Assembly: GCA_913056235.1 (NCBI GenBank)
Contig: CAJXMW010000003.1
Coordinates: 248,001 to 312,000, forward strand
Source: an uncultured Fodinibius sp.
GTDB lineage: Bacteria; Bacteroidota; Rhodothermia; Balneolales; Balneolaceae
DNA length: 64,000 bases
Direction: 5' to 3'
In this document: piece by piece, positions 1 to 64,000 of the stretch
Layout of the letters: each line of letters begins with the position of its first letter
Position numbering within the stretch: position 1 is the stretch's first letter
Notes under the pieces: model-generated
What the model was told of the DNA's origin: nothing
The model's input: the letters and a program-made list of their open reading frames with translations, nothing else
The model's database searches: none
Program-made: the position numbers and the translations under genes

Positions 1-1
1 A

Positions 2-490
2 ACATTAATTCACGGACCGGTGAGTATCCCCAAGCCAACCACAATATCCACCATCGAAATTGAATCTGCTGCTGAGCTTTTCGAGCAGGTTAAAGCCCAT
101 GCCAATGCTGATATAGTGATCATGGCGGCAGCTGTTTCTGACTTCACCCCTGCTGAGAAGCACAATCAGAAAGTAAAGAAAGATAATTCGGACTCAGCAC
201 TTAAGCTTGAGCAAACACAGGATATTTTGTCTTGGCTTGGAAATCATAAAAAAGAGGGACAGCTACTTATCGGCTTTGCCATGGAGACAGAAAACCTTCT
301 TGATAACGCCAAAGCGAAGCTTAAAAAGAAAAAGGCAGATTGGATTGTGGCGAATTCTCTTTCAGAATCCGGTTCAGGATTCCAGTCTGATACAAATGCC
401 GTACACCTTCTCAATGCCTCAACTGATCACCGGTTCCAGGGAACTAAAAAAGAGGTAGCCCGACAGATATTAGCCCACATTTTCAACTGA
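2..490 (+). CDS. coaBC: Phosphopantothenate-cysteine ligase domain (CoaB part of CoaBC), 3' end only
   Basis: This is the C-terminal part of the bifunctional CoaBC protein; the gene begins before the window. The reading frame is open from base 2 (TLIHGPVS...), so the GTG at 20 is an internal Val codon and not a start. The CoaB domain joins cysteine to 4'-phosphopantothenate in CoA synthesis in the cytosol. Visible family features are the strand end LIHGPVS, the AAAVSDF motif, the KKDN lysine segment, the IGFAMETE motif and the WIVANSL stretch. The CoaC flavodoxin-like half is outside the window. The panB gene of the same pathway lies 7 kb away. I am confident of the family. Confidence 0.9.
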   Translation, partial: TLIHGPVSIPKPTTISTIEIESAAELFEQVKAHANADIVIMAAAVSDFTPAEKHNQKVKKDNSDSALKLEQTQDILSWLGNHKKEGQLLIGFAMETENLLDNAKAKLKKKKADWIVANSLSESGSGFQSDTNAVHLLNASTDHRFQGTKKEVARQILAHIFN

Positions 491-878
491 ACTCAAAATG
501 CTGACTACTGGAATCTTTGCATTTGATGGCGGTAAGTTCCACTGTCAAAGGCGTTTGTACCCATTTCACTATCTCTCCTAATTTCATACACTCTGGGAAT
601 ATACTCTATTGTTAACTGACCGAAGCCTTCCCGAGAATAACGATATTGTTCTATACCATTTTGGTCAACTCAAAGAATGCCTAATGTATTCTGGTCAAAG
701 GTGGCCCTCTCTGAGTCATTTGGTTCACTAGACCTTCAATAATTGTAACGTATCCCAACTTGCAGTCAGGCAATTAGCTAGTCAATTTTTACTTCACGTA
801 TTATCTTCATTGAGAAAGGGTTATTCACATTTTGTGATCATCATTAACAGGAATTAACAAGGCATGAGGTGATTAATA
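491..878. other. Non-coding gap between coaBC and the sensor kinase
   Basis: The two flanking genes converge here. I see no terminator with a T-run, tRNA or clear repeat. On the minus strand one frame stays open from about 669 to 505 and reads like protein (...REGFGQLTIEY...). It has no good start codon and an in-frame TGA just upstream, so at most it is a decayed gene relic. It is not called as a gene. Confidence 0.4.
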
Positions 879-3032
879 CTATTCCTCTTGTCTGATAGCA
901 CGAAGTTTGCCACGACCATGACCATTGGACTTCTGGAAATTTACCATAAATCTCCCCCCTCCGTCGTCACTGGTTACTTCCAACTCACCATTGAGCTGGT
1001 CAGTCAATGTTTGTATTAAGCTCATGCCAATCGAACTCTGCTCATCAATTGAAAAGCCCTTTGGCAAGCCTCTGCCATCATCTTTAACCTCTACAAAAAT
1101 ACGACCGGCATCCTCATATAGGTTAATCCATATCTTCCCGGAATCTCTGCCCTCAAAGGCGTGCTTGTATGAGTTTGTTACCAATTCATTAATTAAGATA
1201 GCACAGGGAATTGCCTGGTTTATATCAAGAGAGACGTCGGAAGCATTAATTTTAATATTAATATGTTTATGATCGAGAGGCAGGGTATTTTTAACCGTAT
1301 TAATGAGCCGTTTTACATACGTTTCGAATGAGATATCTACAAAATTTTCCGACTGGTAGAGCATCTCGTGGACGATCGCAATCGACTGTATGCGCAGCTG
1401 GCTGTCGTTAAGCACCTCTTTGGTTTGCTCATCTTCAATCTCGAACGACTGCAGCTGGAGAAAACCTGAAATAATGGCCAGGTTGTTTTTTACCCGGTGA
1501 TGAATTTCTTCGAGCAACACCCGTTTCTCTTCAAGCGATTGTTCAAGTTTACGCTGATTTTCTTTTTGCTCGGTAATATCAATATAGATGCCAAAACCGG
1601 CAATAGGTTCATCATCCAGATATACAGGGATTGCACCGAGAAGTATGTCTTTCGGTTTCCCTTCTTTGGTATATCGGACCACATCTTTATAAAATTTTCC
1701 CTCCCGAAAATCTTCCCCCGGCATTCGCGGGCTATCGTCCTGCTGGTCTTCATGCACAATTGCCTGGTCGATATCTTTTCCCAACAGCTCTTCTTCGGAA
1801 TAGCCAAATAGGTTCTCAAAACTTTGATTCGCCATTTTTACCCGATTTTCGTTATCAACCATCAGCAGTGCACCGGGTGCCTTGAGAAATAACTTTCGGA
1901 ATAAACGCTCACTCCGGCGCAGTTGCTCTTGCGCTTTCTTCTGTTCCGTCAGATCACGTACAATAGCCTGTACATAAATTTCATCACCCAACTCCAACCG
2001 ATTCAGGCTTATCTCAGTGTCAATAAGCGTGCCGTCTTGCTGGATGTGCTTCCATTCAAATACCTGAGGCTGACCATCGAGCGCCTTGTTTATTTTGCGA
2101 CGGGCTTTTGTAGATGACTTCTCACCATCGGGCTGATACTCCGGTGAAAAGTCAATAGGCGTCTTTCCCAAAATTTCGCGCTTTGCAGAACAGCCATATA
2201 TGTTCAACACTCGCTCGTTGCATTCAACAAACTGTTCCCCGAGCATCATAAATATGCCGTCGTTGGCATTTTCGAATAGTCGCTGGTATTTATGCTCGGT
2301 TTTTTTCTGCTTGGTGATGTCTTCCATTAACGTCAGTACTGATATCAGCTCATCCTGCTCATCCCGTAGAGCCGACCCGTGCACTCTAAGATGCACCAAG
2401 GCGCCATCCCGGTTATAAACCTTGGTATCGAACTTTGCCTTGTCACGGTCGCCCGAAAGCATGGCTTCGATATGGTTTTCGACCACAGAACGGTCTACAG
2501 ACTCATGGAAACGCAAAAAATGAGGCGTTTGCCCCATCACCTCTTCCCTCGTAAAGCCCATAACCTCGTGGGCACGCTTCGACCATTCAATAACTCTGAA
2601 CTGCTCATCCCACTTGACCATCGCCAGCGGACTTTCGTTGACATGATGGTTAAGTTCGGCAAACGCCTTCTGAGCCCGCTGTTCTGCTTCCACACGATCC
2701 GTCACATCATGGATTTGGACAATCCGAGCATTCTGATCATGGTAGTCGTAGTTGTGGGAAGCAATATTCACATAAAAAATTTCTCCTTGTTTGGACTGAT
2801 GGCGTACCAAGTTTGTCTCGCTAACCCCCTCGTCCCGGAGGCCTTCCAATGCATCTTTCAGGTCATCAAGAGCCTCCTTCGGACGAATATCCTTAATCGT
2901 TAACTCTGTTATTTCATTCTTCGTATAACCGTACTTCTCTTCAAAGGCCTCATTAGCCTCGAGTATCCGCAGTGAATCCTGATCATAGATCAGTATTGGA
3001 TTGAGATTTAAATCAAATAGAAACCGATCCAT
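879..3032 (-). CDS. Multi-PAS sensor histidine kinase (HisKA_2 type)
   Basis: A 717-residue soluble sensor kinase without a membrane segment, so it probably senses a cytosolic signal. Four PAS/PAC units can be read at about residues 5-115, 125-240, 248-363 and 372-488, each ending in a DxTE/DITxQK-like PAC tail. They are followed by a HisKA_2 dimerisation domain whose H-box EEIHHRVKNNL places the phospho-acceptor at H511 or H512. A HATPase_c domain follows, with the N-box around N620 (INELVTN) and the G1 box DDGRGLP at 651-657. This HisKA_2 class often pairs with an unlinked or orphan response regulator, and none is adjacent here. The ligand cannot be predicted; no conserved heme or flavin motif stands out. 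Confidence 0.9.
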   Translation of the reverse strand: MDRFLFDLNLNPILIYDQDSLRILEANEAFEEKYGYTKNEITELTIKDIRPKEALDDLKDALEGLRDEGVSETNLVRHQSKQGEIFYVNIASHNYDYHDQNARIVQIHDVTDRVEAEQRAQKAFAELNHHVNESPLAMVKWDEQFRVIEWSKRAHEVMGFTREEVMGQTPHFLRFHESVDRSVVENHIEAMLSGDRDKAKFDTKVYNRDGALVHLRVHGSALRDEQDELISVLTLMEDITKQKKTEHKYQRLFENANDGIFMMLGEQFVECNERVLNIYGCSAKREILGKTPIDFSPEYQPDGEKSSTKARRKINKALDGQPQVFEWKHIQQDGTLIDTEISLNRLELGDEIYVQAIVRDLTEQKKAQEQLRRSERLFRKLFLKAPGALLMVDNENRVKMANQSFENLFGYSEEELLGKDIDQAIVHEDQQDDSPRMPGEDFREGKFYKDVVRYTKEGKPKDILLGAIPVYLDDEPIAGFGIYIDITEQKENQRKLEQSLEEKRVLLEEIHHRVKNNLAIISGFLQLQSFEIEDEQTKEVLNDSQLRIQSIAIVHEMLYQSENFVDISFETYVKRLINTVKNTLPLDHKHINIKINASDVSLDINQAIPCAILINELVTNSYKHAFEGRDSGKIWINLYEDAGRIFVEVKDDGRGLPKGFSIDEQSSIGMSLIQTLTDQLNGELEVTSDDGGGRFMVNFQKSNGHGRGKLRAIRQEE

Positions 3033-3109
3033 GTCCTAAGCCTGTCCTTTCTTTGTTCTAAGAAGCTCATGTTTTACCCTTTTTGTAAACAAAATTTGAA
3101 GTCTATATC

Positions 3110-4252
3110 CTAAAACTCCCATTTATACGTCCTGTGAGTCTTGTGGTGATGGCATCCCAGCGCCTCCAGGCTACGCTGCATCAGCCAGTTACTCTCGCTT
3201 ACCCAAGCCCCTTCCAGATACTCCAATGATGGAGCAGCTTCCTTAGTGTACTGAATTCCTCGGGTAAAGGTAAGTGCCTCAAGTCCCATTTTTCGGAATT
3301 TTGGCCGGGTACCATACACCAGCGTACGCAGATGCTTGGCACGCCGCTTAAACCAAAACAGCTTCGGATAATGCCACCAGCGCAGACGACCGTCCGTTTC
3401 TTTGGAAACCTCATTTAAATCAGGCACACAAACAACAAACGAGGCAGGCTCACCATCTACAAATGCAATGAGCACACTATCGGGAATGAGCACCGGTTTC
3501 AGCTTCTCGACCGTCTCACGTACTGAGTCTTGCGTAAGCTCGGTAAATTCTTCTTCGCGATGTTCAATATCCTGATCTCTCCAAGCTTCGTTATAAATCT
3601 CCCGAATGTATTCTGCATCTTGATAGATGTTACTCTTATCCAGCGAACGCAGCGTCACGCTCGAACGGCTTTCGATACGGTCGGTAATTTTCTGCATGCG
3701 TTCGGGGATCGGCTGATCAAAATCACGCTTATAGCTCCAGTGGTCGTCGAGTTGTTCTGCGTCGGTCTGTTCCAGCAGGTCCTTGTAATACGGCGGATGA
3801 TAAAACATCCCATAAATCGGCGGTTCCTCGTAGTTCTCTACCAGTAATCCCCAGTAGGTATCATTTTCACCAAAATTAATAGGGCCCCGCATGGCATGGT
3901 AGTCACGCTCGCGATGCCAATCCTTGGCAAAATCAATGATCCCCTGTGCCAGTTCAGGATCGTTTTCCATTTCGATAAAACCGATACCTCCCATCGTCGG
4001 TTCCAATACCTTGTCACGATGCGGGGTGTTCATAACGGCAAAACGCCCCACCACCCGGCCATTTTTCCTCACTAGAAAACGCTCGCATTCTCCTTTGTTG
4101 AAAAAAGGATTCTCATCGGGATCAAAAATATTCTCGATCTCGAACCTGAACGGAGGAGACCAATGCGGATACTCTTCATAAATTCGAAATGGCAACTGGT
4201 GAAAAGCATCAACATCGCGGGGAGAATTGACCGAACTAAATGTAAAACCCAT
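3110..4252 (-). CDS. YghO/bCerS-like GNAT-fold acyltransferase, paralogue 1
   Basis: A 380-residue protein of the N-acyltransferase-like family typified by YghO. Features that I associate with the family are the early NPFFNKGE segment (about 48-55), the VVGRFAV strand, the GxxEMENDPE region, AKDWHRERDYHAMRGP, the PPYYKDL motif and a C-terminal SLEALGCHHHKTHRTYKW strand. The protein at 54296-55435 has the same length and the same order of motifs (NPFYENGD, ICGRIAA, PYYKDL, KTYRMYS), so the two are divergent paralogues. As I recall, the bacterial ceramide synthase bCerS belongs to this family, which would make acyl transfer to an amine a possible role. This copy has no lipid gene next to it. 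The substrate is unknown. Confidence 0.75.
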   Translation of the reverse strand: MGFTFSSVNSPRDVDAFHQLPFRIYEEYPHWSPPFRFEIENIFDPDENPFFNKGECERFLVRKNGRVVGRFAVMNTPHRDKVLEPTMGGIGFIEMENDPELAQGIIDFAKDWHRERDYHAMRGPINFGENDTYWGLLVENYEEPPIYGMFYHPPYYKDLLEQTDAEQLDDHWSYKRDFDQPIPERMQKITDRIESRSSVTLRSLDKSNIYQDAEYIREIYNEAWRDQDIEHREEEFTELTQDSVRETVEKLKPVLIPDSVLIAFVDGEPASFVVCVPDLNEVSKETDGRLRWWHYPKLFWFKRRAKHLRTLVYGTRPKFRKMGLEALTFTRGIQYTKEAAPSLEYLEGAWVSESNWLMQRSLEALGCHHHKTHRTYKWEF

Positions 4253-4373
4253 ATCTTTATCTGCTTATCACTTTTTCTGCAACCTGGTCACGAAAGTAAT
4301 TTTTGATAGATTTACAATAGAATAACAGCTATAATTACACGGCTCAAATGCCAACTCAATATCGATAACTGGC

Positions 4374-5336
4374 TTGAAGGAACAAAAGAAAAAACGATTC
4401 ATCGCAATTCTGCTTCTGGTATCGTGTTTTATCAGTGGCTATATGCTTTTTGCAGCTTCTGATGCCAGCACAATGCGATTGAGAAATCTTGCCCAGGCCG
4501 ACTCGCTCATCCAAAAAGAGCTGTACGATTTCAACATCAGCGACCAACAAATTCGAGTTACCACCACCCGCGTGGATTCGAACTTCAGCCGAAAGACCTA
4601 CCATGTGGGGCTGCCCTACCAGTTTTCCAAAACGCAGTTCCATGCCGAGCTGAACAGCCGCCTTCATAGTTATGGTGTGGAAACACCTGCACAGGTAACC
4701 TTCCCCGAAAAAAATGTGGATATTCATCTGCTGTACCGAGGCACCGTTATCCGAACGATCTCGCTGCAAACCGACCCCGAGCTGTTACTTGATCGAAACG
4801 AGGCAAGCCTGTTGGTTTCGTTCGACAATTTTCCCGATGAAGAGCTCATCAGCACACTGGCCAGCCTCGGCGAACCCATTCCCATTGTGCTCAAAATTGA
4901 AACCCCTATCCAGGCCAATGAGCTTCGCAAGCGCCTCGGCGACCGTTATAATCACCTGCTGTTTTGGTTGCAAACGTCCTCTGGCAAAGATCTGATCAAG
5001 GAAAATCCCAGTGCAGCAAGGGCTAAACTTAAACAACTCGAAGAGGTATTACCCCAAGCCCGAATCCTGCAATATGAGCATGCCGATGCCCCCTCTGAAA
5101 AATTGATAGCACAAACAGATCTCACTTTTATTAATGCCGGCGATGCACTATTGTTACATGAAGACTTGGGGAAGGCCTCATTTTTTGAGGAACTTAACAA
5201 GTTGCGATCCAATAGAAATCACTCCATGGCCGTTATCACCGGTAATAAAACTACACTTACGTGGCTGGAAGAGAAACTCCCTGAACTCAAAAAAGCCGGC
5301 ATTGAAATTGTACCTCCGCCACAAATGAACTACTGA
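4374..5336 (+). CDS. Membrane-anchored or secreted protein, remotely YibQ-like
   Basis: I do not firmly recognise this 320-residue protein. It begins with lysines and one hydrophobic helix (about residues 8-27), so it is either a signal anchor or a secreted protein. The TTG at 4374 is chosen because the helix starts right after it and no ATG in frame lies upstream; the ATG at 4348 runs into a stop after six codons. The second half has a weak resemblance to the divergent polysaccharide deacetylase (YibQ) fold: a strand ending in SFDNFPDEEL, the turn GEPIPIVLKIE and a C-terminal LPELKKAGIEIVPP. It lies 1 bp before the lipase gene, so the two are probably co-transcribed. Confidence 0.55.
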   Translation: MKEQKKKRFIAILLLVSCFISGYMLFAASDASTMRLRNLAQADSLIQKELYDFNISDQQIRVTTTRVDSNFSRKTYHVGLPYQFSKTQFHAELNSRLHSYGVETPAQVTFPEKNVDIHLLYRGTVIRTISLQTDPELLLDRNEASLLVSFDNFPDEELISTLASLGEPIPIVLKIETPIQANELRKRLGDRYNHLLFWLQTSSGKDLIKENPSAARAKLKQLEEVLPQARILQYEHADAPSEKLIAQTDLTFINAGDALLLHEDLGKASFFEELNKLRSNRNHSMAVITGNKTTLTWLEEKLPELKKAGIEIVPPPQMNY

Positions 5337-5337
5337 T

Positions 5338-6198
5338 ATGATTGAGCGACTCAATACTAACACATGGTTAAAAAGATTTGAGCTTAATGAATTTCCGGAA
5401 CCGGAAATTGTTGACTTAAAATATCCGGTTCTGCTCTGTCACGGTTATGGCGCCATTGCCTCACTGGTAAAACCTTCGCCCCTGTATGATGTAGCCCTGC
5501 TGCTGCGATCCCATAACGTGCTTACCTTTGCCCCCAATATTGTACCCTACGCCAAAATCGAAACCCGCGCCAAGAGCTGGGTTAAGCTCATCAAAGAACT
5601 TACCGATGACCTGCCCGGGGGCAAAGTAAATATTGTAGCCCACAGCATGGGTGGTCTCGATATGCGATACGCTCTCTCAAAACTGGATATAGCTCGTAAT
5701 GTGTCTTCTTTAACCACGGTAAGCACCCCCCACCACGGCACCAGCCTTGCCGAACTCACCCTTAAAACGCCAGAGGCTATCCGCGATAAACTGGCCGACT
5801 TTCTCGACTGGATGGGCGACCGCATTTATCCCCATACCAAGAGCGATTCGGTCGCTTCTGCCGCCCAGCTGACGAGACAATATGTAACGGAGACGTTTAA
5901 TCCAACCATCCCCAACGTCGATGACATTCCCTACTATTCATACACCTCGGCCGTAGGCAAAGGCACCAACGAACCAATCCGGGTAATAGCTCGATACCAA
6001 AACAAGCACATTTACGAAAACGAGGGTCCTAATGACGGTATGGTATCTGTGGAAAGCGCTACGTGGGGCGAACACATCAGCACCTATAATTTATCCCACC
6101 TGGAACAAATGAATATGCGTATCAAAGATGATCGCCAGCATCTCTTCCAGCAATTCTGGCTGGATGTGATCAAGATGCTTGAAGAGAAAGGGCACTAA
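5338..6198 (+). CDS. Triacylglycerol lipase/esterase, alpha/beta hydrolase
   Basis: A 286-residue alpha/beta hydrolase of the bacterial lipase type. The oxyanion-side strand VLLCHGYGA, the nucleophile elbow AHSMGG and the following TVSTPHHGTSLAE are typical of lipase family I. The acid is probably the Asp in EGPNDGMVSVES and the histidine the one in NLSHLEQM. There is no signal peptide, so it should be cytosolic unless secreted by another route. The start is 1 bp after the stop of the preceding membrane-anchored gene, which suggests translational coupling. The natural substrate is unknown; an ester or lipid is likely. Confidence 0.85.
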   Translation: MIERLNTNTWLKRFELNEFPEPEIVDLKYPVLLCHGYGAIASLVKPSPLYDVALLLRSHNVLTFAPNIVPYAKIETRAKSWVKLIKELTDDLPGGKVNIVAHSMGGLDMRYALSKLDIARNVSSLTTVSTPHHGTSLAELTLKTPEAIRDKLADFLDWMGDRIYPHTKSDSVASAAQLTRQYVTETFNPTIPNVDDIPYYSYTSAVGKGTNEPIRVIARYQNKHIYENEGPNDGMVSVESATWGEHISTYNLSHLEQMNMRIKDDRQHLFQQFWLDVIKMLEEKGH

Positions 6199-6261
6199 AA
6201 TTAGGAATTACGAATGTTGAGTTCGTGAATTTTCAACAGATGTAATCCTAGTTTCTATAGC

Positions 6262-7029
6262 TTAAAGTTCGATGTCCTGCTTTTGCTTGAGTAGATTATA
6301 AGCCGTCATATCATACTGGATAGGTGTGAGAGAAGCATAGCCCTTTTCCAGCACGTTTACGTCCAGATCTTCGCCCTCATCCAGCAGTTCCAGCTTTCCA
6401 GTCATCCAGTAATAGGATCGATTATTGGGATCTACACGTCCTTCAAACTCCTCCACATACCGGCTGTTGGCCTGTCGCGCCCACTTAATACCTTTCAGCG
6501 GACCTGCCGGTACGTTCAGATTCAGCGTAATACCTTTAGGTAATCCTTCGCTGAGTACATAGCCGATTACTTTGCGAGCTGCATCTTTCGCACCAGACAA
6601 GTCGGCTTCTTCATCATAATCCGTGCAGCTAACGGCAATAGAAGGATATCCCAGGATCGTACCTTCCGTTGCGGCACTCACCGTGCCCGAATACAAAATA
6701 TTGATCCCGGCATTACTACCGTGATTAATGCCACTGACAACCAGATCAGGCTTCCGTTTCATCAACTGATCGTGAGCCAACTTTACCGAATCGGCTGGCG
6801 TACCGGTCACCGCCTGCCCATTAAACCGTCCGTCAATCTGAAAAGATCGCGACCGCAACGGTGTACTCACGGTCACCGCATGTCCTACGGCACTCTGCTG
6901 TCGGTCCGGGGCGATGATCTCAACGTTGCCAAACTCAGCTGAAACCTCGGCCAGCGCGCGAATGCCCGGCGAAAATATTCCATCATCATTACAAACTAAA
7001 ATAACCGGCTTGTCTTCGCTATCACTCAT
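6262..7029 (-). CDS. surE: 5'/3'-nucleotidase SurE
   Basis: A full-length SurE (255 residues) that removes the phosphate from nucleoside monophosphates in the cytosol. The metal site is visible in the N-terminal LVCNDDGIFSPGIRAL (the paired Asp residues) and in the VSGINHGSN loop; the SGTVSAATEG segment is also characteristic. It converges with the lipase gene, and the 63-bp gap holds an imperfect hairpin (about 6205-6235) that could end one or both transcripts. panB lies 29 bp upstream on the same strand, so surE is probably the last gene of the panB-fabZ-menG run. Confidence 0.95.
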   Translation of the reverse strand: MSDSEDKPVILVCNDDGIFSPGIRALAEVSAEFGNVEIIAPDRQQSAVGHAVTVSTPLRSRSFQIDGRFNGQAVTGTPADSVKLAHDQLMKRKPDLVVSGINHGSNAGINILYSGTVSAATEGTILGYPSIAVSCTDYDEEADLSGAKDAARKVIGYVLSEGLPKGITLNLNVPAGPLKGIKWARQANSRYVEEFEGRVDPNNRSYYWMTGKLELLDEGEDLDVNVLEKGYASLTPIQYDMTAYNLLKQKQDIEL

Positions 7030-7058
7030 ACATCGTTAATTTAGTCGATTACTAGAAA

Positions 7059-7889
7059 TTAATCGTATTCTTCATTTTCGTTCGGGAAGTCACCAGATTT
7101 TACATCTGAAATATATTGCTGAACCGCGTCCGTCATATCAGTATGCATATCGGCATATCGGCGAAGGAAACGGGGTTTAAATTCTTTATTTAATCCCAGC
7201 ATATCATGGCTCACAAGCACTTGTCCATCGCAGTTTGCCCCTGCTCCAATACCAATAGTGGGAATTGATAACTCATTAGTCACCCGCTGGGCCAGCTCCG
7301 CTGGAATCTTCTCCAGCACTATCGAAAAGCAACCCGCCTCTTCCAACCGTTTGGCATCCTCAATAAGTTGATCAGCCTCGGTATTTTCAGTTGCCCGTAC
7401 CTTGTAAGTACCAAATTTATAGATACTCTGCGGCGTAAGTCCCAAATGCCCCATCACCGGGATACCAGCCTCAACGATCTTGTTTACCGTTTTAACAACT
7501 GGCTTGCCGCCTTCCAGTTTTACGGCATGCGCACCGGCTTCTTTCATCATCCGTCCCGCATTGGTGAGCGCTTCAGTGGGCTTCACTTGATAACTCATAA
7601 ACGGAAGATCGGCAATGACTAAAGCTTTTTCGACGCCCCGTGCCACGCAAGAGGTGTGATAAATCATGTGATCCATCGTCATCGGTACCGTAGTGTCATG
7701 GCCAGCCATCACGTTACTGGCCGAATCACCCACCAGGATTACATCTATGCCCGCCTGATCCAGAATCTGCGCCATTGTATAGTCATAGGCGGTAAGCATG
7801 CTAATCTTGTCACCGCGCTCCTTCATCTCAACGAGAGTTTGCGTGGTTACCTTCTTGGGTCGGTTGTTAGAGTTTTTCTGTGTGCTCAT
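7059..7889 (-). CDS. panB: 3-methyl-2-oxobutanoate hydroxymethyltransferase
   Basis: PanB transfers a hydroxymethyl group from methylene-tetrahydrofolate to 2-oxoisovalerate, the first committed step to pantothenate. The 276-residue sequence has the metal-binding motif [19 protein letters not shown], the [10 protein letters not shown] loop and the [15 protein letters not shown] strand. Its start codon overlaps the fabZ stop by 4 bp, so translation is probably coupled. The window also holds the end of coaBC, the later CoA step. No panC or panD is present. Confidence 0.95.
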
Positions 7890-8332
7890 TCTTCCTCACT
7901 TGGTACTACTGCAGCTGAAGCTTCCAATTCACAAGCCACATCATCGCCAACTTTGGCTGTGCCCTCCATGGTATAAAAGTTTCGGCGTTGATTCACCAGT
8001 TTCACTTCCATGGTAAGCTGGTCGCCGGGTACTACCGATTTCCGAAACTTGGCCCTGTTGATGCCCGAAAAGACCATCAGCGATTCTGCCGGATTTTCAA
8101 TATGAGAATGCATCAACATAATCGCACCACTTTGCGCCATGGCTTCTACCTGCAAAACGCCGGGCATAATGGGACGCTCAGGGAAATGGCCATTAAAAAA
8201 CTCTTCATTCACACTCACATTCTTCACCGACAAGATGCGTCCCTCTTCTACTTCGAGCACGCGATCAACCAGCAAAAAAGGATAACGGTGGGGAATTAAC
8301 TTTTTAATGTCCTCAATCTTTAACTGATCCAT
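7886..8332 (-). CDS. fabZ: 3-hydroxyacyl-[acyl-carrier-protein] dehydratase FabZ
   Basis: A hot-dog fold dehydratase of 148 residues that removes water from beta-hydroxyacyl-ACP in fatty acid elongation. The start [14 protein letters not shown] and the active-site segment [20 protein letters not shown], with its catalytic His and Glu, are diagnostic. In many Gram-negative bacteria fabZ sits with lpx genes; here it overlaps panB and follows menG, so the usual context is missing. The pairing of a fatty acid enzyme with a CoA-precursor enzyme makes sense for acyl carrier supply (inference). Confidence 0.95.
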
Positions 8333-8373
8333 ATTATAATACTTTTTTAAAAATGTGTGATAATATAGCAGAA

Positions 8374-9063
8374 TTATTGCACGCTGCCTACATACACATA
8401 GGCAATGCCGGCTGTCAACTTTTCGAACATGTGCGATGTAAAACAGCCAGCCTCTTTCATCAATTCAACAAAGTTATTACCGGCCGGAAACTCAGCACTG
8501 GTTCTGGGTAGATACGAATACGCCTCTCGATTGCCACTGATCCATCCGCCGAGCGTAGGCATAATATACTGGCTATACAGCTCATACGGATATTTAATTA
8601 AACCTTTAGGCTGGCCAAATTCCAACACCACTACCTGTCCGCCCGGTTTTACAACACGCGCCATTTCTTTAAGCGCCTGGACGGGATCATCTACATTGCG
8701 AATACCAAAAGCGATGCTGGAAATGTCAAAACGGTCGTTCTCGTAGGGCAGGTTCATTGCATCAGCAACTTCAAAGTCAACCTCTAGGTTATTCTCGGCA
8801 ACTTTCTCTGGGGCGTGTTCAATCATTTCTTTGCAAAAATCGGTACCCAGCACGTAGCCGCTGTCGCCCACCTTTTCTTTAAATTGAATAGCCAGATCGC
8901 CCGTACCAGTTGCGCAATCCAAGACATGATCTCCTGCCTGTGCACCACTCAGTTGTACCGTTCTCGTGCGCCATCCATGATGCACTCCAAATGAGAGAAT
9001 AGAGTTCACTCGATCATAGTCCTCGGCAATATCCGCAAACATGCGGCGTACTTTTTCACTCAT
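8374..9063 (-). CDS. menG: Demethylmenaquinone methyltransferase (UbiE/MenG)
   Basis: A SAM-dependent C-methyltransferase of 229 residues that makes menaquinone from demethylmenaquinone. Motif I is DCATGTGDLAIQF, followed by the family signature AFGIRNVDD and the VVVLEFGQPKG strand. UbiE can also serve ubiquinone synthesis, but the ACIII/caa3 chain in this window and the likely lineage favour menaquinone. It is 3 bp from the phosphatase gene and 41 bp from fabZ, in one leftward run. Confidence 0.93.
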   Translation of the reverse strand: MSEKVRRMFADIAEDYDRVNSILSFGVHHGWRTRTVQLSGAQAGDHVLDCATGTGDLAIQFKEKVGDSGYVLGTDFCKEMIEHAPEKVAENNLEVDFEVADAMNLPYENDRFDISSIAFGIRNVDDPVQALKEMARVVKPGGQVVVLEFGQPKGLIKYPYELYSQYIMPTLGGWISGNREAYSYLPRTSAEFPAGNNFVELMKEAGCFTSHMFEKLTAGIAYVYVGSVQ

Positions 9064-9066
9064 AAT

Positions 9067-9693
9067 TTAACTCGTCGTAATTTCTAAATGCTCAGTTTTG
9101 TTTAGATATACAGGATCAAATACCTTTCCATCCCATCGAATATGATACAAGGCTCCGTTGGAATGTGGAACGCGATGCATTCCGGCTAAACCATATTGCA
9201 GCCAGTGGGACAACAAAATGCGAAGCAACCGGCCATGCAAAACGAACAACAAATTAGTATTGGGATGTTCCTCAATAATAGATTCTACTTTGCCGTTGGC
9301 ACGTTCCAGCACTGAAGATGGACTTTCACCATTTTCTGAAGCGTGATCAATCTTCCCTGACTTCCACTGTTGGTGCAACACTTCAAGATCATGCTCGATC
9401 TCTGCAATCGGCCGACCTTCCAGTATCCCAAAATTCATTTCATCCAAATCAGTATGGGATTCAACCTGAAGCCCAAACCTGTCGGCAACAATTTCGGCCG
9501 TTTCACGGGATCTCTTGAGACTGCTGCTGAACACGCGGTGAAACTCGACATCCTGCAGGTGACTAGCAATGGCTTTGGCCTGTCGCTGGCCCGTTTCATT
9601 CAGTGAGGCATCAATACCGCGTCCCTGAATTTGATTACATCGATTGTACTCGGTCTCCCCGTGTCGGGCAAGGTAAATATTAGTCAATCCCAC
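9067..9693 (-). CDS. Histidine phosphatase family protein
   Basis: A 208-residue branch-2-like phosphoglycerate-mutase fold protein. The catalytic histidine is in LARHGETEYNR, with SSSLKRSRETAE and the second histidine in LFVLHGRLLRILL. Members include CobC, GpmB and broad-specificity phosphatases, so the substrate is open. No cobalamin genes are nearby. It overlaps no neighbour but is within 3 bp of menG and of the membrane-protein gene upstream, so all three are likely transcribed together. Confidence 0.85.
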   Translation of the reverse strand: MGLTNIYLARHGETEYNRCNQIQGRGIDASLNETGQRQAKAIASHLQDVEFHRVFSSSLKRSRETAEIVADRFGLQVESHTDLDEMNFGILEGRPIAEIEHDLEVLHQQWKSGKIDHASENGESPSSVLERANGKVESIIEEHPNTNLLFVLHGRLLRILLSHWLQYGLAGMHRVPHSNGALYHIRWDGKVFDPVYLNKTEHLEITTS

Positions 9694-9695
9694 GT

Positions 9696-10331
9696 CTAAC
9701 TACTTCTTTTTTTGCGGCTGGATGCCAGTTCCACAATCTTGTCTTCCATTTTTTCGACCTCACTCGGGGCCAAATCATAATACATAGCGTATTTGACCAA
9801 GATCATTTTAAAAACGCGGTCGTTTAGCGACAGCTTTTTATCGACGCCTTCATCAATTTTATCCCATAAACGTTTAAGTAATCCAAGCTTCATCAGAAAG
9901 AAAAACACCAGGCCAACACCTGCGGCCAGCCATTGTCCATCCATACCGACAAGGCTTATGATCACAAGCGAACTCATCAACAAATAGCCATCCTTGTTCA
10001 TCAGTTTCAGTATCTTGCCAAGAAAAATAGTTACAAAAGCGCTTTTGGATCGATACCAGAAAAAGTGAAATGCAATAGCCGTGATTGCTGCTAAGATAGG
10101 ATGAATAAACAGCAACAGCACTAATAAAATTGTCAGCGATAAACTATCGGCACTGCGTACCCAGGCAACTGCTTCTTCTACGAGTTTACCCAGCGGACGT
10201 TTTTCTAACAGACCGGGCACAAACTTTTCAATTTGATCGGATGTTGCATGGAACCAATCACCGGTTCTAGTAACAATACCAAGTTGAGTTTCCAGAAATA
10301 AATTATTGGATCGAGGGTCATTTGTGTTCAT
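9696..10331 (-). CDS. Unrecognised integral membrane protein
   Basis: I do not recognise the family. With the ATG at 10331 as start it is 211 residues long; a TTG three codons upstream is possible but less likely. There are two hydrophobic blocks (about residues 90-130 and 147-180), each long enough for one or two helices, and a charged C-terminal tail ending in SSRKKRSS. The C-terminal segment LAPSEVEKMEDKIVELA looks helical and soluble. It lies directly before the phosphatase gene. No function is proposed. Confidence 0.7.
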   Translation of the reverse strand: MNTNDPRSNNLFLETQLGIVTRTGDWFHATSDQIEKFVPGLLEKRPLGKLVEEAVAWVRSADSLSLTILLVLLLFIHPILAAITAIAFHFFWYRSKSAFVTIFLGKILKLMNKDGYLLMSSLVIISLVGMDGQWLAAGVGLVFFFLMKLGLLKRLWDKIDEGVDKKLSLNDRVFKMILVKYAMYYDLAPSEVEKMEDKIVELASSRKKRSS

Positions 10332-10445
10332 AGACCTCAAAAATATCCTTCTTAGAGCAAAAAATGAATTATTCTTTACTTACAAAATTGTAGCAATTCT
10401 CAAAGGCCAGATTAACACGTTGAGAAGGCAAAACGTTGCACCCAA

Positions 10446-11159
10446 TTATGCCTGGGCAATAGTGAGAATCATAACAGGACCTGCCCCTGCCTGCTGCACC
10501 GTGTTCGACAGCTCAAAAGTTGTAGATCCGGTAGTAAACACATCATCAATAATTATAACAGTACGACCTTCAATGATATCAGTGTTTTTAACTTTGAACG
10601 CACTATCCATGTTTTCGAGTCTTTTCTCCAGTGAAAAACCTGTCTGCGAGCTTGTGTTTTTAATTCGCACCACATCATCAATATCGCAAATGGGAAGATC
10701 TTTCCATACCTCTCGAAACCCCTGTGCCAACTTGAATGCCTGGTTAAAGCCTCTATACCGAAACTTCAAATAGTGAAGCGGAACGGGGAGCACAATTGCT
10801 TCTTGTTGGTCAAGTAGCTCTACAGCCAAAGGATGCGCTTTTAGCCGTTGCCCCAACTTTCGTCCCAAATCTACACCAATTGACGTAAGCCGTTCATATT
10901 TTAGCTGATGCATCAAGTGCTGTAGATTACCGCCCTTGTCAAACTTCCAGAGGGCATGCTGCAAAACAATCCCTTCGGGCAACAGGGAATCGCTCGATAC
11001 TCGATCGTTATTGGGATTGGCATCTTCAAAACGATCCTGCAGACAAAACGAACACAACTGCCGTTGCTGTTGGGTGTTTTCACGTCCACAACAGGCACAC
11101 ACATTGGGAAATACAACCCTTGCAAATCCATCCGCTATTTTTTGGAATATTTTTTTCAT
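10446..11159 (-). CDS. ComF-family phosphoribosyltransferase-like protein
   Basis: A ComFC-like protein of about 237 residues. The N-terminal zinc ribbon has two pairs of cysteines (CACCG and CSFC), and the C-terminal type I phosphoribosyltransferase domain has the PRPP loop VIIIDDVFTTGST. In competent bacteria ComF proteins help in DNA uptake or recombination after uptake. I choose the ATG at 11159 over that at 11183 because an AAAGGA sequence sits about eight bases before it (around 11165-11170), a rare clear ribosome binding site in this window. It is divergent from the RodZ-like gene. Confidence 0.85.
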   Translation of the reverse strand: MKKIFQKIADGFARVVFPNVCACCGRENTQQQRQLCSFCLQDRFEDANPNNDRVSSDSLLPEGIVLQHALWKFDKGGNLQHLMHQLKYERLTSIGVDLGRKLGQRLKAHPLAVELLDQQEAIVLPVPLHYLKFRYRGFNQAFKLAQGFREVWKDLPICDIDDVVRIKNTSSQTGFSLEKRLENMDSAFKVKNTDIIEGRTVIIIDDVFTTGSTTFELSNTVQQAGAGPVMILTIAQA

Positions 11160-11236
11160 ATCAATCCTTTTAGGTAAGATCATTTTAAAAGCAAATCCTT
11201 ACAATTTAGTCTCAGCAAAAAATTTTTGGCAACCGC

Positions 11237-11244
11237 TATATTTG
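11237..11244 (+). promoter_or_regulatory. Candidate -7 box (TATATTTG)
   Basis: The octamer matches the TAnnTTTG -7 element known for the Bacteroidota primary sigma factor. It lies 54 bp before the RodZ-like start codon. I see no TTG at the usual -33 spacing, so the call rests on the -7 box alone. Confidence 0.3.
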
Positions 11245-11297
11245 TTTAGATTATACGCCGTACAAATGGCTTGCCACCTCTAATTTGACATATACCT

Positions 11298-12413
11298 ATG
11301 GCATCACTTGGAAAAGATCTTGCCCTGATTCGCAAAGACCAGAACCTAAGCCTTGATGATATTAACAAGGCTACCAAGATCCCTGTGCGCATACTCAAAT
11401 CTATCGAGAATGATTCTATCTTCTCTGATTTTGAAGAGAGTTCCACCTATATCCGTAGCTATGTTCGAACCTATGCCAAAGCACTCTCCATCGATGAGAA
11501 GCAGGTTATTTATGCACTAGATAAGCGCCAGAAAAATGAGTACTCGGGCTCTCTCAGGAAAAGCTGGAAAGATGACCCAGATTGGGCCGCCGACGAATAT
11601 GAGGCAACAGAATCCAGTGAAGAAGACACCTCCGATCAAGAAAATGACATGATTCATGACCATTCTCCGGAATTTCAGCCTTCCGGGGAAACGCAATCTC
11701 CCTCAGAGAATCTGCGATCAGTGGAATCGGACACTTCTGGCAAACGGTCTGAAGTACGATCTGTGGACTGGGCCGATATGGGGCGGCGATTTACCCCCTT
11801 GAGGTCAACAACGCCCAGAACCCTTATTGGCATCATTGTGCTGGTATTAATCGTAGCAGGCGGTACTTTTTTCTACTTTTATCAGGGTGAAAGTTCTAAT
11901 AGCGCAGACACACAACAAAACACGGAACAAGCCAGTCCCCCCACTATCAGTACCGACTCGCTGGAACTCAACATATCACCAGTGCAAGACGACAGCCCCA
12001 TGGTAGTTCAGGATACGGGCAGCGCAAACTTGCAAAATGAAACGATGCAAACCCTACCGGATACCCTTACCATGATACTTTATGCTGCCTATGGCAAGCT
12101 CGAACCAGTTCGGGTCTACACCGATATTATGGACAATATCAATCCCTATTGGTTAGAACAGGGCCAGGCATTACGATTTACCTTTGTCAATGAAATTCGC
12201 ATTCGCGGAGATTTTAGCAATATTATATTGATGTTGAACGGCCATGTGGTCCAAAATTTTCGGGAACAGTTTTATAATCCCGATACTCGACTCGTAGAAA
12301 TTAATCGATCCTATTTTGAGGACGACCCAAAATGGCTGCAACCGGCCCCCGATTCACTGGATATTGATGCCCCTCCCCCCACTTCTATCCAAGATCGCCC
12401 TACTTTTAACTGA
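11298..12413 (+). CDS. RodZ-like helix-turn-helix membrane protein
   Basis: A 371-residue protein with RodZ architecture. It has an N-terminal XRE-like helix-turn-helix (about residues 1-70, LGKDLALIRKDQNLSLDDIN), an acidic low-complexity linker (about 95-165), one transmembrane helix (about 176-196, TLIGIIVLVLIVAGGTFFYF) and an extracytoplasmic domain with a DUF4115-like tail (about 260-345). RodZ links MreB to the elongation machinery, but no mreB or mrdA lies nearby. The gene starts a rightward run with ligA 21 bp downstream. The lineage-typical form may have another role, so I leave the symbol blank. Confidence 0.75.
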   Translation: MASLGKDLALIRKDQNLSLDDINKATKIPVRILKSIENDSIFSDFEESSTYIRSYVRTYAKALSIDEKQVIYALDKRQKNEYSGSLRKSWKDDPDWAADEYEATESSEEDTSDQENDMIHDHSPEFQPSGETQSPSENLRSVESDTSGKRSEVRSVDWADMGRRFTPLRSTTPRTLIGIIVLVLIVAGGTFFYFYQGESSNSADTQQNTEQASPPTISTDSLELNISPVQDDSPMVVQDTGSANLQNETMQTLPDTLTMILYAAYGKLEPVRVYTDIMDNINPYWLEQGQALRFTFVNEIRIRGDFSNIILMLNGHVVQNFREQFYNPDTRLVEINRSYFEDDPKWLQPAPDSLDIDAPPPTSIQDRPTFN

Positions 12414-14438
<2,025 letters not shown>

Positions 14439-14576
14439 TTCAAGAATTTCAAACCCGGGCTAGGTTTGGTAATATGGCTGCGGGTTGGTATAATTTTAAA
14501 TTCAGCGTATCTTACCTGAACAATTTATGTCACTTTGGCCTTTTTGAGGCCTAATGACAGAGTGTAATTTTATTTT

Positions 14577-17021
14577 ATGAGTATACTTGAAAAACTTGGG
14601 CTGGCCCCCAAAAAACGCCAGGGAGCTCCTGTCATAGGTGAAAAGAAAAAACGGCAGGAAAAGGCCTCTTCCTTCAAATACAATGTGTATGTTCGCGTTC
14701 TTATTCTAATTGGTTTTCTGGGGGTGCTAGTTCTGTCAGTGCCGCAGGCTTCTTTTAAAGAACCCACCAACTACAAAATAAAAGAACCCTGGAGAGCTGA
14801 TGATCTAACGGCTCCTTTTACGTTTGCCATCCAAAAAACACAAGAGGAAATACAAAAAGAAAAGCAGTCGATTCGAGAGTCTACGCCACCGATCTTTCAT
14901 CGAAACCATGATGCAGAAATTGCCATCCAGTCAAAGCTGGATTCCCTTTTCCAGAGTTTAAAACCAATAGCTGAGAGCTACAAAAAGTGGCAGCAGGCCA
15001 AACAGAATAACAGCCAGAGTGCCACACGTGACAGCCTTGAATTCGTCCAGCTAAAAAATCAGTCGCCCATCCAGTTGTCCAGTAGTTCCTGGACTACACT
15101 GCTCGAAAACTATCAGGCCGTACAAGCTCAAAACCAGACCCCCAATACCAAATCCGCATCACCCAATCAGTTTATAGCCGTTAACCTAAAACAGCAGCTC
15201 GACCAGCTAATCCAAGACATGTTGGAAAACGGCATCATCAGTCGAAATAAAAACGAACTTTCCAACGACGAAATTACGGTCCGAGATCTGAATAACCGTA
15301 CCGAAAAAACGCTTAACCTAGTTAGCGTGCGCGACTTGGAAGAGGCCAAAGAATATGCACGATATCGCTTGTCGCGAAATTATTACGAGGAAATGGCCAA
15401 TGTAGGCGCCGAAATTTTCGACCATGTCATCAGGCCGAACCTTACCTACAACAAGCAGGAGACCCAAGCCCGTATTGAAGAAGCGCTTTCCAAAATTTCA
15501 ACTTCAAAAGGAGCCGTAGCTCAGGGACAGGTTATCATTCGCCGCGGTGACATTGTTACCCAGGAAAAATATAATATGCTGCAGAGCTTGGCGAAAGCGC
15601 GCGCACAAAATGCCAGCGACCTCGAACGCTGGCTGCGGTATGGTGGCGACGTTCTGGCAATCATTGCCATCCTCACGATTTTCTTCTTTTACCTGTACCT
15701 CTATCGTAGGTATATCTTTACTGATAATGCCATGCTGTTGCTGGTATTAATAGCCATGTCACTCATTTGCATAGGAAGTTCTATTGTCTACGAGTTTGAA
15801 AATATTTCCCCCTATATCTTGCCGGTGGCCATCGCTCCAATTATTCTAACCATAATCTTCGATTCCCGCGTGGGATTGATGTCTACCATCACCCTGGCCT
15901 TGCTTACCGGACTCATTAACGGCAACAATTTTGAGTATGTTACGGCAACGATGGTGGCCTGCAGCCTGGGACTTTTTTCAGTGCGCGATATCAAGAAACG
16001 ATCCCAATTCTTCTTTACCACTCCCGGTATCGTCTTTCTGGCATATCTTGTTGTCATTGTCGGTTTTGGGATGACGGCTTACGACAGCTGGAATTCTTTC
16101 GGCAACGAAGTTTTCTATGTCGGCATTAACGCCATCTTCATCCTGTTTACCTACCCGCTTATTCTGCTCTTTGAGAAAACATTTAACATCACCACAGACT
16201 TCACCCTGCTGGAACTCAGCGACACAAATCTACCACTTCTTAAAGAGCTCATGACCAAAGCCCCCGGCACCTTCCATCACAGCCTGCAGGTATCAAACCT
16301 TGCCGAAGCTGCTGCAGGAGCTATACGAGCCAACAGCCTGTTGTGTCGGGTAGGTGGCTTATATCACGACATCGGCAAAATGGAAAACCCGGGCTATTTT
16401 ACTGAAAATCAGACCGAAAAAAATGAGCACGACAAGCTAAAACCACGGATGAGTGCATTGGTCATTAAGGCCCATGTATCGAACGGGGTAAAAATGGCCG
16501 AGGAGAACGGTTTGCCCGATGTGGTCATTGACTTTATCAAAACGCATCATGGCAATTCACTTATCAAGTTCTTCTGGGATAAAGCCAAAAAACAGGCTGA
16601 TGCCGACAAGAAAGAGATTCGTGAAGAGGATTTTCGATACGATGGCCCCCTGCCTCAGACTAAAGAAACAGGTATTCTACTGCTGGCCGATTGTATTGAG
16701 GCCTCTTCGCGAGCGATGAAGGATCCCAACTACCAAAAACTGGAAAACCTGATTGATCGAATGATCGACGAACGCGTCAACGAGGGACAACTCAGCAAGA
16801 CGCCACTCACTTTCCAGGATATCCGCACGATCAAAGAAACGTTCCTCAATATTCTGGTGGGTATTTATCACAGTCGCGTGGAATATCCTGATGATGAGAA
16901 AGAGCAAGAAGAAAAGAAACAGAAAAAAGACGAAGAACAAATTGAAGAAGGCAAGGAGATCCCCGAGCATCCGGAAGCTCCGGAAAGTCCGCCGCGCGTA
17001 GACGAATACTACAATTCGTAG
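14577..17021 (+). CDS. HD-family phosphohydrolase with 7TM sensor (PgpH/YqfF type)
   Basis: An 814-residue membrane phosphohydrolase. After a first helix (about 38-60) comes a large extracytoplasmic domain (7TMR-HDED, about 65-355), a block of about seven helices (360-545) and a cytosolic HD domain. The HD residues are in GTFHHSLQVSNL and GGLYHDIGKMENPGYF. Family members such as Listeria PgpH break down c-di-AMP, so this may be the c-di-AMP hydrolase of the cell (inference). The C-terminal tail is rich in Glu and Lys. xerD starts 3 bp after the stop. Confidence 0.88.
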   Translation: MSILEKLGLAPKKRQGAPVIGEKKKRQEKASSFKYNVYVRVLILIGFLGVLVLSVPQASFKEPTNYKIKEPWRADDLTAPFTFAIQKTQEEIQKEKQSIRESTPPIFHRNHDAEIAIQSKLDSLFQSLKPIAESYKKWQQAKQNNSQSATRDSLEFVQLKNQSPIQLSSSSWTTLLENYQAVQAQNQTPNTKSASPNQFIAVNLKQQLDQLIQDMLENGIISRNKNELSNDEITVRDLNNRTEKTLNLVSVRDLEEAKEYARYRLSRNYYEEMANVGAEIFDHVIRPNLTYNKQETQARIEEALSKISTSKGAVAQGQVIIRRGDIVTQEKYNMLQSLAKARAQNASDLERWLRYGGDVLAIIAILTIFFFYLYLYRRYIFTDNAMLLLVLIAMSLICIGSSIVYEFENISPYILPVAIAPIILTIIFDSRVGLMSTITLALLTGLINGNNFEYVTATMVACSLGLFSVRDIKKRSQFFFTTPGIVFLAYLVVIVGFGMTAYDSWNSFGNEVFYVGINAIFILFTYPLILLFEKTFNITTDFTLLELSDTNLPLLKELMTKAPGTFHHSLQVSNLAEAAAGAIRANSLLCRVGGLYHDIGKMENPGYFTENQTEKNEHDKLKPRMSALVIKAHVSNGVKMAEENGLPDVVIDFIKTHHGNSLIKFFWDKAKKQADADKKEIREEDFRYDGPLPQTKETGILLLADCIEASSRAMKDPNYQKLENLIDRMIDERVNEGQLSKTPLTFQDIRTIKETFLNILVGIYHSRVEYPDDEKEQEEKKQKKDEEQIEEGKEIPEHPEAPESPPRVDEYYNS

Positions 17022-17024
17022 CAT

Positions 17025-17933
17025 ATGCACTACAAAGAAGAACTCCAGCGCTACCTCCAATTTATCAAGCTGGAGAAGAGTCTCTCCGAAAATTCGATTT
17101 CTTCCTATAAAAATGACCTGCAGCGTTACCTGCAATTTCTGGCCGAGGATCTGCGCATCAAAAAGCTGGATGGCGTGGAGCTGCGGCATATCGAAAAGTA
17201 CCTGGAAGAACTTTCGGCTATGGATCTGTCAGTCAGCTCTATTGCCCGTAACGTCTCCAGCATTCGCGGATTTCACGAGTTTGCCGTAGTAGAAAATATG
17301 GCCGAAGCCAATCCGGCCGAGCTTGTTGAACTGCCCAAGAAAGCCGAAAACCTTCCTGAGGTGCTCGATCCGGAAGAGGTGGCTGCCATCATTGATATCC
17401 CCAGTCGGGAGTCTAGCGCCGGTATCCGCAATGCAGCGATTCTCGAAACGCTTTACGCTACCGGGATGCGAGTCAGCGAGCTGACGAGCCTAGAGCTGGA
17501 TAATCTTTTTTTCGAGATTGGATTTATTCGCGTTGTGGGCAAAGGCAACAAAGAACGACTGGTGCCAGTGGGCGAAGCCGCTCAATCGGCGCTTGAGCAT
17601 TATATTGAAGTGGTACGGCCAAAATTTCAGAGCGACAAGAATCCACAGAAAGCCCAAAACAAGGTGTTTCTAAGCCAGCGGGGCAACCCATTGTCACGCA
17701 TGAGTATCTGGAACGTCGTCAATGATGCCGCTGAACGAGCCGGCATCGAAAAAAATGTATATCCCCATATCTTTCGTCACTCCTTTGCTACTCACTTACT
17801 GGAAGGCGGTGCCGATCTGCGCGCCGTGCAAGAGATGCTGGGGCACTCTTCTATCATCACCACCGAGATTTACACGCACGTAGATCGATCACTGCTGCAC
17901 CAGGTACATAAGGAGTTCCATCCGCGGGCATAA
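17025..17933 (+). CDS. xerD: Tyrosine recombinase XerD-like
   Basis: A 302-residue Xer recombinase that would resolve chromosome dimers. The SAM-like core-binding domain covers about residues 1-90. The catalytic domain has the first Arg in YATGMRVSEL, the Lys in VVGKGNKERLVPV, HIFRHSFATHLL, the LGHSS histidine and the Tyr nucleophile in TTEIYTHVD. It follows the HD phosphohydrolase by 3 bp. XerC and XerD types are hard to tell apart by eye. No phage or integron genes are adjacent, so a housekeeping role is likely. Confidence 0.9.
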   Translation: MHYKEELQRYLQFIKLEKSLSENSISSYKNDLQRYLQFLAEDLRIKKLDGVELRHIEKYLEELSAMDLSVSSIARNVSSIRGFHEFAVVENMAEANPAELVELPKKAENLPEVLDPEEVAAIIDIPSRESSAGIRNAAILETLYATGMRVSELTSLELDNLFFEIGFIRVVGKGNKERLVPVGEAAQSALEHYIEVVRPKFQSDKNPQKAQNKVFLSQRGNPLSRMSIWNVVNDAAERAGIEKNVYPHIFRHSFATHLLEGGADLRAVQEMLGHSSIITTEIYTHVDRSLLHQVHKEFHPRA

Positions 17934-18083
17934 TCGTTCGTATCTCATAAGCATAGCCTTGAGCAAACAGGCGGACATCCTCTCCCAGGAGTTAAACAGC
18001 AGATGAATTTTTAAAAATTATTAGTTAACTACCTGTAGCTGTATACTTATTCACTTTTTGTTGTGTATAAACTCTATCACACT

Positions 18084-20882
18084 ATGGATCAAGAACAGTG
18101 GGAAAAGGTTAATCAAATTGTTGACACCGCGCTTAAACTTGAAGGAGAAGAGCGGTCAACTTTCATCGAAGAGAAATGTGCAGGTAACCAGGATTTAAAG
18201 TCTCAAGTCACCGAACTTCTTGAGGCGATTGAAAAGTCCAAAACACAGGATCTCCGGGCTGACATTGATGAATTTATATCGCATGTGGCCGACGACATCT
18301 CCCATGATAGTGATACCGAACATACCTCCTCTCTAATCGGTCAAACCATTGATAAATACAAGATTATTGAGCTGATTGGCCACGGTGGCATGGGATCGGT
18401 ATTCCTGGCCGAACGGGCCGATGGGGCCTATGATCAAAAGGTAGCCCTCAAGGTTCTGCGTCGCGGAATGGATACCCCCTCTAATGTTGCTCGTTTTAAG
18501 CGCGAACGTAACATTTTGGCACGGCTCAACCATCCCAATATTGCCCGACTGTTGGATGGCGGCGTAACCAAAAGTGGATTGCCCTATTTAATAATGGAAT
18601 ATGTGGATGGCAATCCATTGCGGGCATATTGCAACAGCCATCGGCTTTCGGTAAAGGAACGTCTGGATTTATTTCAATCAGTCTGTCAGGCTGTTCAACA
18701 TGCACACAGAAATGCCACTATTCATCGTGACCTGAAGCCTTCGAATATTTATGTGACAGACGACGGGACTGTAAAAGTACTCGATTTTGGGATCGCGAAA
18801 CTTTTGGAATCAGGAGATCCCGAAAAGACACTGTTCCAGACGCAACAAGGAGCCCGCTTGCTCACACTGCGCTATGCAGCCCCCGAGCAAATTGAAAACG
18901 AGACTATTACCACCGCCACCGACAGTTATACACTGGGGATTCTGTTATATGAATTATTAGCCGGAACTCATCCTATTGATGCAGAGCAACCTAATATCAC
19001 TGAAATTGAGAAAATAGTTCGCAACCAAACGCCCTTTAAACCTTCGGCAAAATTTACGAATCTATCTCATTCACAAAAAGAAGAGATCGCCTCACAACGG
19101 AATACGACAATCTCGGATCTGACCGGCACCCTACAGGGAGATCTGGATGCTATTGTGATGAAAGCGCTTCGCAAAGAGCCCGGTTCGCGATATCCCTCGG
19201 TCGAGCAGCTCCTTGAGGATCTGACACGCTACAACCAATCCCGTCCTTTGATTGCTCAAAGTGATACCCTGCGATACAGAATTGGCAAATTTATGAGACG
19301 AAATCGCAATGCTGTTGTTGGGGGATTGCTTATCGTGGCGGCAATTATAGGATTCGGAAGCTACCATATCAACCAAATTACCAAAGAACGTAACATTGCA
19401 ACAACAGAGGCACATAAAGCAGAAACAGTCAAAGATTTTATAGTCGATATTTTCCGGTCGTCTAATCCCCAATCGACCAGCTTTGAAGGGAAGGATTTAT
19501 CAGCCAAACAATTACTAATAAATGGTAAAAACAGGGTCAGTAATGAATTAGTAAATCAACCTAGCGTGTATGTCGAGGTGCTCTTTGCTATCGGGGATGC
19601 GCTAAAAAACATCGATGCTTTCGAAGAGGCTGAAGAGAGTTATAAAAAAGCCTTAGCCAAAAGCTCCGAGACCAAAAATCCTCTCCAAAATAAAACAAAG
19701 GCATATGTTAAACTTGGATCCCTCATTTACAAATGGTCGAACTGGACCAAAAATCAAGATGCTAAACAAGCAGCCCTCACCGCTCAAAAACTCTTAAAAC
19801 AAATTGAAGATCCCCCTTCAGCTTTAAAAGCCTCAGTATTCAGTATAATGGGTAAGACAAGGGTAGCTGCTGAAAAGTTTGAAGAATCCAATTTCTACTA
19901 TGAAAAAGCTGACAGCGTTTACACTAAAGCGGGAATGGAAAACAGCTTTGAGTATATTCAGATGTTGAACAGTTACGGTAGATCATTATTGTATTTACCC
20001 GATTTCAAAAAGGCTAAACAAGTGCTAAAGCGATCAAATAAATTGCATCAGAAAACATTTTCTAATCCAACAATTATACTAGCCGACAATTATAAACTTT
20101 TAGGCTGGGCTTGTCGGGACCTTGGCGACTTTGAAAAATCAACCAACTATTTCTTACAATCGATTGATCTTAATAACGAACTAACAGGGAAGGAAAGTCT
20201 TCCCAAAGCGGCTTCAATGTACCATCTTGCTATAAATTATATATTATCTGGCGAATATGAGAAAGGGGAGAAGCTTGCTAAAAAAGTGGTACATATCTAT
20301 CAAAAATCAAGGGCATCTGACAGTAGCTATATGCAGAATCCTAAAAAATGGATTGCAATAGCAAAATATAATCAAAACAAATTTTTGGAAGCCGAGCATT
20401 TATTGGAGGAGATCATTAAAACAAGAACAACCCTTAGTGAAGGCAAAGATCATATTGGCATAGCAGCAGCTTCGGCCCATCTGGCGGTTGTTTACCGAAA
20501 AACAGAACGTTTCAAAGAGGCTATTTCACTTCTTGAAAAAACTGTTCATATATACAAAAGAGAATTGGGAGAACATAATCGTCGCGTTGGCAGAACAATG
20601 ATTAAACTGGCTTCTACCTATCGGGATATGGGTAAATATGAAATGGCGAAGAAATATTTTCAAAAGGTTAAAGCCATTCAGCGAAACGTACTACCAGCTA
20701 ATCACCGTGAAAAAGCCGATTTCCATTTTGAGTACGCCAAGCTAAAACTGGACATGAATGAATCAAGGCAAGCTCAGCAACATTTCTTAAAAGCCTACAC
20801 TATTTACCAAAATAATTTTGGCGAAGACAGCAAGCGAACAAAGCAGGCGAAATCTTATTTAGAACAACTTGCCCAGGCCTAA
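18084..20882 (+). CDS. Ser/Thr protein kinase with C-terminal TPR repeats
   Basis: A 932-residue receptor-like kinase. I choose the ATG at 18084 over a GTG 21 bp upstream because MDQEQWEKVNQI is a usual start of this family. An N-terminal helical segment (1-75) is followed by a PknB-type kinase domain (about 93-390). It has the glycine loop GHGGMG at about 99-104, HRDLK from H214, DFG from D234 and an APE-like AAPEQ. One helix spans about 408-427. The rest (about 440-930) is at least eight TPR-like repeats outside the membrane or, if the helix is a re-entrant anchor, in the cytosol. The TPR part is clearly richer in A+T than the kinase part. The substrate is unknown. Confidence 0.9.
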   Translation: MDQEQWEKVNQIVDTALKLEGEERSTFIEEKCAGNQDLKSQVTELLEAIEKSKTQDLRADIDEFISHVADDISHDSDTEHTSSLIGQTIDKYKIIELIGHGGMGSVFLAERADGAYDQKVALKVLRRGMDTPSNVARFKRERNILARLNHPNIARLLDGGVTKSGLPYLIMEYVDGNPLRAYCNSHRLSVKERLDLFQSVCQAVQHAHRNATIHRDLKPSNIYVTDDGTVKVLDFGIAKLLESGDPEKTLFQTQQGARLLTLRYAAPEQIENETITTATDSYTLGILLYELLAGTHPIDAEQPNITEIEKIVRNQTPFKPSAKFTNLSHSQKEEIASQRNTTISDLTGTLQGDLDAIVMKALRKEPGSRYPSVEQLLEDLTRYNQSRPLIAQSDTLRYRIGKFMRRNRNAVVGGLLIVAAIIGFGSYHINQITKERNIATTEAHKAETVKDFIVDIFRSSNPQSTSFEGKDLSAKQLLINGKNRVSNELVNQPSVYVEVLFAIGDALKNIDAFEEAEESYKKALAKSSETKNPLQNKTKAYVKLGSLIYKWSNWTKNQDAKQAALTAQKLLKQIEDPPSALKASVFSIMGKTRVAAEKFEESNFYYEKADSVYTKAGMENSFEYIQMLNSYGRSLLYLPDFKKAKQVLKRSNKLHQKTFSNPTIILADNYKLLGWACRDLGDFEKSTNYFLQSIDLNNELTGKESLPKAASMYHLAINYILSGEYEKGEKLAKKVVHIYQKSRASDSSYMQNPKKWIAIAKYNQNKFLEAEHLLEEIIKTRTTLSEGKDHIGIAAASAHLAVVYRKTERFKEAISLLEKTVHIYKRELGEHNRRVGRTMIKLASTYRDMGKYEMAKKYFQKVKAIQRNVLPANHREKADFHFEYAKLKLDMNESRQAQQHFLKAYTIYQNNFGEDSKRTKQAKSYLEQLAQA

Positions 20883-21243
20883 TCTCACTCCCATTTTGCA
20901 AATCAGCATCCACCTGATGAAGTATTGAAAGCTCTAAAATCTGCTGATTCACCTAAGGCACCTGCTGTCTAATAGATTTCGAAATTTATGCACATCTTCT
21001 TTTTCGCAAAAGCTAAGCTGTCGCCCCATTCCAAACTCCCCGACAATTCTTTTAAATCCCAAATGCTGTTTATAAAAGTGTACCATCAATGCAAAAGTAA
21101 ATGTCTAATAAATAATTTTACGGCCTTCTCTTAATTGGCTCAGCTATTTTAAATGACATAAAAAGTCTTTATTTACAGTAAATATTCCATTTTCTTATTA
21201 CAGCATTGCTATAGATGGAATTAATGAACTAACGTACTCTATT
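20883..21243. other. Gap between the kinase gene and ggt
   Basis: This A+T-rich stretch has no strong terminator, tRNA or recognisable promoter pair. It contains a short minus-strand reading frame described separately at 20949-21086. The part just before ggt (21170-21243) is rich in A and T and would suit a promoter, but no clear element can be named. Confidence 0.4.
20949..21086 (-). pseudogene. Possible relic or small gene, GNAT/VOC-like tail
   Basis: A 45-codon minus-strand frame begins at an ATG (21086) and ends in TGA. Its translation has a natural look (MVHFYKQHLGFKRIVGEF), and the FYK-x-LGF pattern is often seen near the end of GNAT acetyltransferases and VOC-type enzymes. An in-frame TAG lies just upstream, so the rest of any such domain is missing. 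It may be the tail of a decayed gene. It could also be chance, because the length alone is not significant. Confidence 0.25.
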
Positions 21244-22953
21244 ATGAAATCGGCTTATCGTCTGCTCAGTCACTTTTTTATAGTCTCCCTATTCCTTTTC
21301 CTCCCCTCGCAAAGCAACGCTCAGGTTGGATCAGCCCAAACCTACGAAAATGGGATTCTGGTCACTGCCGAAGAACACGCATCCAAAATAGGCACCCAAA
21401 TTCTTCAACAAGGCGGTAATGCCGTGGATGCAGCCGTAGCCGTACAATTTGCGCTAGCCGTAACATTACCACGAGCAGGTAACATTGGGGGCGGCGGCTT
21501 TATGGTAGTACACATGCAAGATGGCACCGACATCACCCTCGATTTTCGGGAAAAGGCCCCACTGATGGCATCTGAAAACATGTACATACGCGAGGGCGAA
21601 TATGTGTCCCGACTGAGCCGTGAAGGCGCACTCGCAGTTGGCGTACCCGGTGTTGTGGATGGCATGATAAAAGCGATTGAGCGATATGGTCGACTTCCAC
21701 TGGAGACCGTCATTAAACCTGCCATTGCATTAGCACGCGAAGGATACAAGCTGTCCTGGGCGCAGGCCAATGTGCTGAACGAATACACAGATGTGTTGAA
21801 GAAATACGATGGATCAAAGAAATACTTCCTAAAGAATGGTGGAACTAAGAAATGGAAAGAGGGCGATCTGTTTGTCCAAAAAGACCTGGCAAAAACGTTG
21901 CAGCGAATTGCCGATCGGGGACGCGAGGGTTTTTACTCAGGCAAGACCGCGGATCTGATTGTTGACGAGATGAGCCAGCAGGGTGGATTGATTTCCTACC
22001 GCGATCTCGAAGAATATGAAAGCAAGTGGCGGGACCCTATAGATGCTTCGCTCAATGGTTATACACTTCACATCATGCCCCCGCCGAGCAGCGGAAGTAT
22101 CGCCATTCACCAAATTTTAGAGATGCTAAGGCCCTATGACCTCAAACAGAAGGGCTTTAACTCGGCTGAATACGTACATTTGGTGACTGAAGCCATGCGC
22201 CGGGCCTTTGCCGACCGCGCCTACTTTCTCGGCGACCCGGATTTCGTGGATATCCCAATGAGCAAGTTGATGAGCGACTCTTACAACAAAGAACGTATGC
22301 AGAGCTTTGAGCAAGATAACGCCACACCCAGCGACGAAATTGACCACGGTGAAATCCCCTCTTTTAGCGAATCCACGGAAACCACACACTTTTCAATTGT
22401 GGATAAAGACGGCAATGCGGTGGCGGTCACAACCACACTAAACGGAAACTTTGGCAGCAAGGTGGCGGTAAGCGGAGCCGGATTTTTCCTCAACAACGAG
22501 ATGGATGACTTTACGGCTGAACCCGGCGAACCCAATATGTTTGGTCTCATCCAAGGTAAAGCCAATGCTGTGGAGCCCGAAAAGCGTATGCTCAGTAGCA
22601 TGTCTCCTACTGTTGTTACCAAAGATGGGAAGGTTCGTATGGTGCTGGGTGCAGCTGGTGGCCCGATGATTATTACGGCAACGCTGCAGAACTTTTTAAA
22701 TATGGCTGTTTTTGGGATGGAACCGCAGCAGGCAAACTCGGCCCCGCGCTTTCACCACCAGTGGATGCCGGATAAGCTATTTTACGAAGAGTTTGGCCTG
22801 AGTCCTGATACCCGTCAAATACTCAAAGACATGGGACATAATCTGACACCCACTGACGGCATTGGACGTGCACATACCATTTTCGTGGGCGAAGACGGGC
22901 TCAAGTATGGATCCCCCGATCCACGCGGAGATGGTAAAGCAAGAGGCTATTAA
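21244..22953 (+). CDS. ggt: Gamma-glutamyltransferase
   Basis: A 569-residue secreted enzyme with a signal peptide (about 1-26, cleavage near SNA-QV). It cleaves gamma-glutamyl bonds such as those of glutathione. The precursor cuts itself before the nucleophilic Thr, most likely T380 in STETTHFSIVD, giving a large and a small subunit. The large subunit shows GGNAVDAAVA and the small one the family segment MLSSMSPT. It stands alone between divergent or spaced genes. The bacillithiol-type YtxJ gene nearby makes low-molecular-weight thiol turnover a plausible theme (inference). Confidence 0.95.
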   Translation: MKSAYRLLSHFFIVSLFLFLPSQSNAQVGSAQTYENGILVTAEEHASKIGTQILQQGGNAVDAAVAVQFALAVTLPRAGNIGGGGFMVVHMQDGTDITLDFREKAPLMASENMYIREGEYVSRLSREGALAVGVPGVVDGMIKAIERYGRLPLETVIKPAIALAREGYKLSWAQANVLNEYTDVLKKYDGSKKYFLKNGGTKKWKEGDLFVQKDLAKTLQRIADRGREGFYSGKTADLIVDEMSQQGGLISYRDLEEYESKWRDPIDASLNGYTLHIMPPPSSGSIAIHQILEMLRPYDLKQKGFNSAEYVHLVTEAMRRAFADRAYFLGDPDFVDIPMSKLMSDSYNKERMQSFEQDNATPSDEIDHGEIPSFSESTETTHFSIVDKDGNAVAVTTTLNGNFGSKVAVSGAGFFLNNEMDDFTAEPGEPNMFGLIQGKANAVEPEKRMLSSMSPTVVTKDGKVRMVLGAAGGPMIITATLQNFLNMAVFGMEPQQANSAPRFHHQWMPDKLFYEEFGLSPDTRQILKDMGHNLTPTDGIGRAHTIFVGEDGLKYGSPDPRGDGKARGY

Positions 22954-23033
22954 CCAAGTATCATATTAATTTTTAAAGGTATTAGTTACTAATTACATTT
23001 CGTACAAATATATATTTAGAAATATAACGACCT

Positions 23034-24092
23034 ATGGGCAACAATACCGAAACAGTTGTACAATCGATTGAGTGGCGCGACGACCACGTTCGCATTCTCG
23101 ACCAAACCTACTTACCGAACCGTGAAGTGTACAGCGATATCCGTGATGTCGGACGCATGTGGGAAGCCATCAAAAAACTGCGCATCCGGGGAGCCCCTGC
23201 TATCGGTATTGCAGCAGCTTATGGCATGTATCTGGGGATTAAAGATCTGCCCGAGAACGCTTTTGAAAGCTTCTGGGTAGAAGTGGAACGCGTAGCTGAT
23301 TACTTGGAAACTGCACGACCCACGGCCGTAAACCTGCAATGGGCCACAGAACGCATTAAAACCACTATCCAGGCCCATAAGGAAAAAGACATTTCTGAGA
23401 TCAAAGAGATCGTCCTAAAAACGGCCCAGACCATCCATGATGAAGATAAACGAATCTGCAAAAAGATCGGTGAAAATGGGGTTCAACTGGTCGGAAAAGG
23501 AGCCAAGATATTAACGCACTGCAACACCGGCAGCCTAGCAACGGGTCAGTACGGCACCGCCCTGTCAGTGATTTTTCACGCCCACGAGCAAGGCAACGAC
23601 ATCCAGGTGTGGGTTGATGAGACACGTCCCCTGCTGCAAGGGTCGCGACTGACATCCTGGGAACTGATGAACGCCGAAATCCCAATGAAGCTAATTACTG
23701 ATTCCACGGCCGGCTCGCTGATGCGGCGCGGTGAAGTAGATATGGTGATCGTGGGTACCGACCGTGTGGCAGCCAACGGTGACACGGCCAACAAGATTGG
23801 CACCTATCCTCTGGCAGTGCTGGCCCACGAAAATGAGGTACCATTTTATGTAGCTGTCCCACTCTCCACTATTGATATGAATCTGGAAAACGGCGACAAC
23901 ATCCCCATTGAAGAACGCGATGGCGATGAGATCGCTAATTTTAACGACGCTCAGGTTGCGCCCAAAAAAGTGGAAACTTATAACCCGGCTTTTGATGTGA
24001 CGCCCCACAAGTACATCACTGGATTCATCACTGAAAAAGGCATTGTGGAGCCCCCCTTCGACGAAAACTTTAAAGAGCTTTTTGAGGATTAG
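23034..24092 (+). CDS. mtnA: S-methyl-5-thioribose-1-phosphate isomerase
   Basis: MtnA turns methylthioribose-1-phosphate into methylthioribulose-1-phosphate in methionine salvage. The 352-residue protein has the N-terminal RGAPAIGIAAAYGM, the catalytic Cys in ILTHCNTGSLA and the catalytic Asp in IVGTDRVAANGD. No other mtn gene is in the window. The related eIF2B-like ribose-1,5-bisphosphate isomerases are less likely given these motifs. A TATATTTA box at 23011-23018 may be part of its promoter, although it lies only 16 bp from the ATG. Confidence 0.93.
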   Translation: MGNNTETVVQSIEWRDDHVRILDQTYLPNREVYSDIRDVGRMWEAIKKLRIRGAPAIGIAAAYGMYLGIKDLPENAFESFWVEVERVADYLETARPTAVNLQWATERIKTTIQAHKEKDISEIKEIVLKTAQTIHDEDKRICKKIGENGVQLVGKGAKILTHCNTGSLATGQYGTALSVIFHAHEQGNDIQVWVDETRPLLQGSRLTSWELMNAEIPMKLITDSTAGSLMRRGEVDMVIVGTDRVAANGDTANKIGTYPLAVLAHENEVPFYVAVPLSTIDMNLENGDNIPIEERDGDEIANFNDAQVAPKKVETYNPAFDVTPHKYITGFITEKGIVEPPFDENFKELFED

Positions 24093-24101
24093 GTCTTGTA
24101 A

Positions 24102-24120
24102 GAGGAGCATCCTGCTCGTC
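24102..24120. repeat. Short hairpin, 3-nt loop (REP-like)
   Basis: An 8-bp imperfect inverted repeat (GAGGAGCA / TGCTCGTC) around the loop TCC, ten bases after mtnA. It has one G-G mismatch and no T-run. With the perfect hairpin at 24151 it forms a tandem pair. Confidence 0.4.
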
Positions 24121-24150
24121 ACTATAGCTTGAACTGTTTTATATAAAAAT

Positions 24151-24171
24151 GGTCGGACAGGATGTCCGACC
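24151..24171. repeat. Perfect palindrome, 9-bp arms (REP-like)
   Basis: The arms GGTCGGACA and TGTCCGACC are perfectly complementary around the loop GGA. It is followed by CTACATTTT rather than a T-run. The form is like the short palindromic intergenic elements seen elsewhere in this window (31465, 49150, 50133). Confidence 0.55.
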
Positions 24172-24193
24172 TACATTTTAAATTCCAGCAACT

Positions 24194-24231
24194 CTCACCT
24201 GATGACTGATGTTGTTATCTGGTGAGTTTTT
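24194..24231 (+). terminator. Possible terminator after mtnA
   Basis: Arms of 10 bp (CTCACCTGAT / ATCTGGTGAG, one T-T mismatch) enclose a 13-base loop and are followed by five T. It would end the mtnA transcript before the convergent ytxJ gene. The loop is long and the stem imperfect, so this is tentative. Confidence 0.4.
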
Positions 24232-24273
24232 ATCATTAATCAGGTTTCAAATCCAGAAACCTGATGAAGATGA

Positions 24274-24660
24274 TTACGTTAATTTTTCAAGAATGGTATC
24301 GGCCTTAATATCTCCGTGCGAGGCTTGCCAGATAACTTCGCCATTATTTAGCAAGATCACTTGGGGCGACTCGTGGCGCACCCCCAGCTCTGAGGCAATA
24401 TAGTCTGAAGCATCGCGATTGTTCACCACGTTGATAAAATTCATATCCGCGTGATCGAGAATATCTTCGGCAGCACTTTCCAGGTTGCCCTTCGACACAA
24501 AACAGACACTGCAGCGGTGACTGTGTTTGTAGATAAGTTGCGGACGTCCATTAGAGGCTTCAATAATCCTTTCCACTTGGGATGTTTCTGAAATATTTTT
24601 CCAAATTTCGCTGGTTCCAGATCCAGAAAACGCATTCGTTACAGCATCAAATAAACCCAT
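24274..24660 (-). CDS. ytxJ: Bacilliredoxin YtxJ/BrxC-like
   Basis: A small thioredoxin-fold protein (128 residues) of the YtxJ family, which removes bacillithiol from protein cysteines. The active site reads KHSHRCSVCF, so it has a CxxC pair where I recall that Bacillus YtxJ has a single cysteine. The fold is supported by the central VVNNRDASDYIASELGVRHESPQVILL with its cis-Pro region. No bshA, bshB or bshC gene is in the window, but the protein suggests that the cell makes bacillithiol. It converges with mtnA and has its own 80-bp upstream gap. Confidence 0.85.
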   Translation of the reverse strand: MGLFDAVTNAFSGSGTSEIWKNISETSQVERIIEASNGRPQLIYKHSHRCSVCFVSKGNLESAAEDILDHADMNFINVVNNRDASDYIASELGVRHESPQVILLNNGEVIWQASHGDIKADTILEKLT

Positions 24661-24740
24661 GAATAACTATCTTCTTTACTATTCTAGATAAATTTAGACC
24701 GGTAAAACGCAAATGATATTACCTTTTTAATTCCAATCAG

Positions 24741-25817
24741 TTAATCGCCCAAGCAAATCCCAATATCGCGGGCCGTCTGAACAGTATCACTCTCCAATGA
24801 TATTGATTTCATTTTGCCTTCAATACTGGTAATGGGAATGCGCTTCAATTGATTATCCTGCAATACCACGAGCTTGTTAAAATCATGTTCCTGTATGCAA
24901 CGGATAGCCGCCGCGCCAAACCGAAGCGAGATGAGTCGGTCATAAGTTGAAGGCGAACCACCGCGCTGCAGGTGTCCCAGAACTACTGATCGAGATTCTT
25001 TGCCCGTTCGTTCTGAAAGTTCATTTGCAACACGGTCGGCAATACCACCGAGCTGTACCTGCTGACCTACGGTTTTGCCCTTCGTTATAATCTCACCATC
25101 TTTTTCCTTGGCCCCTTCAGCCACCACAATCATGGTGTAGTGGCGTCCTTTGGCTTCCCGCTCTTTAATTTTCTCAACTATGGAGTCATACGAAAACGGG
25201 ATTTCGGGAACTAAAATCACATCGGCTGATGCTGCAATACCGGAGTAGAGGGCAATCCATCCGGCGTAGCGCCCCATCACTTCCACCACCATCAGTCGGT
25301 GATGCGATTCGGCCGTGGTGGTAATACGGTCGATAGCCTCAGTAGCAATATCAATAGCGGTATCAAAACCGAGGGTGACATCACAGCCAAAAATATCGTT
25401 GTCGATAGTCTTGGGAACCCCCACGATATTAAGACCTTTCTGAATAAGCTTACTTGCAATATTCATTGAGCCGTCGCCACCAATGGCTACCAAGGCATCG
25501 ATGCCATAATCATCAAACGTTTGCACAAGGTGGTCCGACACATCCTTGGTATCCCAGCTGCCGTCGTCTTTCTGGTACGGCATCTCAAAGGGATTTCCGC
25601 GATTGGCCGTCCCCAAAATAGTGCCGCCCTGCAGAGTAATTCCCCTAACAGCGCTGGCATCAAGTTTCACAAAAGGTTCATCGGTATAGATCGATCCATA
25701 TCCATTTTTGATTCCATATACTTCCCAGCCTCGTTTCAGGGCCGCCAAGGTCGCTGCACGAATGGCGGCATTGAGGCCCGGTGCGTCTCCGCCTCCCGTA
25801 TTAATAGCTATTTTCAT
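24741..25817 (-). CDS. pfkA: 6-phosphofructokinase
   Basis: A 358-residue phosphofructokinase, longer than the 320-residue E. coli enzyme. The nucleotide site shows GGGDAPGLNAAIR and GGDGSMNIA; the catalytic Asp lies in PKTIDNDIFGCD, and MGRYAGWIA follows. The donor-selecting positions are GGDG (Gly, as in ATP enzymes) and PKTIDND (Lys, as in PPi-type enzymes). Such a mixture is found in ATP-using members of the PPi-like clade. I therefore favour ATP, but this rests on two residues. The gene lies 6 bp after the YciO-like gene. Confidence 0.9.
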   Translation of the reverse strand: MKIAINTGGGDAPGLNAAIRAATLAALKRGWEVYGIKNGYGSIYTDEPFVKLDASAVRGITLQGGTILGTANRGNPFEMPYQKDDGSWDTKDVSDHLVQTFDDYGIDALVAIGGDGSMNIASKLIQKGLNIVGVPKTIDNDIFGCDVTLGFDTAIDIATEAIDRITTTAESHHRLMVVEVMGRYAGWIALYSGIAASADVILVPEIPFSYDSIVEKIKEREAKGRHYTMIVVAEGAKEKDGEIITKGKTVGQQVQLGGIADRVANELSERTGKESRSVVLGHLQRGGSPSTYDRLISLRFGAAAIRCIQEHDFNKLVVLQDNQLKRIPITSIEGKMKSISLESDTVQTARDIGICLGD

Positions 25818-25823
25818 AAACTG

Positions 25824-26495
25824 TTACGATTTTTCTTCTAAAGGTTCACGTTGCATTCGAAACACTTCTTCTACTTTTTCAATTCCGAGGCCGCGACGCA
25901 TAATTTTTGTGTTGTCGTCTGTCATATCCAGAATCGTCGTTTCTCGGGCGGGAAGCTCCTGCTGATTGTCAATGGTCACATCCACCAGCTTGGTGAATTC
26001 GCGGAGAAAAGGCTCTCGGTCAAAATTTTCAAGGGCATTCCCATTCATATCCGGCTTTTTAGCTGTAATCGCCAGCATAGGATTCCCCAGCTCGCGAACC
26101 AACCCTTCGCAAATTGGATAGTCGGGCACACGAAATCCTACGGTCTTTTTCTTGGGATGCACCAACAGCTTGGGTACCTCTTTGGTAGCCGGCAAAATAA
26201 AGGTGTATGGACCCGGAATAAGCCGTTTAATCAACTTAAAGTTGTAATCCGATATGTGGGCAAATTTTGCAATCCCGGAAAGCGAATCACAAAGTAACGT
26301 CAGGTGGTCATCATTGCCTAGAGCTCGTATTTCCCGGATACGTTCGATACCTTTCTTATTTTTGTAGTCACAGCCAATAGCATACTGGCTGTCGGTGGGG
26401 AACAGCACAACAGCTCCCTCCCGTATCTTGTCAGAAATTTCAAAAAGTCGTTTAACATGCGGCGTTTCAGGATGCAGTTTAATTCGTTCTGCCAT
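25824..26495 (-). CDS. Sua5/YciO/YrdC-family protein (YciO-like)
   Basis: A 223-residue YrdC-fold protein. The opening (LFPTDSQYAIGCDY) and the PGPYTFILPATKEVPKLL and KKTVGFRVPDYPI segments follow YciO more than TsaC or Sua5. The KxR/SxN motifs of threonylcarbamoyl-adenylate synthases are only partly kept. TsaC/Sua5 make the threonylcarbamoyl group for tRNA t6A; whether YciO does so in vivo is uncertain. It precedes pfkA by 6 bp, likely one transcript. Confidence 0.8.
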   Translation of the reverse strand: MAERIKLHPETPHVKRLFEISDKIREGAVVLFPTDSQYAIGCDYKNKKGIERIREIRALGNDDHLTLLCDSLSGIAKFAHISDYNFKLIKRLIPGPYTFILPATKEVPKLLVHPKKKTVGFRVPDYPICEGLVRELGNPMLAITAKKPDMNGNALENFDREPFLREFTKLVDVTIDNQQELPARETTILDMTDDNTKIMRRGLGIEKVEEVFRMQREPLEEKS

Positions 26496-26716
26496 GATTA
26501 AACCTCAAAATTTTTAATATTAGCACTACCTAAGATAAGCACAAAAAGTGCAGGGAATGATACCTATTGCAAAGTTGTGATAATAAACTGGGTGAAGTGA
26601 ATTTTGTTATCATCATAAGTTCCCTTATCTGCTGCACTTTGAATTTTATTAATAACACATAGTTTTCGGATAGTCAATACAATTTTCAACAAACCATCAA
26701 CAAAATTAAGGCAATT

Positions 26717-27424
26717 ATGGATACATCAGTTCAAGCACAATGGCTCGGACATTCGGCGTTCAAGCTTGTAAGTCCAAATGGGACAACAATATTGGTCGAT
26801 CCTTTTCTTTCGCAAAACCCTACAACGCCCGATGAATACAAAGAACAAAATGATATAGATTATATTTTACTAACACACGGTCATGCCGACCACGTGGGTG
26901 ATACCCTGGAGATCGCTGAGAAAACAGGCTGTACCGTGGTAACTATGGTCGAACTGTCACGATTGCTGGTAGGCAAGCACGGCCTGAATGAAGATCAGGC
27001 GGTAGAATTCAACAAGGGCGGAACAGTTGCCTTTGATGACTTTATGGTCACCATGGTTTCGGCCAACCACAGCTCATCATTCCAAGGCGATTATGCCGGC
27101 GAACCGGGTGGACTGGTTATCTCTTTTGATGACGATATCACCTTCTATCACATGGGGGATACTAATATCTTTTACGAACTTGAACTCTATGGCGAACTTT
27201 ACCAACCTGATGTTGTTGCCGTTCCGATGGGCGATCACTACACGATGGGACCGGGCGAAGCAGCCATGGCCTGCGACCTTATCCAGGCAGATTATGCGGT
27301 ACCCATCCATTATGGTACCATGCCAGTGCTTACAGGTGATCCCAACGACTTCAAGGAGTACACAGAAGGATCAACAGATACCGAAGTTTGGATTCCGGAA
27401 GCCGGCAACAACTTCCTAGCCTGA
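26717..27424 (+). CDS. MBL-fold metal-dependent hydrolase (UPF0173 type)
   Basis: A 235-residue metallo-beta-lactamase fold protein without a signal peptide. The zinc ligands are in LTHGHADHVGDT (HxHxDH), the Asp in HMGDTNIFYE and the His in PIHYGTMPVL. The family is widespread with no agreed substrate. A strong terminator follows 25 bp after the stop, so the gene ends its own transcript. A second MBL-fold protein at 49284-50036 has similar motifs but is secreted. Confidence 0.88.
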   Translation: MDTSVQAQWLGHSAFKLVSPNGTTILVDPFLSQNPTTPDEYKEQNDIDYILLTHGHADHVGDTLEIAEKTGCTVVTMVELSRLLVGKHGLNEDQAVEFNKGGTVAFDDFMVTMVSANHSSSFQGDYAGEPGGLVISFDDDITFYHMGDTNIFYELELYGELYQPDVVAVPMGDHYTMGPGEAAMACDLIQADYAVPIHYGTMPVLTGDPNDFKEYTEGSTDTEVWIPEAGNNFLA

Positions 27425-27751
27425 TATAGACTAGTATCATTAATTTTGGGCAGGAGCATCAAATTGGGTGCTCCTGCCTTTTTTATGGCCTGTTCTTGCT
27501 TTGCTCTATCGCTACTGTGAAATACTTGTATGCAGGCCAATAACAAATACAGTGTGCCGATGACCGCATCCCAGGATGTTGGACATGTTACATATTCGGC
27601 TGATCTCGCTCACCATCCCAGCTTCTCCTCAGACTATTGACGATATAGGGAGAAGGGTACGAGAAGCTTGGGCTGTACATTGACCACCGAGACATCAAAA
27701 ATAAGGGTAACTCAGAGGTATCCGGATAAATTGAAACAACTTGCCCATGCT
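27425..27751. other. Gap after the MBL gene: terminator plus decayed sequence
   Basis: The first 60 bases hold the strong terminator at 27449-27484. The middle (27490-27630) shows nothing I recognise. The end, running into the 3' end of the porin gene, carries two out-of-frame pieces that look like the start and end of an XRE-type DNA-binding protein (27633-27786, listed apart). Confidence 0.5.
27449..27484 (+). terminator. Rho-independent terminator after the MBL hydrolase
   Basis: Perfect 10-bp arms GGCAGGAGCA (27449-27458) and TGCTCCTGCC (27469-27478) enclose a 10-base loop and are followed by six T. It is one of the two strongest terminators in the window. Confidence 0.85.
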
Positions 27752-27786
27752 TTAAAAGTTGAGCTGGAGATTCAGCAACAGCTGTG
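27633..27786 (+). pseudogene. Relic of an XRE/HipB-like helix-turn-helix gene
   Basis: In one frame, TIDDIGRRVREA (27633-27668) reads like the first helix of an XRE domain. In another frame, YPDKLKQLAHALKVELEI (about 27719-27772) reads like the last helix of HipB-type antitoxins, followed by a stop at 27784-27786. The central recognition helices are missing and the two pieces need a frameshift. The tail overlaps the 3' end of the porin on the other strand, so part of the match may be chance. Confidence 0.3.
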
Positions 27787-28795
27787 AATAATCAATAGCC
27801 TGATCAGTAGGAATGCTATAGTTGAGCTGCACTTCGGAATACGTTGTGGGGAAAATATTAATTCCGGCGATAACTGAACTGGAATTGCTGGCAAGATAGT
27901 CGGCCTGGAAATCATCCCAGCGGATCAAGAGCTGTGTATTAGGTCCTACGTAATATCCGGCGGTGGCATAATATCCATAGGGGTTATAATCGCCGCCGAT
28001 ATCAGACTCAAACCAAGAATAAATGAATTCGCCGCTCAACAGAAATCCATCTTTCGTATAGCGAAGGTCAGTGCCCAGTAGCGTCTGTTTACCTTCAAAG
28101 CTGGATTGAATATTCCCTCCGAAAGCCTGCTTTTTGTTTTCGTAGGATGCATTGAGACCAATATTTAAGCTACTGGTTGATTTCTCTGAGCTTCCTAAAT
28201 TGGCCTGAACACGCCCCACATACATGAAAGTGTCATCACTGTTTCGGTTAATGCTAAAACGATTGCCGTTGAATATTCCCGCTTTATATTGCATAGTACC
28301 ATCCGAAAAAGAACCGGCAAGTTGCAGACCCGCTTGACGGTTGGGCACCAATTGGTTGACCACTGTCGAACGATTTACAAAGTCGATGGCTGCCGCCCCG
28401 GTGAGATATTCGGCACTGAAGGGCGTTTTGAAGAGTCCTACCTTCAGTGAAGTCTGCTTATTAAAATTGTAATATAAGTTAGCATCCAGGATAGCGGGGC
28501 TATTAGTTACGTTTGCCTGCAGCTGATACCCAAACCTGTCATCCAGTTCGCCAAAGATTTGGAACCGTGCGTTTGAAATGCTGAATCCGTTATTCCCCGC
28601 CAGGCGTTCGGGCTGATAATCAACCACATTCTGGATAAGCATGCCAGCGGAGAAGTAGTCATTTTTAATGGTTTGTTGAAGTTCTTGAAAATCACTGCCC
28701 TCATCTTGTTGGGCCAATGCGAGACTCGTAATTGAAAATAATAAAACCGTTAATAACGAAAGACGCTTCAAAAATTTTGTATCGATCGAAATCAT
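27752..28795 (-). CDS. Outer-membrane porin, phosphate-selective OprO/OprP-like
   Basis: A 347-residue outer-membrane beta-barrel with a signal peptide (about 1-29, ending LALAQQ). I take the ATG at 28795, because the TTG 33 bp upstream would put eleven polar residues before the signal peptide. The motif-poor sequence shows the family's alternating strands, FQIFGELDDRFGYQLQAN, the KVGLFKTPFSAEYLTG region and a C-terminal strand ending in aromatic Phe (LQLNF). OprO/OprP porins take up phosphate or polyphosphate. The divergent polyphosphate kinase supports a phosphate role. Confidence 0.8.
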   Translation of the reverse strand: MISIDTKFLKRLSLLTVLLFSITSLALAQQDEGSDFQELQQTIKNDYFSAGMLIQNVVDYQPERLAGNNGFSISNARFQIFGELDDRFGYQLQANVTNSPAILDANLYYNFNKQTSLKVGLFKTPFSAEYLTGAAAIDFVNRSTVVNQLVPNRQAGLQLAGSFSDGTMQYKAGIFNGNRFSINRNSDDTFMYVGRVQANLGSSEKSTSSLNIGLNASYENKKQAFGGNIQSSFEGKQTLLGTDLRYTKDGFLLSGEFIYSWFESDIGGDYNPYGYYATAGYYVGPNTQLLIRWDDFQADYLASNSSSVIAGINIFPTTYSEVQLNYSIPTDQAIDYSQLLLNLQLNF

Positions 28796-28837
28796 AAATA
28801 CTTGTTTAATAGTTTCACCTGAGTTCAAATCTGGTTC

Positions 28838-28913
28838 TTGTTAACAAAATTTAGACGAAAAAGTTTTACCTCAGCATTTTCAGTTTTTGTCTCCTTAGTT
28901 TGGGATTGTTAAC
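28838..28913. promoter_or_regulatory. Paired TTGTTAAC sites between porin and ppk
   Basis: The octamer TTGTTAAC occurs at 28838-28845 and at 28906-28913, 68 bp apart, within the 190-bp divergent control region. The core GTTAAC is a palindrome. Shared control of both genes is possible, but no known Pho box is recognised here. Confidence 0.25.
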
Positions 28914-28985
28914 GAACTGTTATTATCCCCAATTTTCATCTTTTAACCCCGTTATTTTTATATATTCATATTATAACAGCAAAGA

Positions 28986-31412
28986 ATGGAAATACCTGTG
29001 ACTGAAAATAATCCGAAAAAAATAGCCGTCTGGCTAATCAACAAAATTAAAACCAACGGCATACTTCGTCGTTCCGAGGTTCTACCACAGGTTGAGTCGA
29101 ATTTTGGACCAAAATATATTACGATTACTCCAAAGGGGAACAAGACGCTTAATAAAGCAGTCCAGACTAACTTTCGTGAATTAAAAGATGAAAGTATTTA
29201 CTGGAACGTTGGCAAGCAGGCTTGGATATCAAAAATAAACGGCCAAGACTCTGATCGCAAAGATAAGACTGTTGAACAACCTCCATCACTGCCTACCGCT
29301 GTTAAAGTGCAGAATGTTCCCGATAATGCCCCCGTTGATCACCCCTCACTGTATCTTAACCGAGAACTCGGCTGGCTAGACTTCAACTGGCGTGTTCTGT
29401 ATCAGGCCATGGATCCCCGTAATCCCCTGCTGGAACGGGTGCGTTTTATTGCCATCACCGCTAGTAACCTCGATGAGTTTGTACAAAAACGAATTGGCGG
29501 CCTAAAACGACAGGAGGCGGCTGGTGTTAATGATTTAAGTCCTGATGGACGAACCCCGGATACCCAAATTGAGCTCGTGCAACAACAAACTGACAAGATG
29601 CTGCAGAAGATTTCCGAGGTTTGGGAACACCGCCTACGTCCAAAGATTGCTCAAGAAGCATCGATTAAAATTTCAAACTATGACGAGCTCAATGAGGAAC
29701 AAATAAGTGAGCTCAACGATTACTTTGATGATCACATTTATCCCACCCTTACCCCACTGGCAGTAGATCCAGGTCACCCATTCCCTTTTATTTCAAATCT
29801 GAGCTTATCACTTGCTGTTAAACTGAGACATCCCAATAAAGAGGTGTCGTCGAGTTTTGCGCGTGTTAAAATACCTTCTAACCAGCCACGATGGCTGAAT
29901 GTGAACAGCGAATCTTATGCTTTTTACCATGTGCCTATCGAAGAAGTGATTCGCCAGAATATCCACAAGCTTTTCCCAGGCATGAACGTCCAAAGTACCT
30001 GTGTCTTCAGGATCACGCGAAACGCGGACCTGCGACGAAATGAAGAGGAAGCCGAAGATCTGCTGTCCATGATTTCCGACGAGCTACGCGAACGCCGTTT
30101 TGCCGAAGTAGTACGTATGGAAATTGAAGAAGATGTGGAAGAGGAAGTGCTTGTGCTTCTAAAAAATGAACTTCACTTAACAGAAAAAGATATTACCTAT
30201 GTAGATGGATTGCTCAACCTAACCTCCTGTTTCACAATTGCCAACAAGAACCTTCCGAGTCTTCGCTATAATAAATGGAATCCGGTTATACCCAAACCGC
30301 TATACCATGATGGTGAAAAGGAAGACCGACCCAACATATTCGATACCATAAAAAAAGGAGATCTGTTGGTACATCATCCCTATGAATCGTTCTCGGGAAG
30401 CGTACGCCGACTGATCGAGGAAGCAGCCGACGATCCCAACGTGCTGGCCATAAAACAAACGCTATATCGCACATCAGATGATTCGCCTATTGTAAAAGCA
30501 CTGGTCCGGGCCGCCGAGAAGGGCAAACAGGTAGCCGTGCTGGTAGAAGTAAAAGCTCGGTTTGATGAAGCTAGTAATATCGAATGGGGCAAGATGCTCG
30601 AAAATGCCGGCGTTCACGTTGCTTATGGTCTGGTTGGACTCAAAACCCACGCCAAAGTCGCCCTGATCGTCCGTCGCGAAGGTGACAAACACGTTACCTA
30701 CTGTCATATTGGAACGGGCAACTACCATATTCACACAGCAGAGATTTATACCGACCTCGGCCTGATCACTAGCGATCCCGACCTAGGTTATGATGTGACA
30801 AACTTATTTCATTACCTGACCGGCTATGCTCCTGATCAACAATATCGCAAACTGCTGGTGGCTCCGAATAAGCTTCGAGAATCATTTTATAAACTCATTG
30901 ACAATGAAATAGCCATTGCCAATGAGGGTAACGATGGACGCATCATTGCCAAGATGAATGCACTCGATGATGTAGGCATCATCCAAAAATTATATGAGGC
31001 TTCGAGAGCCGGCGTAAATATTGATCTTATTGTACGTGGACACTCACGGCTGCGTCCCCATCTCGAAGGCTACAGCAACAATATCAATGTTATCAGTATC
31101 ATAGGGCGGTTCCTGGAGCACGATCGCATCTACTATTTTGGCAATGACGGGGATCCCGAAATTTACATCGGCAGTGGAGACTGGCGACATCGCAATCTTG
31201 ATGAGCGGGTTGAAGCACTGGTCCCAATCAACTTGCATGCCCTGAAAAAACGCATCACTGTAATACTTAAAAAAGCGCTTAAAGACAATCGCTTGGCTTG
31301 GGATATGCATCCCGACGGCACCTACACGCAGCGCCGGCCTGCGGAGGGACAAAAGGAGTACAATTTTCATGACATGATGATGAAAGACGCACGTAAACGA
31401 GCCTTTAGCTAG
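28986..31412 (+). CDS. ppk: Polyphosphate kinase 1 with extra N-terminal domain
   Basis: PPK1 moves the gamma phosphate of ATP onto polyphosphate. The 808-residue protein has the usual core from about residue 118 (SLYLNRELGWLDFNWRVL). It includes HHPYESF, the AIKQTLYRTS segment, the phospho-His in GLKTHAKVALIVRRE and YCHIGTGNYH. Usual PPK1s have about 690-720 residues, so about 115 are extra at the N-terminus. Residues 10-83 (IAVWLINKIKTNGIL ... YWNVGKQAWIS) look like the small domain that I recall as DUF6953, joined by a polar linker (84-117). The gene is divergent from the phosphate-type porin. Confidence 0.95.
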   Translation: MEIPVTENNPKKIAVWLINKIKTNGILRRSEVLPQVESNFGPKYITITPKGNKTLNKAVQTNFRELKDESIYWNVGKQAWISKINGQDSDRKDKTVEQPPSLPTAVKVQNVPDNAPVDHPSLYLNRELGWLDFNWRVLYQAMDPRNPLLERVRFIAITASNLDEFVQKRIGGLKRQEAAGVNDLSPDGRTPDTQIELVQQQTDKMLQKISEVWEHRLRPKIAQEASIKISNYDELNEEQISELNDYFDDHIYPTLTPLAVDPGHPFPFISNLSLSLAVKLRHPNKEVSSSFARVKIPSNQPRWLNVNSESYAFYHVPIEEVIRQNIHKLFPGMNVQSTCVFRITRNADLRRNEEEAEDLLSMISDELRERRFAEVVRMEIEEDVEEEVLVLLKNELHLTEKDITYVDGLLNLTSCFTIANKNLPSLRYNKWNPVIPKPLYHDGEKEDRPNIFDTIKKGDLLVHHPYESFSGSVRRLIEEAADDPNVLAIKQTLYRTSDDSPIVKALVRAAEKGKQVAVLVEVKARFDEASNIEWGKMLENAGVHVAYGLVGLKTHAKVALIVRREGDKHVTYCHIGTGNYHIHTAEIYTDLGLITSDPDLGYDVTNLFHYLTGYAPDQQYRKLLVAPNKLRESFYKLIDNEIAIANEGNDGRIIAKMNALDDVGIIQKLYEASRAGVNIDLIVRGHSRLRPHLEGYSNNINVISIIGRFLEHDRIYYFGNDGDPEIYIGSGDWRHRNLDERVEALVPINLHALKKRITVILKKALKDNRLAWDMHPDGTYTQRRPAEGQKEYNFHDMMMKDARKRAFS

Positions 31413-31464
31413 TTATTCGTTATATATCTGGTCAGAATACTCCGAGTTGCAACCAAGTGCTTAC

Positions 31465-31489
31465 CGTTCCGACGCGGAGCATCGGAACG
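31465..31489. repeat. REP-like palindrome (CGTTCCGA...TCGGAACG)
   Basis: Arms CGTTCCGA and TCGGAACG (8 bp) are followed inward by a C-A mismatch and two more pairs around the loop GGA. The core GCGGAGC is like short palindromes found in many unrelated genomes. It lies in the 116-bp gap between ppk and the DUF420 gene. Confidence 0.5.
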
Positions 31490-31528
31490 AGATAGGTTAT
31501 ACGCTAGTGGACTACCGAGCCAACTATC

Positions 31529-32092
31529 CTACGAATACGCCCTAAGCATAAAGAAAATCACAACTCCCGTCACCGACACATAGAGCCATACCGGTAGCGT
31601 CACTTTCGAAACCTTGCGATGTAGCTTCAGCTTACCCGAAAAGGCCAGGTAAAAGCTAGTTAAGATCATGGGCACCACCAGCGCAGACAGGATAATATGT
31701 GAGATCAGGATGAAGAAATAGATCGGACGCACAAATCCCTGCCCTGTAAAAGGCGTACTGCCGTGAAAGTTGTGGTAGATAACATAGCTGATCAAAAAGA
31801 ACGTAGAGGTTACAAAAGCCGTCAGGTTAAACTTCATATGTCGGTTAAAGTCGCGCTGACGGATCGCTTGGTATCCAAATAACAGCAGCACTGTACTGGC
31901 ACTATTTAATAATGCATTGAGCGCAGGTAGGCTTGAAATTAGATTTGAGCTATAGTCACTTCCTCCTTTATAATAAATCAGCCAGACCAAGAAGGCGAAG
32001 GCCGCGCTACTTATGAATAAGATTACCCCGATTGCTCTAGGCAGACTGATATCTTTTAGTAAATCTATGGTTACAGGTCTATCGGAATGCAT
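31529..32092 (-). CDS. DUF420 membrane protein, cytochrome oxidase-associated
   Basis: A 187-residue protein with four or five predicted helices, the first at about 15-38 (AIGVILFISSAAFAFLVWLI). The HMKFNLTAFVTSTFFL and RPIYFFILISHIILSALVVP stretches are typical of DUF420. Members such as CtaM are needed for heme-copper oxidase assembly. It is divergent from the ACIII/caa3 cluster and probably part of the same functional set. His residues in HMKFN, HNFHGST and SHIILS may bind heme or metal (inference). Confidence 0.82.
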   Translation of the reverse strand: MHSDRPVTIDLLKDISLPRAIGVILFISSAAFAFLVWLIYYKGGSDYSSNLISSLPALNALLNSASTVLLLFGYQAIRQRDFNRHMKFNLTAFVTSTFFLISYVIYHNFHGSTPFTGQGFVRPIYFFILISHIILSALVVPMILTSFYLAFSGKLKLHRKVSKVTLPVWLYVSVTGVVIFFMLRAYS

Positions 32093-32457
32093 TAAGAATA
32101 TTTTTTAACCGTTTATTGTGATTGACTAAGGTAAAAATTATTAGATCCAGTAGCAGTTTTTGCCTCTTCTGGGTAAACTTTCATGAAGACGGCAGAGTTC
32201 TAGCGAAACATGTCAAGTTTTCAGAATTTTTTGAAAACTATTCAGGATTCATATTAGGCATTTTTGAAAAATAGATTATATCTTGGTCGACTTACTTTCG
32301 GGTTTACTTGCTGGTTAATTCAATTCTATTTAGAATCGATTTAAATATTAACGAAGGCATTTTAATGGGTTCTAAAAGAGTCGGATTTTCCATACTTTCA
32401 TGCCGAAACTTTTTCGAGAACATTGCCAAATAAGCAACGATAAATTCTACATAACCA
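32093..32457. other. Control region upstream of the ACIII operon
   Basis: This 365-bp A+T-rich divergent region separates the DUF420 gene from actA and must hold promoters for both. I see short A/T tracts, and a partial inverted repeat AGTTTTCAGAATTTTTTGAAAACT at about 32215-32238. No clear -33/-7 pair or operator can be named, and there is no tRNA or repeat of note. Confidence 0.45.
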
Positions 32458-33111
32458 ATGGCTCAGATTTTCCCCAAGTGGGCAGATGAAGTACCCCAAC
32501 GTATTTTGCTCGGGCTCATCATTTTCGCGACTGCAACAGTAGCTGGAGTTTGGTATTATTTTTCTCCTGAATATACCGATGTAGGTTATGCTCCCGAGCA
32601 GCCCATCGAATACAGCCATGCCTTACACGCCGGCAAGCTCGATATTGATTGTCAGTATTGTCATACCAACGTTTTTAAATCCAAACATGCGAATGTACCG
32701 GCTACGCAAACGTGCATGAATTGTCACAATCAAATTGATGGACGCAACAAACCTGAGGAAATCGAAAAAATTCGTGACAGCTGGAAATCCGGCGAACCTA
32801 TTCAGTGGACGCGTGTTCACAACCTTCCTGATTATGCCTACTTCAATCATGCAGCGCACGTAAACGTTGGCGTAGGATGCGAAACCTGCCATGGACGCAT
32901 CGATCGCATGGAAAAAGTATTTCAAAAAGAACCACTAAGCATGAGCTGGTGTCTCGACTGCCACCGCAATCCCGAACAGTATGTACGACCTGTGGAAGAA
33001 GTAACCACAATGGGATACAAGCCCGAAAAGAAACAAATAGAACTGGGCCAAGAACTGGTGGCCAAGCACAACATAGCACCTCCAACTTATTGTCAAGGTT
33101 GTCACTATTAA
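32458..33111 (+). CDS. actA: ACIII subunit ActA, pentaheme cytochrome c
   Basis: ActA is the multiheme c-type subunit of alternative complex III, the quinol oxidase module that replaces bc1. The 217-residue protein has one helix (about 17-36) as membrane anchor. It has five CxxCH heme sites: CQYCH 65-69, CMNCH 86-90, CETCH 141-145, CLDCH 165-169 and CQGCH 212-216, the last at the very C-terminus. The hemes would carry electrons from ActB/ActC. It opens the run of six act genes. Confidence 0.93.
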   Translation: MAQIFPKWADEVPQRILLGLIIFATATVAGVWYYFSPEYTDVGYAPEQPIEYSHALHAGKLDIDCQYCHTNVFKSKHANVPATQTCMNCHNQIDGRNKPEEIEKIRDSWKSGEPIQWTRVHNLPDYAYFNHAAHVNVGVGCETCHGRIDRMEKVFQKEPLSMSWCLDCHRNPEQYVRPVEEVTTMGYKPEKKQIELGQELVAKHNIAPPTYCQGCHY

Positions 33112-33161
33112 TATTAAGGTATAACAACCGAACGAATCTGAATTAACGCAATCGTAACGGA

Positions 33162-36100
33162 ATGAGCGAAGAAGTAAAAAGTCCAAATTACTGGAAAAGT
33201 CTCGGCGAACTTGCCAGGAACGACGAGTATGAAAAGTACGTCGAGCGTGAGTTTCCCGAGAATGCCACAGAAATGAATGACAAGGTATCACGTCGCAGCT
33301 TTCTGCGTGTAATGGGTGCTTCTATTGCCTTGGCCGGCTTTGCGGCTTGCCGTCGTCCGGTGCAGAAGATTATGCCCTACAGCAAGATGCCGGAAGATGT
33401 GGTACCAGGCAATCCACTGTATTACGCTTCGGCCATGCCGTTTCAGGATGCTCTGAACGGCATTGTGGTTGAAAATCACGAAGGGCGACCCGGCAAGATT
33501 GAAGGAAATGAGATGCACCCGGCCAGCAATGGCAACACCAGTATTTTTGGGCAGGCCGAAATTCTACAGATGTTCGATCCGGATCGCTCGCGTTACGTGC
33601 GCAAAGAGGGTGAGCGTTCTTCGGTAAGTGCTTTTGCTAAATTTTGCGCCGACCATTTTTCCAATACTGATCAAAATATCGCCTTTGTTTCAGAAGCAAA
33701 CTCTTCTCCTACATATAATAGGTTGAAGGATCAGGCGATGAGTAAATTCTCAAACGCTCAATGGATTACGTACGAGCCGTTTGGAGAAGATAATGCCCTT
33801 GAAGGCACAAATATCGCTTTTGGTGAGCGCCTGCGGACCTTTAACAAATTTGATGAAGCCGATGTTATCGTCAGTTTTGATGATGACTTTTTGAATCCGG
33901 CCGCAGACAAAAACAGCGTAGAAAACACTCATCGTTTTACCCAAGCACGTGATCTGGAATCGCCCGAAGACGATATGAACCGCCTTTACGTGGTAGAAAG
34001 CACATTTAGCCTTACCGGCTCCAACGCTGACAATCGCCTGCGCATCAAGTCAGGCGACCTTGAACTCTTTATATATGCCTTGGCTGCTGAGCTCTCGAAA
34101 TCCGTCAGTGGATTGTCGGCATTCAGTGGTTACAGCAATGAGTTTTCTGATCACGAGTGGATTCCTGTCCTCGCTGAAGACCTGTTGGCAAATCGAGGAA
34201 ACTCTATTCTTTCTGTCGGACGCGATCACAGCCCGGAGCTACACGCTACAGTTGCCGCCATGAACGAAGCACTTGGCAACGCCGGTGAAACGGTTGAGTA
34301 CTATGAAGTTCCGCACATTAAGGATCAATACAATCAGGAGGCATTTGCCAATCTGGTTGATGAGCTCAACAACGGCAATATTGATACGGTTGTACTCGTA
34401 GGAACGAATCCAGCGTTTACAGCTCCGTCCGACCTGAACTTCTCAGATGCCCTTTCTAATGCCAGCCAGGTTATTCATCTCTCTGATTATTACGATGAAA
34501 CGTCAAAACTGGCCAACTGGCACATCAATCGGGCACACTTCCTCGAGGCTTGGGGCGACGGTTACTCCTACACAGGAACGCGCTCCATCATTCAGCCTCA
34601 AATTGAGCCGCTCTACTCTGGAGTAAGTGAAATTGAGTTTTTGAGCACAATTCTCAACGGAGAAAAGCCCAAAGGACATAATCTGGTTCAGGAAACCTGG
34701 AAGGACTATTACAAGACAAATTTCAAGAATCGATGGGAAAAAGCGCTTCATGATGGATTAGATAAAGAACGCACATTCTCTACAGCTTCTGTTCGGATTT
34801 CAAACGACTTCAATTCACAAGCCAGCACCTTTATCAGCAATGCAGAAGCCGCTGATGGGATGGAGCTGGTGATTCGGGCGAATTCGACGGTTTTTGACGG
34901 TCGATACGCCAACAATGGATGGCTGCAAGAGCTGCCCAATCCCATGACGAAGATTACTTGGGATAACGTCGCGCTGATGAGCAAGAAAACAGCCGACAAA
35001 CTGGGTGTTAAGCAAGCAGGCCTCGGCAAAGCGGAAGTGGAAATGGTTGCTATTACCGTTGATGGCACCACTGTTGAATTACCGGCCTGGGTACAACCCG
35101 GTCATGCCGATGACAGTATCACCGTGACAGTTGGATACGGCCGTGAAGGTATTGGCCGCGTTGCCAATAAAGCAGGACACGACACCTATCCCCTGCGCAC
35201 GACCTCGAACATGCATTTTGCCGGCGACATCTCAGTCGAGAAAACCGGCGACATGTACGAGATTGCTTGCACACAGGATCATAATACGATGGAAGGTCGT
35301 TCGCTGCTCCGCTATGCAACTCTTCAAGAATATCGCGACAATCCTGATTTTTCATCTTATCAGTCATCCTATGATGCTGAAATGCCCGGCCTCTCTTATG
35401 CGGAGGAACAAGGCGAAGATGATCCGCTCGCTATCTTTAACCCGATAGATGAGCAGGAATATCCCGAGGGTCAACCGCAGTGGGGTATGTCTATTGATCT
35501 TAATACCTGTACCGGCTGTGGTGTATGCACGATCGCATGTACAGCCGAAAATAACATCCCGGTTGTGGGCAAACGCGAAGTAAGCCGCGGCCGCGAGATG
35601 CACTGGATCCGAAATGACCGCTATTTTGATGGCGATGTAAACGATCCGGAAGCACTTCACCAGCCGGTGCCCTGTATGCACTGCGAGCTGGCCCCTTGCG
35701 AGCAGGTTTGTCCTGTTGCAGCAACCACGCATAGTGAAGACGGGATGAATCAGATGACGTACAACCGTTGTATCGGCACGCGCTACTGTGCCAACAACTG
35801 TCCGTACAAGGTGCGTCGTTTCAACTTTTTTAATTACTCAGAGGAATTTTTGACCAGCGGCGACGATCCGGAAATCGTTCAAATGGCGATGAATCCGGAA
35901 GTTACAGTCCGCTTCCGCGGTGTGATGGAGAAATGTACTTACTGCGTGCAGCGAGTGAATCGCGCCAAAATTGAACGAGACATTGAAACGAACGGCAAAA
36001 CGCAGAAGCCAAAAGACGGTGCTGTTGAAACAGCCTGTCAGCAAGCTTGTCCTGCAGATGCCATCTACTTCGGCGATCTCACCGATCCCGACAGCAAGGT

Positions 36101-36212
36101 AGTACAGACCAAAAAGAACAATCGCAACTACCTGCTGCTTGAAGAACTGAATACACGGCCGAGAACGTCGTATCTTGCTAAAGTTCGTAATCCCAATCCC
36201 AAATTGGCCTAA
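33162..36212 (+). CDS. actB: ACIII subunit ActB, molybdopterin-like/FeS fusion
   Basis: A 1016-residue protein joining a molybdopterin-oxidoreductase-like part (about 75-760), in which ACIII members lack the cofactor, with a ferredoxin-like part. A Tat-type motif RRSFLRVMG lies at 44-52 with a hydrophobic stretch and a Cys at 63. FeS cysteines are grouped from about C783 ([11 protein letters not shown]), C838 ([13 protein letters not shown]), C870 ([12 protein letters not shown]) and C925 (CTYC, closing with CQQACP). They can bind four clusters. It sits on the periplasmic face and links to ActA and ActC. Confidence 0.95.
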
Positions 36213-36230
36213 TTTTCAATAACATTTACG

Positions 36231-37664
36231 ATGAGCACAGATTATCAATACGTACCAGAGCCAAAACTCGTAAAGGGTGACCACTCCTTTGGGAGTATAA
36301 CCGACATGATTGCTAAGACTCCCCTGTCGCCCACACCCAAATTGTGGTATCTTGCTTTTGGCCTTGCTAATGTATTACTCATTACGCTTTTAGGAGCTAT
36401 CAGCTATCTCATTTGGGATGGTATCGGTATTTGGGGACTTAATAACCCTGCTGGATGGGGTTGGGCTATTATCAACTTCGTTTGGTGGGTTGGTATTGGT
36501 CACGCCGGGACGTTGATTTCAGCCATTCTTTTCCTGTTTCGACAGGGTTGGCGAACCTCCATTAACCGCTTTGCAGAGGCAATGACCATCTTTGCCGTGA
36601 TGTGTGCTGGTATTTTCCCAGCTATCCACGTGGGCCGAATATGGGTTATTTACTGGGTGTTTCCTGTTCCTAACTCAATGGGGATATGGCCCAACTTTTC
36701 GAGTCCTCTATTATGGGACGTTTTTGCAGTAAGTACGTACTTTACCGTTTCGCTGCTCTTCTGGTATGTTGGATTGATTCCTGACTTTGCCACGCTTCGT
36801 GACAAAGCAAAAAGCAAGGTGGCCAAGATTTCTTACGGCATTGCTTCACTTGGCTGGACGGGCAGTTTCCGTAACTGGTGGAATTACGAGAAGGCCTACA
36901 TGATTCTGGCCGGACTGGCAACTCCGCTGGTACTTTCAGTTCACACTATCGTATCCTTTGACTTTGCCGTTTCGATGATTCCGGGCTGGCACAGTACGAT
37001 TTTCCCGCCCTACTTTGTTGCCGGTGCTATTTACTCCGGCTTTGCCATGGTGCTTACACTGATGTTGATTGCACGCAAGATCTACGGCCTCGAAGACATT
37101 ATGAATATCGACATCATGGAAAAAATGAACCTGGTGATGATGGTAACAGGAAACCTGGTCGCCTTCGCTTACTTGATGGAAGGCTTCATCGCCTGGTACA
37201 GTGGATATATTTATGAACAAGGAATTTTCTGGCTGTACGTCGTTGGTCCTTATGCCTGGGGCTTCTGGATACTCATGTTCTGCAATGTCATAACACCGCA
37301 GTTCCTCTGGTTTAAAAAGATACGGCGTAATGTAGCCCTCACATTTGTAATTTCGATTATCGTGAATATCGGTATGTGGTTTGAGCGATTTATGATTGCC
37401 GTTGCTTCACTCTCAACCGACTTTATGCCCTCAGCCTGGGACTATTATTCTCCCACGTTCTGGGATATTATCACTTATATCGGCACCTTTGGCCTCTTCT
37501 TCACTTTCTTCCTGCTTTTCCTCCGGTTCTTACCGATGGTTGCAATTGCAGAGGTAAAAGGCGTTATGCCACAGGCCGATCCCCACAACTATGATGAAGA
37601 CACACAAGAATTTGATGCCACGAAAACTGAACCGGTTGTGGTTCAACAAGAGCAAACAGTTTAG
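36231..37664 (+). CDS. actC: ACIII subunit ActC, NrfD-like quinol-oxidising membrane subunit
   Basis: A 477-residue NrfD/PsrC-family membrane protein with about ten helices. The region [26 protein letters not shown] and the [19 protein letters not shown] stretch are typical of ActC; the buried charged residues there belong to the proposed quinol site. Loops and helices follow in order up to about residue 440, then an acidic tail. It starts 18 bp after actB. ActC and ActF are homologous halves of the membrane core. Confidence 0.95.
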
Positions 37665-37675
37665 TAACGACATTT

Positions 37676-38224
37676 ATGGAAGCTGATAACAAACAAGTTT
37701 ACGGCGTTTTAGCTGAGTTCCGTAATCCCAAAGAACTAGTAGATGCCGCCAGCTCGGTAAAAAAGTCTGGGTACAAGGATTTTGACACCTATGCTCCCTT
37801 CCCCATTCACGGGATGGAAAAAGCGATGGGCTTGAAGAATTCTCCCCTTGGCTGGATTGTACTGGGCGGAGCCTTAACAGGAATGATCGGCGCATTAGCT
37901 TTGATGATTTGGGTGATGGGATATGAGTATCCGATGAACATCAGTGGCAAGCCTTTTATTAACTTGCCCATTTACGTGCCCATTACCTTTGAACTTACTG
38001 TATTGCTTTCAGCATTTGCGGCGACTTTTGGCATGATTGCCTTGAACAAGCTCCCGCGTTTCCATAATCCACTGTTTAACGTAGAACGCTTTGAGAAAGC
38101 TTCTGATGACGGTTTTTTCGTCTGTATCGAAGCTTCTGATGATCTTTTTTCTGAAGAGAAAGTGACCAAGTTGTTCCAGGATAACGGGGCAACACATATT
38201 GAAACCGTCTACGACTCGGAATAA
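37676..38224 (+). CDS. actD: ACIII subunit ActD (DUF3341)
   Basis: A 182-residue subunit with two helices (about 60-82 and 99-123). The N-terminal domain shows the DUF3341 pattern (YGVLAEFRNPKELVDAASSVKKSGYKDFDTYAPFPIHGM). The C-terminal IEASDDLFSEEKVTKLFQDNGATHIETVY is the usual soluble end. It supports the ActC side of the complex. It starts 11 bp after actC. Confidence 0.93.
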   Translation: MEADNKQVYGVLAEFRNPKELVDAASSVKKSGYKDFDTYAPFPIHGMEKAMGLKNSPLGWIVLGGALTGMIGALALMIWVMGYEYPMNISGKPFINLPIYVPITFELTVLLSAFAATFGMIALNKLPRFHNPLFNVERFEKASDDGFFVCIEASDDLFSEEKVTKLFQDNGATHIETVYDSE

Positions 38225-38259
38225 ATGACCATAAAAACACTAGTTTGCATAACGATCCG

Positions 38260-39255
38260 ATGAAAGTTTCTAAGTACTTATTATTTGCAGCTGTCGCTCT
38301 CCCACTGGTATTATCTTCTTGCCGTGGCGAAAAGTTCAATTCTCAGCCGGTCCACCCCAATTTGAATATGGACCAGCAGCGACGCTTTGAACCTCAAGAG
38401 CAAAATGAATTCTTTGCCGACAACCGTGCTATGCGTCAACCAGTGGACGGAACCGTTGCACGAGGTCATCTCAAGCAGGATAAAGCCTATTACCAAGGCA
38501 TCAACCAAGACAGCAGCTTTGTAGAAGAGATTCCTGTAGAGGTTACAAAATCATTCCTCTATCGTGGCAAGGATCGTTTTGAAGTGTATTGTACCCCCTG
38601 TCACGGTATCACGGGTGATGGTAACGGTATTGTCATGGCCAACAACTATGGTTATGTGCCGGCACCAAGTTTTCACATCGACCGTCTCCGCAATGTTAGT
38701 GACGGATATATCTATTCCGCTATCGCTAACGGTATCCGAAATATGCCTTCGTACGCGACACAAATTCCGGTGAAAGATCGATGGGCAATTGTTTCGTACG
38801 TTCGGGCACTGCAGCACAGCCAAAATGTTCCAGAAGAAGAGATGAGGAAGGAATACGATGTGAATCTGGCGACCTTGCAAGAAGATTATCAAGACAAAAT
38901 GGCCGCCCAGCAAGCAAAAGAAGGAAAACAAGCTGCATCAGGCGGCGGTGGCGAAGTTTCTGTTGAACGCGGCAAGACGATTGCTGCCAATAATGCTTGC
39001 AACACCTGTCACTCTACTGATGGATCCCGACTGGTGGGGCCAACCTGGAAAAACCTTTATGGACACGAAGTAGAGTTGGAAGATGGATCAACGGTTACCG
39101 CTGATGAAGAATATATCAAAGAATCTATCCAGAATCCGTCCGCTAAGGTTGTAAAAGGCTTTCCACCTTCTATGGTCCCTTATGACGGTCTCAGTGATAG
39201 CGAAATCAATTCGCTTATCGCGTACATAAAATCGCTGAGTGAAAACGCCGAATAA
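38260..39255 (+). CDS. actE: ACIII subunit ActE with a second cytochrome c domain
   Basis: I choose the ATG at 38260 because it gives a lipoprotein signal peptide ending in LSSC (Cys21); the TTG at 38245 would extend it. The first heme site is CTPCHGITGDGNG at about residues 111-115, in the usual ActE monoheme domain. After a Gln/Lys-rich linker with GGGG comes a second class I cytochrome c domain with CNTCH at about 246-250. That domain (VERGKTIAANN...YIKSL) is close in sequence to the C-terminal domain of CoxB in this same cluster. The product (331 residues) has an added electron-carrying module compared with a plain monoheme ActE. Confidence 0.92.
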   Translation: MKVSKYLLFAAVALPLVLSSCRGEKFNSQPVHPNLNMDQQRRFEPQEQNEFFADNRAMRQPVDGTVARGHLKQDKAYYQGINQDSSFVEEIPVEVTKSFLYRGKDRFEVYCTPCHGITGDGNGIVMANNYGYVPAPSFHIDRLRNVSDGYIYSAIANGIRNMPSYATQIPVKDRWAIVSYVRALQHSQNVPEEEMRKEYDVNLATLQEDYQDKMAAQQAKEGKQAASGGGGEVSVERGKTIAANNACNTCHSTDGSRLVGPTWKNLYGHEVELEDGSTVTADEEYIKESIQNPSAKVVKGFPPSMVPYDGLSDSEINSLIAYIKSLSENAE

Positions 39256-39299
39256 TAAAATACTAACGCAGTAACACATACAAACGATTGGTTTAGTCT

Positions 39300-40484
39300 A
39301 TGAGCAAGCCCAAAATAACTGATTCGCTGGAATTTCCTTCTGATCTAAATGTTACCAAATCGCTCTTTGGCGTGGGTGTAGTAGGATTACTGGCCAGCGG
39401 CGTTGGCTATTTCCTTGAACATGATCAGTTCTTCTTTTCATACCTGGTAAGCTTTGCTTTTTTCTCCAGCATAGCGTTGGCAAGCTTATTTTTTGTGATG
39501 CTGCAACACCTGACGCGATCAGAATGGAGCGCTGTACTGCGTCGTATTCCCGAGACCATTTCTTCCAACATCTGGATCTGGGCACTGTTCATTATTCCTG
39601 TGCTTCTGGGCATGCATTCACTGTATCATTGGACACATGCCGAAGCGGTAGCACACGATCCAGTGCTGCAGGGCAAGCAACCCTATTTAAATACCCCATT
39701 CTTTATCATCCGACAGGTAATCTACTTTGGCCTGTGGAGCTTTCTTGGCTACCGGATGTATAACAAGTCCGTTAAGATGGATGACACCGGCGACTGGGGA
39801 TTGCAAACGCTGCTCCGCAGAACAAGTGGACCCGGTATATTCTTCTTTGCCATTACCCTGGCCTTTGCTTCATTCGACTGGTTGATGGCACTTGATCCCC
39901 ACTGGTATTCTACCATCTTCGGCGTTTACTACTTTGCAATGAGTTTCCAGGGACTATTCGCTGCAATGATTCTTATCGTTTTCTTTCTCTGGAGAAAGGG
40001 CTTGCTTACCAGCACAATTAAAGATGGTCATATTTATGATCTTGGCGTTCAAATGTTTGGTTTTACGATCTTCTACGCTTATATCGCCTTTAGCCAGTTC
40101 CTGTTAATCTATTACGCTAATATTCCAGAAGAAACAGTCTGGTATTTGGAGCGACTAAGTGGCGGTTATGAGTATTTAGCATATTTCTATCTCTTTGGCC
40201 GATTTGTTATCCCCTTTATAGTATTACTTCCCAAATGGACCAAATCGAGCTACAAGATTGTTGGTACAGTATCGGCATTAATTCTTGCCTCCCATCTGGT
40301 GGAGCTCTACTGGATCGTTATGCCGGTACTCAATCACCACGGATTTCACTTAAACTGGATGACTATCACCAGCTTCCTGGGACTTGGAGGTATTTTCTTT
40401 GGGCTCTTTTTCTATCGCTTTAAACAGAATAAGATGGTGCCCATAAACGATCCCAAGCTGGCGGATTCTCTCAACAAACACTAA
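39300..40484 (+). CDS. actF: ACIII subunit ActF, NrfD-like membrane subunit
   Basis: A 394-residue NrfD-family membrane protein, the shorter partner of ActC, with about ten helices. Typical parts are HLTRSEWSAVLRRIPE, the WTHAEAVAHDP loop, FASFDWLMALDPHWYSTIFGVYYF and the C-terminal HFLNWM-like GFHLNWMTITSFLGLGG. It forms the second quinone-associated half of the ACIII membrane core. The 70-bp gap after it leads to the HTH-TM protein gene. Confidence 0.93.
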   Translation: MSKPKITDSLEFPSDLNVTKSLFGVGVVGLLASGVGYFLEHDQFFFSYLVSFAFFSSIALASLFFVMLQHLTRSEWSAVLRRIPETISSNIWIWALFIIPVLLGMHSLYHWTHAEAVAHDPVLQGKQPYLNTPFFIIRQVIYFGLWSFLGYRMYNKSVKMDDTGDWGLQTLLRRTSGPGIFFFAITLAFASFDWLMALDPHWYSTIFGVYYFAMSFQGLFAAMILIVFFLWRKGLLTSTIKDGHIYDLGVQMFGFTIFYAYIAFSQFLLIYYANIPEETVWYLERLSGGYEYLAYFYLFGRFVIPFIVLLPKWTKSSYKIVGTVSALILASHLVELYWIVMPVLNHHGFHLNWMTITSFLGLGGIFFGLFFYRFKQNKMVPINDPKLADSLNKH

Positions 40485-40554
40485 TAATAAACCTCAACAT
40501 ATACGTTGAAAGCAGTCAGGGTCTGCCCGCTGCGAACAAAGCTTTTACAATTCC

Positions 40555-41106
40555 ATGGCAAGCGAAGACAAAAAATATACTGCCGCTTTTAAAAAAGAGG
40601 TTGCCCAGAAGGCACTTAAGCAGGACAAGCAAAAACTGGATAAGCTATCTGAGAAGTATGATGTGCCGGTTTCTGTTATTTTGATGTGGACCACTGAGTT
40701 CGAAAAAGGCGGCGAAGATGCGTTTGAAGCGGTTGAAGAAGAGAAAAAGTCCGCGGAGCACGAAGTTCGTAATGTAGATGTTGAAATTACCGATCAAAAA
40801 GTAGCCGACTCGGTTGAGCACGGCGTTATGGGTGACCAGCTCAACTACAAACGACTTACATTTTGGAGTGTTTTTGGGATTATTCTTGTTTTGATATTTG
40901 TCAAAGCTCTCATTGAGATGAACCAATATAATGTGCAGAACACCCAAGATCGTGTATCTTCCGAGAGCGAATATTTCCAAGTAAATCAAATGAAAAGAAA
41001 CTCACGACAACACCTCGAAAGTTTTGGTGTCGTCGATCTTGAAAATGGAACTTATCACGTTCCCGTGGACAGTGTAATTTCGCGAATGGCTACCGATGAG
41101 GAATAA
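40555..41106 (+). CDS. Single-helix membrane protein with transposase-like HTH domain
   Basis: I do not know a function. The 183-residue protein has three parts. Residues 8-50 (YTAAFKKEVAQKAL ... VPVSVILMWTTEFEKGG) resemble the helix-turn-helix of IS3-type transposase OrfA, down to the GGEDAF ending. Residues 101-120 form one transmembrane helix. Residues 121-183 form a small extracytoplasmic tail ending YHVPVDSVISRMA, which is like the tails of small proteins found with cytochrome oxidase genes. There is no DDE catalytic domain, inverted repeat or other sign of an IS. It sits between actF and sco and is 12 bp before sco, so it is likely translated with the oxidase genes. Confidence 0.8.
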   Translation: MASEDKKYTAAFKKEVAQKALKQDKQKLDKLSEKYDVPVSVILMWTTEFEKGGEDAFEAVEEEKKSAEHEVRNVDVEITDQKVADSVEHGVMGDQLNYKRLTFWSVFGIILVLIFVKALIEMNQYNVQNTQDRVSSESEYFQVNQMKRNSRQHLESFGVVDLENGTYHVPVDSVISRMATDEE

Positions 41107-41118
41107 CTGAAACTATAT

Positions 41119-41958
41119 ATGAAACTTAAAGGGCTTGCGATATTAGCCATAAGCCTGTTCCTGTATCCTCTGCTTGGTTATGCGCAACTGAATAAGCGAA
41201 AGCCAAGTGATCTCAAGGATGTGGGAGTTACCGAGCGGCTGGGGAAAACCATTCCGCTGGATTTGAAATTTGCAACCGCTGACGGCGATTCGATTTCGCT
41301 TAAGCAGCTTTTTAATAATGATAAACCGGTACTGTTAAATCCGGTATATTATGAATGCCCGCAACTTTGTTCGATGGTGAAGGAAGCCATCTACAAAGGG
41401 GTTAAAGATTTGAAGTGGAACCCGGGCACCGACTACAATATTGTTACGTTTAGCTTTGATCCCAATGAAGAACCAAAACTTGCATTAGAAAATAAGCAAC
41501 GATATTTGACGAAGCTGAACCGGAAAAATGCCGATAAAGGATGGCATTTTCTGACCGGTACTGAAGAAAATATTAAGAAACTTACTGAAGCTGTAGGATT
41601 TGATTTTCGGAAGCTCCAAAATGGACAATTTGCACATGGAGCTGCCATAATGTTTTTGAGTCCACAGGGAACAATCACCCGGTACCTCTATGGTATCGAA
41701 TTCGATGAATTTAATATTCGCAATGCACTCTACGAGGCGGCAGATGGCAACATCGGAAGTGCTGCTCAGCAGGTGCTGCTGTACTGTTATCAGTACGATG
41801 CGGATTCAAACACATACGTTCCCGTAGCATGGAAGATCATGCAGGTTGGTGGCTTTGCTACCATGATTATTCTAGGTATATTTCTTGGTTTTATGTGGAT
41901 GAGACATCGATATTCTAATAATGACAAGCAAATAAACGATACGAATGAACTTGTTTAA
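41119..41958 (+). CDS. sco: SCO1/SenC-family copper chaperone
   Basis: A SCO protein (279 residues) that helps place copper in the CuA site of CoxB. The thioredoxin-fold domain holds the copper ligands in YYECPQLCSMV (CxxxC) and the His in QFAHGAAIMF. A signal peptide is seen at 1-22. Unusually there is also a C-terminal helix (about 238-258), so the protein may be anchored at its C-terminus. The last 14 bases overlap the start of coxB, which fits coupled translation. Confidence 0.93.
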   Translation: MKLKGLAILAISLFLYPLLGYAQLNKRKPSDLKDVGVTERLGKTIPLDLKFATADGDSISLKQLFNNDKPVLLNPVYYECPQLCSMVKEAIYKGVKDLKWNPGTDYNIVTFSFDPNEEPKLALENKQRYLTKLNRKNADKGWHFLTGTEENIKKLTEAVGFDFRKLQNGQFAHGAAIMFLSPQGTITRYLYGIEFDEFNIRNALYEAADGNIGSAAQQVLLYCYQYDADSNTYVPVAWKIMQVGGFATMIILGIFLGFMWMRHRYSNNDKQINDTNELV

Positions 41959-42919
41959 CGATTTACTAAACTGGCTTAATGATCTTTTCTTACCGCCAGC
42001 GAAATCTACGCTCGCACATCAAACGGACGCTCTTTTTTGGTTTGTTCATCTCAGCAGCTTCGTTTTAACGATTGGGCTTATTGCCGTAATCGTATACTTT
42101 ATAATCAAGTATCGACGTCAATCTGAGGATGAAGTAACCCCGCTAATCACCCATAATAACCAACTGGAGGTAACCTGGTCGGTTATTCCCCTTATTTTAG
42201 TAATTGTTGTTTTCGGATGGGGATATAAAGTTTTTGTAAACCAGCAAGTTGTGCCAGACGATGCCTACGAAGTGAACGTAACGGCTCAAAAATGGCTCTG
42301 GCGATTCGAATATGAGAATGGGGCTACCAGCACCGGCCAACTACACGTACCCGAAGATCGACCGGTGAAGCTTGTCATGAGCTCGAATGATGTCATTCAC
42401 TCGTTCTTTGTTCCCGCATTTCGCATAAAGCAGGATGTAGTGCCGGGCCGTTACACCGAGATGTGGTTTAACGCTCCTGATCCGGGCGAAGCCCAGGTTT
42501 TCTGTACTGAATATTGCGGTACCGGCCACTCCGACATGATGGCAACGGTGGTTGTGCACGAGCAAGGAGAATTTGAAGACTGGCTGGCAGAAAACTCAGG
42601 AGGCGGATCTAAGCCCGATGACCTGTCACCCGCCGAATGGGGTGAGCAGCTAACGCAGCAAAATGCCTGCCGTACCTGTCACTCTATCGACGGTAGCAAA
42701 ATGACCGGTCCAAGTTGGAAAGGAATTTTTGGTCACGAAGCAACACTTTCGGATGGATCGACGGTTACTGTAGATGAAAATTACATCCGCGAATCGATCC
42801 TGGAACCGGAAGCTAAAATCGTTGAGGGCTACCAGGCAGGCTTGATGCCTACCTACCAAGGGCAACTCAACGATAAACAGATCAATGCTATTATCGAATA
42901 CATCAAAACACTGAAGTAA
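41945..42919 (+). CDS. coxB: caa3 cytochrome oxidase subunit II with cytochrome c domain
   Basis: Subunit II of a caa3-type oxidase, 324 residues. Two helices (about 30-54 and 74-97) anchor a cupredoxin domain with the CuA ligands in [13 protein letters not shown] and the earlier His in [16 protein letters not shown]-terminal class I cytochrome c domain follows, with CRTCH at about 239-243 and the distal Met in AGLMPTY. The tether makes this a cytochrome c oxidase that carries its own c. The c domain is highly similar to the added domain of ActE. It overlaps sco by 14 bp. Confidence 0.96.
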
Positions 42920-42920
42920 T

Positions 42921-44666
42921 ATGGAGACTGCAGAAGCAAGTTCAAATCTCAAGAAAATCCAGGTTCAACGGTTCAAGCCTGAATCGGACCCTGATGAAAC
43001 ATACCTGACGGAAGAGACAGGGATCTGGTCGTGGCTAACCACGGTCGATCACAAAAAGATCGGCATTATGTACCTGGCCTCAATTACCTTTTTCTTCTTT
43101 ATAGGTGGATTGATGGCCCTGCTGTTACGTACCGAGCTGTGGACACCGGCCAAAACTTTTATCGAGGCCAATACCTATAATCAACTTTTTACGCTGCACG
43201 GTTCCATTATGATTTTCCTCTTCTTGGTGCCCTCGGTACCGGCCGCGTTAGGGAACTTCATACTACCAATGCAGCTGGGGGCTAAGGATGTAGCCTTCCC
43301 CAGGCTGAACTTGTTAAGTTATTATCTCTATTTAGCTGGTGCCGGAATTGCTGTTTTTGCGATCCTCAATGGCGGTATCGACACGGGTTGGACATTTTAC
43401 ACCCCCTACTCGACATCGACGGGAGGTGCGGTAACCACTATGACCTTTGGGGTCTTTGTAATTGGATTTTCATCGATCCTAACCGGAGTCAACTTTATTA
43501 CCACCATCCATAAGATGCGTGCGCCCGGTCTCACCTGGGATAAGTTACCACTGTTCTGCTGGGGACTCTATGCGACCAGCATCATCCAGATTCTTGCAAC
43601 ACCAGTATTGGCTATTACACTGGCCTTGGTTGCCATGGAGCGCATCCTGGGCATCGGAATTTTTGATCCTGCACTTGGCGGTGACCCTGTGCTTTATCAG
43701 CACTTCTTCTGGTTCTACAGCCACCCTGCCGTATATATTATGATTGTACCCGGCTTTGGTGTCGTCTCAGAAGTGATCACCACCTTCTCACGCAAGCATA
43801 TTTTTGGATACTGGGCTATTGCCCTTTCATCACTGGCCATTGCCTTTATCGGCTTCCTCGTCTGGGGACACCACATGTTTGTGTCCGGTCAGGCAGCGCT
43901 GGCTTCCATGGTATTCTCATTCCTGACATTCCTGGTCGGTATCCCGACGGGAATCAAAATGTTTAACTGGACAGCCACTTTGTATAAAGGGTCGATTGAT
44001 CTAAAATCACCGCTGTTATACATTTTTGGATTTTTCTTCCTCTTCCTCGTTGGCGGTCTTACAGGCATTGTGCTTGCATCTATCGCCCTCGATGTTCACC
44101 TGCACGACACCTACTACGTAGTGGCTCACTTCCACTTTGTGATGGTAGGCGGTATGGTGATGGCCTTCTTGGCCGGCCTGCACTACTGGTGGCCTAAAAT
44201 AACCGGTAAAATGTACAATGAGATATTAGCTAAAATTGCGTGCGCGATCATCTTTATCGGCTTTAATGTTACCTTCCTGCCACAGTTTGTTATGGGCTCG
44301 CAGGGAATGCCCCGACGTTATTTCAATTACATTGAACAATTTCAACCGTTCCACCAAGTTTCAACCATTGGTTCTTACATTCTTGGATTTGGCTTTGTAA
44401 TGGTATTCTACTACTTGGTGAAATCAATATTTCGGGGCGAAAAAGCACCGGCCAACCCTTGGGGAAGCCGCTCACTCGAGTGGCAGGTAGCTTCGCCACC
44501 GCCGCTTCATAACTTTCACCATACGCCGGTGATCGTTAACGGTCCGTATGATTATCACAAGCCAATGGATGAGTTCCAGCTCGGCCTGGCTGAATCCGGC
44601 AATGGGCACGGTCACGAGAGTGATGCCGAGTTGCATACCGATGGCAAGTCTATTGAGGCGGAATAA
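42921..44666 (+). CDS. coxA: caa3 cytochrome oxidase subunit I (A2 type)
   Basis: The catalytic subunit with about twelve helices (581 residues) and the six histidine ligands of heme a, heme a3 and CuB. These include the [18 protein letters not shown] and [12 protein letters not shown] motifs. The D-channel Glu of A1 oxidases (HPEVY) is missing; the motif is [10 protein letters not shown], which has the Tyr-Ser pair of A2-type oxidases such as that of Rhodothermus. The acidic, His-rich tail ([10 protein letters not shown]) may bind metal. It begins 1 bp after coxB. Confidence 0.97.
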
Positions 44667-44702
44667 CTGAGAATTTAACTCTAAAACAGTAAAGCACTGA
44701 TT

Positions 44703-45359
44703 ATGGCAAATCATTCATCATCCACATCACATTCTAGGTTCTTGCAGCATCATTTTGTGGATGCCGAACAGCAGTTCGACGCTGCTAAAATGGGAATGTG
44801 GATATTCCTGGTTACGGAAATATTATTCTTCGGTGGGCTGTTTGCTGCATACATTGTCTACCGAATGCTGTATCCCGAACTCTTTAGCATGGCGGCCGAA
44901 GAGCTAAACGTCCTCTGGGGCACGGTAAACACCGTTGTTCTTATTGGTAGTAGCTTGACTGTAGCCATGGCTATCAAATCGGCGCAGAAAAACCAAGTTA
45001 AGAATATTGCCATTAATCTTGGGATTACGCTATTACTGGCATGCATCTTTATGGTGATCAAGTACTTTGAGTGGGAACACAAGTTCCACCTGGGCATTTT
45101 TCCCGGTGAAGCGTACTCTTTCGAGGGGATCGACCATCCCAAAGCCAGCATCTTTTTCAGCTTGTATTATCTGATGACAGGCCTGCACGGCATTCACGTC
45201 CTAATTGGAATGGGGCTGATGATTTGGCTGCTCAAGAGATCACTTCAGGGTGATTTCAACAGTGAGTATTACACTCCCGTGGAGATTACAGGGCTCTACT
45301 GGCACCTTGTTGACATCATCTGGATTTTCCTTTATCCCTTGTTCTACTTAATTCATTAA
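44703..45359 (+). CDS. coxC: Cytochrome oxidase subunit III
   Basis: A 218-residue COX3-family subunit with five helices. Typical parts are DAAKMGMWIFLVTEILFFGGLFAAYIVYR, the INLGITLLLACIFMVIKYFEWEHK helix, GLHGIHVLIGMG and GLYWHLVDIIWIFLYPLFY at the end. It stabilises subunit I; it carries no redox cofactor. It follows coxA by 36 bp. Confidence 0.95.
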   Translation: MANHSSSTSHSRFLQHHFVDAEQQFDAAKMGMWIFLVTEILFFGGLFAAYIVYRMLYPELFSMAAEELNVLWGTVNTVVLIGSSLTVAMAIKSAQKNQVKNIAINLGITLLLACIFMVIKYFEWEHKFHLGIFPGEAYSFEGIDHPKASIFFSLYYLMTGLHGIHVLIGMGLMIWLLKRSLQGDFNSEYYTPVEITGLYWHLVDIIWIFLYPLFYLIH

Positions 45360-45380
45360 TAATTGAAAAGAATTGCACCA

Positions 45381-45683
45381 ATGAGCGAACACCACATATC
45401 TACTGATAAAACGTTACTTGGCGTCGGTGGCGCACTACTCGTACTGACGATCCTTACCGCTGTTGTTCACTACGCGCATCTACCACAGCCGTGGTCTATT
45501 ATTGCGGCTATGTTTATCGCGGTACTCAAAGCCTCACTCGTGGCTATGTTCTTCATGAATCTCTTTTGGGATAAGCGATTCAATGCCATGTTGCTGGTTT
45601 CTTCAGTGGTATTCTTCCTTCTGCTAATCGGTTTTACTCTACTGGATACCTTATTCCGATTACCACCAACGCCCGCTTTCTAG
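45381..45683 (+). CDS. coxD: Cytochrome oxidase subunit IV
   Basis: A 100-residue protein with three helices in the COX4/CyoD-like prokaryotic family. The ATG at 45381 (MSEHHIS) is chosen over the TTG at 45363, which would overlap the spacer only. The first helix is LLGVGGALLVLTILTAVVHYAHLP; LKASLVAMFFMNLFWD is typical of the family. It is the last gene of the operon before a strong terminator. Confidence 0.87.
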   Translation: MSEHHISTDKTLLGVGGALLVLTILTAVVHYAHLPQPWSIIAAMFIAVLKASLVAMFFMNLFWDKRFNAMLLVSSVVFFLLLIGFTLLDTLFRLPPTPAF

Positions 45684-45706
45684 AACTGATCTTTTTATAG
45701 GATTAG

Positions 45707-45740
45707 AGCCGATCGAATATTATTCGATCGGCTTTTTTTA
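45707..45740 (+). terminator. Rho-independent terminator of the ACIII/caa3 operon
   Basis: Perfect 12-bp arms AGCCGATCGAAT (45707-45718) and ATTCGATCGGCT (45722-45733) enclose a 3-base loop and run into a tract of seven T. It ends the operon before the convergent ctaA. Confidence 0.92.
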
Positions 45741-45776
45741 TTGAACCTTATTAAACTAACTATATTCAATAAAAAC

Positions 45777-46715
45777 TTAGACACTTGGTAACGTCTCATG
45801 CGAATTCACGACCAACAATAACATCAAAAACTCCAATCCAATGAGAAAGGCAATGCCGGTGAGATGAACGACCTGGTAAACCGGCGGTAGACCCAGATAA
45901 TAAAGGCCAACCCCGGTAACAATTTGCAACAAAATCAGCCCAAAAACAGCCGTCCCAATTTTCTTGATCATATTTGACTGCGTCCACCAACGCGACAAAT
46001 AAAACACTCCAGCACCGGTAATCAGTATCACCCACGAAAAACTGCGATGCACCTCATCAATAAGACCTATTCTTGAAATCCAGGTCTCACGGGGCGGAGA
46101 ATCAGCCAGGTTTCTCAGCACATCAATCATCTCGCGAACCTGAGTACCCATAACGAGTTGTACAAACGTGCTGACCAGCAATGCAATTACTACAATAACC
46201 AAAAGCTTGTTGGTGTTGGAGGTGAGCTCTACAGTCAAATCTTTGGCAGAAGCCTTAAAAACGGCGTAGATCAGGGACATCATAATGATCATAGCCAACA
46301 ACATATGAAGCGTTATAAGCCACTCATTAAGTCCCGTTTTAACCACCTGCCCCCCAAGCCATCCTTGCACTAATACCAGCACAAAAGCTAAAGCTGAGCT
46401 ATAGAGTACAGCAGACTCTGTTTTGCGATATCGGAAGGAGAACGCAAAGGTCGCCGTAATCAACAAACCTATAACAACGCCAATCAACCGGTTGACATAT
46501 TCTGTCCAGGTCTTAAACACATTGAATTGCGAAACGTCGAACTGGCTCGGCAGATCCGATGCAGCAGTAGGCGGAATCCACATTCCGAAACATTTGGGCC
46601 AGTCAGGACATCCAAGCCCGGCCCCCGAAGCCCGAACGAGACCTCCCACAAATATTAAAAAAATGGTCGCACCCACCGTCGTAAGCGCAACTTTTTGATA
46701 TCGATTTAGTTCCAT
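45777..46715 (-). CDS. ctaA: Heme A synthase CtaA/COX15
   Basis: CtaA oxidises heme O to heme A, the cofactor of the caa3 oxidase next door. The 312-residue protein has about eight helices. It has the first-loop signature VRASGAGLGCPDWPKCFG with a conserved Cys pair (CPDWPKC), and the heme-binding histidines in TLHMLLAM, DEVHRSF and QVVHLTGIAF. It converges with coxD across the terminator, so it has its own promoter, probably in the 152-bp divergent gap shared with ctaB. Confidence 0.95.
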   Translation of the reverse strand: MELNRYQKVALTTVGATIFLIFVGGLVRASGAGLGCPDWPKCFGMWIPPTAASDLPSQFDVSQFNVFKTWTEYVNRLIGVVIGLLITATFAFSFRYRKTESAVLYSSALAFVLVLVQGWLGGQVVKTGLNEWLITLHMLLAMIIMMSLIYAVFKASAKDLTVELTSNTNKLLVIVVIALLVSTFVQLVMGTQVREMIDVLRNLADSPPRETWISRIGLIDEVHRSFSWVILITGAGVFYLSRWWTQSNMIKKIGTAVFGLILLQIVTGVGLYYLGLPPVYQVVHLTGIAFLIGLEFLMLLLVVNSHETLPSV

Positions 46716-46832
46716 AGCGCCAACATGTTATGCAAAGTTATCAGACCAATAAACGAATGCGATATATCCTGCATTCGGCATACATAGAAATAATATCTCT
46801 AAAAATAGGTAACAATTTTAAATATAAATATG

Positions 46833-46840
46833 TACCTTTA
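46833..46840 (+). promoter_or_regulatory. Candidate -7 box before ctaB (TACCTTTA)
   Basis: The octamer is one base away from TAnnTTTG, 28 bp before the ctaB start. The longer string AAATATGTACCTTT is shared with the TACCTTTG box at 63950, apart from one base near its start. No -33 element is clear. Confidence 0.35.
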
Positions 46841-46867
46841 TGACTTGTAAAAACAGCAGAACTCGGC

Positions 46868-47773
46868 ATGAAGTTAAGCACAGAAACCACCCTTTCAAAG
46901 TTTATCAACACCGAAAAGATTGCGGCATACTATGAGCTTACCAAGCCCGGAATCACCTTCACGGTGCTGGCCAGTATGCTTATTGGATTTGTCCTCGGAT
47001 CTGGTGGCACCATCAACTTTATAACCATGCTGCATGCCACTTTCGGCACCTGGCTGATTGCATCCGGAACCGCCGCGCATAATCAATTTCTGGAATGGCG
47101 GTTGGACGGCAAAATGAAACGAACAAAAAAGCGTCCTGTTCCGGCCAGTAAAATCAGTCCCAGGCAAAGTATTTTCTTTTCGCTCAGCTTAATCTTCGGT
47201 GGACTCATTTACCTCATCGCCGTCGTCAATTTTGTAGCAGGATTCGTATCGCTGCTTACTACACTCATATATCTGGGCGTATACACTCCTATGAAACGCG
47301 TATCGGCTGTCAACGTCTTTATCGGGGCTATCCCCGGTGCACTACCCCCTGTTGGTGGCTGGGCCGCTGCTACAGGTCACCTGGGACACACAGGCATGTG
47401 GCTGCTCTTTGGCATCGTATTTCTGTGGCAGATTCCACACGTGATGGCGATCGCCTGGGTTTGCAAGGATGATTACTCCAATGCGGGCTTTCAAATGCTC
47501 CCCAAAAATGACCCTAAGGGGCTTAAAGCTTCGACTCTTATTATTAGCTGTCTAGTTGCATTATTACCGGTCTGTTATGGCCTCTATTTTATTGGGATGA
47601 ACGGCTGGATTTATCTTTCCGGCGCATTAATTAGCAGTCTGGTGTTTTTATACTATGGACTAGTTTTCTTAAAAGACCGTGACAAGCCATCCGCCAAGAA
47701 ATTAATGTTTGCCTCCTTCGGATACCTTCCCATAGTGTGGGGATTTGTTATTCTTGACCTCCTGATTCTCTGA
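46868..47773 (+). CDS. ctaB: Protoheme IX farnesyltransferase CtaB
   Basis: CtaB attaches a farnesyl group to protoheme to make heme O, the step before CtaA. The 301-residue UbiA-family protein has about nine helices. The first Asp-rich motif region is read as HNQFLEWRLDGKMKRTKKRPVP, in place of the common N-x-x-D-R-D-x-D pattern. The second region shows AWVCKDDYSNAGFQMLP. It is divergent from ctaA. Confidence 0.94.
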   Translation: MKLSTETTLSKFINTEKIAAYYELTKPGITFTVLASMLIGFVLGSGGTINFITMLHATFGTWLIASGTAAHNQFLEWRLDGKMKRTKKRPVPASKISPRQSIFFSLSLIFGGLIYLIAVVNFVAGFVSLLTTLIYLGVYTPMKRVSAVNVFIGAIPGALPPVGGWAAATGHLGHTGMWLLFGIVFLWQIPHVMAIAWVCKDDYSNAGFQMLPKNDPKGLKASTLIISCLVALLPVCYGLYFIGMNGWIYLSGALISSLVFLYYGLVFLKDRDKPSAKKLMFASFGYLPIVWGFVILDLLIL

Positions 47774-47879
47774 TTCTTCACCTGATAGGCAACGCCATCT
47801 GCCAATACTCCATTGACTGGTAATACAATTACAACTTTCCCAGTAGTTATATAGCTGATAAGGAGTTAAATTATTACAT

Positions 47880-49088
47880 ATGACTTACCGAGAAATTGTA
47901 ATATTACTGTTAGTTGGTATTTCCCTCAGCTCATGTGGATGGAACCTGAATGCTACCAATGGGGGCAATGGTGGAACCGATCCCGACACGACTTCGATTT
48001 TCAAAAACGTCTCCTCCTCAAATCTTCCACAGGAATTTGAAGCCACCTCACCCAAGGCAAAGTCTGGAGATATCGACAATGATGGGGATCTGGACATCAT
48101 AGTTGCCGAAGCCTTTGCTCCTAACAGAGTGCTGATTAACGATGGATCTGGAAAATTTACTGATGAATCCAGCTCCCGCCTGCCCCAGCAGAATTACGAT
48201 TCGCAGGACGTAACAGTTACAGATCTCAACAGCGATGGAAACCTTGATCTGTTTTTTGTTGGTAATCAAAACCAGAGCAATGAACTATATATTAATAACG
48301 GAAATGGGGTCTTTTCAGATTTGACGAATCGGATACCGGTTAGCGGCAATTCCACATCGATTGAGGCGCTTGATATTGACGTCGATGGTCCGGTTGACAT
48401 CCTGATTGGAAACATCGGCCAAAACGTCATTCTCATGAACAGCGGAAATGCCTTTTTTAACAATCAAACCCTGGAACGGCTGCCGCAAATTTCTAATCCC
48501 ACACGCGATATTGCCCTGGCCGATCTGACAGGCGATAACCTCCGCGACATCGTGGTGGGCAACGAAAATGCAAATAGGATACTTATCAATACCGGGTCAG
48601 GCTTCTTTACAGATCAGACCACCAATCGAATACCTTTTACCAATGATATTGAGGAGACGGAAAACATCAACATTGCCGATGTAGATGGCGACGGTGACCG
48701 CGATCTCTACTTTGGTAATACAGGTTTTCAGGAGGGCAGCAATCCCCAAGACCGGTTACTAATTAACACCGGAGCGGGCTTCTTCGCCGATGCCACTTCG
48801 GATCGCCTCCCTGCGATCACTACTTTTACTTTTGATGCCGACTTTGCCGATCTGGATAACGATGGCGATTTTGATTTAGTCGTCGGCAATTATAATGGCG
48901 GTATCCGTGTGCTCATCAACAACGGGAACGGCTTTTTTACTGATAACAGCGCCGCTTGGATACCAGAAAACTTCTCTCCTTTCGTGATGGACCTGGAAAT
49001 TGCCGATTTTAACGGTGACAATCTACCTGATATTTACATTGCTGTTGAAGATGGGGCAAATCAGTTGCTGCTGCAAAGAAATAATTAA
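47880..49088 (+). CDS. FG-GAP/VCBS repeat lipoprotein
   Basis: A 402-residue lipoprotein with a signal peptide ending in LSSC (Cys about 19). The body is about seven repeats of a beta-propeller type with D-x-D-x-D calcium loops, such as DIDNDGDLDI, DVDGDGDRDLYF and DLDNDGDFDLVVGN. Each repeat is followed by INNGNGFFTD-like strands. The protein is probably a cell-surface binding or adhesion factor. One repeat near residue 162 reads DVDGPVDI, with fewer acidic ligands. It follows ctaB by about 107 bp and has no clear tie to respiration. Confidence 0.88.
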   Translation: MTYREIVILLLVGISLSSCGWNLNATNGGNGGTDPDTTSIFKNVSSSNLPQEFEATSPKAKSGDIDNDGDLDIIVAEAFAPNRVLINDGSGKFTDESSSRLPQQNYDSQDVTVTDLNSDGNLDLFFVGNQNQSNELYINNGNGVFSDLTNRIPVSGNSTSIEALDIDVDGPVDILIGNIGQNVILMNSGNAFFNNQTLERLPQISNPTRDIALADLTGDNLRDIVVGNENANRILINTGSGFFTDQTTNRIPFTNDIEETENINIADVDGDGDRDLYFGNTGFQEGSNPQDRLLINTGAGFFADATSDRLPAITTFTFDADFADLDNDGDFDLVVGNYNGGIRVLINNGNGFFTDNSAAWIPENFSPFVMDLEIADFNGDNLPDIYIAVEDGANQLLLQRNN

Positions 49089-49149
49089 GCATAGATAGAA
49101 TATAGATGAAGTACAGCTTTTGAGGTATACGTTATTAATCTCACAGTAG

Positions 49150-49168
49150 GACGGGCTCCCAGCCCATC
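49150..49168. repeat. REP-like palindrome (GACGGGCT / AGCCCATC)
   Basis: Eight-base arms around the loop CCC with one C-A mismatch. It lies between the FG-GAP gene and the MBL gene, next to the repeat at 49201. Confidence 0.45.
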
Positions 49169-49200
49169 AAATTACCCCCTTGTCAGCGGGAAATATTCTT

Positions 49201-49232
49201 CATTCGAGTTCTGGTTTTGAAGTCGGATGAGT
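49201..49232. repeat. Copy A of a 32-bp repeat flanking the MBL gene
   Basis: CATTCGAGTTCTGG... ending in GTCGGATGAGT. It matches copy B (50178-50209) at 29 of 32 bases in the same orientation, and both have terminal inverted arms (CATYCGA / TCGGATG). Copy A is 52 bp past the stop of the MBL gene. Confidence 0.75.
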
Positions 49233-49283
49233 TGAATAGGCTCTAAATACTCATCAGATGACAAAGTCAGTCATCCGATGAAG

Positions 49284-50036
49284 TCATTTACCCATATACC
49301 AATCTCTCAGTCGGACGTCGATCTGCTCATTTTTATCAGTGACTAAACGTTTAAACTTCTCCGTATCCTGTCCGCGATAGTGGTACGGGTAAACAATGGC
49401 AGGTTTAAAGTCCAACACCGCGTCTGCAGCTTGTTCTGGTTTCATCGTATAAGGCAAATTCATGCAGACAAATGCAACATCAATATCTTTGAGTGATCGC
49501 ATTTCCTTGATGTCTTCAGTATCACCAGAGATATACACCTTCTTGCCTCCGAGGGTCATCACATAACCGTTGCCCCACCCTTTGGGATGATAGGTCTCAT
49601 CACTCTCGGGCAAATTATACATGGGTACTGCCTTCACAGTAAATCCAAGCTGATTCGTTGTTTCTCCATTGCCTAATACAACCAGTTGATTGCTGAATTC
49701 ATCGGGCAGTTCATCTGCCACAGATTGCGGCACAACTATCTTGATATCTTTGGTATTCAGCGCTTTTAGAGTCTCGATGCTCATGTGATCTCCGTGAGCA
49801 TGAGTAATCATTATGAGACTGGGAGCACTGATTCCTTCAAAAGCTTCGCTGCCACCGGTCGGATCCACATAGATCAATTGGTTATCCCATCCAAGGACCA
49901 ACGTGCCGTGTTGGATCGGCTGCACCATCAGCGAGCTTTCTTCTGTAGCAATCTGATCGGGCTGGGGACGCTGTTGGCCATTAACACTTAAGACAATGAA
50001 ACAAAGAAGAAAAGATAGAATACCTGCTAACCTCAT
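49284..50036 (-). CDS. Secreted MBL-fold metallohydrolase
   Basis: A 250-residue MBL-fold protein with a signal peptide (about 1-21, LLCFIVLSVNG-QQ), so it acts in the periplasm or outside. The metal site is ITHAHGDHMS (HxHxDH), with the Asp in VYISGDTEDIKE and the His in VYPYHYRGQD. The strand DNQLIYVDPTGG and the motif pattern resemble UlaG-like and UPF0173 hydrolases. Its substrate is unknown. Near-identical 32-bp palindromic repeats lie on both sides (49201 and 50178), which could mean that it moved or that REP elements multiplied here. Confidence 0.85.
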   Translation of the reverse strand: MRLAGILSFLLCFIVLSVNGQQRPQPDQIATEESSLMVQPIQHGTLVLGWDNQLIYVDPTGGSEAFEGISAPSLIMITHAHGDHMSIETLKALNTKDIKIVVPQSVADELPDEFSNQLVVLGNGETTNQLGFTVKAVPMYNLPESDETYHPKGWGNGYVMTLGGKKVYISGDTEDIKEMRSLKDIDVAFVCMNLPYTMKPEQAADAVLDFKPAIVYPYHYRGQDTEKFKRLVTDKNEQIDVRLRDWYMGK

Positions 50037-50132
50037 AATAAGTCAATTTAGTTGGGAATAATGGCAGTTTGATATTTCAACTATTTTCAGAATGATACAG
50101 TTCACCGAAGGATCGAATTGCCTATGCTCTAG

Positions 50133-50163
50133 GATGTAGTACACCTCTGAGGTGTACTACATC
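50133..50163. repeat. Perfect 14-bp palindrome (GATGTAGTACACCT)
   Basis: The arms GATGTAGTACACCT (50133-50146) and AGGTGTACTACATC (50150-50163) are fully complementary around the loop CTG. The element has no T-run. Like the other palindromes here it has a 3-base loop. Confidence 0.7.
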
Positions 50164-50177
50164 TATCAGATAGTCCT

Positions 50178-50209
50178 CATCCGAGTTCTGGGTCTGAAGT
50201 CGGATGAGT
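50178..50209. repeat. Copy B of the 32-bp repeat flanking the MBL gene
   Basis: CATCCGAGTTCTGGG... ending GTCGGATGAGT, 29 of 32 bases as in copy A. Its arms CATCCGA and TCGGATG are perfectly complementary. It lies between the MBL gene and the E1 gene, 142 bp upstream of the MBL start codon. Confidence 0.75.
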
Positions 50210-50268
50210 AAAAACATTATCTCCAAAACATGAGCCCTACCAAATAAAAAGACGATCATCTGTGAAAA

Positions 50269-52695
50269 CTACTCATAAATCGGCGGATATTTTGCCGGAT
50301 TTGCCTCACTCATCAGTGCATAGACCGCTTCGAAAATATCCTCTTCATTCGGTTTCGAGAAGTAATCTCCGTCAGAACCATAAGCTGCGCGGTGCTCTTT
50401 GGCCGTCAAACACTGCGGTTCCGAGTCCAGGTAGTAATACCCTTTCTGCTCTTGGATTACCTTGTTCATCATGAAGGCTGATGCTCCACCAGGCACATCC
50501 TCATCCACGAATAGAATACGATTGGTCTTCTTGAGCGACTCTACAATATCCTGATTGCGATCAAACGGGAGCAGAGTACGCACGTCAATGAGCTCGACAG
50601 AGATACCAGCTTCTTCAAGTTCGGGAAGTACAGACTCACATATATTGCAGGTAGATCCATATGAGACCACCGTTATATCGGTGCCTTCTGAAACCACGTT
50701 GGGGATTCCCAGCGGTACCGTAAACTCACCGAGATTTGTCGGCAGATCTTCTTTGAGGCGATAAGCATTGAGCGGCTCAATAACCAACGCTGGATCATCT
50801 CCCTGGAGCAGTGTATTATACATACCGGCCGCATCCGTAAGATTACGCGGCACACATACATGCACGCCTCGAATACCATTAATTATCATTCCCATAGGCG
50901 AACCCGTATGCCAAATACCTTCGAGGCGATGGCCACGAGTACGTACAATCAACGGTGCTTTTTGTCCCCCCATGCTTCGATAGCGGACCGTAGCAAGATC
51001 ATCGCTGAGTCCCTGGAAGCAGTAGAGCAGGTAATCCAGGTACTGAATCTCAGCAATGGGACGCAGGCCACGCAGCGCCATCCCGATGCCCTGCCCCAGA
51101 ATCGTAGCCTCGCGGATACCGGTATCACTGACGCGCAGCTCACCGTATTTATCTTGCATATCCTCAAGGCCTTTATTCACATCGCCCAGCTTGCCGGTGT
51201 CTTCTCCGAAAACCAGTGTCTCGGGATACTTTTCAAAAAGTTTATCAAAATTATCTCGCAGCACCACCCGGCCATCCACACTTTCAGGATTTTCTGGATA
51301 CTCAGGTACAATCTCATCAATATTGAGCGGAGACTGATCACTCTCGCTGTATAAATAAGTATCATATCGCTGATGGTTGGCCTCAGCGCTTTTATTAAGC
51401 CATTTTTTGAGGTCTTTCTTAGCCGAAAGACTTTCATTGCGAACCGTGCGAAGCGCTTTGCGGGCACCGGCAACGGTATGCTTACGAAGCGGCACCAGCG
51501 GTGCATTCACTTCGCTTTTGATCTTCTGCAGATCATCTGCCTTGGAACTTTGTGAGATCAGTTGATCCAGAAGCTCATTAACTTCGTTAAGGTCTTTTTT
51601 TAGTTCTGATTTGAAAGAATCCCAGGCCGCTTTTTGTGCATCCTTTGTTTCCTGCTCGGCCTGCTCTTCGACCTCATTGATTTCTTCCTCAGTGGCGATA
51701 TCTTCTTCTAGCAGCCACTGTCGCATCTGATTGATACAGCAGTATTCCTCTTCCCACTCCAGGCGCTCATCGGATTTATAACGCTCGTGTGAACCCGAGG
51801 TCGAATGCCCCTGAGGCTGCGTCACCTCCTGCACGTGAATAAGCACCGGCACGTGATCTTCGCGGGCAATCTTTTCAGCCTTCTCATAGGTTTCCATCAA
51901 TGCAGGATAATCCCAGGCCTTCACAGTAAGAATCTCAAGACCCTCTTTTTCATCAGTACGTTGGAAGCCGGCTAACACTTCTGATATGCTATCTTTGGTC
52001 GTCTGATATTCACGTGGTACCGAAATTCCATATCCGTCATCCCAAACCGATAAAACCATCGGCACCTGCAGTACGCCGGCAGCATTAATGGTCTCCCAGA
52101 AGACACCTTCAGAAGTGCTGGCATCACCGATCGTGCCCCAGGCAATTTCATCACCATTGTCAGAAAATTTTTGAAACTCCTCCTTTTCAAGCAGTGAATC
52201 GTGGTTACGATACACATTGGAAGCCTGGGCAAGTCCCAACAGCCGTGACATCTGTGCAGCCGTAGGCGATAAATCAGGAGAGCTATTTTTCATCTCTGTC
52301 AGATTCTTCCAGCTGCCATCATCATTTAGACTCCGCGTGCTAAAGTGCGCGTTCATCTGACGACCGCCGGAATGAGGCTCCTCTTCAAGATTTGCATGCG
52401 CATAAAGCTGGGCAAAAAACTGCTGCACCGTAACCTGCCCTATGGCCATCATAAAGGTTTGATCACGGTAATAGCCGGCACGAAAATCGCCATCTTTAAA
52501 ATGTTTGGCCATGGCAATCTGTGGCATCTCTTTACCATCACCAAAAATACCAAACTTTGCTTTTCCGGTGAGCGTTTCCTTGCGCCCGATGTATGACGCT
52601 TCGCGACTCATGACCGCAAGTTTGTAATCCTCAAGGATCTCCTGTTTTTGCAGAGAAATTGACGGGTCCTTTTTCTTGGTTTTTGTAGGTGCCAT
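50269..52695 (-). CDS. 2-oxoacid dehydrogenase E1, alpha and beta fused
   Basis: An 808-residue fusion of the E1 alpha and beta chains of a branched-chain-type 2-oxoacid dehydrogenase. It decarboxylates the oxoacid with thiamine diphosphate and loads the lipoyl arm of E2. The alpha part (1-325) has the cofactor motif GDASTSEGVFWETINAAG from about residue 190 and GHSTSGSHERY. A charged helical linker follows (about 325-445). The beta part (470-808) has FGEDTGKLGDVNKG, EATILGQGIGMALRGLRPIAEIQYLDY and VDEDVPGGASAFMM. No E2 or E3 gene is in the window. The exact substrate (2-oxoisovalerate, pyruvate or other) is not clear. Confidence 0.9.
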   Translation of the reverse strand: MAPTKTKKKDPSISLQKQEILEDYKLAVMSREASYIGRKETLTGKAKFGIFGDGKEMPQIAMAKHFKDGDFRAGYYRDQTFMMAIGQVTVQQFFAQLYAHANLEEEPHSGGRQMNAHFSTRSLNDDGSWKNLTEMKNSSPDLSPTAAQMSRLLGLAQASNVYRNHDSLLEKEEFQKFSDNGDEIAWGTIGDASTSEGVFWETINAAGVLQVPMVLSVWDDGYGISVPREYQTTKDSISEVLAGFQRTDEKEGLEILTVKAWDYPALMETYEKAEKIAREDHVPVLIHVQEVTQPQGHSTSGSHERYKSDERLEWEEEYCCINQMRQWLLEEDIATEEEINEVEEQAEQETKDAQKAAWDSFKSELKKDLNEVNELLDQLISQSSKADDLQKIKSEVNAPLVPLRKHTVAGARKALRTVRNESLSAKKDLKKWLNKSAEANHQRYDTYLYSESDQSPLNIDEIVPEYPENPESVDGRVVLRDNFDKLFEKYPETLVFGEDTGKLGDVNKGLEDMQDKYGELRVSDTGIREATILGQGIGMALRGLRPIAEIQYLDYLLYCFQGLSDDLATVRYRSMGGQKAPLIVRTRGHRLEGIWHTGSPMGMIINGIRGVHVCVPRNLTDAAGMYNTLLQGDDPALVIEPLNAYRLKEDLPTNLGEFTVPLGIPNVVSEGTDITVVSYGSTCNICESVLPELEEAGISVELIDVRTLLPFDRNQDIVESLKKTNRILFVDEDVPGGASAFMMNKVIQEQKGYYYLDSEPQCLTAKEHRAAYGSDGDYFSKPNEEDIFEAVYALMSEANPAKYPPIYE

Positions 52696-52749
52696 AATAT
52701 CCGTTTTCTGTTAGAAACTATCGGTAAAAGAATTCAGCGGTCATGGGGA

Positions 52750-54144
52750 TTACTCCATAAAACCGCCTTTGGTCATCTTAATGGGATCCAGCGCCTCATC
52801 AAGCTCTTCGTCACTGAGATCAGTCATTTCACGAGCTACTTCCTTCACAGGCCGGCTCTCCTTAAATGCCTTCTTGGCAATTTCGGACGCTCGATCATAG
52901 CCAATGAGCGGATTCAACGCTGTTACTAGCACCGGATTCCGTCCCACCATCTCGGCCATTTGCTCTTTGTTAACATTAAGCCGGGATACCGATTTATCAG
53001 CAAAGTTTGCCACGGCATTACCCAGAATATTAATTGATTCAAGCAGATTGTGGGCTATAACAGGGAGCATCACATTGAGCTCAAAATTGCCAGACTGTCC
53101 CGCCACCGTGATGGCAGAATCATTTCCAATCACCTGTGCACATACCATCGTAACGGACTCCTCAATCACCGGATTAATCTTGCCGGGCATAATTGAGGAT
53201 CCCGGTTGCAAAGCTTCCAGCTTGATTTCACCGATTCCGCTGTTGGGGCCGGAGTTCATCCAGCGCAGATCATTGCCCATTTTCATGAGCCCAGTGGCAA
53301 TGGTTTTGAGCTGACCGCTCAGCTCCACCGGCGCATCTACCGTCGCTTGGGCCTCAAAATGGTTCTTGGCCTCTGTAAACTCATAACCAGTCTCATCCGA
53401 CAACGCTTCAGCCATCTTGGCTCCAAACTTGGGATTAGTATTCAATCCCGTACCCACAGCCGTACCACCCTGCGGCAGTTCTGTCATACGATCAAGCGCG
53501 GATTCCAGTCGTTCAACCCCCAGCTCAAGCTGTCGAGCATAGCCATCAAACTCTTGTTTTATCGTCACCGGCATCGCATCCATCAAGTGAGTGCGTCCTG
53601 TTTTCACTACATCGGCAAACTCTTCACCTTTTGTGATAAACGCTTTCTTTAGCTTTTCAAGAGCAGGCATCAAGTTTTCTTTTACACCCAGTACCGCCGC
53701 CACCCGGATGGAAGTTGGAATAACATCGTTGGAGCTCTGTCCATAATTGACGTGATCGTTGGGGTGAATTTTTGCTTCTACATCATCGGCCTTGAGCTCG
53801 TTAGCTCGTTTGGCAATAATCTCATTGGCATTCATATTGGTAGAAGTGCCCGAGCCGGTTTGGAAAATATCGATAGCAAAATCATCATCGAATTTGCCAT
53901 CGCTTACTTCCTGAGCCGCCTTTTGAATGGCATCGGTAATGCCTTCATCAAGTTCCCCGAGCTCGGCATTCACTTTGGCAGCATTTTTCTTAACCATTCC
54001 GAGCGCCTCGATAAATTCCCGGCTGAAACGAATGTCGCTCACGGGGAAATTATCAACCGCTCGCTGCGTCTGTGCACCGTAGTAAGCATCTTTTGGTACT
54101 TTAACATCTCCCATTGAATCCTTTTCAATACGGTATTCACTCAT
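52750..54144 (-). CDS. fumC: Class II fumarate hydratase
   Basis: FumC adds water to fumarate in the citric acid cycle. The ATG at 54144 (MSEYRIEKDSMGDVKV) is chosen over a TTG at 54168, which adds eight residues that do not fit the family. The product has 464 residues, the usual length. Key segments are QTGSGTSTNMNANE, the NYGQSSND loop, GRTHLMDAMPV and the signature GSSIMPGKINPV holding the catalytic Ser. It follows the E1 gene upstream on the same strand by 54 bp. No iron-sulfur cysteines are present, so it is not class I. Confidence 0.96.
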   Translation of the reverse strand: MSEYRIEKDSMGDVKVPKDAYYGAQTQRAVDNFPVSDIRFSREFIEALGMVKKNAAKVNAELGELDEGITDAIQKAAQEVSDGKFDDDFAIDIFQTGSGTSTNMNANEIIAKRANELKADDVEAKIHPNDHVNYGQSSNDVIPTSIRVAAVLGVKENLMPALEKLKKAFITKGEEFADVVKTGRTHLMDAMPVTIKQEFDGYARQLELGVERLESALDRMTELPQGGTAVGTGLNTNPKFGAKMAEALSDETGYEFTEAKNHFEAQATVDAPVELSGQLKTIATGLMKMGNDLRWMNSGPNSGIGEIKLEALQPGSSIMPGKINPVIEESVTMVCAQVIGNDSAITVAGQSGNFELNVMLPVIAHNLLESINILGNAVANFADKSVSRLNVNKEQMAEMVGRNPVLVTALNPLIGYDRASEIAKKAFKESRPVKEVAREMTDLSDEELDEALDPIKMTKGGFME

Positions 54145-54295
54145 AATGCATAAATGTTTTTGAGTCAAAAATTCCTTTCTGTGCCTTCAACAGTAAGGGC
54201 AGCACAGGCATTCAAAGGTAGGAAAATTTTAGGAATTTTCGGAGTTCGAAAAGAAGAGAAAATACAGACCCTCATACTGCCTGTAATCTACTGTT

Positions 54296-55435
54296 CTACA
54301 AATCCTTGCTATACATGCGATAGGTCTTCTCAACTTTGGCCCCAATTTTTTCAGCCACGCGAATCATCCCCTTGTTAGACTCCAGCACCCAACTTAACTC
54401 AGAGGATTTATATCCCACCTCCCTACCGTTGAGAATGGCCTCTTTGTGCAGTAGCGCATCAATACCTTTACCCTGGTATTTGGGGATGACTCCCATCAGA
54501 GCCGTTCGTATTTGGTTGATGTTACGTCGATGCCACAACAACTTAAAAATGCCGGTAGGAAACAAAGTGCCGTCCATGTGTTTCAGCGCCTGATTGAGAT
54601 CTGGAAGCGCGATGGAAAAAGCCACCGGTTCGCCATCAACTTCGGCAATGTGGGCTACTTTGGGATCGAGAATAAGTTTTAAGTCACTGGCTAAATCTTC
54701 CAGTTCACTCTTAGTGAGCGGAATAAATCCCCAGTTGCCCGACCACGCTTGATTAAAGACATTCCGAACGATTTCGACTTCGTTATCCAGATCCTTGGTA
54801 TCAACTTCGCGGATATTCAGCTTCGGAATACGACGACGCACAAGTTCCTCGGCACGATACATACGGTCGAGATTCACTGTCGATTGCGATACTCGAAAAG
54901 CATACAGATCCATGGCTTTGTTAAAGCCCGCATTTGAGACTAAATCTTTGTAGTAGGGCTTGTGGTACGGCATCATGATGCTAGGGTCATATTCAAAGCC
55001 ATCCACCAAAATGCCCACTTCGTCCATCATACTGGGATTGGAGGGGCCCATGATGTCGGTATGCCCTCGCTCGCGTAGCCAGTCGGCGGCCACTTTGAAT
55101 AACAAATTGGCAACCGATTGATCATTGATACACTCAAAAAATCCGAAAAAACCAGTTTTGTTATCGTGATGCTCGTTGTACCGCTGATCCTGAATAGCAG
55201 CAATACGACCACATATTTCGCCATTTTGCTCAGCTAAAAAGAGAGCGATATCACCATTTTCATAAAATGGATTACTATCCTTGTCGATGAGCTTCTTTTG
55301 CTCCATTTTAAGCGGAGCAATCCAATGCTCATCATCAGCATAGTGCTCATAGGGAAAGTTAATAAACTGTTTGCGCTCGCTTTTAGTAGTCGCTAACGTA
55401 ATACCGTTTATTTGCTGGGTCGTCGTATTGCTCAC
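54296..55435 (-). CDS. YghO/bCerS-like GNAT-fold acyltransferase, paralogue 2
   Basis: A 379-residue member of the same acyltransferase-like family as the gene at 3110. Family marks are SNPFYENGD (about 55), EICGRIAAIQ, GFFGFFECINDQSVANLLF, ADWLRERGHTDIMGPSNPSMMDE and PYHKPYYKDL. It lies 2 bp after the serine palmitoyltransferase gene, so the two are almost surely co-transcribed. As I recall, the bacterial ceramide synthase bCerS of Caulobacter is in this family. On that basis I propose that it N-acylates the sphingoid base made by its neighbour. The family name is from memory and the role is inferred. Confidence 0.78.
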   Translation of the reverse strand: MSNTTTQQINGITLATTKSERKQFINFPYEHYADDEHWIAPLKMEQKKLIDKDSNPFYENGDIALFLAEQNGEICGRIAAIQDQRYNEHHDNKTGFFGFFECINDQSVANLLFKVAADWLRERGHTDIMGPSNPSMMDEVGILVDGFEYDPSIMMPYHKPYYKDLVSNAGFNKAMDLYAFRVSQSTVNLDRMYRAEELVRRRIPKLNIREVDTKDLDNEVEIVRNVFNQAWSGNWGFIPLTKSELEDLASDLKLILDPKVAHIAEVDGEPVAFSIALPDLNQALKHMDGTLFPTGIFKLLWHRRNINQIRTALMGVIPKYQGKGIDALLHKEAILNGREVGYKSSELSWVLESNKGMIRVAEKIGAKVEKTYRMYSKDL

Positions 55436-55437
55436 TG

Positions 55438-56715
55438 TTATTCTTTTTCGAGAAGAGAATGGCCGTTTCGATCAATAATACCCTGCTCAATACCCACCTT
55501 GCGAAATGCTTCCAGAATACGATCCAGCTGATCATCGGTGTGAGTAGCCATGTAACTGGTACGAACAAGCGACTGGCCGCGAGGTACGCCGGGCGGCACA
55601 ACCGCATTTACATAAACACCCGCTTCGAAAAGGCCTTTCCAGAATTTGAAGCAATCCATCATTTCTCCAATTACAACCGGAATAATAGGTGTCTGACTGC
55701 TCCAAACATTGAAACCCATATCACGCAGGGATTCGCGCATGTAATTTGAGATTTCAGCCAAACGCTCCAACCTCCAGGTTTCATCCTTTAGGATTTCAAG
55801 TGCTTTAAGCACCGTTGCTACATTAGCAGGTGGCATAGAAGCACTAAAAATATGTGCCGGCGAATTGTGACGGATATATTCAATCACAGCCTGATCGCCT
55901 ACCAGAAATCCGCCCAATGAAGCAAATGACTTGGAAAACGTGCCACTAATCAGGTCTACTTCATCCATCAAGCCAAAAGTGGAAGCAGAACCACGGCCGC
56001 CGTCGCCAACCACTCCAATTGCATGCGCATCATCAAGATAGAGACGCGCGCCGTACTTTTCTTTTAGCTCAACAAGCTTAGGAACTTTGGCGATGGTTCC
56101 CGACATTGAGAAAACACCATCACTGACAATAATCTTGCCTTTCTCTTCATCAGCACGCTCCAGCAACATTTCGAGCTGCTCCATGTCGTTGTGCTGATAA
56201 CGCATAGTCTTTGCATTGGAAACGAGCGTACCGGTAACAATACATGCATGATTATCTTTGTCCGAAAAGATCACATCCTTGCGACCGGCAATAGTCTGGA
56301 TGGCTCCTTCATTCGTTTGATAGCCCGTACTAAATAGTACGCAAGCATCTTTATTCATGAAGTCAGCCAACTTCTCCTCCAGCTCGATATGCAAATCCAA
56401 CGTGCCGTTCAAATAGCGGGAGCCAGTACAACCGGTGCCATATAGTTTAAGTACATCCCGGGCCGCCTCAATCACTCGGGGATCATTAGTTAATCCCAGG
56501 TAATTATTAGACCCCGCCATAATTACTTCCCGGCCATCAATTTGCACGGTTGTTCCGTCTGTAGCCTGGAGTGGTTTAAAGTAAGGATAGAGCCCTTCAG
56601 ATTTTATTTCCTCGGCCTTTGTAAAGTCATATGCCTTGGCAAAAATATCGTTTGTTGTCGCTTCAGATTTCGAATCGGCCATTCGTCTTTTTTTCGGCTT
56701 TTGAAAAGTGCTCAT
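55438..56715 (-). CDS. spt: Serine palmitoyltransferase-like alpha-oxoamine synthase
   Basis: A PLP enzyme of 425 residues in the alpha-oxoamine synthase family (SPT, KBL, BioF, ALAS). PLP-site residues are visible: the His in DNHACIV (H156), DDAHAIG (about 229-235) and the Schiff-base Lys in SGTFSKSFASLGG (K262). The glycine-rich CTGSRYLNGTLDLH loop is typical. The TFSKSFAS pattern fits bacterial serine palmitoyltransferase, which joins serine and palmitoyl-CoA to make 3-ketodihydrosphingosine. KBL and BioF remain possible, but no threonine or biotin genes are near. A 20-residue basic N-terminus precedes the fold. Confidence 0.85.
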   Translation of the reverse strand: MSTFQKPKKRRMADSKSEATTNDIFAKAYDFTKAEEIKSEGLYPYFKPLQATDGTTVQIDGREVIMAGSNNYLGLTNDPRVIEAARDVLKLYGTGCTGSRYLNGTLDLHIELEEKLADFMNKDACVLFSTGYQTNEGAIQTIAGRKDVIFSDKDNHACIVTGTLVSNAKTMRYQHNDMEQLEMLLERADEEKGKIIVSDGVFSMSGTIAKVPKLVELKEKYGARLYLDDAHAIGVVGDGGRGSASTFGLMDEVDLISGTFSKSFASLGGFLVGDQAVIEYIRHNSPAHIFSASMPPANVATVLKALEILKDETWRLERLAEISNYMRESLRDMGFNVWSSQTPIIPVVIGEMMDCFKFWKGLFEAGVYVNAVVPPGVPRGQSLVRTSYMATHTDDQLDRILEAFRKVGIEQGIIDRNGHSLLEKE

Positions 56716-56769
56716 CGTCGTAAATATACTTCCATATTAAGCATCAATCAAATTATGTGTCAGATAATG

Positions 56770-57909
56770 TTATTTGCGATGGTTTAGTTCAGATTGGTCG
56801 ATTGTGGCTTGAAGAAAATCAATGTATTGCTGGGCCACATGCTTCCAGCTGAATTGTTCCAAAACATAATTACGCGTTTGCGCCGAAAAATGTTCCAATT
56901 TGTTCGAAAGTATTTCATGTACCTTCTCGGCAAACTGATTGGCATTCATACTGGGAACGCGATACCCATTTTTACCTTGGCTGATGACGTCCTTAATACC
57001 TTCGAGGTCGGCGGCCACAGCCGGAGTTCGTGCCATATTTGCTTCCAGCAGTACGATTCCAAACCCCTCCATATCGCCTTCAACGGGGATATTAGGCATC
57101 ACAAATAAATCGGCAGCCGCATAGGCCTGCTTGAGCACCTCATCAGGCTGTCGTCCGAGCAGAAAAATGCGATCGCTATAGGCAGATTCATCAACAGCTT
57201 GTTGGATACTCTCGAACTCCGGTCCATCACCCACGGTTACATATACAACTTCCTTGTCGATCTTGGGCATCACCTCTCGGATAAACCATTCGTGCCCTTT
57301 CCGCTTGACCTGGCGTCCCACCGTTAACAACATGAAATTGTGTTGCAGCGGAATGCGGAAATTTTGCTCCAGGCGATTACGTGCTTGTTGCTTGTCGGGA
57401 AAGTTGCTCAACCTCTCGAAGTCAAAACCGTTCGGCAACGCCACGCCTTTATCGGGATCCATACCTCGTTTAATGCACTCATCACGCGTAGCACGGGATA
57501 CTGATATTACACCATCCAGACTGGAAAATACTTTCGGCACAAACCACTGGTATATCTTAACCGGAAGTGTCACGTCCCTCCCGTGATTAATGGTGACCAT
57601 GGGCACATTAACCCGATTTCGGATAAAATAGGAAAGACTGGCCGACACCATGGAAGAGAATAGCACGACATCAGCCTGAGACTCTCGCACTTTATGAGGC
57701 AGGCGCATCAGCTGACGCAGCAAAAACCGTGTGGTTCGCAGGGCGATTTTTCCCTCACCGGAAACATTTATGGTTTCCGTAACTACTTCAACCGATTCTT
57801 TTCGCCTGAGTTCGCGGATAAGTTGCTGGCTGACCCGCTGCATCCCGCCTACATTATCGAGGATATCTCCGTCAGGAGGATGGGTATGTGAAACGTAAAG
57901 TATTCGCAC
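56770..57909 (-). CDS. GT4-family glycosyltransferase, copy 1
   Basis: A 379-residue GT-B fold glycosyltransferase of family GT4. It starts with GTG (MRILYVSHTHPP). The donor-binding half has VGRQVKRKGHEWFI, the EX7E-like EGFGIVLLEA and the GKNGYRVP end; VTINHGRDV lies in the acceptor half. No helix is seen, so it is a cytosolic or membrane-bound enzyme. It lies 54 bp before the SPT gene and 16 bp after the second GT4 gene, with all on the minus strand. Sugar transfer to a sphingolipid headgroup is one reading, but polysaccharide or other lipid substrates are possible. Confidence 0.87.
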   Translation of the reverse strand: MRILYVSHTHPPDGDILDNVGGMQRVSQQLIRELRRKESVEVVTETINVSGEGKIALRTTRFLLRQLMRLPHKVRESQADVVLFSSMVSASLSYFIRNRVNVPMVTINHGRDVTLPVKIYQWFVPKVFSSLDGVISVSRATRDECIKRGMDPDKGVALPNGFDFERLSNFPDKQQARNRLEQNFRIPLQHNFMLLTVGRQVKRKGHEWFIREVMPKIDKEVVYVTVGDGPEFESIQQAVDESAYSDRIFLLGRQPDEVLKQAYAAADLFVMPNIPVEGDMEGFGIVLLEANMARTPAVAADLEGIKDVISQGKNGYRVPSMNANQFAEKVHEILSNKLEHFSAQTRNYVLEQFSWKHVAQQYIDFLQATIDQSELNHRK

Positions 57910-57925
57910 TAGAAAATATTTTTAA

Positions 57926-59080
57926 CTAAAATTTTAGGGCAGGACGCGGTTCTTCCAACACTTCTCGATAATTTTCCAACAACTTGCCATTCACATTTTC
58001 CCAGGAATAAGCCATCGCTTTTTGACGAGCAGCTTTACTCATCGTATCTGCAAGCTCACCGTCTTCGGTTATATTAGAAACACGTTCCGCGAAGGTCCGG
58101 GTATCACGCGGTGGAGCCAAAAAACCATTAACACCAGATTCAACCAGCGACCGGCTGCCCGTTGCATCGGCCACCACGCACGGCAGTCCACTCGACATCG
58201 CCTCGAGGGTTACATTGCCAAATGTTTCTGTTTCTGATGGAAACAGGAAAACATCACTACTGGCATACGCCCGACTGAGCTCATCTCCCGTAATAAATCC
58301 GGTAAAGTGAGCCTCGGGCAACATATGCTCCAGCTCTTTCTTGGCCGGACCATCGCCCACAATCATCGCCCTTACATTCGAGTGATTTTGCTGTACTCTT
58401 TTAATCGTATCTACATAGGTCTGTAAATTTTTCTCCCACACCAATCGCGACACAAAAGTCACAACCTTGTCGGAGTCTTTAAATCCCACCGATCGCCGCC
58501 ACTCCATATCACGGTATTCCGGATTGAACTGATCGGTATCAACGCCACGCGCCCAAATGCGAACGCCTTCTTCGATACCCTCTTCATTAAGCTCATTGGC
58601 CATCGAGGGCGACGGCACATAAACATGCTTACACTGGCTATAAAACCACTCCAAATATTTCCAACCCAACATCTTGAGCATATCGAGATTGTAATACTTC
58701 AAGTAGCTGGTAAAGTGGGTGTGGTACGATCCCACGATCTGAATATTATTGGCTTGTGCCCAACGCATGGCACGGAATCCCAGTACATCAGGTGTAGCCA
58801 GATGGATAAGCGTGGGATTAAATTCACGGAGTCGATTTTGAGCTTTCTCGGGGAATCCGACAGTAATTCGGTATTCAGCACGGCCAGGTACCGGCACTGA
58901 AGGCACGGAAACGAATTCCCCCTCATGGTCGATCGCCGGCTCATCCACAGTGGGACCAAACACAATAACAGGCACTCCCTTTTCCTCGAGAAAAGCCACC
59001 AAGCGGTTGAGCGTCAACGACACACCGTCTTGGATATGATTATAATTTCCAGTGAAAATTGCTACACGAAGATCACTCAT
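57926..59080 (-). CDS. GT4-family glycosyltransferase, copy 2
   Basis: A 384-residue GT4 enzyme. Motifs are IFTGNYNHIQDGVSLTLNR at the N-terminus, GSYHTHFTSYLKYY in the acceptor region, FVSRLVWEKNLQTYV, and the donor loop FLFPSETETFGNVTLEAMSSG with the EX7E Glu pair. It is close to the lipid mannosyl/glucosyltransferase type (SqdX/MgtA/PimB-like), which act on diacylglycerol-like acceptors. This makes a lipid acceptor plausible. It is the first gene of the leftward run and is divergent from the SDR gene; the 102-bp gap between them must hold both promoters. Confidence 0.88.
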   Translation of the reverse strand: MSDLRVAIFTGNYNHIQDGVSLTLNRLVAFLEEKGVPVIVFGPTVDEPAIDHEGEFVSVPSVPVPGRAEYRITVGFPEKAQNRLREFNPTLIHLATPDVLGFRAMRWAQANNIQIVGSYHTHFTSYLKYYNLDMLKMLGWKYLEWFYSQCKHVYVPSPSMANELNEEGIEEGVRIWARGVDTDQFNPEYRDMEWRRSVGFKDSDKVVTFVSRLVWEKNLQTYVDTIKRVQQNHSNVRAMIVGDGPAKKELEHMLPEAHFTGFITGDELSRAYASSDVFLFPSETETFGNVTLEAMSSGLPCVVADATGSRSLVESGVNGFLAPPRDTRTFAERVSNITEDGELADTMSKAARQKAMAYSWENVNGKLLENYREVLEEPRPALKF

Positions 59081-59108
59081 AAATTTTCCAATACATCATT
59101 GAGATTTG

Positions 59109-59116
59109 TATCTTTA
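59109..59116 (+). promoter_or_regulatory. Candidate -7 box before the SDR gene (TATCTTTA)
   Basis: The octamer is a one-base variant of TAnnTTTG, 67 bp before the SDR start. It is within the divergent gap between the GT4 and SDR genes. No -33 element at the right distance is evident. Confidence 0.25.
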
Positions 59117-59182
59117 CTTCAGCTTAAACTTGAGATATTTTTAAAAATCACAGTTTAATTCAGCCCAAATATACAAATTTTG

Positions 59183-60157
59183 ATGAAAGCCTTCGTAACC
59201 GGCGGCACTGGTTTTATTGGAAGTCATCTTGTGGATCGTTTGCTGGAGATGGATATCTATGATGAGGTACGCTGCCTGATTCGCAACAATGAGAAATGGC
59301 TCAAAGGCAAACCGTTCACCCGGGTAAAAGGCAACCTGGACGACTTAACAGTGCTTAAAAAGGCTGTTCAGGATGTTGATGTCGTGTATCATATCGCGGG
59401 ACGCGTTAAAGCCCCCACCTACCAAGAGCTGGAGCATGCGAATGTGGATGCCACGGAGAACCTGCTGCGTATTGCTCAAAAGGAAGGCGTTTCCAAGGTT
59501 GTTGTGCTTTCGTCATTGGCGGCTGTTGGTCCCAGCGAAAACGGGCCCGTTGATGAAAAAACACCGATGAGTCCCATCAGCAACTATGGCAAATCTAAAA
59601 AGCAGATGGAGTCGGTAATCCATGACTTGGCTGATGGAGAGATGTCGATCACTATTCTACGTCCGCCGGCCGTGTATGGCCCACGCGAAGATCAGATTTA
59701 CAGCTTTTTTAAGATGGTAAATAATCGCATCTGTCCGATTATCGGCGATGGCGAACATCCCAAAATATCGATGGTGTATGTGGGGGATGTAGTCAACGGA
59801 ATCCTGAAAGCAGCTGAGCAAATAACCCCGGGCGTTCACACCTATTTTATTTCTGGGCAGGAAATTTATACCTGGAACCAAATCCGCGGAACTACCACTA
59901 AGATTCTGGGTAAAAAAGCCTTGCCCATTTACGTGAAACCAAAAATTGTGAAGTCCATTGCAGGCACAGTTGAAAAAGCTGCATCATTTTTTGGAGTTTA
60001 TCCCGTTTTAAACCGTGAAAAGGCAAAAGAATTAATCCTGGAATGGACGTGCTCGAACGATAAAGCTCGCGAAGAGCTTGGCTATACCCCGGAATATTCG
60101 CTGGGTGAAGGCATCTCACGTACTATCCACTGGTATCAAAGACATCATTGGTTATAA
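59183..60157 (+). CDS. Extended SDR (NAD-dependent epimerase/dehydratase), CerR-like candidate
   Basis: A 324-residue Rossmann-fold enzyme. The ATG at 59183 (MKAFVTGGTGFIGSHLV) is chosen over the TTG 3 bp upstream. It has the NAD(P) motif TGGTGFIG, the YHIAGRV strand, the Ser in VVLSSLAAVGP and the YGKSKKQME catalytic pair. Members of this group include sugar epimerases and lipid-linked ketone reductases. Caulobacter ceramide reductase is, as I recall, also of this group, and the position opposite the SPT/GT locus makes a role in reducing a 3-keto sphingoid group attractive (inference). Confidence 0.85.
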   Translation: MKAFVTGGTGFIGSHLVDRLLEMDIYDEVRCLIRNNEKWLKGKPFTRVKGNLDDLTVLKKAVQDVDVVYHIAGRVKAPTYQELEHANVDATENLLRIAQKEGVSKVVVLSSLAAVGPSENGPVDEKTPMSPISNYGKSKKQMESVIHDLADGEMSITILRPPAVYGPREDQIYSFFKMVNNRICPIIGDGEHPKISMVYVGDVVNGILKAAEQITPGVHTYFISGQEIYTWNQIRGTTTKILGKKALPIYVKPKIVKSIAGTVEKAASFFGVYPVLNREKAKELILEWTCSNDKAREELGYTPEYSLGEGISRTIHWYQRHHWL

Positions 60158-60160
60158 TTT

Positions 60161-61726
60161 ATGAAGAACATCTGGTCAGTTTTTTTCAGCACAATTATTA
60201 TTTGTATCAGCATTAGTGCCACGGCGCAACCTACTCTGGAGACCGATTACTCTTATGTAATGGAGATCCCGGAAGTCATTACAATGGACAGCTCTCCGGC
60301 CCATCTTTATGTACTATCTGACACCGAAGGGATGACGGTGTTCCGGGCCTATCCTGATTCGCTGCAGTGGCTATATTCGTCTACTGGTATGGAACAGCGC
60401 GGAAATACTGTCACGGCTGATATCCGGTTTGCCTATCTTTTTGGCAACAGCAGGCGACTTACTGTGCTAGAACCCACATCTGTGTTGGGCGTTTATTCTT
60501 CTACCCTGCTACCCGCTAACCCACGGGATGCCAAGCGTATCGATCAGAATTTATATGTAGCACTTGGTAACAAGGGCCTCGGCAAAATATCGCTGCGGAC
60601 ACCAGCTTCAGTCGATTCAACCATGGATTTTATTGAACGTTCGCGGCTAAGTAATGAGAATATCATTGATCTTGAGCAGTCTGGCGGGCAGCTTTTTGCG
60701 CTCTCATCCAGCCAAACACTCTTTCAATTTGAGTATGACGAGGGTAATTTGTCACTCTCTAAGGAACTGAATCTAGCTGAAAATTTGAACGGCATCTACC
60801 TGGTAAACAACACCCTATATGGGGCAGATCAAGAGGGTACCATTTACGAATTGGACAGCTTTGGTAAGCTCTCTGCACTGGGCACTATTGGCGAACCGGT
60901 TACCCAGATCGAAGCCTGGGAAAACTGGCTTGTTATCAAGGGTACATCCAACCGCCTTTGGACATCCTTTCAAAACCGACGGCCTGAACTCTGGAAAAAA
61001 GATCGTGATGCCGGCAACCATATCACGGTAACAAGTGGGGACCTGTGGCTTTGTACGTATGATAAAGTGAGTCGCATTATTAGCTCTGATACTTCGTCAC
61101 AGGAAGCTACTGCCAGCACAAATCCCAAGGGCGGGCAATCATTTAATGGCACACTTGCACTAAATACCATTGCTGATCAGGTTGTTCCCCACACGAAACC
61201 ACTGTTGATTCATATCCCGGTTAATAACGAAATTCCTGCAAACGCCGTGCAGTTTTCCTACCAGTCGGCAGATATAAAAAATGCTGAAATCCGTGGACGG
61301 AGCTTCTACTGGGCGCCTACTTCAAATGATGTAGGCAATCACCGCGTAAAACTAATTGCGACGACCAACAATGGCAAAACCGACAGCACGAGTTTCGCTG
61401 TTGAGGTTAAATCCTTTAATTCTCCTCCGCGATTTGCTCCCATCCGTCCTATCAGCATACCGGTGGGAGAAGAATTCTCGTTGCCGATTCAAGCCACTGA
61501 TCCGGATGGAATGGATAAGGAGTTAATTCGGTTTATGGGCGTCAATTTGCCTGAAGGTGCTTCTATCGACGAAAAGACGGGACAATTTACCTGGACGCCC
61601 AAAGCGCGCCAATCGGGAAAAAACCAATTCAGAATTATTGCCACCGACCAATATGGGGCAGCCAGTTCGGTGGATGTGACGATCAATGTTGTTGAAAACG
61701 TGCAACGCGGCAACTCCGGCAAATAA
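60161..61726 (+). CDS. Secreted protein with propeller-like part and Ig/cadherin-like domains
   Basis: I do not recognise a specific function. The 521-residue protein has a signal peptide (about 1-22, SISATAQP). The first 310 residues resemble a beta-propeller: repeated short strands with WLYSSTG, LYVALGNKGL and LYGADQEGTIYELD. The last 200 are two Ig/cadherin-like domains, with FYWAPTSNDVGNH and the PEGASIDEKTGQFTWTP signature of putative-Ig folds. It is 3 bp after the SDR gene, so it is likely in the same transcript. A surface role is likely. Confidence 0.75.
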   Translation: MKNIWSVFFSTIIICISISATAQPTLETDYSYVMEIPEVITMDSSPAHLYVLSDTEGMTVFRAYPDSLQWLYSSTGMEQRGNTVTADIRFAYLFGNSRRLTVLEPTSVLGVYSSTLLPANPRDAKRIDQNLYVALGNKGLGKISLRTPASVDSTMDFIERSRLSNENIIDLEQSGGQLFALSSSQTLFQFEYDEGNLSLSKELNLAENLNGIYLVNNTLYGADQEGTIYELDSFGKLSALGTIGEPVTQIEAWENWLVIKGTSNRLWTSFQNRRPELWKKDRDAGNHITVTSGDLWLCTYDKVSRIISSDTSSQEATASTNPKGGQSFNGTLALNTIADQVVPHTKPLLIHIPVNNEIPANAVQFSYQSADIKNAEIRGRSFYWAPTSNDVGNHRVKLIATTNNGKTDSTSFAVEVKSFNSPPRFAPIRPISIPVGEEFSLPIQATDPDGMDKELIRFMGVNLPEGASIDEKTGQFTWTPKARQSGKNQFRIIATDQYGAASSVDVTINVVENVQRGNSGK

Positions 61727-61762
61727 TTTCAATACCTCTCGAAATTTAATCCCTAAAGTTCA

Positions 61763-62857
61763 TTGACGAACACGGAACTGCAGTCCGATTTACTAGCGTG
61801 GTACGATCAACATAAGCGCGATATGCCTTGGCGTGATTGCGGAGATCCCTACAAGATATGGCTCTCTGAAATCATGCTACAGCAAACGCGTGTCGATCAG
61901 GCTACGCCCTATTTTAATCGATTTGTTGAGCGATTTCCCACGGTGCATGATCTGGCCGAGGCAGATCAACAGGAAGTGCTAAAAGTGTGGGAGGGGCTAG
62001 GCTATTACAGTCGAGCGCGACACCTCCACGATGCAGCCAAACTAGTAGTTGATGAATTTGATGGCAAGGTTCCCGATACGTGGGATAACATCACTGAGCT
62101 CAAAGGTGTGGGACCATATACAGCATCGGCAATCCTGAGTATTGCTTTCCAAAAAAAGTATGCAGTGGTCGATGGCAATGTAATCCGGGTGCTAAGCCGC
62201 TACCTGGGTATCGAAGATGATGTGCGCGCTACAAAGACCAAGAACGCAATTCAGGAAGCAGCCGACGAGCTGATTCCCGAAGATCGTCCCGGCGATTTTA
62301 ACCAAGCGCTGATGGAGCTGGGTGCTACTATCTGTACGCCTTCAAATCCTGACTGTGAAAAATGCCCCCTACAGGGCAGCTGCGTGGCTCATAAAACAGT
62401 AAAGACGGATGAAATCCCTTATAAATCCCCGAAAAAAAAGCGTCCTCATCATCAAATTGGCGTGGGCATTGTGATGAATGAAGATAAGGAGGTACTCATT
62501 GCACTGCGTCCTGAGGATGCCATGCTGGGTGGTATGTGGGAGTTCCCGGGTGGCAAGCAGGAAGAAGATGAAGAGATAAAGCAGACGGTCATTAGGGAGC
62601 TCAAAGAAGAACTCGGCGTTGATGTAGCCATCACAAAGCCCTTTATGAAGCTAGACCATGCCTACTCGCACTTTAAAATTACGATGCACGCCTATCTATG
62701 TGAACTTGTGGATGGCAGACCCGAACCGCAGAGTAGCCAGGAAATCAAGTGGATTTCGATTGACGAGCTGGAAGATTATCCTTTCCCTAAAGCCAATCGG
62801 CAACTGACTGATAAATTGATGAACTTGGATAAAGGACAGCAGGAACTGGAGATTTGA
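61763..62857 (+). CDS. mutY: A/G-specific adenine glycosylase MutY
   Basis: MutY removes adenine opposite 8-oxoguanine in base-excision repair. The 364-residue protein starts with TTG (MTNTELQSDLL). The catalytic Glu is E36 in LSEIMLQQTRV, the helix-hairpin-helix is LKGVGPYTASAI, and the catalytic Asp is in YAVVDGNVIRVLSRY. The FeS cluster Cys pattern (C-x6-C-x2-C-x5-C) is intact as CTPSNPDCEKCPLQGSC. The C-terminal NUDIX-like domain (about 225-355) recognises 8-oxoG, with FPGGKQEEDEE. Confidence 0.95.
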   Translation: MTNTELQSDLLAWYDQHKRDMPWRDCGDPYKIWLSEIMLQQTRVDQATPYFNRFVERFPTVHDLAEADQQEVLKVWEGLGYYSRARHLHDAAKLVVDEFDGKVPDTWDNITELKGVGPYTASAILSIAFQKKYAVVDGNVIRVLSRYLGIEDDVRATKTKNAIQEAADELIPEDRPGDFNQALMELGATICTPSNPDCEKCPLQGSCVAHKTVKTDEIPYKSPKKKRPHHQIGVGIVMNEDKEVLIALRPEDAMLGGMWEFPGGKQEEDEEIKQTVIRELKEELGVDVAITKPFMKLDHAYSHFKITMHAYLCELVDGRPEPQSSQEIKWISIDELEDYPFPKANRQLTDKLMNLDKGQQELEI

Positions 62858-63067
62858 ACTAGACCCCAGTGAATCATTGGACGATTTCACTGTTTGAAGA
62901 GTGCCCCTTCAACAGCATTGGATAGGAGATGCTGAAACCCCGAATAGCCGGGCCACAGCAGGTTTAGTATGACACGACACGTGTTTTAAAAAATGACAAT
63001 ACATAAATGTGGCAAGTGCCCCGCTTGTGTCAATCTGTAAAATGAATTTTAATACCGTAGAGAATAG

Positions 63068-63910
63068 ATGCCAAAAGATCTAACCAAACGATCTGAAGAA
63101 GAGATCAAAAAAATGAAGCCGCTCCTGGACAAGTGGGTGGATCGCATCGAGGAGCCCGACTATATTGACTCGGATCCCATCCTGTTTATGCATGCCTTCC
63201 AAGACAAGGAAGATCAACTGCTGGCCGGATTTTTTGCCGCTACCATGGCGTGGGGTCGCCGCGACATAGTTATCCGCAAAGTGCAGGATTTCCTCGATCG
63301 TATGGACAATCGCCCTGCCGAGTTTATCGCCAATTTTACTGATCGCGATGCCAAACGCTTCGAGGGATTCAAGCATCGGACCTTCAAGCCTATCGACATG
63401 AAGTGGTTAACCAAAATTCTGCAGTCTATTTTGCTGGATTATGGCTCGTTCGAGACGTTCTGGGCCAACTGCTACGAGCAAGCTCAGGAAAATGGGCGTC
63501 CGCTGATGACGGTTTTCCACGAACAGTTTTTTGCCCAACATCCCGAAGCTCCACAACGAACACGAAAGCATGTTTCAAACGCCGATAAAAAAAGCTCGTG
63601 CAAACGTCTGTATTTATTTCTACGCTGGGCAGTGCGAAAGCAGAGTCCCGTTGATTTAGGGCTTATGGATTTTATTCCACAATCGGAGCTGATGGTGCCG
63701 TTGGATGTGCACGTAGCCCGGCAGGCGCGTGCACTGGGACTCCTTTCACGTACTTACAACGACTGGTGGGCCGTGCAAGAACTGACCGAAGCGTTGCGCC
63801 TGCTGGACCGCGAAGATCCCGCAAAATACGACTATGCCCTGTTTGGATTAGGCATTCATTCCAATAGTATTCCGGATGAAATTATCGTCAATCCAAGTGT
63901 TCTCAACTAG
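63068..63910 (+). CDS. TIGR02757/DUF2400 family protein
   Basis: A 280-residue helical protein of a widespread bacterial family without a known function. Family marks are SDPILFMHAFQDKEDQLLAGFFAATMAWGRRDIVIRKV, KSSCKRLYLFLRWAVRKQSPVDLGLM and the PLDVHVARQARALGLL region. The fold has been linked to helix-hairpin-helix DNA glycosylases, and the fact that mutY is the gene before it fits a DNA-linked role, but this is inference. Confidence 0.88.
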   Translation: MPKDLTKRSEEEIKKMKPLLDKWVDRIEEPDYIDSDPILFMHAFQDKEDQLLAGFFAATMAWGRRDIVIRKVQDFLDRMDNRPAEFIANFTDRDAKRFEGFKHRTFKPIDMKWLTKILQSILLDYGSFETFWANCYEQAQENGRPLMTVFHEQFFAQHPEAPQRTRKHVSNADKKSSCKRLYLFLRWAVRKQSPVDLGLMDFIPQSELMVPLDVHVARQARALGLLSRTYNDWWAVQELTEALRLLDREDPAKYDYALFGLGIHSNSIPDEIIVNPSVLN

Positions 63911-63949
63911 CTGTTGAAATGATGATGATTTTTTAGCTGTTAAAATATG

Positions 63950-63957
63950 TACCTTTG
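63950..63957 (+). promoter_or_regulatory. Candidate -7 box (TACCTTTG) for the next gene
   Basis: A full match to TAnnTTTG near the right edge of the window, with a second one (TATATTTG) at 63970-63977. They probably drive a gene that starts outside the window. The sequence AAATATGTACCTTT is shared, save for one base, with 46826-46839 before ctaB. Confidence 0.45.
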
Positions 63958-64000
63958 CAAAAAGATACTTATATTTGGCGTCCGAGAATTGAAATAAAAG

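Follow-up and report, generated by a model that had tools for sequence, protein, structure and literature searches.

A candidate glycosphingolipid locus in an uncultured Fodinibius species of the Balneolales

The window analysed here, a stretch of 64,000 nucleotides from an uncultured Fodinibius sp., contains genes of sphingolipid type adjoining genes for glycosyltransferases, which raises the question of whether they form one pathway to a glycosylated (dihydro)ceramide, as proposed in an earlier note on this DNA, or are mere neighbours. ORF calling on the window gave five ORFs spanning 54296-60157, among which Pfam recognized a GNAT, a class I/II aminotransferase fold, two GT4s and an epimerase-type SDR. 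Together with the adjoining features they are as follows.

54296-55435, minus strand: YghO/bCerS-like tandem-GNAT N-acyltransferase, predicted ceramide synthase (379 aa)
55438-56715, minus strand: SPT-type alpha-oxoamine synthase (425 aa; PLP lysine K262; Ala292)
56770-57909, minus strand: GTa, GT4 glycosyltransferase, predicted to add a second, variable sugar (379 aa; 17/20 order loci)
57926-59080, minus strand: GTb, GT4 glycosyltransferase, predicted first sugar transferase on ceramide (384 aa)
59081-59179, no strand: AT-rich intergenic region separating the divergent GTb and SDR genes (divergent order in 19/20 loci)
59180-60157, plus strand: epimerase-type extended SDR, predicted 3-keto-ceramide / 3-ketosphinganine reductase, CerR/Epi-like (325 aa)
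60161-61726, plus strand: Ig-like-domain protein with a signal-like N-terminus by inspection, 3 bp downstream of the SDR (19/20 loci)

Gene order and its conservation

The five ORFs, the gaps of 2 bp between the SPT and acyltransferase genes and of 54 bp between GTa and SPT, and the lysine K262, all described in the earlier note, were borne out by the ORF calls and alignment; GTb and GTa are separated by 16 bp, and the divergent starts of GTb and the SDR lie about 100 bp apart. The SDR starts with TTG at 59180, giving 325 aa, with an alternative ATG at 59183. A close SPT match was found in 36 of 37 relatives, the exception being a genome that is 86% complete (G013), and from these 36 we took 20 loci of the same order. 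The neighbourhood search across Balneolales that had been suggested revealed retention of the GTb-SPT-GNAT order in all 20 loci and of the divergent SDR in 19, the contig of the 20th ending before it reaches the SDR. Such retention indicates that the gene order is not due to chance.

A promoter region common to GTb and the SDR, as assumed in the earlier note, is plausible, but a sigma-70 pattern scan of 54100-60300 placed none of its 15 promoter-like sites (shuffle mean, 10.7; sd, 2.9) inside the divergent gap. The Ig-like-domain neighbour may be unrelated to the pathway.

Identity of the predicted ceramide enzymes

The protein of 55438-56715 is assigned by its sequence to the SPT family, with SPT activity predicted. 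This assignment, already made in the earlier note, is supported by a tree of 38 hand-chosen rows (including 8 of the 20 SPTs from the order loci and 17 of the 39 SPT-like loci from elsewhere), in which the protein clustered not with Kbl or BioF but with the S. multivorum and S. wittichii SPTs, in an SPT clade (31 rows; support 96/96) apart from Kbl, BioF and CFAT/SulA. By sequence, the closest solved structure is the Sphingobacterium multivorum SPT (PDB 3a2b, 8guh), with 417 bits for the closest PDB entry as compared with 293 for BioF/Kbl and 238 for cysteate acyltransferase; the catalytic residues are common to both SPTs, although the S. multivorum enzyme occupies another sub-clade of the tree. 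The PLP lysine K262 aligns with SulA K251, and the equivalents of SulA N53, H140, D217, H220, T248, K251 and R376 are all kept (N70, H156, D228, H231, T259, K262 and R385), but these residues do not single out SPT, because the Kbl, BioF and CFAT rows of the alignment have them too. At the position of SulA K281, which may tell SPT from SulA according to a portion of PMC9304779, Ala was found in 31/31 SPT-clade rows, Lys in 3/3 CFAT rows and Thr or Asn in 4/4 Kbl/BioF rows. SulA/CFAT (PDB 7u7h, 28eh) has the superfamily and PLP residues in common with the window SPT, whereas its diagnostic Lys is absent from the latter, which carries Ala292 there.

That the enzyme is a 2-amino-3-ketobutyrate CoA ligase or of BioF type, with an unrelated surface polysaccharide cluster as its neighbours, appears highly improbable. 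The Kbl and BioF models do score 394 and 387 bits, neither reaching its cut-off (460 and 426.45, respectively), but the 38-row tree and the residue test at K281 contradict such an identity, which was rejected on these grounds; moreover, the genome holds a separate BioF-like gene (411.6 bits for the matched piece; cut-off, 426.45), and the neighbours match YghO and the reductase of E. coli BL21. The highest score among 15 NCBIfam families was that of NF047600 (SerpalmtaseCFB, equivalog), whose cut-off of 640 is above the 504.8 bits obtained, so that the automatic name of a CFB SPT is not earned.

Sulfonolipids occur in Salinibacter, a related member of this class, which would favour a locus making a capnine-type sulfonolipid from cysteate instead of a ceramide from serine. 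The fold and chemistry common to SPT and SulA, as described in part of PMC9304779, point the same way, but the Ala at the K281 position and the placement of the window SPT outside the CFAT clade argue against it. Furthermore, a separate CFAT with the diagnostic Lys is encoded at G000:C1:817095-818276 (464.5 bits to 28eh), and another such separate CFAT was found in each of the 20 fetched genomes of the same genus or family, where the CFAT rows were hand-picked from the second matches of the relatives' SPT search. Because the residue at the K281 position is not that of a CFAT and the genome encodes a CFAT elsewhere, the sulfonolipid role of the locus was rejected, and we regard it as very unlikely. 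Also very unlikely is the use of alanine or another amino acid to give 1-deoxyceramides: Bacteroidota are said, in part of PMC11334938, to make these lipids, but sugars would usually attach at the C1 hydroxyl, and the operon contains two GTs.

The SPT, reductase and YghO of BL21 lie within one BL21 cluster, and one-way searches of the present genome with each of the three retrieved the window protein as the top match: the SPT with an E value of 1.3e-86 (runner-up, 2.1e-54), the acyltransferase with 1.3e-70 (runner-up, 5.2e-37) and the SDR with 4.5e-24 (runner-up, 1.7e-7). The acyltransferase, described as YghO-like in the earlier note, is indeed homologous to BL21 YghO over its full length with 35% identity (131/371), and equally 35% identical to the IS5-flanked YghO of K-12. 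The note's placement of bCerS in the YghO family agrees with the Figure 9 legend of PMC9386255, the part of that paper drawn on here, which names yghO as the counterpart of Caulobacter CC_1154. The predicted model (pLDDT 93.3) shows a tandem GNAT fold matching MAB_4324 (Z 25.8) and N-myristoyltransferases (Z about 16.5); no entry named bCerS was among the 50 fold matches listed, an absence that carries little weight. A phmmer search gave no convincing PDB relative (lowest E, 0.041), and neither this protein nor BL21 YghO has an NCBIfam family. The YghO-like family is not specific to ceramide, as the genome encodes two further YghO-like proteins. On this sequence evidence, the protein is supported as a predicted ceramide synthase of the YghO/bCerS type, for which N-acylation of a sphingoid base is predicted.

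The SDR, taken for a ceramide reductase in the earlier note, stands as a candidate through its match to the BL21 reductase, the identity being only 27%. Residues T7, G8, G11, G14, S112, Y136 and K140, which make up the Rossmann motif and Y-x3-K, are invariant in 21/21 sequences; the SDR of L032 was left out of alignment A3 for an internal stop. By inspection, the Rossmann motif begins near residue 6, too early for a usual signal peptide to precede it; Caulobacter CerR has been reported as periplasmic.

Glycosyltransferases and the proposed pathway

The association of these enzymes beyond the order was analyzed in 80 loci fetched with the acyltransferase as the sole query, divided by record title and similarity into 26 Balneolales-like and 54 other loci. 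SPT was present in 65 of the 80 (26/26 and 39/54, respectively) and adjoined the acyltransferase on the same strand in 64; only 3 of the 15 non-Balneolales loci without SPT were on pieces below 7 kb. The 26 Balneolales-like loci and the 20 order loci should not be summed, because four pairs with equal piece sizes and scores overlap between the two sets (L024/L043, L026/L064, L029/L066 and L034/L047). Alignment A4 covered 19 of the 26 Balneolales-like loci, and the GNAT alignment A5 covered 46 of the 80, L111 (internal stop) and L079 being left out. Loci titled Ignavibacteria, Zixibacteria, Gemmatimonadota and others resemble the window in having SPT, GNAT and SDR, as does an Aureispira plasmid, in which the SDR is divergent from SPT-GNAT; a Rubrobacter plasmid has the order SPT-GNAT-SDR. 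Of the 31 non-Balneolales loci holding both SPT and SDR, 26 have the SDR on the strand opposite to SPT, as in the window. They differ from the window in their glycosyltransferases, with no match to GTa or GTb in any of the 54, SPT-bearing or not. The remainder of the class, sampled in 20 loci, likewise gave no match to GTa or GTb, and the SDR does not adjoin SPT there, a single weak match apart.

Within the Balneolales, in contrast, GTb was found upstream of SPT and on its strand in 20/20 order loci, and likewise in each Balneolales-like locus with a contig extending that far (20 whole and 1 partial of 26). GTa was less constant, being replaced or missing in several relatives. Both are GT4 by Pfam, in keeping with a GT-B fold, and have no close characterised relative. 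In GTb, E285-x7-E293 is invariant in 20/20 aligned sequences, and the predicted model matches GT4 structures such as BshA (Z 36.9; rmsd 2.8; 351 aligned). To our knowledge, the acceptors of GT4 enzymes cannot be read from sequence.

We consider it probable that the genes of this locus form a glycosphingolipid pathway. Serine and a fatty acyl thioester would be condensed by SPT to 3-ketosphinganine, to whose amine the YghO/bCerS-like GNAT would attach a second acyl chain, and the divergent SDR would reduce the 3-keto group to give (dihydro)ceramide; GTb would then attach the first sugar at the C1 hydroxyl and, in most sampled Balneolales, GTa the second. The computed data above support the family to which the SPT is assigned, as well as the correspondence of the acyltransferase and the reductase to the E. 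coli BL21 / Caulobacter set. Which of acylation and reduction comes first, what donates the acyl group, which sugars are attached and whether the GTs accept ceramide are matters of inference; glycosylation of ceramide by GTa and GTb is thus presumed, as it was in the earlier note. Plain (dihydro)ceramide could be the product instead, if the GT4s were mere neighbours acting on another lipid such as diacylglycerol or phosphatidylglycerol. The nearest curated models of GTb in NCBIfam are in fact GlcNAc-phosphatidylglycerol synthase (176.5 bits; cut-off, 480) and monoglucosyl-diacylglycerol synthase (115.4 bits; cut-off, 400), and beyond the Balneolales the pair of SPT and GNAT, in many cases accompanied by the SDR, occurs without these GTs; the constant position of GTb upstream of SPT, described above, argues against this explanation, which seems to us rather unlikely.

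Lipid A genes and comparison with known systems

As regards LpxC, LpxB and Omp85, the genome fits a diderm without lipid A: neither LpxC nor LpxB was found in it, and the outer-membrane assembly protein Omp85 gave six matches. LpxC was found in 0/117 genomes of the class and SPT in 117/117, whereas LpxC is present in 89/118 genomes of the phylum sample, so that a loss of lipid A is possible, its place being taken by a glycosphingolipid and/or a sulfonolipid; the genome carries the separate cysteate acyltransferase gene in addition to the window SPT. The LptD model PF04453 had no match in this genome, but nothing can be drawn from it, since the Bacteroides control was silent as well. A sugar-bearing ceramide is most likely the product of the locus, and this lipid may form part of the cover of the outer membrane, given that no match to two key LPS genes was found in the genome. 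The single FabZ (window 7886-8332) is matched slightly better by the FabZ portion of the fused LpxC-FabZ model than by FabZ alone. A wider scenario, in which the whole class lost lipid A, the Balneolales glycosphingolipid became the outer-leaflet glycolipid, perhaps with a sulfonolipid, and this FabZ is the remnant of a lipid A gene, is possible but somewhat doubtful.

According to portions of PMC11087976 and PMC10331486, glycosphingolipids replace LPS in Sphingomonas, and the survival of Caulobacter without LPS is partly due to its sphingolipid. If the scenario is true, replacement of LPS by a glycosphingolipid would have arisen separately from Sphingomonas, at the class level. If LpxC is lacking and SPT kept throughout the class, the replacement could be tested in cultured members, for which the GTs at the locus would be direct knock-out targets. 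The titles and abstract openings listed from the open-licence literature gave no mention of sphingolipids or of missing LpxC in Balneolales. A single cluster that unites ceramide synthesis, acyltransferase and reductase with glycosyltransferases would run contrary to the pattern in the phylum survey, in part of which the three ceramide genes are described as not closely spaced in sphingolipid-producing members (PMC11334938); names in Balneol- or Rhodotherm- are absent from its main text.

Among known systems, the spt, acpR, epi, aasR and aca/yghO genes of E. coli BL21(DE3) / Caulobacter are matched here in the SPT, the YghO-type acyltransferase and the epimerase-type reductase, the acyltransferase and reductase having been compared with Caulobacter through the E. 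coli BL21 proteins. The present locus differs from that set in its divergent reductase and in having two GT4s instead of the ACP and acyl-ACP synthetase genes, which Rhodobacteria need and which none of the ORFs at the locus represents. The GTs adjoin SPT, whereas Sgt1 and Sgt2 of Caulobacter (ccna_00793 and ccna_00792) lie far by locus number from spt, which we take to be ccna_01220. By their description in part of PMC6445935, Sgt1 and Sgt2 are nevertheless two GT4s acting sequentially on ceramide, the scheme proposed for the window. The alpha-galactosylceramide synthase BF9343_3149 of Bacteroides fragilis, as described in part of PMC9692976, is a retaining GT4 acting on ceramide.

Gene order and identity of the predicted serine palmitoyltransferase

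The five ORFs from which the earlier note had proposed a glycosphingolipid locus were all recovered by ORF calling with the spacings it described, in a source genome of 3.97 Mb that is 98.4% complete, and are arranged as follows.

54296-55435, minus strand: GNAT acyltransferase (ORF call, Pfam GNAT)
55438-56715, minus strand: serine palmitoyltransferase-type protein, SPT (ORF call, Pfam class I/II aminotransferase fold)
56770-57909 and 57926-59080, just upstream of SPT on the same strand: GTa and GTb (Pfam, two GT4s)
59180-60157, plus strand: SDR (ORF call, Pfam epimerase-type SDR)

SPT and the GNAT acyltransferase are separated by 2 bp, and the divergent SDR begins some 100 bp away from GTb. 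For the window SPT, the CFB serine palmitoyltransferase model ranked top in NCBIfam with 504.8 bits, its cut-off of 640 not being reached, and among solved structures the S. multivorum SPT scored best (417 bits, versus 293 for BioF/Kbl and 238 for cysteate acyltransferase). A 38-row maximum-likelihood tree, rooted at the midpoint only and with long Kbl and BioF branches, places the protein inside a 31-row group (96/96) with the SPTs of S. multivorum, S. wittichii, and E. coli BL21, and Kbl, BioF, and the cysteate acyltransferase of the sulfonolipid route (CFAT/SulA) fall outside. The tree thus agrees with the previous assignment as SPT rather than Kbl or BioF, and the alignment likewise identifies K262 as the PLP lysine, as had been noted. 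At the position of Lys281 in SulA, where SPT carries Ala according to PMC9304779, Ala is found in the window SPT and 31/31 group rows, Lys in 3/3 CFAT rows, and Thr or Asn in 4/4 Kbl/BioF rows.

A role of this gene in sulfonolipid condensation was rejected, because the same genome encodes elsewhere a separate CFAT with the diagnostic Lys (G000:C1:817095-818276, or L136:8093-9334 in the fetched locus), whose matched piece scores 464.5 bits to PDB 28eh, as well as a BioF-like protein, whose matched piece reaches 411.6 bits (cut-off, 426.45). With this CFAT, the window's genome is probably able to produce sulfonolipids as well. In 20/20 same-genus or same-family genomes, taken from 37 relatives with one chosen match each, the match was likewise a CFAT bearing the Lys motif.

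Acyltransferase and predicted reductase

The GNAT acyltransferase shows 35% identity to YghO of both E. coli K-12 (132/372) and BL21 (131/371), the latter being the better reference because an IS5 copy overlaps the K-12 gene. PMC9386255 lists yghO (ECD_02850) as corresponding to Caulobacter CC_1154, which belongs to a set of five genes required for dihydroceramide; in the BL21 record, yghO, acyl-AMP ligase, epimerase-type SDR, ACP, and spt adjoin one another. The structure model (pLDDT 93.3, 47 sequences) best fits tandem GNAT proteins (7q3a; Z 25.8, rmsd 3.4, 305 aligned), with N-myristoyltransferases ranking lower (Z about 16.5). This predicted fold fits an N-acyltransferase, though it does not in itself prove ceramide as the product. 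Two further YghO-like GNAT proteins occur in the genome, at window 3110-4252 (minus strand; 31% identity to the locus GNAT) and at G000:C5:151944-153065, one of which might be a sulfonolipid N-acyltransferase.

When BL21 YghO, reductase, and SPT were used as queries against the window's own genome in a one-way best-hit test, each found its best match at the locus described here (E 1.3e-70, 4.5e-24, and 1.3e-86; second best, 5.2e-37, 1.7e-7, and 2.1e-54, respectively). The SDR of the locus shares 27% identity with the BL21 reductase, and 32% and 39% with SPT-adjacent SDRs on a Rubrobacter and an Aureispira plasmid, respectively. On the plasmid of the actinomycete Rubrobacter radiotolerans, an SPT-GNAT-SDR trio (L039:7971-11338) stands ahead of a gene of the LTA synthase family. 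The window locus most likely encodes a ceramide pathway.

Conservation of the locus and its glycosyltransferases

A close SPT match (at least 73% identity) was found in 37 of 38 genomes, the window's own included and one gene split over two contigs counted; the sole exception, G013 (same family, 86% complete), has a CFAT (L190), and its missing SPT reflects either incompleteness or real loss. Among 20 Balneolales loci fetched from 36 relatives, the order GTb-SPT-GNAT is kept in all 20, GTa is present in 17, and the divergent SDR in 19 (that of L032 with an in-frame stop within the stretch taken), the 20th contig being only 4458 bp long. An Ig-domain protein (60161-61726, plus strand), 3 bp past the SDR, is also kept in 19/20 order loci and diverges faster (37–66% identity).

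A public genome collection was scanned with the acyltransferase alone, and the best 80 of 556 loci were sorted by record title and similarity into 26 Balneolales-like and 54 others. SPT was present in 26/26 and 39/54 of these, adjoining GNAT on the same strand in 26/26 and 38/54, and the SDR in 20/26 and 32/54, respectively; neither GTa nor GTb was matched at E 1e-5 in any of the 54. In 20 of the 60 genomes labelled as class outside order, SPT was present in all; GNAT lay next to it in 17 and at a distance of about 6 kb in one, a weak SDR match was seen in one, and GTa/GTb in none. Thus, SPT and GNAT form a widespread pair, in many cases accompanied by an SDR, and the presence of the two glycosyltransferases at the locus is, among the loci sampled, a trait of Balneolales.

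GTb is the constant member of this pair. GTa is absent, with a GTb-SPT gap of less than 400 bp, from L033, L035, L053, L055, L062, and L065, and L057 has a 968-bp gap with no long ORF. In L025 and L069, a GT4-like ORF distinct from GTa (about 390 aa; 25–26% to GTb) sits in its place between GTb and SPT, suggesting sugar variation between lineages. The pattern fits roles in which GTb would put on the first sugar and GTa a second that varies. Glycosylation of ceramide at the locus is likely, though not proven.

Lipid A genes and comparison with known systems

Possible loss of lipid A was gauged by LpxC over the class and by LpxB in one genome. Neither LpxB nor LpxC was matched in the window's own genome, with E. 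coli, Caulobacter, and Bacteroides controls positive for both, and six Omp85 matches there lead us to expect an outer membrane. LpxC was found in 0/117 class genomes, each at least 90% complete, and an SPT match with E no higher than 1e-130 in 117/117 class genomes drawn. In the phylum draw, LpxC was present in 89/118 genomes, all outside the class; the other 29 lacked a match, and each of the 20 listed among these belongs to the class. The window carries a FabZ gene as follows.

7886-8332, minus strand: single FabZ (model scores)

It scores 181.5 bits against the FabZ model (cut-off of 113 reached) and slightly higher, 188 bits, against the FabZ half (positions 321-462) of the bifunctional LpxC-FabZ model, whose cut-off of 465 is not reached; this small gap could also be explained by the lineages behind the models. 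Because no LpxC-like ORF adjoins it, the next upstream ORF being a methyltransferase by inspection, and LpxC open frames in other Bacteroidota of the phylum draw (463–608 codons) fit a fused gene, the sequence suggests that the LpxC half may have been lost with FabZ remaining.

We further infer that glycosphingolipids may stand in place of LPS, since within a single class LpxC went undetected and SPT was universal, a pattern that counts as about one event since the class shares one ancestry. Bacteroides has both LPS and sphingolipids, and sulfonolipids may have filled the role of LPS instead or in addition. Replacement by glycosphingolipids is made reasonable by reports that glycosphingolipids replace LPS in Sphingomonas (PMC11087976) and that Caulobacter without LPS depends on a sphingolipid (PMC10331486).
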